Below are positions 1-64,000 of a stretch of 64,000 bases of DNA, in pieces. The DNA is from Marinobacter sp. LQ44. Lineage in GTDB: Bacteria > Pseudomonadota > Gammaproteobacteria > Pseudomonadales > Oleiphilaceae. Numbering within the stretch: the stretch's first letter is position 1; each line of letters begins with the position of its first letter. The notes under the pieces are model-generated. The model did no database searches and had not been told where the DNA came from. It was given only the letters and a program-made list of their open reading frames with translations. The position numbers and the translations under genes are program-made. The stretch lies in contig NZ_CP014754.1 of NCBI RefSeq assembly GCF_001447155.2, positions 2,232,001 through 2,296,000 of the forward strand, written 5' to 3'.

Positions 1-1927
1 TGCCAAGGGCATCCCGGTTGTCCGCCTTGTTCGAGCCATTGACCAGCCGGGCCACCGCGAGTTCCACTTTTTTGCCGCTACGGGTGTAGGGAATGTCGGG
101 GACCTCGACGATGTGTTTGGGTACGTGCCGGGGGCTGGCGCCTTCGCGGATTCGGGTTTTCAGGGTTTTGATCAGGTCGTCGGTGACGGTCTGGCCATCG
201 GCCGGAACTACGAACAGGACGACTTCCACGTCGCCGTCGATCTGGCGGCCGACTACGAGGCTGTCTTTGACCTCGCTGATGGTTTCTACCTGGCGGTAGA
301 TTTCCGCGGTGCCGATTCGGACGCCGCCGGGGTTAAGGGTGGCGTCGGAGCGGCCGTAGATGATGGCGCCGCCGTGTTCGGTGAATTCGATGAAGTCGCC
401 GTGGGCCCAGACGCCAGGGAAGGTGTTGAAGTAGGCGTCTTTGTAGCGTTCGCCATTCAGGTCCTGCCAGAAGCTGACGGGCATGGAGGGCAGGGGTTGG
501 CGGCAAACGAGTTCGCCCCGGCCTTCGCTGACCGGCTGGCCGTCGTCGCCGTAGGCCACGGCGTCCACGCCCAGGAAGCGGCACTGGATTTCGCCTCTTC
601 GTACCGGCAGCAGTGGCGTTGATCCCACAAAGCAGCCGCAGATGTCTGTGCCGCCGGCGATGGAGCCTAGCAGTACGTTGGGAGCGCCATCACTGTAGAC
701 CCAGTCGTAGTCTTCCGGCAGCAGCGGGGAGCCGGTGGAGAACACCACCCGCAGGTGGCTCTGGTCCAGGGTTTTGGCCGGTTGCAGTTCGGCTTTGCGG
801 CAGCCGGCGATGAAGCGGGCGCTGGTGCCGTAGTGGGTCACCCGCTCTTCGGCCACGGTTTCCCACAGGAAGTTGAGGCTCGGGTAACCCGGGGAGCCGT
901 CAACGGTAATGACGGCAGCGCCGGTCATCAGGGCGGAGGCCTGCCAGTTCCACATCATCCAGCCGCAAGTGGTGAAGTAGAGAAAGCGGTCGTCCGGGCC
1001 CACGTCGCCGTGCAGCATAAGCTCTTTGGCGTGGTTGACCAGCAGGCCGGCGGTGCCGTGAACGATGCACTTGGGTTTGCCGGTGGTACCGGAGGAATAG
1101 AGGATGTAAACCGGGTGGTCTGGGTCGACTGGGGTAAAGGAAGGTGCCTGACCTTCCCCGGCTTTCAGGGCGTCGTCCCAGGTGGTGACCATCTCGCCGG
1201 GGATCGGGGCTTCGCCTGGCAGTTGCGCAACGCTGACCACCACTTTCAGGGACGGCAGGCCAGCGATCAATTCGGCAAAGTCGTCCTGGCGGGCAAACAC
1301 CTTTCCGCCATAGCCGTAGCCATTCACCACGATCAACGCTGAGGGTTCGATCTGGCCGAAGCGGTCGTTGATGGCGCCGATGCCGAAGTCCGGAGAGGCG
1401 GAGCTCCAGATGGCACCGAGACTGGTGGCTGCAAGCATGCCGACCAGGGCTTCGTAGCCGTTGGTGACCACGCCGGCCACTCGGTCGCCTTTCTGGATAC
1501 CTTTGCTGCGCAGGAAGGCTTCGAGGGCGCCGGCGTCGGTTTTCAGTTCGGCGTAGGTCTTGCGCAGTACCGGGCGGGTTTCGCAGTAGGCCACCACGGC
1601 TTCTTTGTCAGCATGGTCACCGTCCGCCAGCCGCAGCAGGTTGGCGGCAAAGTTCAGCTTCATGCCGGGGAACCATTCCGCGCCGGGCATCTCACGGCGG
1701 CCCAACACCCGCTTGGCGGGGGTGTCGCAGACCAGGCCACAATATTCCCAGACTTTCTGCCAGAAGGTGTCCAGTTCGGCGATCGACCACTGGTGCAGGG
1801 CGTGGTAATCGGCAAACGGGCCAAAGCCCTGTTGCTCAAGCCAGGCCTGGAACTGGCCCATTCGGGAACCGGTGAGGGTTTCCTGGCTCGGGGTCCAGAC
1901 AACCGGTGATTGTTCTGTGTTGCTCAT
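1..1927 (-). CDS. aacS: acetoacetyl-CoA synthetase (3' end cut by window)
   Basis: ATP-dependent ligase that activates acetoacetate to acetoacetyl-CoA through an acyl-adenylate, in the cytoplasm. About 642 residues are visible, against roughly 650 for the family, so only a few C-terminal residues lie outside the window. The AMP-binding motif YSSGTTGKPK sits near residues 275-285, and the C-terminal RSGKK segment near 613-619 carries the expected adenylation lysine. The ATG start is preceded at short distance by GGAGA on the minus strand. It begins 16 bases after the 3-hydroxybutyrate dehydrogenase stop and is the last visible gene of the TRAP/bdhA operon. Together the two enzymes convert 3-hydroxybutyrate to acetoacetyl-CoA. 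The family also contains acetyl- and propionyl-CoA synthetases, but the neighbour and the overall sequence favour acetoacetate. Confidence 0.9.
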   Translation of the reverse strand, partial: MSNTEQSPVVWTPSQETLTGSRMGQFQAWLEQQGFGPFADYHALHQWSIAELDTFWQKVWEYCGLVCDTPAKRVLGRREMPGAEWFPGMKLNFAANLLRLADGDHADKEAVVAYCETRPVLRKTYAELKTDAGALEAFLRSKGIQKGDRVAGVVTNGYEALVGMLAATSLGAIWSSASPDFGIGAINDRFGQIEPSALIVVNGYGYGGKVFARQDDFAELIAGLPSLKVVVSVAQLPGEAPIPGEMVTTWDDALKAGEGQAPSFTPVDPDHPVYILYSSGTTGKPKCIVHGTAGLLVNHAKELMLHGDVGPDDRFLYFTTCGWMMWNWQASALMTGAAVITVDGSPGYPSLNFLWETVAEERVTHYGTSARFIAGCRKAELQPAKTLDQSHLRVVFSTGSPLLPEDYDWVYSDGAPNVLLGSIAGGTDICGCFVGSTPLLPVRRGEIQCRFLGVDAVAYGDDGQPVSEGRGELVCRQPLPSMPVSFWQDLNGERYKDAYFNTFPGVWAHGDFIEFTEHGGAIIYGRSDATLNPGGVRIGTAEIYRQVETISEVKDSLVVGRQIDGDVEVVLFVVPADGQTVTDDLIKTLKTRIREGASPRHVPKHIVEVPDIPYTRSGKKVELAVARLVNGSNKADNRDALG

Positions 1928-1943
1928 CCGTCTCTCCAGAAAA

Positions 1944-2723
1944 TTACTGCATATGCCAGCCGTGGCTGACCACGATGGACTGGCCGGTGAGGGCGGCGGA
2001 CGGGAAGGCCGCCAGGTGCACCGCCAGCTCCGATACGTCTTCGAGGGTGGTGAACTGGCCGTCAACGGTGTTCTTGAGCATCACCTTGCTGATCACCTCT
2101 TCCTCGGAAATGCCCAGCTCTTTGGCCTGCTCGGGAATCTGCTTGTCCACCAGCGGGGTGCGTACAAAGCCGGGGCAGATAATGTTACTGCGCACCCCGT
2201 GCTCGGCACCCTCTTTCGCCACCGCCCGGCACAGGCCCAGCATGCCGTGCTTGGCGGCTACGTAGGGCGCTTTCAGCGGCGAGGCCTCCAACGAGTGTAC
2301 CGAGCCCATATACAGCATAGTACCCCCACCTTGGCTGTACATCTGGCGCAAGGCGGCACGGGTCACCAGAAAAGCGCCGTCCAGATGCACGTTCATCACC
2401 TTGCTCCAGTCGGCAAAGGCCAGTTTATGCACCGGGTCAATGTGTTGGATGCCGGCGTTGGCCAGGGCCACATCGAGCCGGTCCCATTGCTCAATGATGG
2501 CGGCAACCCCCTGGTCCACCGCCTGCTCATCGGTGACATCCATGGCCAGGGCCATGGCGGTGCCGCCGGCCTGCTCGATGGCCGCGACGGTGTCGGCGGC
2601 ACTTTCCAGCGTCAGGTCCGCGACCGCTACCCGGGCGCCCTCGCGGGCGTAATGTTCTGCAATGGCCCGGCCAATGCCCCGGCCAGCGCCGGTGATGAGT
2701 GCAACTTGGTTGTGAAGACGCAT
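1944..2723 (-). CDS. bdhA: 3-hydroxybutyrate dehydrogenase
   Basis: NAD-dependent short-chain dehydrogenase oxidising (R)-3-hydroxybutyrate to acetoacetate. The 259-residue protein has the classical Rossmann motif TGAGRGIG (11-18), NAG (89-91), catalytic Ser141 and YVAAK with Tyr154/Lys158. Length and motifs fit the 3-hydroxybutyrate dehydrogenase branch of the SDR family. A GTG lies one codon upstream, but AAGGAG stands 8 bases before the ATG, so the ATG is preferred. It follows dctM after 57 bases and precedes acetoacetyl-CoA synthetase after 16 bases, which supports the substrate. Other SDR substrates cannot be excluded from sequence alone. Confidence 0.88.
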
Positions 2724-2780
2724 CACACTGTCTCCTTGTTGATGATCGGTTTGTTATTGGTCTTGTTCAGGGCGGTCATA

Positions 2781-4151
2781 TCAGCGACCGCCGTAGACTT
2801 CGTTGGGTAGCCAGGTGGCCAGGGGTTCGAACCAGAACACCAGGGTCAAGCCCAGTAGCTGCAGGGCAATAAACGGCAGCACACCCAGGTAGATGTGGCG
2901 TGTGGTGATCCCCGGCGGGCACACGCCCTTGATGTAGAACAGGGAGAACCCTACCGGCGGGGTCAGGAACGAGGTCTGCAGACAGATGGCGAACATCACC
3001 GCAAACCAGACCGGCTCTACGCCCAGGGAGAACACCACCGGGGCCACCAGGGGCAGGATGATCAGGGTGATTTCCACCCAGTCCAGGAAGAAGCCCAGCA
3101 GGAAGGTAATGAACAGCACGGTGATCAGAATGCCAGTGGTACCGAACGGCAAACCGGTAATGGCATCGCGGATCACATCATCACCGCCCAGGCCGCGAAG
3201 GACGGCGGCAAACACCGTGGCGCCGATAAAGATGCCGAAGATAAAGGCCGTGGTGCGGCTGGTCTGGTACAGGGATTCCCGCAGCACCTTGACGTTTAAA
3301 CGCCGGCTCAGAAGTGCCATCAGCAAAGCACCGAACGCCCCTACGGCCGAGGCCTCGGTGGTGGTGGCAATGCCAAAGAAAATGGAACCCAGCACCGCGA
3401 TGATCAGCGCCATCGGCGGTACCACCGCCAGGAATACATCCAGAAGCGCCCTGAGATCCAGCGGCTCCCGGTTTTTTGGCGCCGGAGCCAGGTCCTTTTT
3501 GATGAAGGAGGCAATCAGGATGTACAGGATGTACATGGCGCCGAGCATCAGGCCCGGAATCAGCGCCCCCATGAACAGCTTGCCGACAGACGCATCAGAC
3601 GTGCCCAAACGATCCGCCATCAACACCAGCATGATGCTGGGGGGCACCAGGATACCCAGGGTGCCCACGGAACACGCAGTACCCACCGCCAGGGATTTGT
3701 TGTACTGGGCCTGCATCATCGGCCCCAGGGACAACATGCCCAACAACACCACCGAAGCCCCGACAATACCGGTGGATGCCGCCAGCAGCACACCGACAAT
3801 CACCACGGTAATGGCATAGCCACCACGCAGGGGTCCGAGTACCCGCACCAGGCTGTGCATCAGCTTCTCGGCAATGCCGGAGCGGTCGAGCATGATGCCC
3901 ATGAAGATAAACAGCGGTAGTGCCACCATCAGTTCATTGGCCACCACCCCATACAATCGGGCATCCAGAACGCCGATGGTGCCGTTCCAGGTGAACCAGA
4001 GGTCGGCATCAAAATGTTCAATCAGAAAGTTCGCCAGTACGGCAAACACCAGGCCTATGCCCGCCAATGACCAGGCCACTGGAAAACCCAGCAGCAACAG
4101 CACCATGAAGGCGGCGAACATGGCAATAACCAGAAGTGTTTCCAAGCCCAT
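2781..4151 (-). CDS. dctM: TRAP transporter large permease subunit (DctM family)
   Basis: Integral membrane translocation subunit of a tripartite ATP-independent periplasmic transporter. It couples Na+ entry to uptake of an organic acid delivered by DctP. The 456-residue protein is almost wholly hydrophobic, starts GLETLLVIAMFAAFMVLLLL, and contains many predicted helices with DctM-type segments such as GFPVAWSL and PVGFSLFYIKG near the C-terminus. It starts 15 bases after dctQ and is followed by bdhA, so the transported acid is most simply 3-hydroxybutyrate or acetoacetate (inference). The slightly long form is typical of the larger DctM subgroup. Confidence 0.92.
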   Translation of the reverse strand: MGLETLLVIAMFAAFMVLLLLGFPVAWSLAGIGLVFAVLANFLIEHFDADLWFTWNGTIGVLDARLYGVVANELMVALPLFIFMGIMLDRSGIAEKLMHSLVRVLGPLRGGYAITVVIVGVLLAASTGIVGASVVLLGMLSLGPMMQAQYNKSLAVGTACSVGTLGILVPPSIMLVLMADRLGTSDASVGKLFMGALIPGLMLGAMYILYILIASFIKKDLAPAPKNREPLDLRALLDVFLAVVPPMALIIAVLGSIFFGIATTTEASAVGAFGALLMALLSRRLNVKVLRESLYQTSRTTAFIFGIFIGATVFAAVLRGLGGDDVIRDAITGLPFGTTGILITVLFITFLLGFFLDWVEITLIILPLVAPVVFSLGVEPVWFAVMFAICLQTSFLTPPVGFSLFYIKGVCPPGITTRHIYLGVLPFIALQLLGLTLVFWFEPLATWLPNEVYGGR

Positions 4152-4166
4152 GATTCTTTTGCCTCG

Positions 4167-4781
4167 TTACGGATGCGGGTGTTCGCCGTTGCCATAGCCC
4201 TCGGGCGTGGCAATCTCGCGGGGAAAACGGAACAGCAGCGTGCAGCAACGCAGGGCCCGGGACGCCAGGGCAATACCCACCAGGGTCATGCCGATGGGCA
4301 GCACGCTCTTGAAGATGAAGCGATAGGGCAGGCCGCTGGGGGCCTGGGAACGCTCGTTGTAAACATAAGAGCTGTAGGCGTAGGGAATCAGGGTTTCCAC
4401 CATCAGGTAGACGATGGGCAGGGCCAGCAACAAGATGGCCGCCAGTTCTATTCTCGCCTGCCATTTCAGGGAAAACCGTTCCCGCAACACGTCCACCCGA
4501 ACGTGATCGTCTTTCACCACCGCAAAACCCAGCGTGAGCATCATGACGGCACCGAAGAAGTGCCAGGACAACTCCTCAAGCCAGATGGAACCGGCATTGA
4601 GAATGAAACGGCTGAACACGTTGGCCAGCACCACCACCAGCACGGCAATCCATAGCCAGGAACTGAGCTTGCCAACGCCAGCCACAAACCGGTCCAGCCA
4701 CCATGACAACCGGTTGTAGGGCAGGCCAGACCCCGCCTGAGCAGGCACGGGCGCCTTGGGGGATTCGTGCTCGTGAGTCAC
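4167..4781 (-). CDS. dctQ: TRAP transporter small permease subunit (DctQ family)
   Basis: Small membrane subunit that pairs with DctM. The 204-residue protein has four predicted membrane helices: residues 40-60 around LWIAVLVVVLANVFSRF, a helix with SWHFFGAVMMLTLGFAV, another around LAAILLLALPIVYLMVE, and a C-terminal one around IGMTLVGIALASRAL. Two GTG codons compete six bases apart. GAGG lies 5-6 bases before the second, which is used here. It is 76 bases downstream of dctP (counting to this start) and 15 bases before dctM. The extended basic C-terminus is unremarkable. Confidence 0.85.
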   Translation of the reverse strand: MTHEHESPKAPVPAQAGSGLPYNRLSWWLDRFVAGVGKLSSWLWIAVLVVVLANVFSRFILNAGSIWLEELSWHFFGAVMMLTLGFAVVKDDHVRVDVLRERFSLKWQARIELAAILLLALPIVYLMVETLIPYAYSSYVYNERSQAPSGLPYRFIFKSVLPIGMTLVGIALASRALRCCTLLFRFPREIATPEGYGNGEHPHP

Positions 4782-4857
4782 AATCACCTCGACATAATCA
4801 GGGAAAATTCGGGGTGGATGCCGGCAACGCCGGCACCCACGGGTTCAGGCCTTGGTA

Positions 4858-5943
4858 TCAGTCGTACTGATAGAAGTCCCGGGGCAGGTAGCCCTTGGAG
4901 TGCCAGATGGAGTGATGTTCCATGAACTCACGCTGGCTGGTCAGAACGCGACGGAACATTTCGTCTCCGGCTGCGATCTCGTCCAGTACTTCGTTGGTGA
5001 CTTTCTGCAGCTCACGCAGTACCGGCTCCGGCAGGGTCTGGGCGTTTACGCCTTCCTTCTCATAATCCCGCAGCGCCGTGGGCTGGGCCCATTCGCTTTC
5101 GGCGAAGCCTTTCAGGGTTGCCGATTCGCAGCCCATTTCGATCACGGCGCGGGTTTCAGGCTTGAGTTTGTTCCACACGTCCTTGTTCACCAGCAAGTGG
5201 GAGGTGGTCAGGGTCTGGTGCCAACCCGGCATGATGTAGTTCTTGATGATCTGGTCCAGGCCCAGCATCTTGTCGATGGCCGGCTGGGAAAACTCGGTGG
5301 CATCAATGGTTCCTCGCTCCAGAGCCTGATACAGCTCGCCGCCCGGAATCATGGTGACGGAGGCTCCCAGCTTTTCCAGCACCTTGCCGCCAATGCCGGC
5401 GAAACGGATTCTCAGGCCATCGATGTCATCCAGGCTCTCGATCGGCTTGGCGAACCAGCCGGCACCCTCGGGGCCGATGATCGAACAAAGCATGGGATGG
5501 ATGTTGCGTTTGGCGTAGATTTCTTCAAGCAACTCGCGGCCCTCGCCCTGGTAATACCAGGCCAGGTAGGCAGGGGGTTCCATATTGAAGGGGGCGCCAG
5601 AGTATAGCGGCAACGCGGGAATCGTGCCCTGATCGTAACCTACCCAGGTGTAACCGGCGGGGTATTTGCCCGTGCTGACGGCCTCCATGATTTCAAACGG
5701 GGGTACCAGCTCGCCCGGCTCATAGTAACGAAGCTGGATATTGCCGCCAGAAACCGCGTTCAGATTCTCGGTCAGGTGTTTGACCGGAGTAGTCAGGCCT
5801 ACCAGATGCGACGGGAAGGCCAGAGGCACCTGCCAGCGGACTCTTTCCGATGCCAGGGCATCGCTGCTGATCAGGCTGCCGGAAATCACAGCCGCAGCGG
5901 TAATACCATAGGTAAGACGCGAGAGCTTTTGCTTGATCGACAT
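4858..5943 (-). CDS. dctP: TRAP transporter substrate-binding protein (DctP family)
   Basis: Periplasmic binding protein that captures the substrate and delivers it to DctQM. The 361-residue precursor has a signal peptide with basic N-terminus and hydrophobic core, probably cut after DALA near residue 31. The mature part shows DctP features: the IRFAGIGGKVLEKLGAS stretch after mid-protein (family R-x-P position region) and GGELYQALERGTIDATEF, the typical TRAP-binding signature. The chosen ATG has AGAAGG nine bases upstream; an earlier in-frame start would add nine residues without signal-peptide character. First gene of the dctPQM-bdhA-aacS operon, about 160 bases after a -24/-12 promoter. 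The larger size (361 rather than about 330) matches the subgroup that binds bulky or hydroxy acids. Confidence 0.9.
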   Translation of the reverse strand: MSIKQKLSRLTYGITAAAVISGSLISSDALASERVRWQVPLAFPSHLVGLTTPVKHLTENLNAVSGGNIQLRYYEPGELVPPFEIMEAVSTGKYPAGYTWVGYDQGTIPALPLYSGAPFNMEPPAYLAWYYQGEGRELLEEIYAKRNIHPMLCSIIGPEGAGWFAKPIESLDDIDGLRIRFAGIGGKVLEKLGASVTMIPGGELYQALERGTIDATEFSQPAIDKMLGLDQIIKNYIMPGWHQTLTTSHLLVNKDVWNKLKPETRAVIEMGCESATLKGFAESEWAQPTALRDYEKEGVNAQTLPEPVLRELQKVTNEVLDEIAAGDEMFRRVLTSQREFMEHHSIWHSKGYLPRDFYQYD

Positions 5944-6111
5944 GAAATGGATCCTTCTTGTTGTTGTCATCCACCTTCCGGTCTTGGTGCCGAAAGGCTG
6001 GTCTGAATTGAATCAGACAACGCACGAAACCGCGACTGACCGGTTCGGGTCCAACGAATGTGCGCCAGTGTTGTTTTCGAGCGTTGTTCTGACGTCCTGC
6101 ATTCAGGCTAT

Positions 6112-6127
6112 AGCAGACACCGTGCCA
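6112..6127 (-). promoter_or_regulatory. sigma-54 (-24/-12) promoter of the dctP operon
   Basis: On the minus strand the sequence reads TGGCACGGTGTCTGCT. The -24 GG and -12 GC pairs are separated by exactly 10 bases, and 6 of 7 -24 bases plus 4 of 5 -12 bases match the RpoN consensus TGGCACG-N4-TTGCW. It lies upstream of dctP and downstream of palindromic sites, next to a gene for a sigma-54 activator. Predicted transcription start is near 6101, giving a leader of about 160 bases. Confidence 0.8.
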
Positions 6128-6202
6128 TCAAAACAAAGTCTTTATTTATCAATTGATTATGATTTTTCCCATTTTTCAGAAACATCGGAGCGTCTGGCTG
6201 AC

Positions 6203-6271
6203 CGGACACTTCAAGACCTTGGTCGGAACGAAGTGTCCGAATAACAGGACACATGTCTTGAATTCAGGACA
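6203..6271. promoter_or_regulatory. clustered palindromes, likely upstream activator sites
   Basis: Two dyads of the form GTCC-N8-GGAC lie in tandem: GTGTCC at 6233 with GGACAC at 6247, and GTCT at 6255 with GGAC at 6267 around TGAATTCA. A further perfect 10-bp inverted repeat, CGGACACTTC (6203) and GAAGTGTCCG (6230), shares one half-site. They lie about 75-145 bases upstream of the -24/-12 promoter, the usual position for enhancer-binding proteins, and the last overlaps the regulator stop codon. Similar dyads at 7725 and 7820 precede the regulator itself. Binding by the adjacent regulator is inferred. Confidence 0.65.
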
Positions 6272-7709
6272 GCTTCGCCAGCTTTTCATAGAAAACCGAT
6301 CGGGAAATGCCCAGCAGACGGGCTGCCTTGGTACGGTTACCCCGGCAGGCCAGCAGCGCCTGCTCGATGGCCTGGGCCTCCGCCTCGGCCAGGGTCTGGG
6401 CCAGCGGGCGCACCGGCCTGGGCGCCATGGCCGGCACGGTGCGCTGGCTCGCCCTGGGCAACACCTTGAAGATGGCATCGGCATCCAGCAGGTCGCCATC
6501 CTCACTCATGGTCAACGCCCGCTCCAGCACGTTGCGCAATTCCCGGATATTGCCCGGCCAGTCGTAGCTGCCAAGAGCCGCCACCCCGGCATCGGTAATT
6601 TCCCCCCGCAGCCCCTGGCCCTCGCAGATTTCACCCAGCAGCGCCTCGCACAGCACGCCGAGATCCGCCAAGCGGTCCCGTAGCGGCGGTATGTTGATTT
6701 CCAGCACGTTCAGGCGGTAATAGAGGTCTGACCGAAAACTGCCTTCCGCAATCATCGATTCCAGATTCCGGCTGGTTGCCGCGATGACCCGAACATCCAC
6801 ATTGGCCACCTTATTTGAACCCAGGGGTTCGATTTCCCCCTCCTGGAGGGCCCGCAGCAGTTTTGCCTGCAACGGCAGCGGCATGTCGCCCACTTCATCC
6901 AGGAACAAGGTGCCCCCGTCGGCCAGTTGAAACTTGCCATCACGGGTACGTCGGTCGGCTCCGGTGTAGGCACCCGGCGCCACACCAAAAAACTCCGCTT
7001 CCAGCAGATTTTCCGGAATGGCCGCCACGTTCACCCCAACGAAGGGCTTGTCGGCCCGGGGCGATACCGCGTGAATCGCCTGGGCCAGAACCTCCTTGCC
7101 GGTACCGGTTTCCCCCAACAGCAGCACTGGCATGTCCCGGCCAGCGGCCAGACGGGCACGCCGTTTGACTTCCAGGGCAGCGGGACTGCCACCAACAAAG
7201 TCCCCAAGGCTGTAACGGGTGCCCCGGGCCTTCTTCGCCAGCGCCTTGCGGGCGGCGGCGAGATCACGGTGCAGGCGACGGTATTTTGATACCAGTGGCG
7301 TCAGCGGTTGCAGGTCATCATAAAGGACGAAGGCAACCGCCCCCTCAATCTCACCCTGCGGATCGTAATAGGGCAGCCGGGTAACCACCAACTGCTGCTG
7401 GTTGTGTTCCATGATGTCCAACAGCAGGGGTTTGCCGGTTTCGACCACCTCCGGCATTCGGGTTTGAGGAATCACCTGGCGCACCGGTTTGCCGATCGCC
7501 TGGGCCGGGTCGCCAAGACCCAGCAGGTGGGAATAGCTGTTGTTGATCCAGGTAATCCGGGTGTGCCGGTCCACGGCAATGGCGCCGGCACTGGCTTCCT
7601 CGAACATGGGAAACAGCGCTTCTATCAGGTCTCTTGTCAGACCACTCTTGTTTTTATCGGTAAACAGCTCGGTCATGTACCGCGTACTCACGGGCCGGAA
7701 TTGGTTCAT
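6264..7709 (-). CDS. sigma-54-dependent transcriptional activator (PAS-AAA+-Fis)
   Basis: Enhancer-binding protein that remodels sigma-54 RNA polymerase by ATP hydrolysis. In 481 residues it has an N-terminal PAS-like sensor (about 35-120), the AAA+ module with Walker A GETGTGKE (199-206), the sigma-54 contact loop GAYTGA (246-251, usually GAFTGA), Walker B LFLDEVGDM (268-276), and a C-terminal Fis-type helix-turn-helix (about 435-481, NRTKAARLLGISRS). A GTG 13 codons upstream is possible. The ATG is preferred because AGGG stands nine bases before it and because a perfect palindrome occupies the extra codons. Next to the dctPQM-bdhA-aacS operon with its -24/-12 promoter, so it probably controls ketone-body use. 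Pseudomonas HbcR has this role, and orthology would need a tree. Confidence 0.9.
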   Translation of the reverse strand: MNQFRPVSTRYMTELFTDKNKSGLTRDLIEALFPMFEEASAGAIAVDRHTRITWINNSYSHLLGLGDPAQAIGKPVRQVIPQTRMPEVVETGKPLLLDIMEHNQQQLVVTRLPYYDPQGEIEGAVAFVLYDDLQPLTPLVSKYRRLHRDLAAARKALAKKARGTRYSLGDFVGGSPAALEVKRRARLAAGRDMPVLLLGETGTGKEVLAQAIHAVSPRADKPFVGVNVAAIPENLLEAEFFGVAPGAYTGADRRTRDGKFQLADGGTLFLDEVGDMPLPLQAKLLRALQEGEIEPLGSNKVANVDVRVIAATSRNLESMIAEGSFRSDLYYRLNVLEINIPPLRDRLADLGVLCEALLGEICEGQGLRGEITDAGVAALGSYDWPGNIRELRNVLERALTMSEDGDLLDADAIFKVLPRASQRTVPAMAPRPVRPLAQTLAEAEAQAIEQALLACRGNRTKAARLLGISRSVFYEKLAKLS

Positions 7710-7722
7710 GGGGCAACCCTGG

Positions 7723-7742
7723 GCGTCCGGATTTCCGGACGC
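7723..7742. promoter_or_regulatory. perfect palindrome at the regulator start
   Basis: GCGTCCGGA-TT-TCCGGACGC: nine-base arms with a two-base centre, containing the GTCC-N8-GGAC arrangement seen upstream of dctP. It lies 14 bases before the chosen ATG of the sigma-54 regulator, a position suited to autoregulation. Confidence 0.6.
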
Positions 7743-7817
7743 AATCACGGAAGTATAGAAAGCCCCCGGTCCGGGGGCAAATCAAAAGGCGAGAGTGACC
7801 TTCCGGCTTTTCAGACA

Positions 7818-7837
7818 GCGTCCTGCGATCCGGACAC
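7818..7837. promoter_or_regulatory. second GTCC-N8-GGAC dyad upstream of the regulator
   Basis: GTCC at 7820 and GGAC at 7832 flank TGCGATCC, with the same eight-base spacing as the sites near dctP. It lies in the divergent region between the regulator and the esterase-like lipoprotein, and could serve either gene. Confidence 0.45.
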
Positions 7838-7915
7838 ACACCGATCCCATCAACATCCATCTTCAGCGGCAGCTCGTATCATCGGGGTAATCGGCAGGCC
7901 TTAAGGAGGCAGGGG

Positions 7916-8836
7916 GTGATCGTTCGTAATGTCAGGTATATCAGTGCCATCATGGCCATGTCCGCCCTGTTTCTGACAGGTTGCGCCAGCCACCAGCCAA
8001 CGCCATCACACTCGGTTACCTTGCCGGAAACCGAGTTCTCTGTGCATCCCTCGCTCCGATATTCGCCGGATACCTGGCCAGAGCCGCTGTACGCCGATCT
8101 CTACGTACCTGAGCGCACTGATCCTGCCCCGGTAGTTCTGATGGTTCATGGTGGTGGTTGGGAGCGTCGCTCCCGGAGCGATATGACCTGGGTGGCGGAG
8201 TCCCTCGCCAGCCAGGGATTTGCCGTACTCAACGTGGATTACCGGTTCGCCCCGGACTTCACGTTTCCGGCACAGCTGCACGACCTGCAGATCGCCCGCC
8301 ACTGGCTGAACCGGAATGCCGGCCGCTATGGCCTGGACACCTCCCGGGTCACCGGCTTCGGCTTCTCCTCGGGCGCTCACCTGGTGGCCCTGCTGGCCAC
8401 CGTGGCCAGTACAGACAGTGACCTGAACAGGCCCCATGGCGGCCCGGAAACAGCTCTACAGGCTGCGGTGGCCGGCGGGCTTCCAGCGGACTTGCCCGCC
8501 TTTGGCTCTGGCCGGCTATTGCGCCAGCTTCTGGGGGCTGAATTGGAAGAACAACCCGATCGTTACCAACAGGCGTCTCCGGTTACCCATGTGAGTGCAG
8601 CAACACCGCCATTTTTCCTGTTTCACGGCACCATGGATATGTTGGTTCCGTTCAGTCAAGCCAAGCGTTTTGCCCAGGCTCTGGATGCCCAGGGGGTATA
8701 CCACGAGATCTACCGGATGCGTCTGCGAGGTCATGTCACCAGCTTTCTGACCGCCGGCAATGCGGTCGATCAAGCGGCCCGGTTCCTGGCTCGCCAGGGC
8801 GCCGGGCCGCAATCAGCCCAGGCGAACGAACGGTAA
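7916..8836 (+). CDS. alpha/beta-hydrolase lipoprotein (esterase-like)
   Basis: Predicted lipid-anchored serine hydrolase. The lipobox LTGC places the lipidated cysteine at residue 23. The oxyanion motif HGGGW (78-82), nucleophile elbow GFSSG with Ser151, an Asp near 242 (TMDMLVPF) and a His near 270 (LRGHV) make a full hormone-sensitive-lipase or BD-FAE-like catalytic set. The start is GTG with a strong AAGGAGG six bases upstream. It is divergent from the sigma-54 regulator, and one of the regulator-type palindromes lies between them, so co-regulation with 3-hydroxybutyrate use (for instance release of hydroxyacid esters) is possible but unproven. The substrate cannot be named. Confidence 0.8.
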   Translation: MIVRNVRYISAIMAMSALFLTGCASHQPTPSHSVTLPETEFSVHPSLRYSPDTWPEPLYADLYVPERTDPAPVVLMVHGGGWERRSRSDMTWVAESLASQGFAVLNVDYRFAPDFTFPAQLHDLQIARHWLNRNAGRYGLDTSRVTGFGFSSGAHLVALLATVASTDSDLNRPHGGPETALQAAVAGGLPADLPAFGSGRLLRQLLGAELEEQPDRYQQASPVTHVSAATPPFFLFHGTMDMLVPFSQAKRFAQALDAQGVYHEIYRMRLRGHVTSFLTAGNAVDQAARFLARQGAGPQSAQANER

Positions 8837-9172
8837 CAGGCTCAACCCGAGAATAACGGCAATGGCGATGAGCGCCGCCAGGAAGGTGACCGGCCGGCTT
8901 CGAAACTGATACCAGAGCCCGGTTTCACCACGCTCGCAACGGGCCAGATACTCTTCGCGCTGTGCCTGCAGGCGCCGTGCCTGATAATCGTCCAGCAGCG
9001 CCCGGGCGCGGGTGGCCTCGTCATCGTCATGCACCCAGAAACCGCCCATGCTGATGCCCCAACGGCTGGGTGGTGTTTCGTAGTAGCGTACTTCGTGCTC
9101 TTCGAACAGGGCGCGGATATCGTCGGCCTCGTCGTCGGGTACGTTACGCAGGTTCATCAGGTGGTGGGGCAT
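8813..9172 (-). CDS. DUF6164-like small membrane protein
   Basis: A 119-residue protein starting MPHHLMNLRNVPDDEADDI. Its N-terminal half resembles the DUF6164 pattern (LRNVPDDEADE..., YETPPSRWGISMGGFW, charged helix with RARALLDDYQ), and one membrane helix closes the protein (about 95-115, FLAALIAIAVILGLSLLPF). Family recognition is from memory of the pattern; function unknown. It overlaps the 3' end of the convergent hydrolase gene by 24 bases. The open frame extends further upstream, but the extension is low-complexity and unlike the family, so this ATG was chosen. Confidence 0.7.
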   Translation of the reverse strand: MPHHLMNLRNVPDDEADDIRALFEEHEVRYYETPPSRWGISMGGFWVHDDDEATRARALLDDYQARRLQAQREEYLARCERGETGLWYQFRSRPVTFLAALIAIAVILGLSLLPFVRLG

Positions 9173-9255
9173 AGGGCGTTCCGGCTGGCTTAACGGGCGT
9201 TGTTGGCTATATCCTAGCAGGAAAGCATAACCGACCGAATGCAACAGGATTCTGC

Positions 9256-10668
9256 ATGAGCCACCACCCCCTTCGTCTGCTGCTGGAGTTTGATGACCGC
9301 ATCCAGCGCGACAGGGAGCAAGCCCCCGCCTTTCTGCACCGCCGGGACCGGCGTTTTGCACTGGACTGCGAACAGCAGGGCATTCGCCCCGACGCAGCGG
9401 CCTGGCTGGCACACATGCAGCGACTCAGCGGCCCCGGCAGTGCAAGCCAGGCGAACCACAAGCTCGAGTTGCAGTGGCAAAGGATTCAGCGTGGTTTTAT
9501 CGCAGCCGGGGCACTGTTCGGGGTGATTACCATGGCCGGCCTGCTGTTCTACGATGGCGGCCAGCGCATCAATATCACGGTGTTCCTGGCGTTTGTGCTG
9601 CTGCAGCTGTTGCTGGCGGCGGCCACCACCGTCCAGGCGGTTACCGGCTGGCAGCCCTGGGCTTGGTTGCAACGGCGGTTGCAGCCGCAACTGCCGGGGC
9701 AAACCCTGGCACAGTTGCAACCGCTGCTGATGGCCCGTGCCGCCCACGCAGGCGGTACCGCCTTCGCCGCCACAGGTCTCCTGACCTTGCTGGTGTTGCT
9801 CACTATTCAAGACCTGGCCTTCGGCTGGAGCACCACACTGGACACGGCCGCCAGGGGATACCACACACTGATACAGGCGGTCGCCAGCCCATGGGGCTGG
9901 CTATGGCCGGCAGCTGTGCCGTCCCAGGAGCTGGTCGAGGCCACACGGTTTTTCCGGGCGGCTCCGGAAAGCGCCAGCACAGCCCCGGCACAATGGGGCC
10001 AATGGTGGCCATTTGTCGTCATGCTGTGGCTAACCTGGGTACTGGTGCCCCGTTTGATGCTGCTGGCTTTCAGCCACTGGCTGATCACCCACAAGGCCGT
10101 CCGGATTCTGCAGCAGCATCCCGGCATGCAAGCGCTGGCCTGGCGCATGGAAACCCCGACCCTGGACACCGGCAACCAGCACAACGACGCCGACGACCTT
10201 CCCGACACCACCACCCGGGCCCGGACCGTCGAACTATCAGACACGGACCATATTGTCTGTTGGGCCGGCGCCGGTGAGCCGGAGTTACCGCAGCAACTAC
10301 TTGGCAACCAGACCCAGATCCTCAAGGCCGGAGGACGCGCCTCCCTGGAAGAGGATGACCGGGTGCTGGCAACCCTGGCGCAGGCCCTGGCGCAGAGCCC
10401 GGACCCCAGCGTTATGTTGATCACCCGCAGTTGGGAGCCCCCCACCGGCGAACTGCACGACTTCCTGGACCACGCCCGGGCACAATGGCCAGGGAATACC
10501 GGTGTACTGATACTGCCGCTGGCCTCCGACGCCAACCGGGCGCCGGCCGACCACTTGCTCCAGCCTTGGCTGCGCTTTACCGAGCGACTACCGGAGGGCT
10601 TTGCTCAGGTCGCCGCATTGCCATCGTTACCGGATAACCCCTACCAGACTGGAACCGAACGCTCATGA
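9256..10668 (+). CDS. DUF2868 membrane protein
   Basis: A 470-residue protein with an N-terminal cytoplasmic helix-rich part, then membrane helices around residues 76-97 (FIAAGALFGVITMAGLLF), 103-122 (ITVFLAFVLLQLLLAAATT), 160-185 (GTAFAATGLLTLLVLLTI) and 250-272 (WWPFVVMLWLTWVLVPRLML), followed by a soluble C-terminal domain. Its stop overlaps the start of the DUF3482 GTPase (ATGA), which implies translational coupling. This DUF2868-DUF3482 pair is conserved in gammaproteobacteria, and its function is not established. Starts with ATG shortly after the promoter region shared with the divergent small membrane protein. Confidence 0.8.
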   Translation: MSHHPLRLLLEFDDRIQRDREQAPAFLHRRDRRFALDCEQQGIRPDAAAWLAHMQRLSGPGSASQANHKLELQWQRIQRGFIAAGALFGVITMAGLLFYDGGQRINITVFLAFVLLQLLLAAATTVQAVTGWQPWAWLQRRLQPQLPGQTLAQLQPLLMARAAHAGGTAFAATGLLTLLVLLTIQDLAFGWSTTLDTAARGYHTLIQAVASPWGWLWPAAVPSQELVEATRFFRAAPESASTAPAQWGQWWPFVVMLWLTWVLVPRLMLLAFSHWLITHKAVRILQQHPGMQALAWRMETPTLDTGNQHNDADDLPDTTTRARTVELSDTDHIVCWAGAGEPELPQQLLGNQTQILKAGGRASLEEDDRVLATLAQALAQSPDPSVMLITRSWEPPTGELHDFLDHARAQWPGNTGVLILPLASDANRAPADHLLQPWLRFTERLPEGFAQVAALPSLPDNPYQTGTERS

Positions 10669-12095
10669 GCCAGCAGCCGGTGTTTGCCGTGGTCGGCCAC
10701 CCCAATAAAGGCAAGTCCAGTGTGGTGGCCACCCTGTCACAGAATGACGCCATCGCCATCGCCCTGGAACCGGGCACCACCCGGGCCCGACAGGCCTACC
10801 CGCTGAGCGTTGATGGCCAGCAGCTCTACACCCTGGTGGATACCCCTGGCTTCCAACGGCCCCGGAGGGTACTGCAGTGGCTGGAAGCCCACAGCCTGTC
10901 GGCCTCCGACCATCCGGAAACCGTCCGGGCGTTCGTGCTTCAGCACCAGGGGGATGATCGCTACGTGGATGAATGCGAATTGCTGACGCCCATCATCGAA
11001 GGTGCCGGGATCATCTACGTGGTGGATGGCTCCGTGCCCTACAGTGCCGAGCACGAGGCGGAAATGACCATCCTGCGCTGGACCGGCCGACCAAGCCTGG
11101 CCCTGATCAACAGTATCGGTGATGACGACTACAGCGATACCTGGCAAGCCGCACTTGGACAGTTCTTTCAGGTTGTTCGCAAGTTCGACGCCGTTCGCGC
11201 TCCATTCGAGCAACATCTCAGCCTGCTCAAAGCGTTTGGCCAGCTTGAGCCAGACTGGGAGCAGACCCTGGCCCAGGCTACCGACCTGCTGGCCCAGCAG
11301 CGACAGCAGCGCCGCCAGCAGGCAGCTGTTCTGATGGCGCGAGCCCTGGAAGACATGATGGCCTACCAGGAGAAGCGCACACTCACCCTGGATCAGGTCG
11401 CCAGCATCAGCGATGCCTCCCTGGCAGAAACCCTGCGGGACCGCTGGTACCGGCACCAGCGCCAGCGTGAACAGACCCTGCGGGTGAACATTGAACACCT
11501 GTACCAGCATCAACGCATCCGGCGCCAGGAGGCAGAGCTGGAATGGGCCAACCAGCACGATCTGTTCTCCGAAGACACCCGCAAACACTGGGCAGTCAGC
11601 AAAAAATACCTGGCCGGCGCCGGCTTTGGCGCGGGCGCGGTCGGGGGCGCCGGCATTGACGCGGTAACCTTCGGCACCTCATTGGGCACCGGTGCCCTGG
11701 TGGGTGGGCTGATCGGCGCCGCCGGCAGCTATTTTTATGGTGACCGGCTGCTGCTCCCGGCACTGAACATCGGCCCTCTGAAAGACGGTTTGAAAAGCGC
11801 CACGTTCGGCCCTGTACAGGACAGTCAGTTCGGCTATGTTGTCTTGGGCCGAGCCGTCGACCACTGGTGGCACATCAGCCACCGAAACCACGCCGGCCGG
11901 GATCTTCTGGAGCTGGAACCGGCCGATCAGCACTGGCTGGACAGGCTGGACAAACCCAGCCGCCGAGAAATCCAGAAAGCCTTCGACCGGTGCCGCAAGC
12001 AAAAACCTCTGGGCCACCCGCAACGGGAGAGCCTGGCAATCGCCATTGAGCATGCCATGATGGTTTACGACGATTGGCGGTTGAATCGGCCTTAA
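10665..12095 (+). CDS. GTPase with DUF3482 domain
   Basis: Translation-factor-type small GTPase domain fused to a C-terminal DUF3482 region, 476 residues. The P-loop GHPNKGKS occupies 11-18 and the G3 motif DTPG lies near 59-62. After a coiled, Gln/Arg-rich segment (about 205-300) comes a glycine-zipper hydrophobic hairpin (about 317-357, with [16 protein letters not shown] and [15 protein letters not shown]) that looks membrane-inserting. Start overlaps the DUF2868 stop by four bases. Probable function with DUF2868 is at the membrane; the cargo or process is unknown. Confidence 0.82.
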
Positions 12096-12145
12096 CCGGC
12101 GTGTTTATACTGTATGGCTATTCCATCACAAAATGGGGAATGCGA

Positions 12146-12541
12146 ATGAAAATTGTACGAGTGCAAGACATCATCGGTACCGAGCGCGAAGTCACCGGCC
12201 CGGGCTGGACCAGCCGCCGCATGCTGCTGAAAAAAGACGGCATGGGCTTCTCCTTCCACGAAACCATTATTCCCGCCGGTGCCGAGCTGAACCTCTGGTA
12301 CAAGCATCACCTCGAGGCGGTTTACTGTGTTGCCGGTAACGGCAAAATCCTGGACAAGGCCACCGGTGAAACCCACGAGATCACCGACGGTACCCTGTAT
12401 GCGCTCGACAAGCACGACCAGCATACCCTGTACGGTGGCACCGAAGACATGCGCCTGATCTGCGCCTTCAACCCGCCGGTCACCGGTCGCGAGGTACACG
12501 ACGAAGACGGCGCCTACCTGCCCGACACCGGCGAAGACTGA
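12146..12541 (+). CDS. ectC: ectoine synthase (solitary EctC)
   Basis: Cupin enzyme that cyclises N-gamma-acetyl-diaminobutyrate to ectoine. The 131-residue length matches the family (about 130). Recognisable segments include [47 protein letters not shown], and the metal-site region [15 protein letters not shown]. An ATG two codons upstream is an equally possible start. No ectA, ectB or aspartokinase gene is adjacent: upstream is a GTPase and 11 bases downstream a CynX-type transporter. Solitary ectC genes are known and can act on imported or alternative substrates, so ectoine production cannot be assumed from this window. Confidence 0.88.
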
Positions 12542-12552
12542 TCCCGCTGATC

Positions 12553-13743
12553 GTGACAAGCCCTTCGGCAACCACTTCACCGCCATCGACAGCCAAGCTG
12601 CTGCCGGTGGCGGTGCTGCTTTGGTTGGCCGGAGTTTACCTGCGAATTCCGGTACTGGTAGCACCGCCACTGGCGCCGTTTATCTCAGATGAACTGGCAC
12701 TTACGCAGGCACTGACCGGCGCCCTCACCACATTACCCATTCTGATGCTGGCCGTTGGCGCCATGCCCGGCTCCCTGGCCATTTCCCGCATCGGCCCCAG
12801 AAACACCCTGGCCCTGGCCATGGTGATCATGGTGATCGGCTCCGCGGGCCGCGGCCTGGTGCCGGACACGACCACGTTGATGGTCGCCAGCGCGGTCATG
12901 GGGCTCGGCGTCGCGATGATGCAACCAGCATTACCGGCTTTGCTGCCGCGCTGGCTGGCGCCCCATCACCTGGCTTTGGGCTCCGCCATCTACATGAACG
13001 GCATGTTGATGGGCGAATTCATTGGCGCCGGCATCACCCTACCGGTGCTCATGCCACTACTCGATAACAGCTGGCGCGCCACGTTACTGGCGTGGTCGTT
13101 ACCGGCACTGCTGGTTGCTGCGGCGCTGTTTCTGCCCAAGCGGGATCTCGCCCGGCCAGTGCGCCGCAGCGCCTGGCTACCAGACTGGCAAAACCCACTG
13201 ACGCTGCGTATTGGCCTGTTGCTGGGCTTGTCCGGCTCCATGTTTTTTGGCCTCAACGCCTACATGGGTAGCCTGTTGGAACAGCAGGGGCATTTCGAGA
13301 AGCTGGCAGACGCGCTTTTCTGGTATAACTTTGCGCAAGTGATGGCCTCGCTGCTGATGCTCAAGATGGCCCGATTCTGGGTAGGTAAGCGCAGCATGAT
13401 CATCTTGATGGCGGTGCTCAGTATCGCCGGCACCGGCGGCACCCTTGTCCTTGAGGGGAGGCCAGCCATATTCAGCGCCACCCTGATGAGTTTTGTTGCC
13501 GGTATCCTGCTGATTCTGCTGGTTGCGCTGCCACCACTGCTGGTACGCTCGGAGGAAACCGGTAGGCTGTCGGCCGGCACGTTTCTGGTGGGCTATACCC
13601 TGGCGTTTTCAGTGCCCATGATCGGCGGCCTGATTGCCGACTGGAGCGGGGATATCCGCCACGCCATCATGGTGATGGTAGGGTATAGCCTGCTGGTGTT
13701 ACCCATAGCCTTTACCCTGGATCTGCGCCGTCAACCGGCCTGA
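12553..13743 (+). CDS. MFS transporter, CynX/NimT-like
   Basis: Twelve-helix major facilitator, 396 residues, beginning with a short Ser/Thr/Pro-rich tail then LLPVAVLLWLAGVYLRIPVL, characteristic of the CynX (cyanate) and NimT (nitroimidazole) group. The GTG start follows the ectC stop by only 11 bases and lacks a clear Shine-Dalgarno, suggesting coupled translation with ectC. The substrate is unknown; the ectC linkage makes an osmolyte or its precursor a possibility but this is weak inference. Confidence 0.78.
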   Translation: MTSPSATTSPPSTAKLLPVAVLLWLAGVYLRIPVLVAPPLAPFISDELALTQALTGALTTLPILMLAVGAMPGSLAISRIGPRNTLALAMVIMVIGSAGRGLVPDTTTLMVASAVMGLGVAMMQPALPALLPRWLAPHHLALGSAIYMNGMLMGEFIGAGITLPVLMPLLDNSWRATLLAWSLPALLVAAALFLPKRDLARPVRRSAWLPDWQNPLTLRIGLLLGLSGSMFFGLNAYMGSLLEQQGHFEKLADALFWYNFAQVMASLLMLKMARFWVGKRSMIILMAVLSIAGTGGTLVLEGRPAIFSATLMSFVAGILLILLVALPPLLVRSEETGRLSAGTFLVGYTLAFSVPMIGGLIADWSGDIRHAIMVMVGYSLLVLPIAFTLDLRRQPA

Positions 13744-13809
13744 GTATCATCTGTCAGCCAATAAACATCGTATGGAAGCCGTTAAGCTCCATGCTCAAGC
13801 AAGGACTCT

Positions 13810-15903
13810 GTGTTGAAACTGGCCACCCTGATTAACCAGCTCGCGGATGAAGACACCAGTGCTCTGAAAACACTCAGCCTGGTGGTGGACTGGATTCGCC
13901 CGCAACGGGGCGAAACCGTGCACAACGCCGTTGACCGCATGAAGCAACTGGAAGGTGCCCTGACCGAGAACCTGGACGTACACCTGGCAGTGTCTGGCCG
14001 GCTGCAGGAATGGCTCGACCAGGCCCAGTTTTTCCAGTTGTTGTCTGGCCTGGGGCTCTATTCTCGCCGGGGCTTCCTGAAAGAAATCGGCGAGCGCCTT
14101 TACGAGCGGATCAACCCGGCCCCCAAAGACCGCAACAACGTCAAGAACGTGCTGTTTGTGGTGTTCCACCGCAAAGACGATGCCGAATGGATTCACCGCA
14201 TCCCCGATGAGGCTTTAATCCGCCTGTTGACTACCCTCTGGCACTTTTCACCCTCGGCCCTGGAACGCACCCGCAATCGCATTTACAGCCAGATGCTCAA
14301 CGCCCTGGAGATGATGTCTATCTGGGTCGCCGCCGAAGAGCTGGAACCCAACATCCTGCGGTTGAACCCGAAGATTATCGACCGGGAATCCGCGTTCGTG
14401 GCTTTGCAGCGGGAGATTGCCGCGCTGGTGCAGTCCTGGGGCCATGCGCTGCAGGAGAAGGAGAGTGTGGAGCTGGACGATGCCCACGCCCGGGTGCTGA
14501 TCGAACAATGCCGTGAAGAAATCGACCGACTTCAACGTAAATCCGTCACCGCCGGCTCCACCATGGCGCTGACTCACCTGCTGGAGCGGCTACACCAGAC
14601 CCTGGACCGGATTGAACACCTGCTGGATATTCTGGACCCGGCAGACCCAGCGAAGCGACTGAACCGATCCGTGGAACTGTTCAAGACCCTGGTCCAGGCC
14701 AGCGCTGAACGCCACGGCGTCAGAGCCCTCTGGCGCGCCAATCTCCGACTGATGTCCCGCAGCGTCACCGAGAACGCCAGCGACCACGGCGAACACTACA
14801 TCGCCGGCAGCCGTAAAGAATACCTGGCCATGCTGGCCTCCGGTGCCGGCGGTGGTTTCATCATCGCCTTTATGGCACTGATCAAGATCCAGATACTCCA
14901 GCTGGACCTGACCCGGGGCTGGGAAACCCTCTGGGTCAGCCTGAACTACGGCATCGGCTTCATGATCATCCACATGCTGCACTGCACCGTGGCCACCAAA
15001 CAGCCCGCCATGACCGCCGCCAGCATCGCCGAAAAAGTCGAGCAGGGCGAACAGGGCCGGGCCAACGCCCGGAAACTGGCGGAACTACTGGTCCGGGTTG
15101 GCCGCACCCAGTTCGTCGCCATCATGGGCAACGTCGCCGTCGCCCTGTCTGTGGCTTTCGCGGTTGGCTCGTTATACAGCCATGTACAAGGCGTTCCACT
15201 GATCAGTACCGAACGCTACGACTACATGCTCACCGGCATTCACCCCTGGCAAAGCCTGGCATTGATGTACGCCGCCATCGCCGGTGTCTGGCTGTTCTTC
15301 TCAGGCCTGGTGGCCGGCTACTTCGACAACCGCGCCGCCTACCTGAACCTGGCCGAACGCCTGGAACAACACCCCCTGCTGCGCCCCCTGATGCCCCCGG
15401 AAACCCGCGCCCGCTTCGGCGCCTACGTGGCTGAACACTACGGTGCCCTGATGAGCAACTTCGTGTTCGGCGTACTGCTCGGCGTCACCGGCTACATCGG
15501 CTACCTGCTGGCCCTGCCCATCGACATCCGCCACGTCGCCTTCTCCTCCGCCGACGTCGGCTACACCATGTCCGTGTTCATCCCCGGCGCCAGCGACTTC
15601 GCCCTGTTCACCCTGTTCGCCCTGCTGATCGGTGGCGTCAACCTCATCGTCAGCTTCACCCTGGCCCTGAACGTTGCCTTGAGAGCCAGAAACACCCGGA
15701 TATCCAGCTTCCCGAAACTGATCAAAGCCTGGTTCCAGGTGGTCGCTGAAAACCCCATGGCGCTGGTTTACCCCCCAAGAGATCCGCTACCGGAACCAGA
15801 CGACCTCAAAGAGGCCCAACCCGACAGCCCGCAAACCAAGGCCGAAAACAAAGAACAACGCCAAAAAGCCCTGCAGAAAATCGGGATAGGGGGGAACCAA
15901 TAA
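13810..15903 (+). CDS. 'site-specific recombinase' family membrane protein (PF10136-like), 3' end altered by intron
   Basis: A 697-residue protein of the family annotated as site-specific recombinase (gonococcal Gcr type). Experimental support for recombinase activity is poor, and the sequence looks membrane-bound: a soluble helical half (1-340), then about six hydrophobic helices, e.g. GGGFIIAFMALIKI, AIMGNVAVALSVAFAVGSLY, SLALMYAAIAGVWLFFSGL, FVFGVLLGVTGYIGYLLALP and LFALLIGGVNLIVSFTLAL. GTG start with AAGGA just upstream. The last codons after LQK read IGIGGNQ-stop and lie within domain VI of the antisense group II intron, so the native C-terminus appears displaced by the insertion. No catalytic Ser or Tyr recombinase motif was recognised. 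Confidence 0.72.
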   Translation: MLKLATLINQLADEDTSALKTLSLVVDWIRPQRGETVHNAVDRMKQLEGALTENLDVHLAVSGRLQEWLDQAQFFQLLSGLGLYSRRGFLKEIGERLYERINPAPKDRNNVKNVLFVVFHRKDDAEWIHRIPDEALIRLLTTLWHFSPSALERTRNRIYSQMLNALEMMSIWVAAEELEPNILRLNPKIIDRESAFVALQREIAALVQSWGHALQEKESVELDDAHARVLIEQCREEIDRLQRKSVTAGSTMALTHLLERLHQTLDRIEHLLDILDPADPAKRLNRSVELFKTLVQASAERHGVRALWRANLRLMSRSVTENASDHGEHYIAGSRKEYLAMLASGAGGGFIIAFMALIKIQILQLDLTRGWETLWVSLNYGIGFMIIHMLHCTVATKQPAMTAASIAEKVEQGEQGRANARKLAELLVRVGRTQFVAIMGNVAVALSVAFAVGSLYSHVQGVPLISTERYDYMLTGIHPWQSLALMYAAIAGVWLFFSGLVAGYFDNRAAYLNLAERLEQHPLLRPLMPPETRARFGAYVAEHYGALMSNFVFGVLLGVTGYIGYLLALPIDIRHVAFSSADVGYTMSVFIPGASDFALFTLFALLIGGVNLIVSFTLALNVALRARNTRISSFPKLIKAWFQVVAENPMALVYPPRDPLPEPDDLKEAQPDSPQTKAENKEQRQKALQKIGIGGNQ

Positions 15904-15919
15904 GTTCCGCCCCTCCCAC

Positions 15920-15952
15920 ACCACCCGGCATGCGGGTCCGCACCGGGCGGTT
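15920..15952 (-). ncRNA. intron A domain V
   Basis: Catalytic hairpin of the ribozyme. Outer stem ACCGCCCGG/CCGGGTGGT, inner stem TGCG/CGCA. The CGC triad at the base replaces the usual AGC, as in class C introns. Confidence 0.8.
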
Positions 15953-15967
15953 CGAGAAGTTGAGGTT

Positions 15968-17329
15968 TCACGAGAGTCTCGGCACTCCCAACCGATCGAA
16001 GTAGGCAATGGTCAGCACATTATGGATGGCAGAGCGACTGTTATGCCACCAGCGACGACTCAGCGCCGCCACGGATTCCGCAACCCAGGAACTCGCGCCT
16101 AAGCGGGTTAGCTCCCGGTAGATTGTCTTGCCCCGTCGCCAGTGCCGGAGGTGGAGCATTCTCAGGCGGCGACGTATCCACTCATCCAGTGATCGCCAGA
16201 TGCGTGGCGTTTGTGCCAGCCTGAAGTACCCTTTCCAACCGAGCAGATAACTACGGAGCTTCGCCACCACCTGTGCCATGCTGCGACCACCTGACCCCCG
16301 GGTCAGTTGCCTGATCCGGAGCTTGAACGCCTGTAACGCCTTGGTGGATACCGCGCGTCGGACCTCTGCGTTCCTCCCTTGCCATAAGGTATAGCCGAGG
16401 AACTGGCGACCGAACACGCTGGCGACTGCACTTTTGGCTTCGTTGATCACCAAGCGCAGTTTGTTGTAACACCGGCGTAGCAGGCGCATCACCCGTTCTC
16501 CCGCCTTCTCACTGCGAACGTAAACGTTGCAGTCATCAGCGTAACGGGCGAAGCAGTGCCCCCGACGTTCCAGCTCCTTATCCACCTCGTCCAGCAGAAC
16601 GTTGGCCAGCAACGGCGAGAGCGGCCCGCCTTGCGGCGTACCCTCATGCCGATCCATGACCACACCGCCATCCATGATGCCCGCGTTCAGATACGCACGA
16701 ACCAGCCGGATGACTCCAGGATCGTTTATGCGCCTCTTCAGGCGGTCGATCAGGATGTCGTGGTTAACCCGGTCGAAGAACTTCGACAGGTCGACGTCCA
16801 CCACGATGTGGCGGCCCTGTTGGGCGTAGCGTTGCGCAGCCAGCACCGCATCGTGGGCCCGGCGGCCCGGGCGGAAGCCGTGGCTGTGCTCGCTGAAGGT
16901 GGGATCAATCAGAGGTTGCAGCACTTGCAGCAGTGCCTGTTGAATCAGACGGTCGGTGACGGTGGGGATACCCAGTTCCCGCTCACTGCCGTCCGGTTTC
17001 GGGATGCCTACCCGACGAACGGGTTGTGGTTGGTAGGAGCCGCTCAGCAGTTGCTGGCGAAGCTCCGGCCACACCCATCGCAGGTGTTCGGCGGTCTGGG
17101 CAATATCCAGCCCGTCCACACCTGCCGATCCCTTGTTGGACTTCACGCGCTTCCATGCCCGCTGCATATTCTCTCGTGCGAACGCCTGCTCAAGCAGGCT
17201 TCGCCCTGCGCCCTCCGGTTCTCGCCGCGGGGGCCCTGTTTCATCGCTGATCGCCTTCGGTAAGGCTTCACCTTCCCGTTCCGCGACCCGCCCCGCTGGC
17301 GCGGGCATCTGATGCGTTACAGTGCTCAT
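15968..17329 (-). CDS. ltrA: group II intron reverse transcriptase/maturase (intron A)
   Basis: Intron-encoded protein needed for splicing and retrohoming. From the chosen ATG it is 453 residues. RT blocks include GIPKPDGSERELGIPTVTDR, SHGFRPGRRAHDAV, DVDLSKFFDRVNHD, the GTPQGGPLSPLLANVLLDE block and the active site YADD in CFARYADDCN, followed by the maturase X region (LLGWKGYFRLAQTPRIWRSLDEW). It ends right after domain X with no HNH endonuclease, as in class C proteins. A GTG 31 codons upstream would give 484 residues; neither start has a convincing ribosome site. All expected RT blocks are intact, so the element may be functional. Confidence 0.88.
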   Translation of the reverse strand: MSTVTHQMPAPAGRVAEREGEALPKAISDETGPPRREPEGAGRSLLEQAFARENMQRAWKRVKSNKGSAGVDGLDIAQTAEHLRWVWPELRQQLLSGSYQPQPVRRVGIPKPDGSERELGIPTVTDRLIQQALLQVLQPLIDPTFSEHSHGFRPGRRAHDAVLAAQRYAQQGRHIVVDVDLSKFFDRVNHDILIDRLKRRINDPGVIRLVRAYLNAGIMDGGVVMDRHEGTPQGGPLSPLLANVLLDEVDKELERRGHCFARYADDCNVYVRSEKAGERVMRLLRRCYNKLRLVINEAKSAVASVFGRQFLGYTLWQGRNAEVRRAVSTKALQAFKLRIRQLTRGSGGRSMAQVVAKLRSYLLGWKGYFRLAQTPRIWRSLDEWIRRRLRMLHLRHWRRGKTIYRELTRLGASSWVAESVAALSRRWWHNSRSAIHNVLTIAYFDRLGVPRLS

Positions 17330-17755
17330 CGACAAGGCGTTTGACGCTCCTTCTCGTTCAGCCCTTCGCCCTGACCAAGCAGCTACTATGGCTTCTGCTG
17401 ACTTCTCGCTCCGTGTTGCCACGTCGCCCTTTCAGGCATGAGGCGAGATCTCCCCGGGTAAGAACACACTCCTTCACCGCACAACCGCCGGATATACACC
17501 GCCTCGCCTTGGCCACAAGAGCTTCGCGGCTTCTTGCCCGCTCGCCCTGCTCGGCAGTGCCTCATATCCGATTCTTGTTCATCGGCTCACGGTTTATGCT
17601 CCACGCTTCCTCCCCACGGTCGGTCGCCCTTCCGCAGTTGCGCTTCACTTCGTTCGCTGTGGCCAGCTCACGGGAGGACTTGCACCTCCAGGAGTGCGCC
17701 CGTGCCGGGCGCACTAACGAGTAGGGTGAGGCGTCACCGCCTCATCCCTCTCACA

Positions 17756-17786
17756 GAACCGTACATACGGACCACGTATACGGCTC
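17756..17786 (-). ncRNA. intron B domain V
   Basis: Minus strand GAGCCGTATACGTGG followed by TCCGTATGTACGGTTC folds as the canonical 34-nt-type domain V, with an AGC catalytic triad at its base. Confidence 0.85.
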
Positions 17787-17792
17787 ATGCCA

Positions 17793-19070
17793 TTAACTTG
17801 CCCTGAACTCGGGGACAGGGATGCCGGTTCGTACTTTGGTCAGATCCATCAACCTCAGCTCATTGTGCAGATAGGCGTTGGGTAAGGCCAGGCTTGCCAG
17901 CGGTGAAGCCGCATTACGCCAGCTTTGCATCTTGATGAACTTAAACGGCGGGCGATAGCCCAGCTGTTTCAGCCTCCGATGCAACCGGCCCGGCTTCTTC
18001 CACTGCTTGAGCTGGATGCAGCGCAGGCGCCGCCTTAACCAACTCATCACCTGCTTCAGCACCCTCGCGCAGTTCGCCACCCGGAAGTAGTTGGCAAAGC
18101 CCCGTAGCACCGGATTCAGCTCGCGGATAATCGCCGCAAGCCCGATGCCCCGGTTACGCTTTGTCAGCGCTTTCAGCTTCTGCTTGAGTTTCACCACCTT
18201 CTTGTCCTGGATGCGGGTGTAGTTCGTGTAGATCACCACGCCCAGGAACTTTACCCCCTCATCGCTGTGGGCGATGTGGGTCTTGGTGACGTTCACCGTC
18301 AGCTTCAGCTCTTCTTCCAGATAGCGTTGGGCCACCCGTAACGCATTCTCCGCGCCCGCTCGTGAGCCGCACAGGATCAGGATGTCGTCCGCGTAGCGGA
18401 CGATCCGGTGCCCCCGCGCTTTCATGAACTGGTCGAAGGCGTCCAGGTAGGCGTTTGCGATCAGCGGACTGATCACGCCACCCTGAGGGCTTCCCAGTTC
18501 CGTCTCTTCGAGGTGGTATCCCACCATCACGCCACTTTCCAGGAACTGGCGCAGCAGTGACAGGACACTGCCGTCCGTGATCCGTTGGCGGAACTGGCGG
18601 ATGATCAGGTCATGGTTGAGCGTGTCGAAGCATTTCGACAGGTCCATGTCCACAACCCAGTCACGCCGGTATCGGCGGATAAACAACTCCGCCTTGCCGA
18701 TGGCGTGGTGACCACTGCGTCCCGGACGATACCCGTAACTCGACGGGTGGAAATCCGGCTCGAAGATCGGTTCGATAATACGGCGCAGCGCCTGTTGCAC
18801 AACCCGGTCCCGAACCGTCGGAATGCCCAGCAGACGCTCACCGCCGTCATCCTTGGCGATGGCTACGCGTCTGACTGGCTGCGCCCGATAGCGCTTTTCC
18901 TTCAGCTCGAGCAACAGGCACGACAGCTCCACCTCCAGATTCGCCTCAAACCCACTCAGGCTCTGCCCATCGATTCCGGCCGCGCCCTTGTTGCGTTTGA
19001 TGTGTCTGAAGGCTTCATACAGGCGCTGTTTTGACAGCAATTGCCCGTACAGACTGTAGTATTTCCTCAT
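17793..19070 (-). CDS. ltrA: group II intron reverse transcriptase/maturase (intron B)
   Basis: A 425-residue intron-encoded protein. RT blocks: AFRHIKRNKGAAGIDG, GERLLGIPTVRDRVVQQAL, SSYGYRPGRSGHHAI, DMDLSKCFDTLNHDL, GSPQGGVISPLIANAYLD and active site YADD (HRIVRYADDILI), followed by maturase domain X (PVLRGFANYFRVANCARVL) and a short basic tail. No HNH endonuclease domain is present. It is only distantly related to the intron A protein, so the two introns arrived independently. The frame is intact. Confidence 0.88.
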   Translation of the reverse strand: MRKYYSLYGQLLSKQRLYEAFRHIKRNKGAAGIDGQSLSGFEANLEVELSCLLLELKEKRYRAQPVRRVAIAKDDGGERLLGIPTVRDRVVQQALRRIIEPIFEPDFHPSSYGYRPGRSGHHAIGKAELFIRRYRRDWVVDMDLSKCFDTLNHDLIIRQFRQRITDGSVLSLLRQFLESGVMVGYHLEETELGSPQGGVISPLIANAYLDAFDQFMKARGHRIVRYADDILILCGSRAGAENALRVAQRYLEEELKLTVNVTKTHIAHSDEGVKFLGVVIYTNYTRIQDKKVVKLKQKLKALTKRNRGIGLAAIIRELNPVLRGFANYFRVANCARVLKQVMSWLRRRLRCIQLKQWKKPGRLHRRLKQLGYRPPFKFIKMQSWRNAASPLASLALPNAYLHNELRLMDLTKVRTGIPVPEFRAS

Positions 19071-19753
19071 GCCTGCTCATCTCCGCGATGACGGCTTCGA
19101 GGGTTGGCTTGGCTGCCGGTGTGTTTCAAGCGATCCGCCCGGGTGCTAGCGCTCAGGCAATCTGCCGCCACGGTATCGCTCTACTCCCTTGTTCGGAGAA
19201 CACCAGAGCCACTGCGTTCCCGCAGTACCCCAGTGCACGTCCCTGCCCCGTCGGGCAGCTTGTGAACACAGCGTCCACCTCTCACTCGTCGTCCGTCATT
19301 CTCGTTAATGACTTCCGCCCTTCGCATCCGATCAGAGCTTTTGACCCTGACCGGTCCGCTGAACCTCCGTCAGCGGTCATTCCGGTTTTATCCTCCACGC
19401 TGTTACCAGGCTTCTCAGGCCGGAACTTCCTCACTACTACGGCTTCATCTGCCACCTCGCACCAACTGCGGCCTCGGCTTTCACCTTGCGCCACAGCCTC
19501 CGACAACGCCGGATTCGGTGTCAGGCTTCCCCGGTTACTGCACCGGCTCCCTGTTAACGATGCCACCCTCAAACACAGCCCAGGTCTGACTGAGTATCGG
19601 GCGTCGCGTTATTTCGCACGCTGGCCCACCTGACCTGCCGAAGCAGGTTCACTTGCGTTGTGTACCGTTAACTTCCTATGGCTTCCTTCAGACCCCACCG
19701 TTGGCCAGTGACGCCCTTGCCAGTCGGATTGTCTTCCCCTCAGTCGGGGTGAC

Positions 19754-19866
19754 GCCATCTTCTTTCAGATGGCCGGGTTTGCCGGCTTCGCCGGGCAAAC
19801 AAAAAAGGGCCGCCAAAGCGACCCACAAAACAGTAGCAAAATAAGACTTCCCGAACCGAGCCGACA
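19754..19866. other. short intergenic stretch with two hairpins
   Basis: GCCATCT-TCTTTC-AGATGGC (19754-19773) is a perfect seven-base stem at the edge of intron B and may be its stem-loop target or part of its 5' end. A second GC-rich hairpin, GTTTGCC-GGC-TTC-GCC-G-GGCAAAC, follows on the plus strand and is succeeded by six A, so it does not form a normal terminator in either direction. The remaining 60 bases show nothing recognisable. Confidence 0.5.
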
Positions 19867-19962
19867 GGCCGTGGGGCGGGGCGGTCTTTTCCGCCGGAAA
19901 AAAGATGTCTGAGCGAAGCGAGTTGTTTTTTCCAGAGGAAAAGACCTCCCCGCTCCGCGGCC
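19867..19962. repeat. long inverted repeat H1 (GAGCGAAGCGAG family)
   Basis: Arms 19867-19892 and 19937-19962 pair over 26 bases with one mismatch and two G-T pairs; the left arm is G-rich (GGCCGTGGGGCGGGGCGG...). Inside, GGAAAAAA and TTTTTTCC form a second stem around the core TGTCTGAGCGAAGCGAGTT (19906-19924), which contains the GCGAAGC mini-hairpin. It starts 13 bases beyond the decarboxylase stop codon and might terminate transcription, but it is far longer than a terminator. Same core as H2 and H3, different arms. Confidence 0.8.
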
Positions 19963-19974
19963 AGACTCCCAAGC

Positions 19975-21150
19975 TTAGATGTAGTAGTCCTTCAACGGAG
20001 GAAAGCCATTAAACTCCACCGCACTGTAAGTGGTGGTATAAGCCCCGGTCGACAACCAGTACATCCGGTCACCAATCGCCAGATTCAACGGCAACGGGTA
20101 CTTATGGTGCTCGTACATAATATCGGCACTGTCACAAGTCGGCCCCGCAATCACACAGTCCTCGCCCTCACCGGTCTTCTCGGTCCAGATCGGAAACTTG
20201 ATCGACTCATCCAGCGTCTCAATCAGCCCCGAGAACTTACCCACATCGGTAAACACCCATCGGTGCAACGCGGTACGGGACTTCCGGGAAATCAGCACCA
20301 CCTCACTCACCAGCACACCGGCGTTAGAGATCAACGAACGGCCCGGCTCAATAATGATCTCCGGCAGATCGTCACCAAAATCTTCCCGCAGGAAACGGGC
20401 AATTTCCTCCGCATACACCGCCAGCTCATTGGTGCGGGCAATGTAGTTGGCCGGGAAACCACCGCCCATGTTGATCATTTTCAGCTCAATGCCGTCTTCT
20501 TCCTTCAGACGCTCGAAAATCACCTTCACCTTATTCAGGGCCGCGTCCCAGGCGCCGATTTCCCGCTGCTGGGAACCCACGTGGAACGACACGCCGTAAG
20601 GCACCAGGCCCAGATCACGGGCCAGAATCAGCAGATCCATGGCCATATCCGTCTGGCAACCAAACTTGCGAGACAGCGGCCAGTCGGCAGTCAGGGTGCC
20701 TTCGGTCAGGATGCGCACATACACCTTCGAGCCCGGCGCCGCCTTGGCAATGTTACGCAGGTCCGCCTCGGAATCGGTGGCGTACAGGCGCACACCCTTC
20801 TCGTAAAAGGTGCGGATGTCCTTCGCCTTCTTGATGGTGTTGCCGTAGCTGATGCGATCGCCGGTGACACCCAGCCCCATAACCTTGTCCAGTTCATACA
20901 CCGACGCGATATCGAAACAGGCACCTTTATCCCGCAGCATGGTCAGAATCTGCGGCGCCGGGTTGGCTTTAACCGCATAGTAAACCTTGGCGTACGGGAA
21001 CCCTTCCACCAGCTCCTCGTACTGACGGTCAATGGTCTGGGTATCGATGACCACAAACGGGGTTTCCTTGCCGTCGGCAAAGTCCTTGATCCGCTTGAAG
21101 GTCTCGGCGCTGTAGTAATCGGCGATATCAGCGTTGGGGGTCTGGTTCAT
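19975..21150 (-). CDS. type III PLP-dependent ornithine/lysine decarboxylase
   Basis: Fold-type III decarboxylase (alanine-racemase-like barrel) making putrescine or cadaverine from ornithine or lysine. The 391-residue protein has the PLP lysine in YYAVKANP (Lys61), HVGSQQ near 190, the phosphate-binding EPGRS region near 265, and the active-site cysteine in GPTCDSAD near 337. The frame is open upstream, but the chosen ATG starts the family-like sequence and GGAGGG precedes it. Eukaryotic-type ornithine decarboxylases and lysine/ornithine enzymes share these motifs, so substrate is uncertain. It follows, in the same direction, an ATP-grasp gene from which it is separated by a strong terminator. 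Confidence 0.85.
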   Translation of the reverse strand: MNQTPNADIADYYSAETFKRIKDFADGKETPFVVIDTQTIDRQYEELVEGFPYAKVYYAVKANPAPQILTMLRDKGACFDIASVYELDKVMGLGVTGDRISYGNTIKKAKDIRTFYEKGVRLYATDSEADLRNIAKAAPGSKVYVRILTEGTLTADWPLSRKFGCQTDMAMDLLILARDLGLVPYGVSFHVGSQQREIGAWDAALNKVKVIFERLKEEDGIELKMINMGGGFPANYIARTNELAVYAEEIARFLREDFGDDLPEIIIEPGRSLISNAGVLVSEVVLISRKSRTALHRWVFTDVGKFSGLIETLDESIKFPIWTEKTGEGEDCVIAGPTCDSADIMYEHHKYPLPLNLAIGDRMYWLSTGAYTTTYSAVEFNGFPPLKDYYI

Positions 21151-21184
21151 GGGTGGTGTGTCCCTCCACAGGGTAAACGGGCAT

Positions 21185-21217
21185 AAAAAAGGGTAGCACA
21201 GACCCGCTGTGCTACCC
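21185..21217 (-). terminator. Rho-independent terminator of the ATP-grasp gene
   Basis: On the minus strand an 11-base perfect stem GGGTAGCACAG/CTGTGCTACCC with a five-base loop is followed by TTTTTT. It lies about 100 bases after the ATP-grasp stop and 35 bases before the decarboxylase start. Confidence 0.9.
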
Positions 21218-21319
21218 GTGAATGGCGCGATCATCAGGCTTTTTTCTGACCACCGCAAATGCGCATATATACCCATAAATCCGGCAACGGAAGCCGGACC
21301 TCTGGCACAGCATTCTTTA

Positions 21320-22138
21320 TCACACCGCCACCGGCCAAAGCGGCGTCGGCTCTGTCGGCCCGTCCGGATCCTGGGGGCAGCTCTGCCTGTTCAGGTAATC
21401 CAGAATGGCCTCTTTCAAATCACTACCCAGACCCAGCCCCTGGTTACCGAACAGCCGATTAAACTCAAGCACATACGGGTAGCCATCGACCAGCGCTATA
21501 TCGAAACCGGCGTGGTCCACACCCAGCTCCCTGGCCAGCCGCAAAGCCAGCCCGGTGACCACCTCCGGTACCGGGCTGGTATCAATTTTCCCACCCCGGG
21601 CCACGTTGTTGTAGAAGCCCTGTTCCGCCTGGGTTCGCCAATAGGCCGTCAGCACCCGGTCACCCACCACCACAACCCGCACATCACGGTCGATCGGCAG
21701 GTATTCCTGGGCATAAAGCACGTGGGTACGTTCGCAGTACCGGCGCCAGTCGTCACGATTTTCGATCAGCCACACCCCTTCACCCATACTGGCCTTGGGC
21801 AGTTTTGCCACAAAGGGCAGGGCCATGGTGTCCCAGATCAGATCCCGCTCCTGGGGGCCGTTGGCTTCGATCAGCGTCCAGGGGGTGTGTTCCGGTGCTA
21901 CGGTCTGGAACGCACGGGTCATCTCCACCTTGTCGTGACCAATGCGATAGCTGGCCTCGCTTGGAAACACGCGGCGCTTGAGACCGTGGACCAGGGCATT
22001 CAACTGCCAGTATTCCGGGAACAGCACCCAGTCGGCATCTCGCAGCAGGTCCTTGTGTCTCAGAAACTGCTCCGGCTTGAGTACTGTGGTGTCAGGAAAG
22101 CCAAGGGTACGGAAGATATCAAAGGAAACCAGGTGCAT
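21320..22138 (-). CDS. ATP-grasp (RimK-like) family protein
   Basis: A 272-residue protein with ATP-grasp features: PFVAKLPKASMGEGVWLIE (nucleotide-binding lysine and small loop), LYAQEYLPIDRDVRVVVVGDRV (the EYL.. D.R ... segment), and metal-binding FDIALVDGYPYVLEFNR near the C-terminus. These match RimK/glutathione-synthetase-like ligases that join a carboxylate to an amine or thiol. The ATG chosen starts at MHLVSFDIF; the open frame upstream has no family character and no clear ribosome site precedes either. The neighbour makes a polyamine precursor, so an amine ligase role is possible but speculative. Confidence 0.75.
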   Translation of the reverse strand: MHLVSFDIFRTLGFPDTTVLKPEQFLRHKDLLRDADWVLFPEYWQLNALVHGLKRRVFPSEASYRIGHDKVEMTRAFQTVAPEHTPWTLIEANGPQERDLIWDTMALPFVAKLPKASMGEGVWLIENRDDWRRYCERTHVLYAQEYLPIDRDVRVVVVGDRVLTAYWRTQAEQGFYNNVARGGKIDTSPVPEVVTGLALRLARELGVDHAGFDIALVDGYPYVLEFNRLFGNQGLGLGSDLKEAILDYLNRQSCPQDPDGPTEPTPLWPVAV

Positions 22139-22249
22139 GGTGTCAGCGGCACTCCAGATAGGTTGCGCGCATTTTATACAGAATCCGGTTCCGGACAAGC
22201 TACCTCAGGAAAAATAATTGACCGGCGTCATGGACAGAGCGAATATAAA

Positions 22250-22264
22250 TGATAATGCTTTTCA
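22250..22264. promoter_or_regulatory. Fur-box-like site
   Basis: TGATAAT-G-CTTTTCA matches the 7-1-7 Fur consensus TGATAATnATTATCA at 12 of 14 positions. It lies 21 bases upstream of the start codon of the small periplasmic protein, close to likely promoter elements (TTGACC at 22218 and an AT-rich TATAAA at 22244). Iron repression is inferred. Confidence 0.6.
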
Positions 22265-22285
22265 TTAACTAAAAAGGAGCTACCT

Positions 22286-22657
22286 ATGACCAAGAAACTG
22301 ATGTTTGCCACTCTTACCTGCGCCGCCTTCGCATTCAGCGCCAACGCCCACGCCAGTGACGTCGAACACTTCAAGGGCAAGCCCTCTGACACCCTGGAAC
22401 AGGCGGTTAGCAACTTCTCGGAATACAACAACAAGTTGGAAAAGGTGTTGGCCGGAGACATGACCCCCGAGGCCATGAACGAAGTCCACGAACTGACCTA
22501 TACCCTGGAAAACGCTCTGGGCAAGATCAGTGAAGAACTGCGCGAACTGGCGGATGTGCTGGAAGAAGTTCACGTTGCCTCCGAGCACGCCGATGGCAAC
22601 GCTGTTAAAAAGCACGGGCAGAAGTACCTTGAAGTCAGTCGGGAAGTGATCAAATAA
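22286..22657 (+). CDS. small periplasmic helical protein (DUF6746-like)
   Basis: A 123-residue precursor with signal peptide MTKKLMFATLTCAAFAFSANAHA (cleavage near residue 23-24) and a mature all-helical, acidic protein carrying several His and Met residues. The pattern SDVEHFKGKPSDTLEQAV, FSEYNNKLEKVLAG and HELTYTLENALGKI resembles DUF6746, a family that has a cytochrome b562-like helix layout; no CxxCH heme site is present. AAAAGGAG stands seven bases before the ATG. A Fur-like box overlaps its promoter region, suggesting induction when iron is scarce. It converges on hrpB with a 12-base gap. Confidence 0.75.
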   Translation: MTKKLMFATLTCAAFAFSANAHASDVEHFKGKPSDTLEQAVSNFSEYNNKLEKVLAGDMTPEAMNEVHELTYTLENALGKISEELRELADVLEEVHVASEHADGNAVKKHGQKYLEVSREVIK

Positions 22658-22668
22658 CAGATTGCATG

Positions 22669-25143
22669 TCAGCGAGCGGGGCGTTTTTTCGTTCCCTGCT
22701 GAGCCTGGGCGGTGAGTGGGTCGTCCGGCCAGGGGTGTTTGGGATAGCGGCCACGCATGTCCTTGCGCACCTCCGGATAGGCGTTCTGCCAGAAACTGGC
22801 CAGGTCGGCAGTGACCGCTAAAGGCCGCTGGGCCGGTGACAAAAGATGAATCACCACCGGTACCCGACCACCAGCCACTGTCGGCGTTTCCGTCCAGCCA
22901 AACAACGCCTGCAACTTGACCGCCAGCACCGGGCCGTTGTCGGCGCTGTAATCCAGGGTGACGTTCTGGCCGGTGGGAATGGTCAGAGCTCGGGGCGCGA
23001 GTTCGTCCAGTTGCTGCTGTTGCGGGTAGTCCAGCAGGGCATGCAGGGCCTGAACCAGGTTGATGCCCGCCAGGTCAGACCAGCGCTTCATACCAGCCAT
23101 AAACGGCGCTAACCAGGTCTCCAGAGTGTCCAGCAAGAACTGGTCGCTGACCTCTGGCCAGTCGCCGGGGAATTTCTCCGCCAGCAATCGCACCCGGGCA
23201 ACCCACTGGCGGGCCGTATCACTCCAGGGCAGGCTGTCCAGACCTTTACGGCGCACCGCGTCCAGCAGGCCCTGCTGAACCAGTTCCGGGGCAACCTGAT
23301 TCAGCGGCTTCTCCGCCAGCACCAGTGCCCCGAGCTTGCGGACCCGGCGGGCGACGATGGTGCCGCGTTTGTCGTCCCACAGGGCTTCCTCACGTTCTTC
23401 GATATGGTTAGCCAGGTCCTGTTCAAGGTCCGTGAGATCGACCGGTGCCGCCAGATAAATCGTCGCTTCCCGGGCCTTACCATCCAGATCCGCCGTCACC
23501 AGCCAGTCCTGCCGAGCCAGGGGATCGTCCTCCCGCAACACCGCACCCTTGCCGTTACTCAACTGATACCGGGGCATGGCCCCTGAGCGGCGGCGGGCAA
23601 TACGGTCCGGATAGGCCTGGGCCAACACCCGCCCAACGTCGGTTTCCGAGGGTAAATCCTGTGCCAGCGGGCCACGGCACAGTCGTTTTGCCGCCTGCCG
23701 AACCGCCTGCAACCGTGCGGTGTCCAGGCCGCGATGACCGCGTTCGCCCCGCAGCACCCGAATCCGTTCATGCAGATCCGCGCCGGAGCCTGGCCCGAGC
23801 AAGTCCCGCTCCTCCAACAGCGCGGCCAGCTCGGCCGCCAGCTGGCCCAGCCCCAGGGTACGGCCTTTGATCACCATATGGGCCAGGCGAGGGTGCAGGC
23901 CCAGCTCCCGGGCCGCCTTGCCGTGATCTGTGATGGCTCCCTCGGCATCCAGCAGATCCAGCCACTGCAACAACTCCACCGCCTGCTGCCAGTGCGCATT
24001 CGGCGGGGCATCAATCCAACCCACCTGCTCCGGGGAACGGGCCCCCCACTGGGCCAATTCCAGCACCAGCGGCGCCAGGTCGGCTTCCTGGATTTCCGGC
24101 GGCGTGTAGTCCGCCAACCCGAACTGCTCCGACTCACTCCACAGCCGGTAACACACACCCGGCTCAACCCGACCGGCCCGGCCCTTGCGCTGCTCGGCAG
24201 ACGCCTTTGATACCCGCCCGGTCACAAGGCGTGTCATACCGCTGTTGGGATCAAACACCGCCCGGCGCTGCTGACCGGCATCAATCACCACCCGCACGCC
24301 TTCAATAGTCAGACTGGTCTCAGCAATCGCTGTGGCCAGCACAATTTTGCGGGCACCGTCCTGTGCCGGCGAAATCGCCCGCTCCTGTTCTTCGGCTTTG
24401 AGATTGCCATACAACGGCGCCAGCACCACGTTAGCCGGCAACTGACCCGCCAGCTGCTGCGCCACCCGGCGAATCTCCCCGGCCCCGGGCAGAAATACCA
24501 GCATGGAACCGGTCTGCGCGCCCAAGGCCTCCTGAATCACCGCCACTATCTGGTCCACCATCCGGGCATTACGGGGCAAAGGGCGGTACAACACCTCCAC
24601 CGGAAACGCCCGGCCCTCGCTGGTGATTACCGGTACATTCCCCAGCACCCGGGCAATGGGCGCGGTATCCAGGGTGGCCGACATCACCAGCAATCTCAGG
24701 TCTTCCCGCAGGGCCTGCTGGCTTTCTCGCACCAGGGCCAATCCCAGATCGGCTTGCAAGGAGCGCTCGTGAAACTCATCAAACAGCACAGCGGCATAGT
24801 CTTCCAGCATCGGGTCGTTCTGAATCAAGCGCGTCAGAATGCCCTCGGTCACCACCTCAATCTTTGTGCTGCCTGACACCTTCGTATCGAGGCGAGTCCG
24901 ATACCCCACCGTTTGCCCCGGCGCCTCACCTAACTGCTTCGCCATATACCGGGCCGCCGACCTGGCCGCCAGCCGCCTGGGCTCCAACATCAGGATCTTC
25001 CGGTTGTCCCGCCATGGGGCATCCAACAGAGCCAGCGGGACCCTTGTCGTTTTACCGGCACCCGGTGGTGCCTGCAGCAAGGCTGTGGTGCCTTGGTTCA
25101 GGGTTTGTTTTAGCTCTGGGAGTATGTGTTCTATTGGGAGCAT
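22669..25143 (-). CDS. hrpB: ATP-dependent RNA helicase HrpB
   Basis: DEAH-type RNA helicase, 824 residues, the normal length. N-terminal Walker A QAPPGAGKTTRVP, motif II as DEFHERS (HrpB has DEFH instead of DEAH), motif III SATLD, motif VI QRKGRAGR, then HA2 and the HrpB-specific C-terminal domain ending in a basic tail (TKKRPAR). The frame is intact. The ATG lies 42 bases from inverted repeat H2, which therefore occupies its promoter region. Physiological role in bacteria is poorly defined. Confidence 0.93.
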   Translation of the reverse strand: MLPIEHILPELKQTLNQGTTALLQAPPGAGKTTRVPLALLDAPWRDNRKILMLEPRRLAARSAARYMAKQLGEAPGQTVGYRTRLDTKVSGSTKIEVVTEGILTRLIQNDPMLEDYAAVLFDEFHERSLQADLGLALVRESQQALREDLRLLVMSATLDTAPIARVLGNVPVITSEGRAFPVEVLYRPLPRNARMVDQIVAVIQEALGAQTGSMLVFLPGAGEIRRVAQQLAGQLPANVVLAPLYGNLKAEEQERAISPAQDGARKIVLATAIAETSLTIEGVRVVIDAGQQRRAVFDPNSGMTRLVTGRVSKASAEQRKGRAGRVEPGVCYRLWSESEQFGLADYTPPEIQEADLAPLVLELAQWGARSPEQVGWIDAPPNAHWQQAVELLQWLDLLDAEGAITDHGKAARELGLHPRLAHMVIKGRTLGLGQLAAELAALLEERDLLGPGSGADLHERIRVLRGERGHRGLDTARLQAVRQAAKRLCRGPLAQDLPSETDVGRVLAQAYPDRIARRRSGAMPRYQLSNGKGAVLREDDPLARQDWLVTADLDGKAREATIYLAAPVDLTDLEQDLANHIEEREEALWDDKRGTIVARRVRKLGALVLAEKPLNQVAPELVQQGLLDAVRRKGLDSLPWSDTARQWVARVRLLAEKFPGDWPEVSDQFLLDTLETWLAPFMAGMKRWSDLAGINLVQALHALLDYPQQQQLDELAPRALTIPTGQNVTLDYSADNGPVLAVKLQALFGWTETPTVAGGRVPVVIHLLSPAQRPLAVTADLASFWQNAYPEVRKDMRGRYPKHPWPDDPLTAQAQQGTKKRPAR

Positions 25144-25185
25144 GGGGTGTGGTTGGGTTTAGCCTTGGAGTTTTGGGGGTGGCGC

Positions 25186-25268
25186 GGGGGTGTTTTGGTT
25201 TTTTTGGCCGAAAAAGAACTCGCTTCGCTCAGACACCTTTATTCGGTCAAAAAAACCAAAACACCCCC
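25186..25268. repeat. long inverted repeat H2 (GAGCGAAGCGAG family, reverse)
   Basis: Arms 25186-25212 and 25242-25268 pair over 27 bases with one G-T pair; left arm GGGGGTGTTTTGG.... The core lies at 25217-25235 on the minus strand and is identical to H1 (TGTCTGAGCGAAGCGAGTT), with a short inner stem CCGAA/TTCGG-type. It is 42 bases upstream of hrpB. Confidence 0.82.
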
Positions 25269-25394
25269 ACACCCTGCGTAACTTTAAGGGTATATCCAGA
25301 GGTTACCATGGTCGTACTTGGGTTAAGCCGCTTATGCCGTCAAGCTCACCCAGCAAATTATCTTTTTCAGCGGAACCGCTGTGGTCAGCTAGAG

Positions 25395-25483
25395 CGGGGT
25401 GGTGGGGTATTTTTTTCCGCCGGAAATGAATGTCTGAGCGCAGCGAGTTTCATTTCCAAGGCAAAAAATACCCCACCACCCCG
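25395..25483. repeat. long inverted repeat H3 (GAGCGAAGCGAG family, forward)
   Basis: Outer arms 25395-25415 and 25463-25483 are a perfect 21-base match (CGGGGTGGTGGGG...). Inner arms GGAAATGAA (25422) and TTCATTTCC (25449) are also perfect. Core TGTCTGAGCGCAGCGAGTT (25431-25449) differs from H1/H2 by one base, which keeps a GNA loop in the GCGNAGC mini-hairpin. It ends 35 bases past the MFS stop codon and is 126 bases from H2, in the opposite orientation. Confidence 0.82.
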
Positions 25484-25517
25484 ATCAATCCCCCACAACC
25501 CGCCGTCTGGGGCCGAA

Positions 25518-26720
25518 TCAAGACCGCGAACGCCACAAGTCAGCCCGGGGCACAAAGAACGCAAACAAAAGCCCAAACGCCAGCGCCGCCACCCCAATAC
25601 CGAAGGCAGACCCCAGGGTACCGCCCGCATCCAGCCATTGTTTGGTGAGCCACGGCCCAACCATCTGGGTGAAACCGTAAAGTGCCACCATCGCCGCCGA
25701 CAACCGGGGCCCCTGGTGAGGATGCAACGCCCGCCCGATACGCTGAGTCAGCAGCACCGTACCCAGGAACGTGCTGCCTACCAGGGCTGCACACAGCACC
25801 AACCCCACGGCTCCCGGCCAGACTACTGCCGCCAGTACCCCTGCCAGCTGGATCAGGAAATTCAACCTCAATGCCGGCAGATCCCCCATCAGGGCCCCCA
25901 ACTTGTTCCAGAGCCAGGGTGCGGGAATGGTAAACAGGGCTACGATCACCCAGGTGCCGTCCAGTAGCCCGTGGCCCTGAGGCAAGGTCAACTTGGCCAG
26001 CAGCGGCAGGAAAGTCATGGGCAGGATGTACCCCAGGCCAGCCCCGGCATAGGACAGGAACAATGGAATACTCGCGCGATCCAGTAACGGGGTGTTGCTG
26101 ACGACCTGCCCGGAATCGTCGTGCTGGCGCACCGGTACCTCCAACCTGCGCAACTGCAGGGCGCCCCACCAGGCAAGCGGTATCGACAACAACGCAGCCG
26201 GCCACCAGCGTTCAGCCCCCTCCAGCCGCGTTGCAGATCCGGTCACCAGTCCACTGGACACCAGCAGGCCGATGCCCACCCCGATGTAGACCAGGCCGCT
26301 GAGCGAGGCCCTGTTGCGCAACACCAGCCACTCCAGTATCAACGCGGGTGCCTGCACGAACACCACGCCGTTGGCCACGCCGTTCAGCCAGCGGCTTGCG
26401 GATATGACAGTGAGGTTGTCGGTCTGGGTTATGACCAGTGTGGTGACCACATGGATCGCCAGGAACAGCGGCAGCATGACACGGATCTGGTCAATCCGAT
26501 GCCAGCGAATGGCCAGCATGGCGCCCATCAGGTACCCAAGATAGTTCCAGGTGGCGACGGCAGCGCCATCTGCTGCGCTGAATTGGCCGTCGGCAACCAG
26601 ATAGGGCAACAGCGGGGTGTAAATAAACCGGCCGAGGCCATGCACCACCAGTAGCACCAGGGCGCCGGCGGTCAGAACGGTAAACAGCTGTCTTGGGTCA
26701 GCAGAGTGCGAGTTGGTCAT
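25518..26720 (-). CDS. MFS transporter, YbfB/YjiJ family
   Basis: A 400-residue major facilitator with about twelve helices. The start, TVLTAGALVLLVVHGLGRFIYTPLLPYL, and the following WNYLGYLMGAMLA match the YbfB/YjiJ group. Substrate unknown. A good sigma-70 promoter lies 43 bases upstream, and inverted repeat H3 lies just past the stop. Monocistronic by appearance: the next minus-strand gene starts beyond H3. Confidence 0.82.
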   Translation of the reverse strand: MTNSHSADPRQLFTVLTAGALVLLVVHGLGRFIYTPLLPYLVADGQFSAADGAAVATWNYLGYLMGAMLAIRWHRIDQIRVMLPLFLAIHVVTTLVITQTDNLTVISASRWLNGVANGVVFVQAPALILEWLVLRNRASLSGLVYIGVGIGLLVSSGLVTGSATRLEGAERWWPAALLSIPLAWWGALQLRRLEVPVRQHDDSGQVVSNTPLLDRASIPLFLSYAGAGLGYILPMTFLPLLAKLTLPQGHGLLDGTWVIVALFTIPAPWLWNKLGALMGDLPALRLNFLIQLAGVLAAVVWPGAVGLVLCAALVGSTFLGTVLLTQRIGRALHPHQGPRLSAAMVALYGFTQMVGPWLTKQWLDAGGTLGSAFGIGVAALAFGLLFAFFVPRADLWRSRS

Positions 26721-26762
26721 AGCGCAGCCCGGAGGTCGTGTCGATCAAGGAAACGGCCGAGC

Positions 26763-26791
26763 AGTGTAGGTCACTACCGATTAATTGTCAG
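26763..26791 (-). promoter_or_regulatory. sigma-70 promoter of the YbfB-type transporter
   Basis: Minus strand CTGACA, 17-base spacer, TACACT. The -35 hexamer is followed by ATTAATC, as in strong lac/trp-type promoters. It lies 43 bases before the transporter start codon. Confidence 0.6.
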
Positions 26792-26833
26792 TGTGACTTT
26801 GGCAGGATAGGGGCCGCCGAACGGGCCACGGGC

Positions 26834-27496
26834 TCAGGAGCCGGGGTTGCGGGCCTTGGCCCACTGGGTGATGCGCTGATAGGCCTGAGCCAGCTCTTGG
26901 GGTTTGTGGGGCGGTTGAATCAAGGCCTGAAGCTGTCCCTCGGGGTTAAGCAAAGCGAAGTGACCACTGTGGTCCACCAGCAGTTGCCCGTCCACCTCCC
27001 GATGAACAAACACCGCACTGACACTCTTCGCCAGTTCACGCAGGGTCTCCAGGTCGCCGGTCAGGCCATGGAAGTTTTCACCGAAAAAGCCGGTGTAGGC
27101 TTTCAGCTGTTCCGGCGTGTCGTGTTCCGGGTCTGCCGTGACCAACAGGTAGTCCGGTTTGGGCACATCCGCAGACAACAGCTTATCGGTCTGGCGCAGG
27201 TTGGCCATGGCCGCCGGACAGATATCCGGGCAGTTGGTGTAGCCCACAAACACGAACGTCCACTGGCCCTTCAGGTCATCGCGGGTGACGGTTTCACCCT
27301 GTTCGTTGGTAAGGGTGAACTCCGCCAGGGGTCTTGGCTGCTCGTACACATAAGTGTTGTACTGGCTCAGGTCGGGCGCCGCCACTGGCGATTCACCGGC
27401 TCCTTTCAGGAACACCTGCCGGCCAACTGTCAGGCCGAATACCAGCATGACCACCAGGAACAAGACAAACAACGTGATGCGTAACGATCGCCCCAT
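26834..27496 (-). CDS. SCO1/SenC copper chaperone for cytochrome oxidase
   Basis: Membrane-anchored thioredoxin-like protein that delivers copper to the CuA site of subunit II. The 220-residue protein has an N-terminal helix (6-24), the metal/thiol motif CPDIC (Cys89, Cys93) and the partner histidine in VDHSG (His176). Last gene of the minus-strand oxidase cluster, 34 bases after cyoE. Confidence 0.9.
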   Translation of the reverse strand: MGRSLRITLFVLFLVVMLVFGLTVGRQVFLKGAGESPVAAPDLSQYNTYVYEQPRPLAEFTLTNEQGETVTRDDLKGQWTFVFVGYTNCPDICPAAMANLRQTDKLLSADVPKPDYLLVTADPEHDTPEQLKAYTGFFGENFHGLTGDLETLRELAKSVSAVFVHREVDGQLLVDHSGHFALLNPEGQLQALIQPPHKPQELAQAYQRITQWAKARNPGS

Positions 27497-27530
27497 GGGG
27501 CCTCCACTTTATAAACCCGGAAACTGTCAT

Positions 27531-28451
27531 TCAAAAATAGACAAAATGATCCACCAGCAGCACCACAAACAACGCCATCAGGTATGTGATGGAGTATTTG
27601 AAGGTGTTCAACGCCACCCGCCGGTCATCGCCCTTCAACAATCGGATGGCGTATTGCAGGAACCTCAAGCCTAGTGCCAGTGCGCCGATCAGGTAAATAC
27701 CTCCCGACATCCCTGTGACAAAAGGTAGCAGGCTGACCGCCAATAGCATCAGGGTGTACAGCAGAATGTGCAGCTCGGTGTACTTGTTGCCATGGGTCAC
27801 TGGCAGCATGGGAATACCAGCCTTGGCGTATTCCTCTTTACGGTGAATGGCCAGGGCCCAGAAGTGCGGCGGTGTCCAGGCAAAGATGATCAGTACCAGC
27901 AGCAGGGCGTGGCCCTCCACCTGACCGGTAACGGCGGTCCAACCCAGCAAGGGGGGCATAGCGCCCGCCAAGCCACCAATGGTGATGTTCTGTGGCGTGG
28001 CCCGCTTCAGGAACAGGGTGTAAACCCCGGCATAACCCACCAGTGAAGCCAGGGTGAGCCAGGCCGTCAGTTCGTTCACCTGCCAGACCAGCACAATCAT
28101 GCCCACGGCTGCCAGTACGGTGGCAAACAACAGGGCATCAATCGCAGCAATCCGTCCGGTGGCCACCGGGCGCTTGCGGGTGCGGGCCATCACGGTGTCG
28201 ATCTTCTGGTCGACGACGTGGTTCACAACGGCGGCGGCCCCTGCCAGCAGGGCAATACCCAGGTTGCCATACAGCAGCACACCCCAGCCGGGCACGCCAG
28301 GCGCCGCCAGCAGCATGCCAATAACCGAGGTGAGGATCATCAGCGCGACCACCCGGGGCTTGGTCAGCTCCAGGTAGTCCCGCCAGGAAATGGATTTGCT
28401 CAGGGAACTCGCATGTTCCTCGGCCGGCAGCGCTTTAACTTGCTCGCTCAT
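27531..28451 (-). CDS. cyoE: protoheme IX farnesyltransferase (heme O synthase)
   Basis: Membrane UbiA-type prenyltransferase that farnesylates heme B to heme O for the aa3 oxidase. In 306 residues it has YLELTKPRV, the Asp-rich NHVVDQKIDTVMARTRKRP motif near 92-110 and the second loop AWTPPHFWALAIHRKEEY near 190-207, with about nine helices. Its start overlaps the ctaA stop by four bases (ATGA), implying coupled translation of the two heme A pathway enzymes. Confidence 0.95.
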   Translation of the reverse strand: MSEQVKALPAEEHASSLSKSISWRDYLELTKPRVVALMILTSVIGMLLAAPGVPGWGVLLYGNLGIALLAGAAAVVNHVVDQKIDTVMARTRKRPVATGRIAAIDALLFATVLAAVGMIVLVWQVNELTAWLTLASLVGYAGVYTLFLKRATPQNITIGGLAGAMPPLLGWTAVTGQVEGHALLLVLIIFAWTPPHFWALAIHRKEEYAKAGIPMLPVTHGNKYTELHILLYTLMLLAVSLLPFVTGMSGGIYLIGALALGLRFLQYAIRLLKGDDRRVALNTFKYSITYLMALFVVLLVDHFVYF

Positions 28452-29578
28452 GCCGTTACCTCCCGGTTTATGGTTGTTGTGTGGGTTGCGGGGGATGTTT
28501 CAGGTTGTGGCAGCTGCCGGTGCTGCCAGATCAGGTGAACAACCGTCAGCAGCAGTCCTGCCCCCATGGCGTTGTGGGCGACGGCGATAGACAACGGAAT
28601 GTACAGCCACACATTGGCCAGGCCCAGACCGATCTGCACCGTAAGCGCCGCCGCAACCAGCGCGATGCTCCGGTCCAGGCCGCTATCGCCCCGATGCCGC
28701 CACAGTAGCGTCAGCAGGACGACAAAGTAGCCGAGTACGATAACCGCACCCAGGCGATGGGTAACATGGATCGCCACACGGCCGTCCGCCGTCAGCTGGC
28801 CGCCCAGATAGTTCGGGCCAACCTGCTGGGTAATATCAAAACCATGCCGGAAATCCATGCCTTCCGGCCACCATTGCCCCTGGCAGGTAGGCAGGTCCGT
28901 GCAAGCCACAGCGGCATAGTTGGCTGCGGTCCAGGCACCCAGCGCAATTTGCATGATCACCAGCAAAAGGCCGCCGTACAACCAGGGGCGCAGGCGGGCG
29001 AGGGCCGGCGGTGCGGCGCCTGAAGGGGCAGAGCCCCGGGATCGTTTGCGCAGACGTAGCGTTAGCAATAACAGCAGAGTGAGCGTGGTGAACCCACCCA
29101 ACAAATGCAGGGCGACCACCTGTGGCCAGAGTTTGAGGGTCACGGTCCAGGCGCCAAATGCACCCTGCAAGATGATAAAAGCGGCGATGAATAGGGGCAG
29201 CTTGACCGGCACGCCTGCCCGGCGGTTGCGTACCGCGGTGGCGGCCAGGCCAAACACCACCAGGCCCAGTATGCCTGCGGCGTAACGGTGGATCATTTCC
29301 GGCCAGCCCTTGGACACATCCACCGGCGTCTCGGGGAAACGGGCATTGGCGATGGCAATGCGGGTTTCACTCTGGGGCACCGTCAGGAAACCGTAACACC
29401 CCGGCCAGTCAGGGCAACCCAGCCCGGCATCCACCAGTCGGGTCCAGGCACCGAGCATAATCACCACCACCGTCAGCAGGCAGGCAGCGGTGGACCAGCG
29501 GGCCATTTTCTTAACCGTTTGAGCAGATTGCTCACGGGAAAACTGTTGCGTCACGTTCCGTTCTCCCTGGTCAGCCAA
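28448..29578 (-). CDS. ctaA: heme A synthase (CtaA/COX15)
   Basis: Eight-helix membrane oxygenase converting heme O to heme A. The 376-residue protein has GLGCPDWPGC with the paired cysteines near residue 54-59, heme-ligand histidines in EMIHRYAAG and ALHLLGGF, and a second half with HVTHRLGAV and VAHNAMGAG. The start codon overlaps the end of the SCO-like gene by eight bases. Start could be a few residues later, since the N-terminal tail is not conserved. Confidence 0.92.
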   Translation of the reverse strand: MADQGERNVTQQFSREQSAQTVKKMARWSTAACLLTVVVIMLGAWTRLVDAGLGCPDWPGCYGFLTVPQSETRIAIANARFPETPVDVSKGWPEMIHRYAAGILGLVVFGLAATAVRNRRAGVPVKLPLFIAAFIILQGAFGAWTVTLKLWPQVVALHLLGGFTTLTLLLLLTLRLRKRSRGSAPSGAAPPALARLRPWLYGGLLLVIMQIALGAWTAANYAAVACTDLPTCQGQWWPEGMDFRHGFDITQQVGPNYLGGQLTADGRVAIHVTHRLGAVIVLGYFVVLLTLLWRHRGDSGLDRSIALVAAALTVQIGLGLANVWLYIPLSIAVAHNAMGAGLLLTVVHLIWQHRQLPQPETSPATHTTTINREVTA

Positions 29579-30212
29579 TCTGCGACAACTTCAGCAAATG
29601 CTTTAGGTCTTTGAGCATTTGCTTGCCAGTGTGCTCGGTGCCGTAATGCATCATCACGTTACCGAAAGGATCGATCAGCAAGATCCGGGGGGCTGTCTCA
29701 GGTGACACGCCAGTGGGCCAGGCCGCTGCCGCGCCGGGCGCCGGGCGCAGTCGCTCCATGGAGCTGTACTCTGCCTGCCAGCGTTGCTCGAGCCCGGCTG
29801 GCACAGAGCCCAAGGCTGCTGCCCGGCTGACCCGAGGTGCATTTTTGCCAAGGGCGATGTTTACCTGGCGGGCCAGATACAGCAGCTCCTCGCAATCGCT
29901 GCCGCAAGTACCGGAGACCACCAGCATAAGCCAGTTAGGGTCAACCTGATCAGCACCGAAGCGCTCTGCCAGCGGCACCCCGTTTGAGGTTTCCAGATTC
30001 AATGCCTGCACCGGCACAGGCGGCATCAGGAGCTCGCCTTCATTGGTATGACCAACCGGATTCAACCAGCCGGTATAAAACATGATGGTGGCCAGAATCA
30101 TCGGCCCAAAACCCACCGCAAACAGCAGCAAGGCGGTGCGCCTGCCACGACGAACCTGTTCCGGGCTGAGAGGGTCCTGCCCGGTCACGGAATCAGCCGT
30201 TGTCGTTGTCAT
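29571..30212 (-). CDS. SCO-like thioredoxin-fold membrane protein of the oxidase cluster
   Basis: A 213-residue protein with one N-terminal helix (about 26-48, TALLLFAVGFGPMILATIMF) and an exported domain containing CGSDC (Cys103, Cys107), the CxxxC spacing of SCO proteins. The C-terminal ILLIDPFGNVMMHYG resembles the final strand of a thioredoxin fold. The SCO partner histidine is not evident. AGGAG lies six bases before the ATG. It overlaps the SURF1 gene end by 20 bases and ctaA by eight, so it is part of the same operon. Such genes are commonly labelled hypothetical beside surf1 in pseudomonad cox clusters; a copper or thiol role is inference. Confidence 0.72.
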   Translation of the reverse strand: MTTTTADSVTGQDPLSPEQVRRGRRTALLLFAVGFGPMILATIMFYTGWLNPVGHTNEGELLMPPVPVQALNLETSNGVPLAERFGADQVDPNWLMLVVSGTCGSDCEELLYLARQVNIALGKNAPRVSRAAALGSVPAGLEQRWQAEYSSMERLRPAPGAAAAWPTGVSPETAPRILLIDPFGNVMMHYGTEHTGKQMLKDLKHLLKLSQIG

Positions 30213-30930
30213 TATCGGCTCCTGTCTTTCGGATTCTTTCATTTTTTTTATAACTCGCCACTAACGTCAATATAGTCAGTGCTGCAGCAAGCGCAAACCA
30301 TTGCACAGCATATCCGTAGTGGGTTTGGGGGCCCATCACATCCGGTGCATGATCAGCGCGGTAAGCACCCGGCTGCTCGCTGTCTGAGAGCTTTAGGACC
30401 ATCCCGGCCGGACTGGCCACCGTGTCTTCAACAGTGGCCGCAGGTAATGCCTGTACCCGTCTTGGCCAGCCACTGGCAGGGCCGGTATCCTCCGCCAGCA
30501 CCGGAGGCACCGGATAATCATCCAGCCGCCCCTCCAGGGTAAACAGTCCGCCCGGGGTGTCGATTTCCGGCAGTTGATCCCGAGTGCGGGGGCCGCGAAC
30601 CCACCCACGGTTGACCACCAGTGACAGCCCCTCTACCGGCGTAAACACGGTCAACACCTCGTATCCGGGCACGCCGTCACGGGTTCGGTTATCCAGCAGC
30701 CAGGTGTATTCGGTATACCAGCCGGTCAGAACAACCGGCTGCCCTTTCTCTAATCCGCCAGAGACAAGTGTCGGCCAATCACCCTGGCTGGCTTGTTGCT
30801 GCCAGGCTGCCAACAGCATCTGCTTTTCCTCCGCCCGGTTGAGTTGCCAGACGCCCAGGCTCAGCAGCACCGGCAACAGCAACCCGCTGAACATCAGCAA
30901 TCGCCAGTCAAACTGCCATCGGCGATTCAT
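30193..30930 (-). CDS. SURF1 family cytochrome oxidase assembly protein
   Basis: Assembly factor assisting heme A insertion into subunit I. The 245-residue protein has two helices, one at 12-28 (LLMFSGLLLPVLLSLGVWQL) and one near 215-230 (WFALAAALTILTLVASY), flanking a periplasmic domain with the signatures GVWQLNRAEEK, RGVPGYEV-type DGVPGYEVLTVF and VVNRGWV. A GTG three codons upstream is a possible alternative start. Ends in an Asp/Asn-rich tail. Confidence 0.88.
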   Translation of the reverse strand: MNRRWQFDWRLLMFSGLLLPVLLSLGVWQLNRAEEKQMLLAAWQQQASQGDWPTLVSGGLEKGQPVVLTGWYTEYTWLLDNRTRDGVPGYEVLTVFTPVEGLSLVVNRGWVRGPRTRDQLPEIDTPGGLFTLEGRLDDYPVPPVLAEDTGPASGWPRRVQALPAATVEDTVASPAGMVLKLSDSEQPGAYRADHAPDVMGPQTHYGYAVQWFALAAALTILTLVASYKKNERIRKTGADNDNDNG

Positions 30931-31026
30931 CAACCGCACCTACCCATGCTTTGCTATAGTGATATCAGGTTCCCATCGTGCACCGGGGACTCTGTCCATA
31001 TAACCATTCAACAACAGGGACACCCC

Positions 31027-31236
31027 ATGCTAAAGCTTTTAATCGTTGTACTGCTGCTGGCGGTTATGGTCAGCCTGTTCAGCGGCCTGTTTTTCCTGAT
31101 CCGCGACGGTGGTAAAACCAGCCGGGTGGTTAACTCCCTGGCGGTTCGGGTGGCGTTGAGCGTGTTGCTGATTGCCGTGGTTCTGACGTCCTTGTGGACC
31201 GGGGATCTGATACTGAACCCGACCCCGGTCCCGTGA
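31027..31236 (+). CDS. twin transmembrane protein (DUF2909)
   Basis: A 69-residue protein of two hydrophobic helices (2-22, LKLLIVVLLLAVMVSLFSGLFF; 40-58, VALSVLLIAVVLTSLW) joined by IRDGGKTSRVVNSLAVR. This matches DUF2909, which in pseudomonads sits between coxC and surf1 read in the opposite direction, as here. Function unknown; association with oxidase biogenesis is by context. CAGGGA precedes the ATG. Confidence 0.8.
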   Translation: MLKLLIVVLLLAVMVSLFSGLFFLIRDGGKTSRVVNSLAVRVALSVLLIAVVLTSLWTGDLILNPTPVP

Positions 31237-31251
31237 TGGTCAACGTTGTTG

Positions 31252-32139
31252 TCAAATGACATAGACGAATACAAACAGTCCCAGCCAGACCACATCCACA
31301 AAGTGCCAGTACCAGGCTGCCGCCTCAAAACCAAAATGGTTGTCGGCCGTGAAGTGCCCCTTGTTGATTCGTATCAGCATGATCACCAGCATCAAGGTGC
31401 CAAGGAATACGTGAGCACCGTGGAAGCCGGTCAGCATAAAGAAGGTACTGCCGTAGATACCGGATTGCAGGGTCAGGTCCAGATCCCGATAGGCGTGCAG
31501 GTATTCATAGGACTGCACGAACATGAACACAACCGCCAGCGCAATGGTCGCCATCAACCAGAGTTTGATCTTTGCCCGGTCACCCGCCTTCATGGCGTGA
31601 TGGGCAATGGTAACGGTAAAGGATGAGGTGACCAGCAGGATGGTGTTGATCAAAGGCAAGCCCCAGGGGCCGATGACTTCCGTGGGGCCCGGATAGGCTT
31701 GCGGGTCCGGATTGTTCACCAACGGCCAGCTGGCCTGGAACCCCTCCCAGAGCATGTTGGTGCTGCCTTTGTCACCTTCACCACCCAGCCAGGGCACCAC
31801 AAACACCCGAACATAAAACAACGCGCCAAAGAAGGCGGCAAAGAACATCACTTCCGAAAAGATAAACCAGCTCATACCCCAGCGGAACGAACGGTCCATC
31901 TGGGGGCTATACAGGCCGGCCCGGCTCTCGCGGATGACCGCGCCAAACCAACCAAACAGCATGTACGCCATGATCAGGGCGCCTATCATGAACATGATCC
32001 AGGAGCCGGTGGTGCTTTCACCCTGTTTGCCATTGACCATGATTGAAGCCACCCCGTAGAGGGTCACCCCCAGCCCGACAGTGGCCACGATGGGCCATTT
32101 GCTCTGTTCGGGAACGTAATAGGTCTGGTTATCCGCCAT
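31252..32139 (-). CDS. coxC: cytochrome c oxidase subunit III
   Basis: Seven-helix integral subunit of the aa3 oxidase, 295 residues. Signatures include WWGAVIRESR-like FGAVIRESRAGLY, FIFSEVMFFAAFFGALFY with the conserved Glu, HHAMKAGDRAK, and FHGAHVFLGT with the C-terminal WHFVDVVWLGLFVFVYV. Convergent with the DUF2909 gene across 15 bases. Downstream of ctaG with a 16-base gap. Confidence 0.95.
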   Translation of the reverse strand: MADNQTYYVPEQSKWPIVATVGLGVTLYGVASIMVNGKQGESTTGSWIMFMIGALIMAYMLFGWFGAVIRESRAGLYSPQMDRSFRWGMSWFIFSEVMFFAAFFGALFYVRVFVVPWLGGEGDKGSTNMLWEGFQASWPLVNNPDPQAYPGPTEVIGPWGLPLINTILLVTSSFTVTIAHHAMKAGDRAKIKLWLMATIALAVVFMFVQSYEYLHAYRDLDLTLQSGIYGSTFFMLTGFHGAHVFLGTLMLVIMLIRINKGHFTADNHFGFEAAAWYWHFVDVVWLGLFVFVYVI

Positions 32140-32155
32140 AACTGTCTCCGATGGC

Positions 32156-32758
32156 TTAGCCGTTATTGTTAGTTGTTGTCTGCGCCCGGTCGGACTTCGA
32201 AACTTCCGCCTGCTTGCCCTGATCGTACAGGGTGTATGACAAGGTCAGTTTGGTGATGTGTTCCGGTAAGTCCCGGTCAACAATAAAGATCAGCGGCATT
32301 TCCACACTTTCCCCCGCTTCCAGCGGTTGCTGGTTGAAGCAGAAGCACTCGGTCTTGTGGAAGAACAGAGTGCCTTCGGAGGGGGCCAGGCTGGGTACCG
32401 CCTGGCCAACCATGGGCTGATCGGTCGGGTTCTCGGCATAGTAATTGATGGTTACCGATTCCCCCGGATGCACTTGCACACTTCGAACCACCGGGCGGAA
32501 TTTCCAGGTCATACCGGGGCCGTTACTGGCCAGGAACTGAACGGTTACCGTCCGGTTCTCATCCACCTGCTGGGTGGCACTGGCTTCGTACCGGCCACCG
32601 GTTTTGCCATTAATGCCGGTGATCTCACAGAACACCTCATACAACGGCACCAGCGCAAACCCGAAGGCAAACATGCCCACCACCCCTGACAGGCACCAGC
32701 CAATTACCCTCGCATTGCTTTTACGCTCTGGCGTTTTCTCGCCTGCTTGCTCAGACAT
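32156..32758 (-). CDS. ctaG: cytochrome c oxidase assembly protein CtaG (COX11)
   Basis: Copper chaperone for the CuB site of subunit I. A single N-terminal helix (about 20-38, GWCLSGVVGMFAFGFALVPLYEVFCEITG) is followed by a periplasmic Ig-like domain with the copper-binding CFCFNQQPLEAGE motif near 138-142 and the C-terminal TLSYTLYD. Length of 200 is normal. It lies between subunits I and III as in other proteobacterial clusters. Confidence 0.93.
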   Translation of the reverse strand: MSEQAGEKTPERKSNARVIGWCLSGVVGMFAFGFALVPLYEVFCEITGINGKTGGRYEASATQQVDENRTVTVQFLASNGPGMTWKFRPVVRSVQVHPGESVTINYYAENPTDQPMVGQAVPSLAPSEGTLFFHKTECFCFNQQPLEAGESVEMPLIFIVDRDLPEHITKLTLSYTLYDQGKQAEVSKSDRAQTTTNNNG

Positions 32759-32773
32759 GGTGTAGCCTCCCGG

Positions 32774-34357
32774 TTATTTCACTTCCGGTGGAGTGGAGAA
32801 GGTGTGGTAAGGCGCGGGTGACGGCACGGTCCACTCAAGACCTTCAGCACCATCCCAGGGCTTGGCGGGCGCCTTCTTGCCGCCCTTCACACACTTGACC
32901 ACGATGAACAGGAACAGCAACTGGGTTGCTCCGAACATGAACGCCCCGATACTGGAGATCATGTTGAAATCGGTGAACTGCAGGGCGTAATCCGGAATCC
33001 GGCGCGGCATACCCGCCAGCCCCAGGAAGTGCATGGGGAAGAACGCCAGGTTCATACCGATGAACGACAACCAGAAGTGCGTCTTGGCCAGGGTTTCGTC
33101 GTACATGTGGCCGGTCCACTTGGGCAGCCAGAAGTAGGCAGAGGCAAAGATGCCGAAGATAGCACCCGGCACCAGTACGTAGTGGAAGTGTGCCACCACA
33201 AAGTAAGTGTCGTGGTACTGGAAGTCCGCCGGCGCGATGGCCAGCATCAGTCCGGAGAACCCGCCAATGGTAAACAGGATGATAAAGGCCACCGAGAACA
33301 GCATCGGCGCCTCAAAACTCAGGGAGCCCCGGAACATGGTGGTCACCCAGTTGAACACCTTCACCCCGGTGGGCACCGCAATCAGCATGGTGGCGTACAT
33401 GAAGAACAACTGGCCCGCCAAGGGCATGCCCACAGTGAACATATGGTGCGCCCAGACCATGAACGACATGATAGCGATGGCGCCCACCGCATACACCATG
33501 GAGGCATAACCGAACAGCGGCTTGCGGGAGAATGCAGACACAATGTGCGAGATAGCCCCGAACGCCGGCAGGATCATGATGTACACCTCGGGGTGCCCGA
33601 AGAACCAGAACACGTGCTGGAACAGCACCGGATCACCGCCACCGGAAGCATCAAAGAAGCTGGTGCCGAAGTGGATATCCATCAGCATCATGGTGACCAC
33701 ACCAGCCAGCACCGGCATGACAGCAATCAGCAGGAAGGCAGTAATCAGCCAGGTCCACACAAACAGGGGCATTTTCATCAGGGTCATACCCGGCGCCCGC
33801 ATGTTCAGAATGGTGGCAATCACGTTGATGGCACCCATGATCGACGACACACCCATGATGTGCACCGCGAATATAAAGAAGGTGGTACTCGGCGGCCCAT
33901 AGGTCGTCGATAAGGGTGCGTAGAAGGTCCAGCCAAAGTCCGGAGCACCGCCCTGCATGAACAGGGTAGAGACCAGAATCAGGAAGGCACAGGGCAGCAG
34001 CCAGAAGCTCCAGTTGTTCATCCGCGGCAGGGCCATATCAGGCGCCCCCACCATCAACGGCAACATCCAGTTGGCCAGGCCGACGAAAGCCGGCATAACC
34101 GCACCAAACACCATGATCAAGCCGTGCATGGTGGTCATCTGGTTAAAGAATTCCGGCTCGACAATCTGCAGGCCGGGCTGGAACAGCTCGGCCCGAATAA
34201 CCATCGCCATGCTGCCACCCAGCAGGAACATGGCGAAACTGAAGATCAGGTACATCGACCCGATGTCTTTATGATTTGTGGTCAACAGCCAGCGGCTAAT
34301 GCCTTTGGCCGGGCCATGATGATGGTCCTGGGTGTGGGTATCTGCAACCGCACTCAT
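32774..34357 (-). CDS. coxA: cytochrome c oxidase subunit I
   Basis: Catalytic subunit holding heme a and the heme a3-CuB centre, 527 residues with twelve helices. Visible landmarks: TTNHKDIGSMY near the N-terminus, MTTMHGLIMVFGAVMPAFVGLANWMLP with a heme a ligand, WFFGHPEVYIMILPAFG (CuB His and cross-linked Tyr), VWAHHMFTVGM (CuB His pair), and FVVAHFHYVLVPGAIFG (heme ligands). The K- and D-pathway positions look canonical for an A-type proton pump. 57 bases after subunit II. Confidence 0.97.
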   Translation of the reverse strand: MSAVADTHTQDHHHGPAKGISRWLLTTNHKDIGSMYLIFSFAMFLLGGSMAMVIRAELFQPGLQIVEPEFFNQMTTMHGLIMVFGAVMPAFVGLANWMLPLMVGAPDMALPRMNNWSFWLLPCAFLILVSTLFMQGGAPDFGWTFYAPLSTTYGPPSTTFFIFAVHIMGVSSIMGAINVIATILNMRAPGMTLMKMPLFVWTWLITAFLLIAVMPVLAGVVTMMLMDIHFGTSFFDASGGGDPVLFQHVFWFFGHPEVYIMILPAFGAISHIVSAFSRKPLFGYASMVYAVGAIAIMSFMVWAHHMFTVGMPLAGQLFFMYATMLIAVPTGVKVFNWVTTMFRGSLSFEAPMLFSVAFIILFTIGGFSGLMLAIAPADFQYHDTYFVVAHFHYVLVPGAIFGIFASAYFWLPKWTGHMYDETLAKTHFWLSFIGMNLAFFPMHFLGLAGMPRRIPDYALQFTDFNMISSIGAFMFGATQLLFLFIVVKCVKGGKKAPAKPWDGAEGLEWTVPSPAPYHTFSTPPEVK

Positions 34358-34414
34358 GAAAACCCCCGTTACCGCCGTGTGTTATGGCTGGTGATTGTTG
34401 TTATCTGGCGTTGA

Positions 34415-35539
34415 TTACTGTTGGTTCTTGTAATCAAAAATCTCTTTGGGCGTGACCATTTCGCCGGTGTTGTTACCCCAGGCATTCCGCTCGTAGGTAA
34501 TCACCGCGGCCAGGTCGACCTCGCTCAACTGGTTGCCGAAGGCCTGCATGGCTGTACCAGGCGCACCGTTCACCACGATATCGATATGGCCCTCCATGTC
34601 CTCCAGCGCCATCTGGCTGCCCTTCAGAGCCGGAAACGCCGGAGGCAGACCGGTACCATCAGCCTGGTGGCAACTGGCACAGGCGGTTGCATAAGCCCGT
34701 TCGCCACGCTCCATTAGTTCATCGAGGGTCCAGTCTTTCTCGGTCAACTGGCGCTCCATTTCGGCCATTTCTCTCTGCTCTGCCACCCATTCGTTGTATT
34801 CCTCCTCAGGCACCGCTTTGACGACCACCGGCATAAAGCCGTGGTCCTTGCCACAAAGCTCGGTACACTGGCCACGGTAGGTGCCGGGCACATCCACCCG
34901 GGTCCAGGTCTCGTTGATAAACCCGGGAATGGCATCCTTCTTCACACCAAACGCCGGCACCCACCAGGAGTGAATGACATCGTTGGCGGTGAGCAGGAAA
35001 CGGACTTTCTTGCCGACCGGAATCACCAGCGGGTTATCGACCTCCAGCAGGTAATGTTCACCCTTGGCCTGACGATTGCGGATCTGGTCGCGCGGCGTCG
35101 ACATGTTGGAGAAAAAGCTGAAATCGTCGTCAATGTACTCGTATTGCCAACGCCACTGGTAACCGGTGATCTTGATGTCGACATCCGATTCAGTGGTGTC
35201 GTACATCTCGACCAGGGTTGCGGTGGCGGGAATCGCCATGGCCACCAGGATGGCCAGTGGGATAATGGTCCAGAGCACTTCCACCACTGTGTTCTCGTGG
35301 AAATTCGCGGGCTTGGCGCCCCGGGATTTACGGTGGGCAAAAATTGACCAGAACATGACCCCGAAAACGATGACGCCAATGGCGACACAGATCCAGAGAA
35401 TGGTCATATGAAGGCTGAAAATCTGGTTACTGGTGCTGGTCACCCCGGGTGACATGTTCATGGTCCAGTCAGCCATGACAGTGACCGGCAACAACAGACC
35501 AGCGGCTAGGGCTACTGCCCGCTTGGCATGCACGCGCAT
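34415..35539 (-). CDS. coxB: cytochrome c oxidase subunit II with C-terminal cytochrome c domain
   Basis: Electron-entry subunit, 374 residues, longer than plain subunit II because of a fused cytochrome c domain, so the enzyme is caa3-type. After a signal sequence (to about residue 22) come two helices, the CuA domain with ligands His190, Cys225, Cys229, His233 and Met236 (CTELCGKDHGFM), then a coiled Glu-rich linker and a heme c site CASCH (287-291). GGAGA stands six bases before the chosen ATG; the open frame upstream has no signal-peptide character. First gene of the minus-strand oxidase cluster. Confidence 0.95.
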   Translation of the reverse strand: MRVHAKRAVALAAGLLLPVTVMADWTMNMSPGVTSTSNQIFSLHMTILWICVAIGVIVFGVMFWSIFAHRKSRGAKPANFHENTVVEVLWTIIPLAILVAMAIPATATLVEMYDTTESDVDIKITGYQWRWQYEYIDDDFSFFSNMSTPRDQIRNRQAKGEHYLLEVDNPLVIPVGKKVRFLLTANDVIHSWWVPAFGVKKDAIPGFINETWTRVDVPGTYRGQCTELCGKDHGFMPVVVKAVPEEEYNEWVAEQREMAEMERQLTEKDWTLDELMERGERAYATACASCHQADGTGLPPAFPALKGSQMALEDMEGHIDIVVNGAPGTAMQAFGNQLSEVDLAAVITYERNAWGNNTGEMVTPKEIFDYKNQQ

Positions 35540-35756
35540 ACTGTGTCTCCACAGAGTGTTATTCTTGTCGGATTTTGCGTCATCCCCCTGCTGCACACCC
35601 CGGCGCTCGCAACACCGGATGGCCTCAGAGTGAAAGCCTGATTATGGATACATCAGGATCGAGTATAGACACAGATCAAGAAAAGGCTAAAAAATCCTTA
35701 AATCCAAAACGGATAAACCCGGAATCTTGAGAACCATAACTCATAAAAGGCCCATA

Positions 35757-37079
35757 ATGACCAGTACAGACCATCGCCTGTGGGCACTGGCCTGGCCGCT
35801 GATGCTGACCAATCTGACCGTGCCGTTGCTCGGCCTGGTGGACACCGCCGTGCTGGGCCACCTGGATAGTCCGGAATACCTTGGTGCTGTAGCGGTCGGT
35901 GCCAACCTGTTCAGTATTCTGTATTGGACATTCGGCTTTATGCGCATGGGAACCACGGGGCTGGCGGCCCAGGCCTGGGGCAAACGTGACCCCTTCGCCC
36001 AGGTAGCTCTGCTGCTGCGCTCCATCGTGCTGGCGGTCGGCATCGGCCTGATGCTCATTGTATTTCATAAGCCCCTGATCAGTGTGGGCCTGACCCTGAT
36101 GAACCCCAGCCCGGCGGTGGCCGAGCTGGCCGCCGAATACGCAGCAATCAGGATATGGAGCGCGCCGGCGGTACTGTGCCAGTACACCCTGGTGGGCTGG
36201 CTCATTGGCACCCAGTTCCCCCGGGGGCCTATGGTGATGCTCATCATCGCCAACGGCATCAACATCGTGCTCGATGTGTTCTTTGTGACGGTTCTGGGCT
36301 GGAACAGTCGCGGCGTGGCCCTGGCCACGGTCATCGCCGAGTACGGTGCCGCCCTGATCGGTTTTGCCATCGTGCTACGCAGAATGCCCGAAGGCCAGCG
36401 GCTGACCCGGGCGCTGATCGGCCAGGTGTCCGATTATCTGGCGATTCTGCAGGTGAATCGTTACATCATGGTCAGGACCATCGCACTGCTGCTGGTACTG
36501 GCTTTTTTCACTGCCCAGGGCGCCCGCCAGGGAGATGTGATACTGGCCGCCAATGCTGTACTGATTACCTTTCTGCTGGTGATCTCCAATGCCCTGGACG
36601 GCTTCGCCAATGCCGCCGAGGCACTGATTGGCGAAGCCGTTGGCAAGGGCAGCCGGCGACGCTTTCGCCTGGCTTTCCGAAGCGCCCTGCGCTGGTCTTT
36701 ATGGGGCTCGCTGATACTGACCATTGTCTTTGTCATTGGAGGTCGATGGCTGATCAGCCTGCTCACCGGGCTGGAAGAGGTACGCACCGCAGCCTGGCAG
36801 TACCTGCCCTGGCTGTGGCTATTGCCGCTGGCTGCGGTATGGGGTTTCCTGCTGGACGGTGTGTTCATCGGCGCCACCCGCACCCGGGAAATGCAGAACA
36901 CCATGCTGTTTTCTGCCCTTGGCGTGTTCCTGCCGGTCTGGTGGCTGAGCACTGGCTGGGGCAACCATGGGCTCTGGCTGTCGCTCATAGCCCTGATGCT
37001 GGCAAGAGCCGCCAGCATGGGCTGGCTCTGCTGGCGTTATACCCGCCAGGACACCTGGTTCAGCCAGCGCCGACCCTGA
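35757..37079 (+). CDS. MATE efflux transporter, DinF-like
   Basis: Twelve-helix multidrug/toxic-compound exporter, 440 residues. The start MTSTDHRLWALAWPLMLTNLTVPLLGLVDTAVLGHL is the classical MATE N-terminus (P-L-L-G-L-V-D-T-A-V), with a second repeat from about residue 230. AAAAGG precedes the ATG; an earlier TTG would add ten polar residues. DinF-type assignment is from the N-terminal pattern. Divergent from the oxidase cluster. Confidence 0.88.
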   Translation: MTSTDHRLWALAWPLMLTNLTVPLLGLVDTAVLGHLDSPEYLGAVAVGANLFSILYWTFGFMRMGTTGLAAQAWGKRDPFAQVALLLRSIVLAVGIGLMLIVFHKPLISVGLTLMNPSPAVAELAAEYAAIRIWSAPAVLCQYTLVGWLIGTQFPRGPMVMLIIANGINIVLDVFFVTVLGWNSRGVALATVIAEYGAALIGFAIVLRRMPEGQRLTRALIGQVSDYLAILQVNRYIMVRTIALLLVLAFFTAQGARQGDVILAANAVLITFLLVISNALDGFANAAEALIGEAVGKGSRRRFRLAFRSALRWSLWGSLILTIVFVIGGRWLISLLTGLEEVRTAAWQYLPWLWLLPLAAVWGFLLDGVFIGATRTREMQNTMLFSALGVFLPVWWLSTGWGNHGLWLSLIALMLARAASMGWLCWRYTRQDTWFSQRRP

Positions 37080-37264
37080 ACCGCGCTCTGGCCGTGAAAG
37101 GTTAACTTCTGTCATAACCCCAGCAGAGCCCGAAATCTTGGCTACACTGATCAGAAACGGCGGGGGCGTTTGTGTTTCAGCATTGGCGCCTTTGCCCGTG
37201 TACTCCTCGACCCAGGGGGAACGCCTTGCGACCTCAACTTGTTCATACACTGGCATCTCCTGAA

Positions 37265-37906
37265 ATGACACCAAAGGCTGTTCTCAACATCATTGACCAG
37301 GCAAGGCGAAAGGAAGCCCGCTCCGGCGCATTTCTCCGGCAGATGAAGGAGAAAGCCGCGCAACTGCCCACAGCGATCGTGGTTGACGGCTATCAGCCGG
37401 CCACCTCACTGTTCCAGTTTGCCGTCGAATACATCGAGATGGCGCCAAGACTGATCGAGTGTGTTGATGCCTGCGCACGGGAGGCCGGCAAGTCCGAGCT
37501 ATTTCAGCCTTTCGTGGACGCCGCGACCCGATATTTCACCCAGCCTTCTGTACTGTTAGTGCAATACGACGGTCTGGACGGCCTGCTGATCCGTGCGTAC
37601 CTGTGCCATCGGCTGATGGAAGAGATGCACGATAACAACCGCTCAATCCGGGCCGGCGAGCTGATCGACCTGGAAGCCACCCGGGCCAACCTGCTGGCCC
37701 ATGAACTGATTGGCGAGCCATTCGCCAACGAACTCGATGACTCCATTACCGTCACCGTGCTGCAGATCGCCGGCACACCGGATTATTACAATCTTGATCT
37801 TGACCCCTTCATCGATCAGGTCAACAACCGGGCCTGGGACTGGATGCGGCATTACTGGGAAAATCTGCTGGAACGCAATCACATCCGGTTTTCCCTCGGC
37901 TATTAA
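37265..37906 (+). CDS. conserved hypothetical protein, helical, unknown function
   Basis: A 213-residue soluble protein, starting MTPKAVLNIIDQARRKEA. No family recognised. It is acidic and mostly helical by appearance, with no signal peptide or membrane helix; motifs such as FVDAATRYFTQPSVLLVQYDGL and RAYLCHRLMEEMHDNNRS recur in my reading only as plain helices. The open frame continues 31 codons upstream, but those codons read like non-coding sequence rich in Cys, Pro and Arg. Between a MATE exporter and DoxX, with no obvious operon. Confidence 0.6.
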   Translation: MTPKAVLNIIDQARRKEARSGAFLRQMKEKAAQLPTAIVVDGYQPATSLFQFAVEYIEMAPRLIECVDACAREAGKSELFQPFVDAATRYFTQPSVLLVQYDGLDGLLIRAYLCHRLMEEMHDNNRSIRAGELIDLEATRANLLAHELIGEPFANELDDSITVTVLQIAGTPDYYNLDLDPFIDQVNNRAWDWMRHYWENLLERNHIRFSLGY

Positions 37907-38002
37907 CCGGGGCCCTGGGGTGTACTACAAACAAGTCACTGAATTATCACTCAGAAACACGGTATCCTTCGGCTTTCCACTCACTCATCTGGAGGCCTCC
38001 CT

Positions 38003-38389
38003 GTGCTCGAAAACGCCGATTTTGGAAAACTGATTGTCCGGCTCACCCTGGGCGGACTGCTGCTGTTTCATGGCATCGCGAAACTGTTGAACGGCGTTGG
38101 CTTCATCGAAGGACAGCTGGCCGCCCACGGCCTGCCGACCATTTTCGCCTACGGCGTTTACATTGGCGAAGTCATTGCACCGCTTATGGTGATACTGGGC
38201 TACCAGACCCGGACTGGCGCGTTGATAATCGTTTTCAATATGATCGTCGCCATTGCCCTGGTGCACGGGCATCAGCTGTTGAGCCTCAGCAGCAACGGAG
38301 GCTGGGCACTGGAGCTGCAGGGTTTCTTCCTGTTTATTGCCTTTGCAGTGATTTTCCTGGGGCCCGGCAAGTACAAGCTAAAAAACTGA
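38003..38389 (+). CDS. DoxX family membrane protein
   Basis: A 128-residue protein with four helices: 8-25 (KLIVRLTLGGLLLFHGIAKL), 48-66 (FAYGVYIGEVIAPLMVILGY), 70-88 and 105-121. The GLLLFHGIAKL motif followed by GEVIAPLMVILG is typical DoxX. GTG start with GGAGG seven bases upstream. DoxX proteins have been linked to redox or thiol stress, but no role can be assigned here. Confidence 0.85.
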   Translation: MLENADFGKLIVRLTLGGLLLFHGIAKLLNGVGFIEGQLAAHGLPTIFAYGVYIGEVIAPLMVILGYQTRTGALIIVFNMIVAIALVHGHQLLSLSSNGGWALELQGFFLFIAFAVIFLGPGKYKLKN

Positions 38390-38614
38390 CGCTCAGGAAT
38401 CGGCGGTGGGGGCCGGTTCAGCACCCGGGCGGCACTGATATATTGCCATTCATTGTTGTCTGTTATTCCCGGCTCTGGAGTCTTGAACTACACTGGGGAA
38501 CGGCTGCACGGCTACAGACCCAAACCCCAGCGTCTGAGTTAAGTGTAGACGTAACTGGCGCGGGAGTCCGCCGAAATTAAGGGGTAATCCCCGGTTACCA
38601 CCTGAGAGGAAGGC

Positions 38615-38845
38615 ATGTTTGACAAAAAACACCCCATCACCCCCGGCCGATACCGCCATTACAAAGGCAAGGATTACGAGGTTATTGGCGTAGCCCGGCA
38701 CAGCGAGACCGAGGAACCCCTGGTGGTGTACCGCTGCCTTTACGGGGACTACAGCCTCTGGGTGAGGCCGCTGGCCATGTTCCGGGAAACCGTGGAAGTG
38801 GCCGGTGAACAGGTTCCCAGGTTCGCCCGCCTCGACACCGAGTGA
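38615..38845 (+). CDS. DUF1653 family protein
   Basis: A 76-residue soluble protein reading PGRYRHYKGKDYEVIGVARHSETEEPLVVYRCLYGD in its middle, the DUF1653 signature, with LWVRPLAMFRETV towards the C-terminus. Length is typical for the single-domain form. GAGAGGAAGG precedes the ATG. Biochemical function unknown. The 225 bases upstream hold no gene that I can see, only short dyads. Confidence 0.85.
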   Translation: MFDKKHPITPGRYRHYKGKDYEVIGVARHSETEEPLVVYRCLYGDYSLWVRPLAMFRETVEVAGEQVPRFARLDTE

Positions 38846-38959
38846 TCGTTACACAACCGCTTTGACTGCCGCAGTCATTTCCTGCACATTAGCGCACTTT
38901 TCGTGCTGCCGGCGCCCATAAGGCGCTGGTAAAACCTCAATTCCTACCCGGAGCTTGCC

Positions 38960-40282
38960 ATGAATGCCGTTGTTGCTGCGGTACTGATCATGCTCGTACT
39001 GAGCCTGTGCCGCATCCATGTTGTCGTCGCCCTGATCATTGGTGCCATTTCCGGTGGCCTGATGGCAGGAATGTCTCTGGAAACCACCATCAATGCCTTC
39101 AACACCGGCCTGGGTGGCGGTGCCACGGTAGCGCTGTCGTACGCTACCTTGGGTGCCTTCGCCGTGGCCATCGGCAAATCCGGCCTGGCCCACGCCCTGG
39201 CGGATAAAGCCCTGGCCATAGTCGGCCGGCAGGACGACGGCGGTGCCGCCACCGGCATCCGGTTCATGATCATCGGCCTGCTGCTGGCCGTGGCGATTTC
39301 CTCCCAGAATATCCTGCCAATCCACATCGCCTTCATTCCTCTGGTGGTTCCACCACTGCTGTACGTGATGGCCAAGCTCAACATGGACCGCCGGCTGGTG
39401 GCCTGCGTGCTCACCTTCGGCCTGATCACCCCCTACATGTTCCTGCCCGTAGGGTTTGGCGGTATTTACCTGAATGAGATCCTGCTGGCCAATGTCGGCG
39501 ATAACGGCGTGGATGCCAGCGAGCTGAACGTCATGTCCGCCATGGCCCTGCCAGCCCTGGGTATGTTCATCGGCCTTCTGATTGCCGTGTTCTTCAGCTA
39601 CCGGGGCGGCCGGGGCTACGACATGAAACTCATCGAACGCACCGAGCGGGTGGATGTGAAGTACAGCCCCAAAACCCTCGTGATGGCGCTGGTGGCCATT
39701 GCCGTGGCCTTCGTGGTGCAGCTCTGGCTGGGCTCCATGATCCTGGGCGCCCTGGCGGGCTTCGTGCTGTTCAACATTTCCGGTGTGGTGAAGTGGAAGG
39801 AAGCGGATGACCTGTTCACCGAGGGCATGAAGATGCTGGCGATGATCGGTTTCATCATGATCGCCGCCAACGGCTTCGCGGAAGTGATGCGGGAAACCGG
39901 CGAGATTGCCAGCCTGGTGGAGGGTTCGGTGGCCGCGATTGGTGATAACAAGGCCATGGCAGCGCTGCTGATGCTGGTGGTGGGCCTGCTGATTACCATG
40001 GGTATTGGCTCGTCGTTCTCCACCATTCCCATCATTGCGGCGTTGTACGTGCCGCTGGCCCTGCAACTGGGCTTCAGCCCCCTGGCCATCGTGGCCCTGG
40101 TGGGCACCGCCGGTGCCCTGGGTGATGCGGGCTCGCCGGCGTCTGATTCCACCCTCGGGCCCACTGCCGGCCTGAACGTGGACGGCCAGCACAACCACAT
40201 CTGGGATACCGTGGTGCCGACGTTCCTGCACTACAACCTGCCGCTGCTGGCCTTTGGGTGGTTGGCGGCTATGGTGCTTTGA
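38960..40282 (+). CDS. Na+/H+ antiporter family permease (YuiF-like)
   Basis: A 440-residue membrane protein with about twelve helices. The N-terminus ([37 protein letters not shown]) and the [27 protein letters not shown] segment match the Na+/H+ antiporter N-terminal plus NhaC-type domain of YuiF-like proteins, which may carry amino acids rather than protons. The conserved [18 protein letters not shown] stretch near residues 390-408 is a family landmark. Stands alone between DUF1653 and the inverted repeats H4/H5. CCCGGAG lies six bases before the ATG. Confidence 0.82.
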
Positions 40283-40333
40283 TCGATCTTTGGTGATCGT
40301 CGCCTTTTTGGTAGCCTTCGGTTTTAGGGGGCA

Positions 40334-40411
40334 GTTTTGGGGTTGGTGGGGGTGTCAAAACGGAAAACGTGGTTTTCCTGATGGTTTTGACACCCCCACC
40401 AACCCCAAAAC
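40334..40411. repeat. long inverted repeat H4 (GGAAAACGTGGTTTTCC family, forward)
   Basis: Arms 40334-40361 and 40384-40411 are a perfect 28-base inverted repeat; left arm GTTTTGGGGTTGGTGGGGG.... The 22-base centre holds its own hairpin GGAAAAC-GTG-GTTTTCC followed by TGATG. It lies 51 bases past the antiporter stop, between convergent genes. Confidence 0.88.
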
Positions 40412-40516
40412 GTTGATCTTCACGGGAATCGCTAGAAAAACGCGTATAGCAGGACCTATCTGCAGCACTTTTGTGAGATTCCAGCACCCAAGCGGTTCTG
40501 AAAAAGCCAAATAAAA
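40412..40516. other. spacer between inverted repeats H4 and H5
   Basis: 105 bases with lower GC content than the surroundings and no coding sequence, promoter or repeat that I can support. It completes the 381-base gap between the antiporter and yheV. Confidence 0.5.
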
Positions 40517-40588
40517 GGGGTTCGGGAGAGGGTTCCAAAACAATCAGGAAAACCACGTTTTCCGTTTTGGAACCCTCTCCCGAACCCC
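40517..40588. repeat. long inverted repeat H5 (GGAAAACGTGGTTTTCC family, reverse)
   Basis: Arms 40517-40541 and 40564-40588 are a perfect 25-base inverted repeat; left arm GGGGTTCGGGAGAGGG.... The 22-base centre is the reverse complement of the H4 centre apart from its last base. The six bases next to the centre (CAAAAC/GTTTTG) are shared with H4, the outer 19 are not. Confidence 0.88.
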
Positions 40589-40663
40589 GACCATTCGCCA
40601 ATCAAGCAGGCTACCCGCCCATCCCCAAACCAGCAGGCCACAAGGCCAAACTCCAAAACAAGG

Positions 40664-40909
40664 TCAGTCCTCAGAGCCAGCCTTAAAAAACACCACCTGC
40701 TTCACCGTATGGTCATCGGTATTGGCCTTCTTGTTTACCCGCGTTTCGATTTCCGGGGCCTGGGGCTGGTCAGACAGCGCGTCGGTATAGTTACAGGCCA
40801 CGCACTCGCGAATCTGGTCGCCGGCGTCGTTGGTGAACATGGTGATTTTGTCCATCTCGGCGCAGCGGGGGCACACGGCGCCGGCGATGAAGCGTTTCGG
40901 ACTTGCCAT
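40664..40909 (-). CDS. yheV: YheV family zinc-ribbon-like protein
   Basis: An 81-residue protein, MASPKRFIAGAVCPRC..., with two CxxC pairs (CPRC at 13-16 and CVAC near 37-40) that should bind zinc, and a polar tail. This matches YheV, which in many gammaproteobacteria is encoded beside prlC, as here. GGAG lies seven bases before the ATG; a start seven codons earlier is unlikely. Function unknown. Confidence 0.82.
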   Translation of the reverse strand: MASPKRFIAGAVCPRCAEMDKITMFTNDAGDQIRECVACNYTDALSDQPQAPEIETRVNKKANTDDHTVKQVVFFKAGSED

Positions 40910-40964
40910 AACGTTACTCCAGTAAAACACCCGGTTGCCGATACGACAACCGGGGTGGATTGTA

Positions 40965-43010
40965 TCAGGCAGCTTCGTCCGTGATGCCGGATTGTTTCAG
41001 CAAGGCATCCACCTGCGGTTCGCGGCCGCGGAAGGCTTTGAACAGTTCCATGGGCTCCCGGGAGCCGCCTTTTTCGAGGATGTTGTGCAGGAAGGCCTGG
41101 CCGGTTTCCGGGTCGAAGATGCCTTTTTCCTCGAACAGGGAGAAGGCATCCGCTGCCAGCACCTCAGCCCACTTGTAGCTGTAATAACCCGCCGCGTAGC
41201 CCCCGGCGAAAATGTGGGAGAATGCATTCGGAAAACGATTGAACTCCGGCGCCTGAACCACGGCAATCTCTTCCCGCACCTTGCGGTGCATGTCCAGCGG
41301 GTTGGTGGGGGCTTCGTCGGTGAATTCCGCGTGCAGGCGGAAGTCGAACAGCGAGAATTCCAGCTGTCGCACCATGCCCATACCGGACTGGAAGTTCTTG
41401 GCCGCCAGCAGTTTCTGCAGCAGGTCTTCCGGTAGTGGTTCGCCGGTTTCGTGGTGGCTGGCAATCAGCGCCAGCGATTCCGGGTTCCAGCACCAGTTTT
41501 CCAGGAACTGGCTGGGCAGCTCCACCGCATCCCAGGCCACGCCGTTAATGCCCGACACGTCCATCACCTCCACCTGGGTGAGCATGTGGTGCAGGCCGTG
41601 GCCGAATTCGTGGAACAGCGTGGTGACTTCGTCGTGGGTCAGCAGCGACGGCTTGCCGTCCACCGGCGGGGTAAAGTTACAGGTCAGGAACGCCACCGGC
41701 AGCTGCAGCTTGCCACGCTGGTTGCGCCAGCGTACCCGGCAGTCGGCCATCCAGGCACCGCCGCGCTTGCCTTGGCGGGCGAACAGGTCCAGATAGAACC
41801 AGGCAATGGGCTGGCCGTTACGGCTGATGCAGTAAGCTTTGGCGTCTTCGTGCCAGGTTTCTACGTCTGCGTGCTCTTCAATTTGCACATAAAACAACTT
41901 CTCCGCCACCCGAAACAGGCCCGGCACCACTTTATCCACCGGGAACCAAGGGCGCAGGGTTTCCGGGGAGATGTCGTACTGCTTCTGGCGCAGCTTTTCG
42001 CTGTAGTAGCCGATATCCCAGGCCTGCAGGTCGTCTACACCGTATTCATCTTTCACAAACGCCTTCAACTCGGCAAACTCTTTCTCTGCCTGGGGCTTGG
42101 ACTTGGCCGCCAGCTGGTTCAGGAACGCCAGCACCTCGTCGACACTCCGGGCCATCTTGGTGGCCAGGGAACGCTCGGCGTAGTTATCAAAACCCAGCAG
42201 CTGGGCCAGCGCATGACGCCGCTTGAGGATCTCTGCCATTACCGGTGTGTTGTCCCAGGTAGCCGCATCCGGGCCCTGGTCTGAGGCGCGGGTCACAAAC
42301 GCCTCGTAAACCTCCCGGCGCAGTTCCCGGTTGTTGCAGTAGGTCATCACCGGGTAGAAACTGGGGAAATCCAGGGTGATCACGTAGCCATCCAGGTCCT
42401 TCTGCCGCGCCGCCTGCCTGGCGCCCTCAATGGCGGTTTCCGGCAGGCCGGACAGCTCGTCTACGTCGGTAATCTGCTTGAACCAGTGCTGAGTGGCATC
42501 CAGCACGTTATCACTGAACTTGTTGGACAACTCCGCCAGCTCCCGGGACAGGTCCGCGTAACGCTTCTTCTTGTCTTCCGGCAAGTCGACCCCGCCCAGG
42601 CGGAAATCCCGCAGCACGTTCTCGATGGATTTACGCTGAGGTTCACTCAGATCTTTGAAGTCGTCCCTTGTGGCCAGTTTCTTGTATGCCTCACACAGGG
42701 CACCGTTCTGGCTGACTTCGGTACTGTACTCGGTCAGCTTCTCCAGACAGTTCTTGTACACCTTGCGCAGGTCGTCGTTGTTCATCACGCCGTTCAGGTG
42801 TGAAATGACTGACCAGGCGTTGCTGAGCTTGTTCTCTAACGCTTGCATCGGCTGGGCCAGGGTGTCCCAGGTGGGATCTTCCTGCTGGGACAGCTCGGCA
42901 ATTTTCATTCGATTCTCGCTGAGAATCTGGTCAATCGCCGTTTCCATGTGCTCGGTGCGAATGTGGCCGAACTTCGGCAGCAGATCGTCAGTCAGTAGCG
43001 GGTTATTCAT
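40965..43010 (-). CDS. prlC: oligopeptidase A
   Basis: M3-family zinc metallopeptidase, 681 residues, the normal size, which degrades short peptides including cleaved signal peptides in the cytoplasm. The zinc motif HEFGHGLHH lies near residues 465-473, with the third ligand Glu in the downstream helix; the C-terminal SYKWAEVLAADAFSLFEEKG stretch and GGSREPMELFKAFRGREP are family signatures. First gene of a two-gene unit with yheV 55 bases downstream. Upstream lies inverted repeat H6. Confidence 0.95.
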   Translation of the reverse strand: MNNPLLTDDLLPKFGHIRTEHMETAIDQILSENRMKIAELSQQEDPTWDTLAQPMQALENKLSNAWSVISHLNGVMNNDDLRKVYKNCLEKLTEYSTEVSQNGALCEAYKKLATRDDFKDLSEPQRKSIENVLRDFRLGGVDLPEDKKKRYADLSRELAELSNKFSDNVLDATQHWFKQITDVDELSGLPETAIEGARQAARQKDLDGYVITLDFPSFYPVMTYCNNRELRREVYEAFVTRASDQGPDAATWDNTPVMAEILKRRHALAQLLGFDNYAERSLATKMARSVDEVLAFLNQLAAKSKPQAEKEFAELKAFVKDEYGVDDLQAWDIGYYSEKLRQKQYDISPETLRPWFPVDKVVPGLFRVAEKLFYVQIEEHADVETWHEDAKAYCISRNGQPIAWFYLDLFARQGKRGGAWMADCRVRWRNQRGKLQLPVAFLTCNFTPPVDGKPSLLTHDEVTTLFHEFGHGLHHMLTQVEVMDVSGINGVAWDAVELPSQFLENWCWNPESLALIASHHETGEPLPEDLLQKLLAAKNFQSGMGMVRQLEFSLFDFRLHAEFTDEAPTNPLDMHRKVREEIAVVQAPEFNRFPNAFSHIFAGGYAAGYYSYKWAEVLAADAFSLFEEKGIFDPETGQAFLHNILEKGGSREPMELFKAFRGREPQVDALLKQSGITDEAA

Positions 43011-43061
43011 AAGTCCCCTTCTCAGCTGTTCGTGAATAAGATAGCTTGCACCAAGCTACGG

Positions 43062-43176
43062 GGTGCCGGTGGGGGATGGCTTTCAGAAACTGTGCGGAGC
43101 CATGGATGGCGGAGCCCAAGCGCCACATGGATGTGCCGAAGGAGCGTGTTTCTGAAAGCCATCCCCCACCGGCGCC
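43062..43176. repeat. long inverted repeat H6 (third family, 57-base centre)
   Basis: Arms 43062-43090 and 43148-43176 pair over 29 bases with a single G-T pair; left arm GGTGCCGGTGGGGGATGGC.... The 57-base centre includes GGATGGCGGAGCCCAAGCGCC, unlike the other two families. It lies between the divergently transcribed prlC and gamma carbonic anhydrase genes. I recall similar sequence between genes in Marinobacter genomes, but could not check this. Confidence 0.8.
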
Positions 43177-43211
43177 TTGCACCGTATTTGGACAGCATTG
43201 AGGTATATGTA

Positions 43212-43751
43212 ATGGCAAATGTACGAACTCACAAGGGTATCACACCACAATTTGGTGAACGGACCTGGGTAGATGAGAGCGCCGTGGTCATCGGTGATGT
43301 GGTCATGGGCGAAGACTGCTCGGTCTGGCCCATGACCGTCATCCGCGGTGACATGCACAAAATCCGCATCGGCGACCGCTGCAGCATTCAGGATGGCTCC
43401 GTTCTGCATATCACCCATGCCAGCGACTTCAACCCTGGCGGCTGGCCGTTGATCATTGGTGATGACGTGACCGTTGGCCATAAAGCCCTTTTGCATGGCT
43501 GCACCATTGGCAGCCGGGTGCTGGTGGGTATGGGCTGCACCGTTATGGACGGCGCAGTGGTGGAGGACGACGTGATTATCGGGGCCGGCACCCTGGTGCC
43601 ACCGGGCAAACGGTTGGAATCCGGCTACCTTTACGTGGGCTCGCCTTGTAAGCAGGCCCGGGCACTGTCAGACAAGGAACGCACGTTCTTCAAATACACC
43701 GCAGCCAACTACGTTAAGCTCAAGGACCAGTATCTTAATGAAGCGTCATAA
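43212..43751 (+). CDS. gamma carbonic anhydrase-like hexapeptide protein
   Basis: Left-handed beta-helix protein of the YrdA/PaaY/CaiE gamma carbonic anhydrase group, 179 residues. Hexapeptide pattern with VVIGDVVMGEDCSVWPMTVIRGDMHKI, the metal-type histidines in SVLHITHAS, VGHKALLHGCTIG and the GMGCTVMDGAVVEDD repeat. It is normally a trimer with Zn or Fe between subunits. The open frame continues upstream into inverted repeat H6, but family similarity starts at MANVRTHKG, which is used here. Confidence 0.9.
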   Translation: MANVRTHKGITPQFGERTWVDESAVVIGDVVMGEDCSVWPMTVIRGDMHKIRIGDRCSIQDGSVLHITHASDFNPGGWPLIIGDDVTVGHKALLHGCTIGSRVLVGMGCTVMDGAVVEDDVIIGAGTLVPPGKRLESGYLYVGSPCKQARALSDKERTFFKYTAANYVKLKDQYLNEAS

Positions 43752-43856
43752 AGTGGTCTGAATACCGTGGCGCTGCTGAGCAGCAACTACTCTCCTGACC
43801 CAGTTTGGCGAAGCTTCAGAGCCCTTGATGCAGATCAAAAAGTAACCAGAGGGGTG

Positions 43857-43884
43857 CTTGAAAACACACCGGGCGATCCTATAT
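43857..43884 (+). promoter_or_regulatory. heat-shock (sigma-32) promoter of hsp20
   Basis: CTTGAAA, 14-base spacer, CCTATAT. The -35 element is a full match to the RpoH consensus and the -10 region approximates CCCCATnT. It lies about 117 bases before the Hsp20 start codon, leaving a long leader that could form a thermometer, though no ROSE or fourU element was recognised. Confidence 0.65.
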
Positions 43885-44000
43885 TCGTGAATAGCAGAAG
43901 TTCACGGAGTCCATCCGGCTGGCGCCACCGGTATGGAGCTGTTCCGCGAGCGAAGCTGATGAAAATCTCAGGTTCGACATCGTTAAAGGAGGAGTTCCCT

Positions 44001-44456
44001 ATGAGCAATCTGACCCGCTGGAATCCGATCGGCGAATTCGAAGACATGATGAACCGCTACAACCGGATGTTCGGGCTTGCACGCACCAATGGCGAACGAG
44101 AAGGTAAAGACCTGTTCAGTCGCAGCGACTGGGCCCCGGCTGTGGATATCAAGGAAACGGCCGAAGCCTTCACTGTGGAAGCCGAATTACCCGGCATGAA
44201 CAAGGACGATGTGAAGGTGACAGTGCACGATGGCGTGCTCACCATTCAGGGCGAGCGCAAGCACGAGGAAGAGACCAGTGACAAGAAGCACCACCGCATC
44301 GAGCGGGTCTACGGTAGCTTCCTGCGCCGGTTCACGTTGCCGGACAATGTGGACGAGAACAGCGTGAAAGCCAACTTCAAGGACGGCCTGCTGACTTTGA
44401 GCATCCAAAAGGCCGAACCCAAAGAGCCCAAAGCCATCGAAGTAGAAGTGCAGTAA
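44001..44456 (+). CDS. small heat-shock protein, Hsp20/IbpA family
   Basis: ATP-independent holdase chaperone, 151 residues, with an alpha-crystallin domain (about 45-140): WAPAVDIKETAEAFTVEAELPGMNKDDVKV, then RKHEEETSDKKHHRIERVYGSFLRRFTLP and the GLLTLSIQK beta strand. Class A-type Hsp20. Strong AAAGGAGGAG just before the ATG and a sigma-32 promoter upstream. Followed by a terminator hairpin shared with the end of the convergent gene. Confidence 0.93.
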   Translation: MSNLTRWNPIGEFEDMMNRYNRMFGLARTNGEREGKDLFSRSDWAPAVDIKETAEAFTVEAELPGMNKDDVKVTVHDGVLTIQGERKHEEETSDKKHHRIERVYGSFLRRFTLPDNVDENSVKANFKDGLLTLSIQKAEPKEPKAIEVEVQ

Positions 44457-44504
44457 GGCGATGTTCGGGCCGGGGCTCAGTTCCCGGCCGTTGCCTTTTG
44501 TTTT
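44456..44504 (+). terminator. terminator of hsp20
   Basis: GGCCGGG (44468) and CCCGGCC (44483) form the central stem, extended by AAGGC/GCCTT pairs, and the plus strand then runs TTTTGTTTT. The hairpin overlaps the last codons of the convergent PA4642-type gene. Confidence 0.7.
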
Positions 44505-44794
44505 GCGCCGGCTTTTTCCAGAGCCCGGGCGTAGTCGCTGCTGCGACGGTGCTGTGACACCCGGTCCAAGATGGTCTGGCCGTGCTCATCTTCGGCGTTT
44601 AGATCGCGTCCGGCTTCCACAAAGAACGCCAAAAACCGTTCGAAATCACCTGCCCGCATGGACTCATAGGCGCGAATCAGCACGAAATGATCCGGGTTCA
44701 GGTTCTTGTCCCAGGGTGACAGATCGAGAAAGCTTTTAACCCGCTCGTCACTCCACTCTTCTCCAATAACCTTCGGTTTATCTGGTCCGCTCAT
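44477..44794 (-). CDS. PA4642 family protein
   Basis: A 105-residue soluble acidic protein, MSGPDKPKVIGEEWSDERVKSFL at the start, followed by LNPDHFVLIRAYESMRAGDFERFLAFF and an ankyrin-like EDEHGQTILDRV. It matches the pseudomonad PA4642 family, whose function is unknown. GGGAG lies nine bases before the ATG. Converges on hsp20 and shares its terminator hairpin. Confidence 0.8.
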   Translation of the reverse strand: MSGPDKPKVIGEEWSDERVKSFLDLSPWDKNLNPDHFVLIRAYESMRAGDFERFLAFFVEAGRDLNAEDEHGQTILDRVSQHRRSSDYARALEKAGAKQKATAGN

Positions 44795-44903
44795 GCTGAA
44801 AACTCCCGTTATCTGCCAAGGTTTGAGCGGCACAGTATAAGGCTTTGAATCTGCATCACTTATATGAATGCACTATGAGAATCTGCACTCAGGCTATAAG
44901 CGT

Positions 44904-45737
44904 TCAGGGGATGATTTCCACAGGCAAGTCGCGGGTGGGCACGGCATCGTCACACTCGGGATTACGAACCGATATTTCAACCCGCCGGTTCACCGCCCGG
45001 TTCTCCGCGCTATCATTGGCCACCAACGGCCGGGTTTCGGCACGGCCGGCCGCCACAACCCGCTCAGCCGGTACCTGGCGGTTCAGCACCAGTTCGTGGA
45101 CGACAGATACCGCCCGGGCAGCAGACAAATCCCAGTTTGAGCGATACACGCTGCTGGATATGGGCACATCGTCGGTGTGGCCAGACACCACCACATCCCC
45201 GGTACAGGCCGACAGCACGGTAACCACCCGTTCGATGATCGGAATCATACCCGGCATGATGGCGGCATCGCCAGAACGAAAGGTGGCTTCTTCGGAGAAA
45301 CGGATAACCACCTGGTCTTCATCGTAATTGATGTGCAAGGTATCGGAGGCAACTTCGGTTTCCAGCTCCTGGATCAACCGGCTGGCCAAGTCCAGGACAC
45401 CACCGGGAATCTGTCGCGTTTCCGAACGCTCGGTTCGCTCGTCAATGAACTCCGGCTGGTCCTGCAGGTTTTCAGAAGGCTCCGGCAGCGATACGGTATC
45501 GGCTTCAATCAGGGTCAGGGGTGTACCGCCGATGTCTTCGGCCACCACATTGCTGGAACCAAACGCCAGGGACATGGAGTTCGCCATGGCGCGGTACTTC
45601 TCGATATCCATCTCGGCGAACGACAACAGCAGGATAAAAAACGTCAGCAGCAGGGTTGCCAGATCCGCGAAGGTGACAATCCAGTCGGGTGTACGCTTTT
45701 TGAGTGCGTTTTTTTTCAGTGGCCGCGCCGGTTGCAA
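44904..45737 (-). CDS. motB: flagellar stator subunit MotB/PomB-like (OmpA domain)
   Basis: Stator B subunit that anchors the ion channel to peptidoglycan, 277 residues. One N-terminal helix holds the essential channel aspartate in PDWIVTFADLATLLLTFFILL (Asp about residue 25), followed by a plug-like segment and a C-terminal OmpA domain with SGHTDDVPISS and the RVVAAGRAETRP helix. The likely start is TTG, with GGGAGG eight bases upstream, inside the end of motA; the gap to motA is three bases. Whether it is H+ or Na+ driven cannot be decided from sequence. Confidence 0.87.
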   Translation of the reverse strand: MQPARPLKKNALKKRTPDWIVTFADLATLLLTFFILLLSFAEMDIEKYRAMANSMSLAFGSSNVVAEDIGGTPLTLIEADTVSLPEPSENLQDQPEFIDERTERSETRQIPGGVLDLASRLIQELETEVASDTLHINYDEDQVVIRFSEEATFRSGDAAIMPGMIPIIERVVTVLSACTGDVVVSGHTDDVPISSSVYRSNWDLSAARAVSVVHELVLNRQVPAERVVAAGRAETRPLVANDSAENRAVNRRVEISVRNPECDDAVPTRDLPVEIIP

Positions 45738-45740
45738 ACC

Positions 45741-46514
45741 TCAGGCCTCCCGCTCCGGTTCCAGGTTGGTCCGGTGCTCTGGTGTTACGTAAGACGACAG
45801 CAGCTCTGTCATCACCCTGGGGTTCTCGCCACGCATGATGCTCTTGATGGAGGTGATAATGAGCATCTGGTTGCGGGAATCGTCTTCCGCCTTGAGTTGC
45901 AGTTTATCCGCCAGGGGCAGAGCAATGAGGTGGGCAATAAAAGCCCCGTAGAGGGTGGTCAGCAGAGCAATGGCCATGGCCGGGCCAATGGACGAAGGGT
46001 CGTCCAGAGTGTTCAGCATCTGCACCAGCCCCACGAGGGTACCCAGCATACCGATGGCCGGCGCGGATTCACCAATACCCCGAAACACTCGCTCAGCCAC
46101 TTCATAGCGCTCTGCGGTTTGCTGGGTTTCCTGTAGCAGAGCCTCTTCTACCAGTTCCGGCGGGTGGCCATCTACACAGAGGTTGATGGCTTTTTGCAAG
46201 AATTCATCGTCGGTTTCGTGGTTCTCCAGGCCCAGGATGCCCTCTTTGCGAACCACCCGAGCCAGTACACCCGCTTCCCGAATCAGTTCCGCCGGGTGGG
46301 GTAACCGGTCAGTAAAAGCCGTACGAAAAGCCAACCGGAAGGCGCTGGCTACCGAGGGCATCCGGAACTTGATCAGTGTCACTGCGAAGGTGCCACCCAG
46401 AACAATCGCCAGTCCGGGCAGGTTCAGGAAGGTGATGGCCGTGGCGTTGGCCAGCATCGCCAGGACAACAATCAGGATTCCGGCAAGCAATCCGACAAGC
46501 GTGAGAATGTCCAT
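45741..46514 (-). CDS. motA: flagellar stator subunit MotA/PomA
   Basis: Stator A subunit, 257 residues with four helices: two N-terminal (6-25 and 32-50) and two after the cytoplasmic loop (SAPAIGMLGTLVGLVQML and AMAIALLTTLYGAFIAHLI). The cytoplasmic loop carries charged residues that touch the rotor. TLYGAF and GIGESAPAIGMLGTLVGLV are PomA/MotA signatures. A GTG two codons earlier is an alternative start. Forms a bicistronic unit with motB. No other flagellar gene is nearby, so this may be a second stator set. Confidence 0.88.
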   Translation of the reverse strand: MDILTLVGLLAGILIVVLAMLANATAITFLNLPGLAIVLGGTFAVTLIKFRMPSVASAFRLAFRTAFTDRLPHPAELIREAGVLARVVRKEGILGLENHETDDEFLQKAINLCVDGHPPELVEEALLQETQQTAERYEVAERVFRGIGESAPAIGMLGTLVGLVQMLNTLDDPSSIGPAMAIALLTTLYGAFIAHLIALPLADKLQLKAEDDSRNQMLIITSIKSIMRGENPRVMTELLSSYVTPEHRTNLEPEREA

Positions 46515-46549
46515 GAACACCCCTTATGAAACGGCCGGAACCCGCGGCC

Positions 46550-48877
<2,328 letters not shown>

Positions 48878-48922
48878 AACGAAATTGTACTATCCGGTTG
48901 TTCGAACCCAAATAATGCACCG

Positions 48923-50068
48923 TCAGCCCGCCCGGAGATAACCACCGGGAGCGGAATTAGCCAACCCTTCCAGCTCCAGCAACAACAAAGACTGCATCAG
49001 CTGATCCGCTGGCAGACCCGTAGCCTGGCTCAGTGCATCGGTAGATTGTGGATCATACCCCAAAGCCTCAAGCACCGCGATTTCCCGACTGTCCAACCCG
49101 GACAAATCCTGCTCTGCGGGGCCGGCTTGATCACATTCCGATGCGGGCTGCATCGACCACCAGGTGCCCAGTTCCTCCAGAACGTCATCGGCGGTCTCCA
49201 CCAGCCGTGCGCCCTGTTTGATCAACTGGTGACAGCCTCGGGCCACCGGACTGTGCACCGAGCCGGGAATGGCGAACACCTCGCGCCCCTGTTCCAGCGC
49301 GGTTCTCGCGGTGATCAGCGAGCCACTGCGCAGGCTGGCCTCAACCACCAGCACGCCACGGCTCAGGCCACTGATAATCCGGTTCCGCTGCGGAAAGTGG
49401 GCGGCCCGTGCCTGTGTTCCGGGCGGGTATTCCGAGACAATAAGCCCCTGCTCAATGATGCGCCCCGCCAGCTTTCGGTGTTGTGCGGGATATAACCGGT
49501 CGAGACCGCAGCCCACCACGGCAATGGTCTGAAAACCAGCATCCAGAGCGCCGGCGTGGGCGGCTCCGTCAATCCCCAGCGCAAGGCCACTGGTGATCAG
49601 AAGCCCACGTCGGCTCAGTTCGGCGGCAAACTGCCGGGCGTGCTCCAGACCAGCCCGGGTGGCATTGCGACTGCCGACAACGCCAAGCTGGTCCTTGTGT
49701 AGTAAGTCGGGATCACCCCGACCGTACAGCAACAACGGGGCGTTGTGGATGTGCCTGAGCGCATCCGGATACCCGGCTTCACCATAGCCCATCAGGAAAA
49801 TTCCGGACGCCCGGCAGGCCGAGCATATCCGGCTTGCCTCCACCAACACCGGGTGCCCGGAATCGTCAGCCTGCCAGGCTATCACGGCATTGATGGCATC
49901 GGTGGCCAACCCCAGAGCTTTCAGGGTGGCGGCATTCATGTCGAGAATATCGGTCAGCTGTTCGGTATTCGCGTCTATCCGCTCACGCAGGCGAAGGCCA
50001 AACCGGGGCAAAAGAGACAACAGCAGCCAGCGGTCGCTGGCCGATTCCAGGCAGGTAGGTGCAGACAT
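48923..50068 (-). CDS. dprA: DNA-protecting protein DprA (Smf)
   Basis: Loads RecA on incoming single-stranded DNA during natural transformation. 381 residues: an N-terminal SAM-like helical domain, the Rossmann-like core with VGSRNATRAGLEHAR, SGLALGIDGAAHAGAL, VVGCGLDRLYPAQH, FPQRNRIISGLSRG and EQGREVFAIPGSV, and a C-terminal winged-helix part. An ATG three codons upstream exists, but AAGGA lies eight bases before the one used. A hairpin stands between it and lysM. Confidence 0.92.
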   Translation of the reverse strand: MSAPTCLESASDRWLLLSLLPRFGLRLRERIDANTEQLTDILDMNAATLKALGLATDAINAVIAWQADDSGHPVLVEASRICSACRASGIFLMGYGEAGYPDALRHIHNAPLLLYGRGDPDLLHKDQLGVVGSRNATRAGLEHARQFAAELSRRGLLITSGLALGIDGAAHAGALDAGFQTIAVVGCGLDRLYPAQHRKLAGRIIEQGLIVSEYPPGTQARAAHFPQRNRIISGLSRGVLVVEASLRSGSLITARTALEQGREVFAIPGSVHSPVARGCHQLIKQGARLVETADDVLEELGTWWSMQPASECDQAGPAEQDLSGLDSREIAVLEALGYDPQSTDALSQATGLPADQLMQSLLLLELEGLANSAPGGYLRAG

Positions 50069-50083
50069 CTTTTTCATCCTTGA

Positions 50084-50118
50084 AAACGATAATGGCCGGG
50101 CGCTCCGGCCCGGCCATT
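50084..50118 (-). terminator. hairpin between lysM and dprA, likely terminator
   Basis: Perfect ten-base stem AATGGCCGGG/CCCGGCCATT with an eight-base loop, followed on the minus strand by ATCGTTTTC. The T-run is short, so it may attenuate rather than stop transcription from lysM into dprA. Confidence 0.5.
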
Positions 50119-50152
50119 CTATCTCATTACAGACAAGCCCATACAGGGGTGA

Positions 50153-51169
50153 TCAGGGATTCTTGACCCGATCACCCACCGCCAGCGGGCGAGTCGCCTG
50201 AAGAATCAGGCCATAGCTCATCTTTTCGTAAGACTGGAACACCATCAGCAGGCCAGCCCGCTCGGACGGCAGCTCAATGGTTTCACCGGTGACCGGGTCA
50301 CGGACCAGGTTACCGCTCTTCATCACTGCCAGCACGTTGCCCGGCATCAGGCCCTCACGTTCGCCGCGGTTGATAGCCACCACGTTGTACTGACCAATCT
50401 GGTTAACACCACCATCCACGGAAATCATCCGGCCCTCGATCTCCTCATCCGGAGAGCTGGGCACGAAGTTGGTGGTCAGGCGACGATCTTCGTTGACCAG
50501 CAGGCGGTCACCGATGCGCACTTCCTCGCTGGAACGGGTCAGGGTCATGGTCAGTACATCACCGTTTTCCGCAGTAATGTTACCCTTGGCAATGCTGCGT
50601 GCCTCCAGCCCCAGGAATTCACCGGTTTCCGGATCCACAAATTCCTTGCTCCGACGGAAAACGCCAACCCGGTCGGCCGGCTTTTGGCCACGGGCATAAA
50701 CCCGGTCACCGGCACCGGTGATGATGCGACCATCTTCACCTTCGAGCACGTAAGGTGCGCCGTTGATTTCAGCCGGCGAGACAATGCGGGTGTCGGTCAG
50801 GAAACTGCTGATGGCATCCAGCGGGATGGCTGGAATCGGGGTATCGATCGCTTCCGAGCGGATTTGCGGTGACAGCTTGACGACATCGCTGGTAGACACC
50901 TTGGTAATGCGGGGCTTGCCATCGATGTACACCAGCGCCAGGCGATCACCCGGGTAAATCAGGTGGGGGTTGGCAACCTGCGGATTAACGTGCCAGATTT
51001 CCGGCCAGTACCAGGGGTTGTTCAGGAATCGCGCTGAAATGTCCCAAAGGGTGTCCCCCTTGACGACAGTGTAACGCTCAGGATGATCAGACCTGAGCTC
51101 CGGTTGTGCCTGGGCCCAGGAAGTAAACAGCAGCGCCGTCGCTGCCAGAGCGTACAACAATTTCCTCAT
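50153..51169 (-). CDS. LysM domain periplasmic protein
   Basis: A 338-residue exported protein. Signal peptide MRKLLYALAATALLFTSWAQA, then a LysM domain (about 33-82, YTVVKGDTLWDISARFLNN with PWYWPEIWHVNPQVANPHLIYPGD), which binds peptidoglycan, and a long C-terminal region of beta-rich sequence of unknown role. Matches the pseudomonad PA0020-type protein encoded beside def. Divergent from def across 299 bases. Confidence 0.85.
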   Translation of the reverse strand: MRKLLYALAATALLFTSWAQAQPELRSDHPERYTVVKGDTLWDISARFLNNPWYWPEIWHVNPQVANPHLIYPGDRLALVYIDGKPRITKVSTSDVVKLSPQIRSEAIDTPIPAIPLDAISSFLTDTRIVSPAEINGAPYVLEGEDGRIITGAGDRVYARGQKPADRVGVFRRSKEFVDPETGEFLGLEARSIAKGNITAENGDVLTMTLTRSSEEVRIGDRLLVNEDRRLTTNFVPSSPDEEIEGRMISVDGGVNQIGQYNVVAINRGEREGLMPGNVLAVMKSGNLVRDPVTGETIELPSERAGLLMVFQSYEKMSYGLILQATRPLAVGDRVKNP

Positions 51170-51356
51170 TGTCTATATCCTTGATCGCGTGCCTTGAATC
51201 TTTGCGTTGGGTAACGTCGCAGCGGTATCCCCGCAGCTTATTACGTTGTTATTTCCGTTACTATAGAAGATGTTCGGGTATTTGTGATGTTATCTTTTGT
51301 TCTTCCAGTAAATTCTTCAGTATGGCTGAAAGATTTTAACTATTAACTGATCAGTT

Positions 51357-51386
51357 TGTACTCAATCGACAATTTATCGGATAATA
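51357..51386 (+). promoter_or_regulatory. predicted promoter of def
   Basis: TTGTAC, 18-base spacer, GATAAT. It is in an AT-rich stretch of the 299-base divergent region. Nothing else in this region was recognised apart from a weak TATAGT-like -10 facing lysM. Confidence 0.5.
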
Positions 51387-51468
51387 GAGCCATTACGTTC
51401 TCCCCATCATAGATTCGTGGAGAAAATTTGCGCAGACCGCCGTCGCATTTCAGAGAAGCCAAAGCATT

Positions 51469-51972
51469 ATGATTTTAGAGATTCTTGAGTATCCGGACCC
51501 GCGCCTTCGCACCATCGCCAAGCCGGTGGACGAAGTGACCGACGACATCCGCAAGCTGATCGACGACATGTTCGAGACCATGTACGATGCCTCCGGCATT
51601 GGCCTGGCGGCTACTCAGGTCAATGTGCACAAGCAGATCATCGTTATGGACCTGTCGGAAGACAAGAGCGAGCCCCGGGTGTTCATCAACCCGAAAGTAG
51701 AAGTACTGGACGGTGAGCTGGAAGCCATGCAGGAAGGCTGCCTGTCGGTTCCCGGTTTCTATGAAGACGTGAAGCGCATCGAACACTGCCGGATTACCGC
51801 CAAAGACCGTAACGGTGAAGACTTTGTACTCGAGGCTACCGGCCTGCTGGCGGTGTGCATCCAGCATGAAATGGACCACCTGAACGGCAAGCTGTTCGTG
51901 GATTACCTCAGCTCGCTCAAGCGTAACCGCATTCGCAAGAAGCTGGAAAAGCTCCACAAGCAAAGCGCCTGA
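51469..51972 (+). CDS. def: peptide deformylase
   Basis: Removes the formyl group from nascent N-formyl-methionine. 167 residues with the three family motifs: GIGLAATQV (43-51), EGCLS with metal ligand Cys91, and HEMDH with ligands His133 and His137 and catalytic Glu134. First gene of def-fmt-rsmB-trkA, with a terminator between def and fmt. Confidence 0.97.
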
Positions 51973-51998
51973 GGCGCCGACAGTACAGAACCGAATTC

Positions 51999-52024
51999 GG
52001 ACCGGGTTACGACCCGGTTTTTTC
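51999..52024 (+). terminator. intrinsic terminator between def and fmt
   Basis: Stem ACCGGG/CCCGGT with loop TTACGA, followed by a run of six T. It is 27 bases after the def stop. The fmt start follows 28 bases later, so fmt-rsmB-trkA may rely on read-through or a separate promoter. Confidence 0.75.
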
Positions 52025-52052
52025 GTATCAACGACACAGAGAAGCAACCACC

Positions 52053-52988
52053 GTGCGCATTGTTTTTGCCGGAACGCCGGATTTTGCCGCCACTGCCCTA
52101 AAAGCCCTTCTGGAAGCCGGCTATAACCTGGTGGGCGTCTACAGCCAACCAGACCGCCCCGCCGGCAGGGGCCGCAAATTGATGCCCAGCCCGGTCAAGC
52201 AGGTCGCCCTGGACGCCGGCATTCCGGTGTTCCAGCCGGTCAGCCTGAAACCGGAAGACGCCCAGCAGGAGCTGGCTGCGTTAAAGCCAGATGTGATGAT
52301 TGTGGCCGCTTACGGCCTGATTCTGCCCAAAGCCGTGCTGAACATCCCCACCCACGGCTGCCTGAACATCCACGCTTCCCTGTTACCGCGCTGGCGCGGT
52401 GCCGCGCCGATCCAACGGGCCATTGCCGCCGGCGACGCCGAAACCGGCATTACCATCATGCAGATGGACGAAGGCCTGGATACCGGCGATATGCTGTTGA
52501 AAACCAGCACCCCGATCCATGCCGACGACACCGGCGGCAGCCTGCATGACCGCCTGGCGGACATGGGCGGCAAAGCTATTGTGGAAGCGCTGGTGCAACT
52601 GGCAAACAGCGAGCTGGCCCCTGAGCCACAGAACGATGCCGACGCCAACTACGCCCACAAACTGTCCAAGGAAGAAGGCCACATCGACTGGTCCCGCAGC
52701 GCCATCGAGATCGAACGCTTGATTCGTGCCTTTAACCCCTGGCCCGGCACCTTTACCGATCTCGGCGAGCAACGCATCCGCCTTCATCAGGCCACCGCAC
52801 TGGATCAGAGCAGTGACAAGCTGCCAGGCACCGTGATCAGTCGCGAGAGAGAAGGCGTTGAAGTCGCCTGCGGCACCGGCACCCTGAAAGTCACTTCGGT
52901 CCAGTTGCCCGGCAGCAAAGCCCAGAGCATCAGCGACCTGATCAACGGCGGCAAGCAGGTGCTGCTGCCCGGCCAGGAGCTGAACTGA
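52053..52988 (+). CDS. fmt: methionyl-tRNA formyltransferase
   Basis: Formylates initiator Met-tRNA, 311 residues. N-terminal hydrolase-like domain with IVFAGTPDFAATAL, LNIHASLLPRWRGAAPIQRAI with catalytic Asn/His, and the active-site Asp region; C-terminal OB domain. GTG start; a start with AAGCAACC just upstream gives weak ribosome binding. Two bases separate it from rsmB. Confidence 0.96.
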   Translation: MRIVFAGTPDFAATALKALLEAGYNLVGVYSQPDRPAGRGRKLMPSPVKQVALDAGIPVFQPVSLKPEDAQQELAALKPDVMIVAAYGLILPKAVLNIPTHGCLNIHASLLPRWRGAAPIQRAIAAGDAETGITIMQMDEGLDTGDMLLKTSTPIHADDTGGSLHDRLADMGGKAIVEALVQLANSELAPEPQNDADANYAHKLSKEEGHIDWSRSAIEIERLIRAFNPWPGTFTDLGEQRIRLHQATALDQSSDKLPGTVISREREGVEVACGTGTLKVTSVQLPGSKAQSISDLINGGKQVLLPGQELN

Positions 52989-52990
52989 CC

Positions 52991-54292
52991 ATGGCTTACC
53001 AGGCCCTGCCATTCCGTGCCGTCGCTGCCAACGTGTTGCTGGCAGTGGAAAACGGCCAGTCATTGACCCAATGCCTGCCGCCAGCCCTGAACCAGTTACC
53101 CCCGGAACAAAGGCCGCAACTTCAAGCGATCTGCTACGGCACCTGCCGCTGGTTTCACCGGCTTGAGGGCGAGCTCAACCAGCGCCTGAAAAAGCCCCTG
53201 CGCAAACCGGACCGGGTTATTCACCATCTGATGCTGGTCGCCCTGTTCCAGTTGCGGTTCAGTGAGCAGGCCACCTATGCCGTGCTGAACGAAACCGTGG
53301 AAGCCTGCCGGGCGCTGGACAAGCCGCACCTGACCGGCCTGGTCAACGGCGTGTTGCGGGCCGCTGAAAGGGAAGGGGCGCCGGAGCCGAAAGACGACAG
53401 CAGCCGCTACAGCCATCCGGTGTGGATGGTGGAAAAGCTGCGCCACAACTGGCCCGATAGCTGGCAAGCCATTCTCGATGCCAATAACCAGCAGGCTCCC
53501 ATGACGTTGCGGGTCAACGCCCTGCGCTTTACCCGCGATGAGTACCTGGAGCTGCTGGCAGAAGCCGGTATTGAGGCGAATCCCACCCGCTTCGCCCCCC
53601 ACGGCATTCAGCTTGAACGCCCGGTGCCGGTAGAACGTCTGCCCTGGTTCGAAGACGGCGGTGCCAGTGTGCAGGACGAAGCCGCCCAGCTATGCACCAC
53701 TCTGCTGGACCTGCAACCAGGCCAGCGTGTACTGGACGCCTGCGCAGCTCCCGGCGGCAAGACCTGCGCCATTCTGGAGACCTGTGGCGAACTGGACGAA
53801 GTGATTGCCATCGACGAATCCGCCGAGCGCCTGCCCCGTGTACAGGAGAACCTGGACCGGCTCGACCTGCACGCCACCCTGACACAGGCCGACGCCGCCG
53901 ACATTGACAGCTGGTGGGATGGCAACCCGTTTGACCGCATCCTGCTGGACGTGCCCTGCAGCGCCACCGGTGTGATTCGCCGGCACCCGGACATCAAGCT
54001 GCTGCGCCGTGAATCCGACATCGTACCCCTGGCTAGCATTCAGCTTGGCCTGCTGGACGCCATGTGGTCTATCCTGAAACCCTGTGGGCGGTTGGTATAC
54101 GCTACCTGTTCGGTGTTTCCCCAGGAAAACCACCGTATAATCCAGCGGTTCCTGAAACAGCAGGACCAGGCCCGGCTGATAGAAATTGATGCCGACTGGG
54201 GTCAGGACATGAACACCGGGCGCCAGTTACTGCCAGACCCGGACAGCCATGACGGCTTTTTCTACGCCGTGCTGGAGAAACCTGAACTATGA
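52991..54292 (+). CDS. rsmB: 16S rRNA (cytosine-967-C5)-methyltransferase
   Basis: m5C methyltransferase of 16S rRNA, 433 residues. N-terminal NusB-like domain (about 1-140) followed by the Rossmann methyltransferase with [24 protein letters not shown], the catalytic [10 protein letters not shown] (motif IV) and [13 protein letters not shown] (motif VI). Its stop overlaps the trkA start by four bases. Confidence 0.95.
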
Positions 54293-55692
54293 AAATCCTG
54301 ATTCTCGGTGCGGGCCAGGTAGGCGGCACCCTGGCGGAAAACCTCGCCAATGAAGCCAACGACATTACGGTGATCGACAGCGATAGCGCCCGCCTACGTG
54401 AGCTTCAGGACCGGCTGGACATCCGCACCATGCACGGCCGAGCCTCCTACCCCACGGTACTGCGCCAGGCCGGCGCGGAAGACGCCGACATGGTGATCGC
54501 TGTGACCAACAGCGACGAAACCAACATGGTGGCCTGCCAGGTGTCCAAGCTGCTGTACAAGACGCCCACCACCATCTGCCGGGTGCGGGCGAACGCCTAT
54601 CTGGCCAAATCCGAGCTGTTCTACCGCCGGGATATGGACAAAGACCTGGACAGCCTCCGGGGCTTTCCCATCGACGTTCTGATCAGCCCGGAACACCTGG
54701 TCACCAAACACATCACCCGGCTGATCGAGTACCCGGGCACCCTGCAGGTGCTCGAGTTCTCCAAGGGCCTGGTCAGGCTGGTGGCCATACGTGCTACCAA
54801 GGGTGGGCCACTGGTAGGCCATGAGTTGTCCTACCTGCGCACCCATATGCCCAAGATCGATACCCGGGTGGCCGCGATTTTCCGCAAAGACCGGGCCATC
54901 ATGCCCCAGGGCGACACGGTTATCGAAGACGGCGACGAGGTGTTCTTTCTTGCCGCCTCCGATCACATTCGCTCGGTGATGAGCGAGCTTCAACCCCTGT
55001 CCAAGCCCTACAAACGCATCTTTATCTGCGGTGGCGGCAACATTGGTTACCGGCTGGCCAATACCCTGGAAAGCCGATACCAGGTGAAGATTCTTGAGCG
55101 GGACCACGACCGCTGTGTGATGTTGTCCGAACGTTTACGCAAAACCGTGGTGCTGGAAGGCAACGCCGCCGACAAGGACATCCTGCTGGAAGAGAACATC
55201 GAGAACACCGATGTGTTCTGCGCCGTCACCAACGACGACGAAGCCAACATCATGGCATCCCTGCTCGCCAAGCGACTGGGTGCCCGCAAGGTACTGACCC
55301 TGATCAACAACCCGGACTACGTGGACCTGATCCAGGGCGGCGATATTGACGTCGCCATCTCGCCCCAGCAGACCACCATCGGCAGCCTGCTCACCCACGT
55401 GCGCCGGGGCGATGTGGTGAACGTTCACTCCCTGCGCCGGGGCGCTGCGGAAGCCATTGAGGCCATCGCCCATGGTGATCACCGGTCATCCAAGGTGGTC
55501 GGCAAGCGCCTGGACGAAATCAATCTGCCACCAGGCACCACCATCGGCGCCATCGTTCGCCACAACGAGGTACTGATTGCCCACGACCATATTCGAGTGC
55601 AGCCCGATGACCACGTGATCCTGTTCCTGGTGGACAAAACCCGTATCCGGGACGTGGAAAAGCTGTTCCAGGTGGGCCTCACCTTCTTCTGA
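54289..55692 (+). CDS. trkA: Trk system potassium uptake protein TrkA
   Basis: Cytoplasmic regulatory subunit of the Trk potassium importer, 467 residues. Two RCK repeats, each with a Rossmann NAD-binding segment: [17 protein letters not shown] at the start and [17 protein letters not shown] near residue 243, each followed by a TrkA-C domain. Translation is coupled to rsmB. Confidence 0.96.
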
Positions 55693-55726
55693 TTGATCTC
55701 AAGCAAAACAACACCCTGGCTGGCAC

Positions 55727-55756
55727 TTAGAAATGCAACGCCAGCCAGCGTATAAT
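55727..55756 (+). promoter_or_regulatory. predicted promoter of glyQS with dyad
   Basis: TTAGAA, 18-base spacer, TATAAT. A perfect nine-base inverted repeat CTGGCTGGC (55716) / GCCAGCCAG (55740) covers the -35 region and spacer; it may be an operator or the trkA terminator (there is no T-run). Confidence 0.6.
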
Positions 55757-55778
55757 GCGCGTTTTCAAATTTCGGAGT

Positions 55779-55795
55779 GCCCCGCAAAGCGGGGC
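55779..55795 (+). promoter_or_regulatory. leader hairpin of glyQ
   Basis: GCCCCGC-AAA-GCGGGGC in the glyQ leader, 33 bases before the start codon. It could regulate translation or processing; no glycine riboswitch or T-box features were seen. Confidence 0.4.
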
Positions 55796-55827
55796 GCCAC
55801 ACACAGACTGACCAGCAGGCAAACGTC

Positions 55828-56850
55828 GTGACAGACAAGGCAACCAACAACTCCGCGCCGGACATCAAGACCTTTCAGGGTCTGATCCTGGCACTGCAGA
55901 ATTTCTGGGCGCAGCACGGCTGCGTGGTTCTCCAGCCCCTCGACATGGAAGTGGGCGCCGGTACTTTCCACCCGGCCACCTTCCTGCGTTCCATCGGCCC
56001 GGAAACCTGGAACTCCGCCTACGTCCAGCCCAGCCGCCGCCCAACGGATGGCCGCTACGGCGAGAACCCGAACCGCCTGCAGCACTACTATCAATTCCAG
56101 GTGGTTCTGAAGCCGTCGCCAGACAATATTCAGGAACTGTACCTGGATTCCCTGCGCGCCCTGGGCCTGGACCCGCTGGTACACGATATCCGCTTTGTCG
56201 AGGACAACTGGGAATCCCCCACGCTCGGTGCCTGGGGCCTGGGTTGGGAAATCTGGCTGAACGGCATGGAAGTGACCCAGTTCACCTACTTCCAGCAAGT
56301 CGGCGGCCTGGAATGCTACCCGGTCACCGGCGAGCTGACCTACGGGCTTGAGCGTATCGCCATGTACCTGCAGGGCGTGGACAGCGTGTACGACCTGGTG
56401 TGGACCAAAGGCCCGGATGGCGTGGTCACCTACGGCGACGTGTTTCATCAGAACGAAGTGGAGCAATCCACTTACAACTTCGAACACGCCGACACCGAGT
56501 TCCTGTTCCACAGCTTCGACGTGTACGAGCGGGAAAGCGCCCGCCTGATCGAAGCCGGCCTGCCACTGCCCGCCTACGAACAGGTACTCAAGGCCTCTCA
56601 TACCTTTAACCTGCTGGACGCCCGCCACGCTATTTCCGTGACCGAGCGCCAGCGTTTCATCCTGCGTGTACGCACCCTGGCACGCTCCGTTGCCCAGGCC
56701 TACTTCGAGAGCCGCCGCAAACTTGGCTTCCCGCTGGCACCTGAGCATCTTCGCAAGGAAGTGCTGGCTGCCGCCGAGGCTGCTGACGCCAAGGCCAACA
56801 AGAAGGGCAAGAAAGCCAACAAGGCACCGCAGGAACAGGGGAACGCATAA
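55828..56850 (+). CDS. glyQ: glycyl-tRNA synthetase alpha subunit
   Basis: Class II synthetase catalytic subunit, 340 residues, part of the alpha2beta2 enzyme. Motifs include [32 protein letters not shown] at the start, [20 protein letters not shown], and the [22 protein letters not shown] motif 3. The GTG start begins the family alignment; an in-frame open stretch before it does not resemble glyQ. The family is usually about 300-320 residues; this one has a lysine- and alanine-rich tail ([15 protein letters not shown]). Shares one base with the glyS start. Confidence 0.95.
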
Positions 56851-58931
56851 TGGCAACACAGGATTTTCTGGTCGAACTGGGCACCGAAGAGCTGCCTCCG
56901 AAAGCCCTCAAACCGCTGTCTGACGCCTTCACCCAGGGCATTGTTAAGGGCCTGGAAGAGGCGGGCGTTGAATTTGGCAGGGTTGAAGCCTTTGCTGCCC
57001 CACGTCGCCTGGCCGTGCGCATTCGCGACCTGGCCGATGCCCAACCAGACAAGCCGGTAGAGAAGCGTGGCCCAGCCGTGAAAGCCGCCTTTGATGACGC
57101 CGGCAACCCCACCCGGGCCCTGACCGGCTTTGCCACCTCGCTGGGCATCACCCCGGACCAGCTCGACACCCTGGAAACCGACAAAGGCGCCTGGCTGGTG
57201 TACCGCACCGTGGAGCAGGGCAAGCCAACCGTAGAGCTGATGCCCGAACTGGTGGAGAAATCCCTGGCGGCGCTGCCGATTCCCAAGCGCATGCGCTGGG
57301 GCGCCCACAAAACCGAATTCGTGCGCCCGGTACACTGGCTGATCCTCCTGTTCGGCAACAAAGTGATCGACACCCCGGTGATGAACCTGAAGCCCGGCAA
57401 CAAAACCCGTGGCCACCGGTTCCATTGCCCGAAAGAGCTGATTGTACCGACCCCGGCCGATTACGAAGTGGTACTGAAGCAGGAAGGCTACGTGCTGGCC
57501 AACTTCGCCGAGCGCCGCGAACAGATCCGCCAGGGCGTTGCCCAGCTGGCAGAGAAAGAAGCCAACGGCAAAGCTGTGATCGACGAAGACCTGCTGGACG
57601 AAGTCACCGCCCTGAACGAATGGCCAGTGCCACTGATGGGCCGCTTCGAGGAGCGCTTCCTGGACGTGCCCGCCGAGGCGCTGATTTCCTCCATGAAGGA
57701 GCACCAGAAATACTTCCACGTGGTGGATGCCAGCGACAACATGCTGCCGCTGTTCATCACCGTGGCCAACCTGGAAAGCAAAGATCCGGCCCAGGTGATC
57801 TCCGGTAACGAGAAGGTGATTCGCCCGCGCCTGTCCGACGCGGCCTTCTTCTACGACACCGACCGCAAGACCAAACTGGAAGACCGCATCGAGGCCCTCA
57901 AGCCCATCGTGTTCCAGGACAAACTCGGCAGCCTTTACGACAAATCCGTGCGGGTGGCTGCGCTGGCGAAGAAGATCGCCGAGGCCATCAACAGCGACCC
58001 GGCCTTGGCCGAGCGCGCGGCCATGCTGGCCAAGACCGACCTGGTCACCGAAATGGTGCTGGAGTTCACCGACCTTCAGGGCATCATGGGCAAGTACTAC
58101 GCCACCAACGACGGCGAACACGCCGATGTCGCCAAGGCCCTGAACGAGCAGTACATGCCGCGCTTTGCCGGCGACGGCCTGCCCACCACCCTGACCGGCT
58201 GCGCCGTGGCCATCGCCGACCGCATCGATTCCCTGGTGGGCCTGTTCGGCATCAACCAGCCGCCGTCCGGCACCCGGGACCCATTTGCCCTGCGCCGGGC
58301 GTCATTGGGTGTGCTGCGTATCATCATCGAACGCCAGCTGCCCCTGGACCTGCAAACCGTGTGTGAGTGGGCCGAACAGAACTTCACCGTGCTGACCGAG
58401 AAGAATACCGCCAGCACCGTAGTGGACTACATGCTCGAGCGCTTCCGTGCCCACTACGACGAGCAGGGCATCGGCGCCGAAGTGTACCTGGCCGTACACG
58501 CCCGCCGCCCGACCCGCCCGCTGGACTTCGACCGCCGGGTGAAGGCCGTGGAAGCCTTCCGCCAGCTGCCGGAAGCCCTGGCCCTGGCCGGCGCCAACAA
58601 GCGGGTGTCCAACATCCTCACCAAGCAGGGTGGCGACAGCATCGGCGAGACGGTGGATAACGCACTGCTGCAGGATACCGCCGAGAAGACCCTGGCTGCG
58701 AAGGTAGAAGAGCAGGCGCAGCAAGTTCTGCCGCTGTTCGAGCAGGGCGACTACGCCAGCGCACTGACCTCCCTGGCCAGCCTGCGTGAGCCGGTCGACA
58801 CCTTCTTTGACGACGTGATGGTGATGGCAGACGACGAAGCCGTGCGCGATAACCGCCTGGCACTGCTCAACCGCCTGCGCAACCTGTTCCTGCGAGTGGC
58901 CGATATCTCCCTGCTGCCAACGGCCAGCTGA
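56850..58931 (+). CDS. glyS: glycyl-tRNA synthetase beta subunit
   Basis: Beta subunit for tRNA binding and catalysis support, 693 residues, normal. Starts FLVELGTEELPPKALKPL, contains RFHCPKELIVP region and the LQGIMGKYYA motif, and ends with the anticodon-binding-like helical domain. The ATG overlaps the glyQ stop codon by one base. Confidence 0.96.
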   Translation: MATQDFLVELGTEELPPKALKPLSDAFTQGIVKGLEEAGVEFGRVEAFAAPRRLAVRIRDLADAQPDKPVEKRGPAVKAAFDDAGNPTRALTGFATSLGITPDQLDTLETDKGAWLVYRTVEQGKPTVELMPELVEKSLAALPIPKRMRWGAHKTEFVRPVHWLILLFGNKVIDTPVMNLKPGNKTRGHRFHCPKELIVPTPADYEVVLKQEGYVLANFAERREQIRQGVAQLAEKEANGKAVIDEDLLDEVTALNEWPVPLMGRFEERFLDVPAEALISSMKEHQKYFHVVDASDNMLPLFITVANLESKDPAQVISGNEKVIRPRLSDAAFFYDTDRKTKLEDRIEALKPIVFQDKLGSLYDKSVRVAALAKKIAEAINSDPALAERAAMLAKTDLVTEMVLEFTDLQGIMGKYYATNDGEHADVAKALNEQYMPRFAGDGLPTTLTGCAVAIADRIDSLVGLFGINQPPSGTRDPFALRRASLGVLRIIIERQLPLDLQTVCEWAEQNFTVLTEKNTASTVVDYMLERFRAHYDEQGIGAEVYLAVHARRPTRPLDFDRRVKAVEAFRQLPEALALAGANKRVSNILTKQGGDSIGETVDNALLQDTAEKTLAAKVEEQAQQVLPLFEQGDYASALTSLASLREPVDTFFDDVMVMADDEAVRDNRLALLNRLRNLFLRVADISLLPTAS

Positions 58932-58983
58932 GGTACCGCTCCGCAGTTATACGGATAAATTTCCCCAGGGACGGGGGTAGTAA

Positions 58984-59015
58984 AACGGCCGGCAATCCGT
59001 ATAATACCGGCCGTT
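58984..59015. promoter_or_regulatory. tRNA-Pro promoter with flanking dyad
   Basis: TATAAT (59000-59005) lies 13 bases before the tRNA 5' end. It is bracketed by a perfect nine-base inverted repeat, AACGGCCGG (58984) and CCGGCCGTT (59007). No good -35 is visible. The dyad may be the glyS terminator or an operator. Confidence 0.55.
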
Positions 59016-59018
59016 GAT

Positions 59019-59095
<77 letters not shown>

Positions 59096-59214
59096 TTTTC
59101 CCGCTTTTGTCTCTCCTTGATTCTTTTTTCGTCGTGATCCTCACGGCCTCCACGTTTCTGTATCCTTGATAAGTCTGCTAATGTTCTCCCGTGCAACTGT
59201 CGCGGAGGGATACA

Positions 59215-62200
59215 TTGAACAAGGCAACGGAATTCAAGTCCGGCAACTTTTCGTTTTTGTCAGAACACGATTCCTTATTCGTGGAACTGGCCGAATCCGC
59301 CGAACGTGCCTTCGCCAGTGACCCCAACACCACTCTGATCAAACTCCGCCAGCTAGGCGAAGCCCTGGCCCAGCATCTGGCCGCACTCTCCGGTATCGAG
59401 TTTGACGAACAAACCAGCCAGTCCGAACTGCTCTATCGCCTGAACCGGGAATTGCGGCTGGAACCGCAGATCAAAGAGCTGTTCCACATCCTGCGCATTG
59501 AAGGCAACAAGGCCACCCACCAGTTCCGCACCCAGCACAAAGAAGCGATGGATGGCCTGAAAGTGGCGCGGGCCCTGGCCATCTGGTTTCACCGCTCCTT
59601 CGGTAAAGCCGGTGCCAGCTTCAAGCCCGGCCCTTTCATACCCCCCGCGGACCCGAGCGCCCAGTTGCGCCAGCTTCAGGGCGACATCGAAAAGCTCCGG
59701 CACGACCTGCAACACGCCAACATGGCGCTGGACAGCAGCCAGCAGCTCAGCCAGCTGATCGAACAAGAGAAGGCAGAATACGAAGCCCTGGCCGTGGCCA
59801 TGGATGAGGAATCCCGCTCCCTGGCGGAACAGGCGCGCCAGCACGAACAGGCCCTGAGCCAACAGCAACAGGCCTACGAGCAAAAGATCAAAGCGCTGCA
59901 ACAACAGCTCACGGAGCAGGGCGAGCAGACGGTTAACCAGCAGCGCCAGCAGGTGGCAAAACAAACCAAAGCTGCCACCGACACCCTGGTACTGAACGAA
60001 GAACTCACCCGCATTCTTATCGATCAGCAACTGCAGGACGCCGGGTGGGAAGCCGACAGCCAGGATATCACCTTCCAGAAAGGCGCCCGCCCGGAGAAAG
60101 GCACCTATCGCGCGATTGCCGAATGGCCCACCAACCACAACGGCGAAAAGGGCAGGGCGGATTACGTGCTGTTTGTCGGGCTTACGCCTATCGCCGTGGT
60201 GGAAGCCAAGAAAGAAAACACCAACGTGGCCGGTAAAATTCGCCAGGCCGAGCGCTACAGCAAGGGCTTCAAAGTGGAAGCTCCGTTAGTCGGCGCCTGG
60301 GAGTTGATGGGCCGCACCATCGCCTGGCCCGCCGATGAAAGCGGCCATTACCACGTGCCCTTCGTGTATTCCTGCAACGGCCGGCCCTATGTGCCACAAC
60401 TGGCAGAACAGTCCGGCACCTGGTTCCGGGATGTCCGCGAACCCAGCAACCTGCGCCGGGCACTGCCGCAGTTCCACACGCCGGGCGGGCTGCTGGATTT
60501 GCTGGAACGGGACAAAGAAAACGCCGAGAAGCTGCTAAAGGAAGAGCCTTTCGGCTACCTGAAACTGCGGGATTACCAGCAGAAGGCTATTGTCGCCACC
60601 GAACACGCTCTGGCCCGAGGCGTTCGCACCGCCCTGCTGGCCATGGCCACCGGCACCGGTAAAACCCGCACCATCATCGGGTTGATGTACCGTTTCCTGA
60701 AAGCCGAACGCTTTCACCGCATCCTGTTCCTGGTGGACCGCACCGCCCTGGGCCAGCAGGCCATCGACGCCTTCAACGAAGCACCGCTGGAGCAGAACCA
60801 CACCCTCAGCAAGATCTACAACGTCGCCGAACTGGGTGACATGGCCGCTGAAGCGGAAACCCGCATCCAGGTGGCCACCGTGCAGGCCATGGTCAAACGC
60901 ATCTTCATGAGCGACAACCCGCCGCCCATCGACCAGTTCGATTGCATCATCATCGATGAGGCTCACCGAGGGTACACCCTGGATCAGGAAATGACCGAGG
61001 GCGAACTGGCCCTTCGGGACACCAGCCAGTACCTGTCCAGCTACCGCCGGGTGCTGGATTACTTCGACGCCGTAAAAATCGGCCTCACCGCCACACCGGC
61101 CAAGCACACCAGCGAGATCTTCGGCAAGCCGGTGTACACCTACTCCTACCGGGAAGCGGTGGCGGACGACTGGCTGATCGACCACGAACCGCCCATTCGC
61201 TACGAAACCCTGCTGACCCAGAACGGTATTACCTTCGAGAAGGGCAAGCCGGTCGAAGTCATCAACCGCCAGACCGGAGAAGTGGACACCACCGAGCTGG
61301 AAGACGAACTCACCTTCGAGGTCGACGCCTTCAACCGCCGGGTGATCAACGAGAATTTCAACCGGGTCATCTGCGAACAACTGGTGCAGGAGCTGGACCC
61401 GTTCGGCGATGAGAAGACCATGATTTTCTGCGCCACCGACCTGCACGCGGATATGGTCAAACGCTTGCTGGATGAAGCCTTCAAAGCTCTCTACAACGGC
61501 CAGTACAACGAAGCCGCGGTTGCCAAAATCACCGGCCAGAGCGACAAGGTAGACCAGCTCATCCGCCGCTACAAGAACGAACGTTACCCCAACATCGCCA
61601 TCACCGTAGACCTGCTGACCACCGGCATCGACGTGCCGCGCATATGCAACCTGGTATTCATGCGCCGGATACGCTCACGCATCCTGTACGAACAGATGAT
61701 CGGCCGCGCCACCCGCCGCTGTGATGAGATCGGCAAGACCGTGTTCCGCATCTACGACCCGGTAGACATCTATGCCGCGCTGCAAGATGTGAACACCATG
61801 AAACCCCTGGTGAAAGACCCCAACATCACCCTGGAACAACTGGTAAGCGAACTCACCGACGACGAGCAGCTGGAAAAGGCCCTCAACAGCCCCGGCGAAG
61901 CTCCCGATGAAAACCAAGCTGACGTGTTACTCAGCCAGCTCAGCCAGAAGCTCATGCGGGTGCTGCGCAAGGCCGACAACAAAGCAGAAAACCGCCCGAA
62001 ACTGAAACAGAAACTGGACGAACTGCATCAGAGCTGGGGCGTGGAACCCAAATCCCTGCATACCCACCTGCATCAGCTCGGCCCGCGCCAGGCCTCGGAA
62101 TTCCTCAAGCAGCACAGTAGCCTGATTTATCAACTAGCAGAGGTGAAACATCTGGTTGGCAGCGAGTCCATGCCGCTGATCTCCGACCACGAAGATGAGC

Positions 62201-62742
62201 TACGTTACCGAGGCCAGAACTACGGCGAGTACGACAAGCCCGAAGATTACCTGGACGAATTTAATCGATTCATCAAAGACCAACTCAACCAGTCTGCCGC
62301 GCTGGCCGTGGTGGTCAACAAACCCCGGGACCTCACCCGGGAACAGCTACGGGAAGTAAAACTGCTGCTGGACAACCACGGCTACTCCGAAGCCCGCCTG
62401 CAAAGCGCCGTGCGCAACCAGACCAACAAGGACATCGCCGCCAGCATCATCGGCTACATCCGCCGCGCCGCCCTGGGCGAACCGCTGATTCCCTTCGAAC
62501 AGCGCGTGGCCGAGGCCATGGACCGCATTCTCACCCAGCACAACTGGACCCCGAACCAGCGCAAATGGCTTGAACGCCTGGCCAAGCAGTTGGTGCATGA
62601 AGTCATCATCGATCGAGAGTTTGTGAACCATCGCTTTGCCGATGACGGCGGCGCAAGGCAAATGGACAAGGTGCTGGGAGCGCAGCTGGATACCGTGCTG
62701 GAAGAGTTGAACGAAGCGATGTGGCCCGAACGGAGTGCATGA
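59215..62742 (+). CDS. hsdR: type I restriction endonuclease subunit HsdR
   Basis: Motor and nuclease subunit of a type I restriction system, 1,175 residues. N-terminal DUF4145-like domain (about 10-130), a coiled-coil Gln-rich segment (about 150-245), the nuclease core with VLFVGLTPIAVVEAKKE (Glu-x-Lys near 329-331), the translocase with Walker A MATGTGKTRT (about 477-486) and DEAH (581-584), helicase motifs (LLTTGIDVPR, QMIGRATRR), and a C-terminal domain. The TTG start has GGAGGG five bases upstream; a GTG eight codons earlier lacks one. No hsdM or hsdS is visible here; they may lie beyond the window, or the gene may be solitary. It is directly downstream of tRNA-Pro. Confidence 0.9.
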   Translation: MNKATEFKSGNFSFLSEHDSLFVELAESAERAFASDPNTTLIKLRQLGEALAQHLAALSGIEFDEQTSQSELLYRLNRELRLEPQIKELFHILRIEGNKATHQFRTQHKEAMDGLKVARALAIWFHRSFGKAGASFKPGPFIPPADPSAQLRQLQGDIEKLRHDLQHANMALDSSQQLSQLIEQEKAEYEALAVAMDEESRSLAEQARQHEQALSQQQQAYEQKIKALQQQLTEQGEQTVNQQRQQVAKQTKAATDTLVLNEELTRILIDQQLQDAGWEADSQDITFQKGARPEKGTYRAIAEWPTNHNGEKGRADYVLFVGLTPIAVVEAKKENTNVAGKIRQAERYSKGFKVEAPLVGAWELMGRTIAWPADESGHYHVPFVYSCNGRPYVPQLAEQSGTWFRDVREPSNLRRALPQFHTPGGLLDLLERDKENAEKLLKEEPFGYLKLRDYQQKAIVATEHALARGVRTALLAMATGTGKTRTIIGLMYRFLKAERFHRILFLVDRTALGQQAIDAFNEAPLEQNHTLSKIYNVAELGDMAAEAETRIQVATVQAMVKRIFMSDNPPPIDQFDCIIIDEAHRGYTLDQEMTEGELALRDTSQYLSSYRRVLDYFDAVKIGLTATPAKHTSEIFGKPVYTYSYREAVADDWLIDHEPPIRYETLLTQNGITFEKGKPVEVINRQTGEVDTTELEDELTFEVDAFNRRVINENFNRVICEQLVQELDPFGDEKTMIFCATDLHADMVKRLLDEAFKALYNGQYNEAAVAKITGQSDKVDQLIRRYKNERYPNIAITVDLLTTGIDVPRICNLVFMRRIRSRILYEQMIGRATRRCDEIGKTVFRIYDPVDIYAALQDVNTMKPLVKDPNITLEQLVSELTDDEQLEKALNSPGEAPDENQADVLLSQLSQKLMRVLRKADNKAENRPKLKQKLDELHQSWGVEPKSLHTHLHQLGPRQASEFLKQHSSLIYQLAEVKHLVGSESMPLISDHEDELRYRGQNYGEYDKPEDYLDEFNRFIKDQLNQSAALAVVVNKPRDLTREQLREVKLLLDNHGYSEARLQSAVRNQTNKDIAASIIGYIRRAALGEPLIPFEQRVAEAMDRILTQHNWTPNQRKWLERLAKQLVHEVIIDREFVNHRFADDGGARQMDKVLGAQLDTVLEELNEAMWPERSA

Positions 62743-62817
62743 TTCAAGCATGTTTACGGCATCGACATTGACTCGATCTATGTCGATTTTTTGCGGTTTT
62801 TTCGACATCGCCTGAAC

Positions 62818-62876
62818 GACATGTATAGAAAACCGGCTTTTCTATGCATGTCGCCAGCAACGTGCATGCTTTTTTC
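62818..62876 (+). terminator. hairpin and T-run after hsdR, likely terminator region
   Basis: GACATGTATAGAAAA and its near-complement TTTTCTATGCATGTC form a 15-base stem with loop CCGGC and one G-T pair (62818-62852). Shortly after comes GCATGC with a run of six T. Two repeated ATGTCG/CGACAT half-sites lie before it. Confidence 0.5.
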
Positions 62877-62995
62877 CGTTTTTTATGCTTGAATCGCACA
62901 CCAATGGGGTGCGGGGCAGACTTTCCAGGTGATTTGCTTGATTTGACAATGCTAAAAGCCCAGAATCAACGAAAATACGTTGAACTAGTGAAAAT

Positions 62996-64000
62996 ATGAT
63001 AAAGAATTTGAGCTTTAGAAATTTCTATAGCTTTGCAGACGAAGCCGTGATCGACTTTGCGTTGGGCAAAAAACCCACGCCATCAGGTTACGACATTACG
63101 ATCGATGGCGAACGCTATAACAAAGCCGTTGCCGTCGTCGGTGCAAACGGCTCAGGCAAAACCCAGTTTCTGAAACCACTTGCATTTCTTCGCTGGTTTA
63201 TCAGCGAATCCTTTTTAGGGATCGCCCCTGACCGAACCATTCCCTTCTTTCCCCATCAATTGCACCGCGATGAATCCAGCTATTTTGAGCTGGAGTTTAT
63301 GCTCAAGGGCGTCGATTACCGTTATCAACTGGAATTGACTCCGGAAGCCATAATTTTCGAAGCGCTGTACGAAAAAACCAGTTCTCAGTTCAGCTACCTG
63401 TTCAAAAGAGAAAAAACCGAGCAGGGTTATCGGTTCAGACAAAAAGGCTTCCCTTTTTCCAGGGCACAGGCTGAAAAACTGCGTGGTAACGCTTCTCTGC
63501 TGGCAGCTGCACACAGCTATGACGTCGCCGAAGCACGCCCTTTTATCGAGTTTTTCAATCGGATTGAGTCGAACGTCATCAGCTCAGGGCGCCGTCATTT
63601 CGAGCATGGTGCTCTTATCGAGACCGCAGAGCGATTCCGAAAGGCGCCGGAACTGGCCAAAAAAATGTCCGCTGCTATGAGCCAGTTTGATCTGGGCTTG
63701 CATGCTGTGGAGATCAGGGAAATGACGAGCCTGGATGAAACCGGTAAAGAGGAGAAAGTATTCCTTCCTTTCGGTATGCACAAAGCAGGCGATGGGCAAA
63801 GCTTCGAACTTCCCTTCTTCGAAGAGTCCAGCGGAACTCAGTCCGCCTTCGTACTGCTTGGTCCGGTCCTGAAAACTCTTCAGTATGGCGGTATTGCCGT
63901 CATAGATGAGCTGGATAATGACCTGCATCCGCATTTGGTTCCGCTTCTTCTCGAGTGGTTCGAATTCGACCACAGTAACCCGCACCAGGCGCAGCTGATC
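62996..64000 (+). CDS. AAA family ATPase (3' end cut by window)
   Basis: 335 residues visible, running off the window. ABC/SMC-like ATPase of the AAA_15/AAA_21 group: N-terminal MIKNLSFRNFYSFADEAVIDF, Walker A VGANGSGKTQF (about 46-53), signature-like EESSGTQSAFVLL near 278-285, and Walker B GIAVIDELDNDLHPHLV near 300-315. Proteins of this type are found as OLD/AbiL/PtuA-like defence components or with restriction systems; the missing C-terminus and next gene would decide. Start ATG has only weak upstream purines. It follows hsdR after about 250 bases, so co-acquisition is likely. Confidence 0.82.
   Translation, partial: MIKNLSFRNFYSFADEAVIDFALGKKPTPSGYDITIDGERYNKAVAVVGANGSGKTQFLKPLAFLRWFISESFLGIAPDRTIPFFPHQLHRDESSYFELEFMLKGVDYRYQLELTPEAIIFEALYEKTSSQFSYLFKREKTEQGYRFRQKGFPFSRAQAEKLRGNASLLAAAHSYDVAEARPFIEFFNRIESNVISSGRRHFEHGALIETAERFRKAPELAKKMSAAMSQFDLGLHAVEIREMTSLDETGKEEKVFLPFGMHKAGDGQSFELPFFEESSGTQSAFVLLGPVLKTLQYGGIAVIDELDNDLHPHLVPLLLEWFEFDHSNPHQAQLI

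What the first reader, a model, noticed from the sequence alone, without database searches (positions are those of the whole stretch)
19867..25483. Long inverted repeats with a conserved GAGCGAAGCGAG core and covarying arms
H1 (19867), H2 (25186) and H3 (25395) share the core TGTCTGAGCGAAGCGAGTT (one base differs in H3), but the 21-27 bp arms are unrelated between copies, and each pairs almost perfectly with itself. The inner stems also differ in sequence yet stay complementary (GGAAAAAA/TTTTTTCC, GGAAATGAA/TTCATTTCC, CCGAA/TTCGG). The core contains GCGAAGC, known as an unusually stable DNA mini-hairpin, and the H3 change keeps the GNA loop. Such covariation means selection on structure, or a mechanism that copies one flank in inverted form around a mobile core. 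I do not recognise the family.
Basis: seen in the sequence. Interest (0 to 1): 0.78.

Follow-up and report, generated by a model that had tools for sequence, protein, structure and literature searches.

The report
Widespread bacterial hairpins with conserved caps
The three hairpins are copies of an apparently unnamed element found across distant bacteria, whose tip sequence is nearly fixed while its stems change but stay complementary, often as head-to-head pairs a little over 200 bases apart; what reads it is unknown.

Summary
The own genome (Marinobacter, inferred) has 19 copies of the core with at most one mismatch, all with long complementary arms. Stems covary: 70.9% of cells paired in 127 copies against 41.3% shuffled. 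Mismatches inside stems lean to G.T and G.A on the strand reading TGTYTGAGCGNAGCGAGTT, also where both neighbouring genes are read on the other strand, so that strand folds under selection and the neighbours' mRNA is not the molecule. In unselected lists 55 of 60 close neighbours are divergent pairs. Tested features of terminators, REP, attC and Rfam families were not met, and Y1 transposases do not track it. Two sites kept in a close relative and missing here are deletion scars, so 'one flank copied around a mobile core' is not supported. Best reading, moderate confidence: a dispersed non-coding, often two-hairpin unit acting as folded single-stranded DNA, spread or kept in trans by an unidentified factor.

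The parts
19867..19962 (+). H1: hairpin, core TGTCTGAGCGAAGCGAGTT at 19906-19924 on +; single copy, antisense to the 3' end of the decarboxylase gene
25181..25273 (-). H2: hairpin, core at 25217-25235 on -; left half of a divergent pair
25392..25486 (+). H3: hairpin, core TGTCTGAGCGCAGCGAGTT at 25431-25449 on +; right half of the pair
25274..25391 (.). spacer of the H2/H3 pair (core starts 214 bp apart); no promoter-like match
19975..21150 (-). neighbour gene: PLP-dependent ornithine/arginine-type decarboxylase, whose 3' end lies beside H1 (not part of the element)
19807..19824 (-). terminator-like hairpin with T6 beyond H1 on the decarboxylase strand (not part of the element; one such match is expected by chance in that stretch)

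Best explanation
H1-H3 are copies of a dispersed non-coding structured element found in many bacterial phyla. Its conserved information lies in the cap (TGTYTGAGCGNAGCGAGTT, which I draw as a GNA triloop on two G-C pairs, two sheared G.A pairs and T-rich mismatches) and in internal loops; the stems only need to pair. Shown: the fold of one strand is under selection; it is not the neighbours' mRNA; close copies are nearly always divergent; units have multiplied within some genomes; copies are lost by deletion between arms; one orthologous unit is found with its two hairpins swapped. Inferred: the folded molecule is single-stranded DNA (or an extruded cruciform arm) of the core strand, recognised through cap and loops by a trans-acting protein that copies, moves or keeps the unit, as REP and attC hairpins are read as single strands. 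That protein was not identified.
For: Covariation of the inner stem on 64 ungapped copies (58.7% of cells paired against 40.1% shuffled, 0 of 500) and on 127 model-aligned copies (70.9% against 41.3%; covariation score 0.691 against 0.211, best slide 0.381). Own arms above the 95% level of swapped arms in 130/135, 33/38 and 99/110 copies. Mismatches on the core strand, G.T:A.C 74:20, 15:7, 56:25 and G.A:C.T 36:11, 16:2, 60:12. With both neighbours read on the other strand G.T:A.C is still 24:6 (Marinobacter) and 22:2 (others). No promoter signal. Divergent pairs in 35 of 36, 10 of 11 and 10 of 13 close neighbours in unselected lists. Amplified units. Deletion scars.
Against: DNA against RNA is not decided: G.T pairs and purine mismatches suit both, and the promoter scans have little power. 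In the non-Marinobacter set between convergent genes the G.T bias is absent (14:14). No insertion with a target duplication was seen, and every difference from G065 that I looked at was a loss or a swap. No protein partner was found: none recurs beside the copies apart from common ABC ATPases and LysR regulators. Copies are related by descent, so counts overstate independence. At the decarboxylase site 12 of 30 loci lack the element, so it is dispensable there.
Confidence: 0.45

Rival explanations
1. A structured non-coding RNA made from the core strand by its own promoter (in pairs outwards from the spacer), acting in trans or spreading through an RNA intermediate.
For: The strand-specific fold with purine-rich internal loops suits RNA. 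The selected strand is independent of the neighbours' direction, as for an independent transcript.
Against: No promoter-like signal above controls upstream of the core or in the spacers; no Rfam family reached its cut-off in the window stretch or in 21 further loci, save a group II intron in the window. Promoters of other types are not covered by these scans.
Confidence: 0.25
2. A chromosome-structure or gene-boundary element: hairpins or cruciforms between gene ends bound by a general DNA-binding protein, with no mobility of their own, spread only by duplication and gene conversion.
For: Settings between divergent genes are rare: 2 of 115, 3 of 30 and 7 of 90 classified copies (no null computed). 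Units in the 12-kb cluster look duplicated or converted. The differences from G065 that I examined are losses and swaps.
Against: Patchy presence over distant phyla with one cap sequence and repeated loss at one site fit a core chromosome function poorly.
Confidence: 0.15
3. One reading: a mobile core around which one flank is copied in inverted form (template switching), so that complementary arms are a mutational by-product.
For: G045 differs from G000 by whole blocks in both arms at the decarboxylase site, still complementary. Quasi-palindrome correction is a known process (recalled).
Against: Strand bias of mismatches; missing sites are deletion scars; the same architecture with internal loops recurs in other phyla.
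Confidence: 0.07
4. Ordinary intrinsic terminators or mRNA-stabilising 3' hairpins.
For: Stable hairpins near gene ends, with T-runs inside the arms in the window.
Against: None of H1-H3 scores as terminator-like. Orientation to tandem genes is not fixed: 29 against 31 (Marinobacter), 35 against 26 (pan set). The bias holds where the neighbours' mRNA is the other strand. A 19-nt conserved cap is not a terminator feature.
Confidence: 0.05

Closest known systems
TM_ECO (PIT) intrastrand triplex motif, Holder et al. 2015, PMC4666352 (abstract, passages and sections 15, 16, 18 seen)
   Same: Intergenic, many copies, no strand bias, pairs in inverted orientation, losses by deletion that leave hairpin-forming parts, no known function or carrier.
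   Different: Its pattern CCCTCNCCC-GGGNGAGGG-GGGNGAGGG is absent from H1-H3; according to the paper its stems are conserved and its loops are not, the reverse of here. It lies near some copies elsewhere (L141, L167, L221, L284).
REP / BIME / REPIN elements with TnpA_REP (RAYT); Di Nocera et al. 2013, PMC3733652 (abstract in a listing, passages)
   Same: Dispersed extragenic palindromes, inverted dimers, no coding capacity.
   Different: No GTAG in H1-H3 or their flanks; the CGTC tag was not tested. Stems here are about 30 bp and differ between copies while the cap is shared between phyla. Y1 transposases are absent from element-rich genomes.
Integron attC sites; attC-like OTH-22-1 motif, PMC8632094 (passages)
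   Same: Recalled: folded single strand, structure kept while stem sequence varies.
   Different: No RYYYAAC or GTTRRRY in H1-H3 and flanks; conserved bases lie at the tip, not at the foot; pairs are divergent, not arrays of one direction.
ERIC and other stem-loop families, PMC2267715 (passages)
   Same: Long intergenic stem-loops repeated in genomes.
   Different: Clustered there by sequence within genomes; here only cap and loops are shared between distant taxa.

Membership tests
REP/REPIN (TnpA_REP) | GTAG tetranucleotide at the foot of the hairpin | tested here: not met
   no GTAG in 123-126 bp around H1, H2, H3 on either strand; other genomes not scanned
REP/REPIN (TnpA_REP) | dependence on a Y1 (RAYT) transposase in the genome | tested here: not met
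   PF01797 in 62 of 124 genomes of the genus; G001, G008, G017, G029, G030 with 23, 17, 35, 29, 27 copies have none, while element-free G012, G013, G037, G101, G120 have it; past dependence not excluded
integron attC | RYYYAAC ... GTTRRRY boxes at the foot | tested here: not met
   neither found in H1-H3 with flanks, either strand
integron attC | recombination by IntI in vivo | not testable with these tools
   needs an assay
intrinsic terminator | GC-rich hairpin with short loop directly followed by a T-run | tested here: not met
   H1-H3 not listed by the scans; one separate match at 19824-19807 (-), as many as expected by chance
TM_ECO triplex motif | CCCTCNCCC-N3-6-GGGNGAGGG start of the motif | tested here: not met
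   regex on H1-H3, both strands
Rfam families | match at the family's gathering score | tested here: not met
   in window 19500-26000 only a group II intron reaches it; H2 and H3 give below-cut-off matches to microRNA-precursor models (best E 3.5e-6, 33.4 bits against 500), as long hairpins may; nothing at the cut-off in 21 other loci
conserved single-strand structure (RNA or ssDNA) | compensatory changes in stems beyond shuffles | tested here: met
   the slide by -1 is slightly higher (62.8%), since copies differ by one base in register; the measures that count pairs or types do not discriminate
mobile element (MITE-like) | insertion with target-site duplication | tested here: inconclusive
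   no insertion site found; the missing sites studied were deletions

The most novel reading that the evidence does not exclude
A bacteria-wide, so far unnamed class of single-strand-folding DNA element: a two-hairpin unit with fixed divergent geometry (about 210-240 bp), recognised only through caps and internal loops while its stems drift, and carried by an undiscovered trans-acting machinery shared between phyla.
Probability: 0.3. Interest if true: 0.9.

Novelty: new variant of a known kind. Interest (0 to 1): 0.72.

Why it matters
If one cap sequence is kept between Proteobacteria, Bacteroidota, Firmicutes and candidate phyla while the stems drift, some widely shared protein or process probably reads it.

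Tried and rejected
Rejected: terminators; Rfam families; attC boxes, the GTAG tag and the TM motif (H1-H3 only); dependence on Y1 transposases; an autonomous gene beside the copies (784 ORFs from the loci; the only cluster over more than 4 loci, 10 loci, is ABC ATPases by their Walker motif; one of 4 loci looks like LysR regulators; the other 4-locus cluster was not identified); a phage origin (66 stretches in the viral collection; of 30 distinct copies with enough flank 15 had complementary arms).

Led nowhere: ten paper searches named no such element. They cover open PMC papers only, and a sequence is found only if printed in those letters. The MAFFT alignment of the decarboxylase-site copies did not respect the pairing and was not used for counts. 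Not tested: replication-strand bias; covariation of the parts other than the inner stem; the CGTC tag of REPs.

Corrected while checking: a first neighbour count of 65 divergent of 70 included regions that I had fetched because they showed divergent pairs; the unselected lists give 55 of 60, and these are quoted. Those lists are themselves capped (first places of each genome) and were typed in.

Full report
OBSERVATION. H1 (19867-19962), H2 (25181-25273) and H3 (25392-25486) are real and far from chance. The cores of H1 and H3 lie on the + strand and that of H2 on the - strand, so H2 and H3 form a divergent pair, 214 bp from core start to core start. H1 lies beside the 3' end of a PLP-dependent decarboxylase gene, before a separate terminator-like hairpin on that strand. 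H3 lies beyond the 3' end of an MFS transporter gene and H2 before the start of hrpB. DNA parameters give much the same hairpins.

OWN GENOME. The 4.44-Mb genome has 13 exact and 6 one-mismatch copies of the 19-mer and two hits with three mismatches. All 19 have long complementary arms, the latter two do not. There are five (-)(+) pairs with core starts 214-242 bp apart; four of them and one single copy lie within about 12 kb. There, units resemble each other, for example 384 nt at 96% in inverted orientation and 226-267 nt at 82-85% (a third copy 65%). The genus is inferred to be Marinobacter: contigs titled Marinobacter alexandrii (L253) and Marinobacter sp. MAG (L197) match these loci at 78% over 2.3 kb and 89% over 1.4 kb.

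DISTRIBUTION. Genus: 114 of 124 genomes, the reversed-pattern control being zero in every row. Gammaproteobacteria: 39 of 369 genomes, 34 of 272 genera. There the reversed control rings in six genomes, most in G195 (9 against 33) and as often as the pattern in G230 (2 and 2); I think because the centre of the core is a mirror repeat. Pseudomonadota with a covariance model: 15 of 299 genomes, 13 of 153 genera, own genome and two of its genus included. The element is widespread and patchy.

ARCHITECTURE, as read by eye: an outer stem, an asymmetric internal loop, an inner stem of about 8 bp, and the cap. In other taxa there is often a foot stem with loops such as GAGGAGCGCAG/CGAGCACCGCAG, a small GNA-type hairpin on the 3' side, and beyond it a TTACTTTC...GAAAGTAA hairpin. 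Outside amplified clusters the stems differ from copy to copy.

SELECTION ON STRUCTURE. Own arms beat arms swapped between copies in 130 of 135, 33 of 38 and 99 of 110 copies. On 64 ungapped copies, not fitted to a structure, 58.7% of cells pair against 40.1% shuffled (0 of 500); the slide by -1 scores slightly higher (62.8%) since copies differ by one base in register, and the measures that count pairs or types do not discriminate. On 127 model-aligned copies (118 distinct) it is 70.9% against 41.3%, best slide 54.8%; that alignment leans to the structure. Downstream of the decarboxylase, 18 of the 30 loci fetched (from 52 genomes with the gene among 61 searched) keep the element: 15 with the regular core, two with TGTCCGAGC, one inverted (L080). 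The other 12 lack it, L065 with long arms but no core. Inner stems there read GGAAAAAA, GGGAATCA, GGGAACGA or GGGCACAA, each with its complement.

WHICH STRAND. Single mismatches inside stems are G.T more than A.C and G.A more than C.T on the core strand in all three sets. By gene context G.T:A.C is 24:6 and 22:2 where both neighbours are read on the other strand, 13:3 and 21:8 where on the same strand, 36:8 and 14:14 between convergent genes (Marinobacter; others). The last figure is against the rule. So the neighbours' mRNA is not the selected molecule. Promoter scans show nothing above controls, which leaves ssDNA, or an RNA whose promoter they miss.

TWO-HAIRPIN UNIT. In lists not chosen for it, neighbours within 700 bp are (-+) in 35 of 36 (genus), 10 of 11 (class) and 10 of 13 (other phyla), with median spacing 223, 207 and 236; the rest are two (++), two (--) and one (+-). 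Spacers differ in sequence.

GAIN AND LOSS. Two pair sites of relative G065 are scars in G000 that join the left arm of one hairpin to the right arm of the other at short matches. G079 lacks the hairpin that G019 has, and G044 keeps one arm. Between acyl-CoA dehydrogenase and thiolase genes the two hairpins are swapped between G000 and G065, by inversion or by replacement with a sister unit. G195 carries units of about 575 bp, 79-86% alike, at three sites, and a fourth alike over 323 bp at 92%. No insertion with a target duplication was seen.

CONTEXT. Copies between divergent genes are few (2 of 115, 3 of 30, 7 of 90), and orientation to tandem genes is not fixed (29 to 31, 11 to 5, 35 to 26). 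No special protein family recurs beside them, and Y1 transposases do not follow them.

WHAT IT IS. I take it as a structured dispersed repeat whose fold is read on one strand, most likely as DNA. GNA caps and sheared G.A pairs are known from very stable DNA mini-hairpins (recalled; such papers appear only in the listing). It works like REP or attC hairpins in being a single-strand structure, but the features of theirs that I tested are not met. The nearest published behaviour is that of TM_ECO, another sequence.

LIMITS. Copies share descent; gene calls are longest-ORF guesses; taxa come from record titles; the literature library is partial; N at the GNA position is biased by the search patterns.

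Noticed in passing
window 17793-19070 and 19542-19711 (-): A group II intron: reverse transcriptase with maturase domain (PF00078, PF08388) and an Rfam group-II-D1D4-3 match (52.5 bits), downstream of the decarboxylase gene and of H1's neighbouring terminator.
   Followed up: partly
L188, L194, L263, L163, L164 (3' of the element): A hairpin of the type TTTTCTTTGGTTACTTTCTTTTGGCGAAGCAAAAGAAAGT follows the element at a similar place, with a composition that could form an intrastrand triplex.
   Followed up: partly
L141, L167, L221, L284: TM_ECO-type CCCTC/GGGAG motifs lie near copies of the element.
   Followed up: no
L273 (Parabacteroides MAG contig), minus strand: Five regular cores in one direction in 8 kb, four of them about 800-900 bp apart, with the same inner stem and the same 3' tail in front of different genes, like an array.
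   Followed up: partly
G000:C1:3811977-3824213 (L022): Nine copies (four pairs and one single) within about 12 kb between genes such as an acyl-CoA dehydrogenase and a thiolase; units look duplicated or converted.
   Followed up: partly
L162, L173, L174, L175 (genus): Pairs 538-629 bp apart enclose what looks like one small gene at apparently the same place in four genomes; the gene was not identified by any search.
   Followed up: no
L065 (G081), decarboxylase site: Long complementary arms enclosing other short hairpins and no core.
   Followed up: no
window 45429-45440 (-): A one-mismatch GAGCGAACCGAG that the covariance model does not list as a copy.
   Followed up: partly
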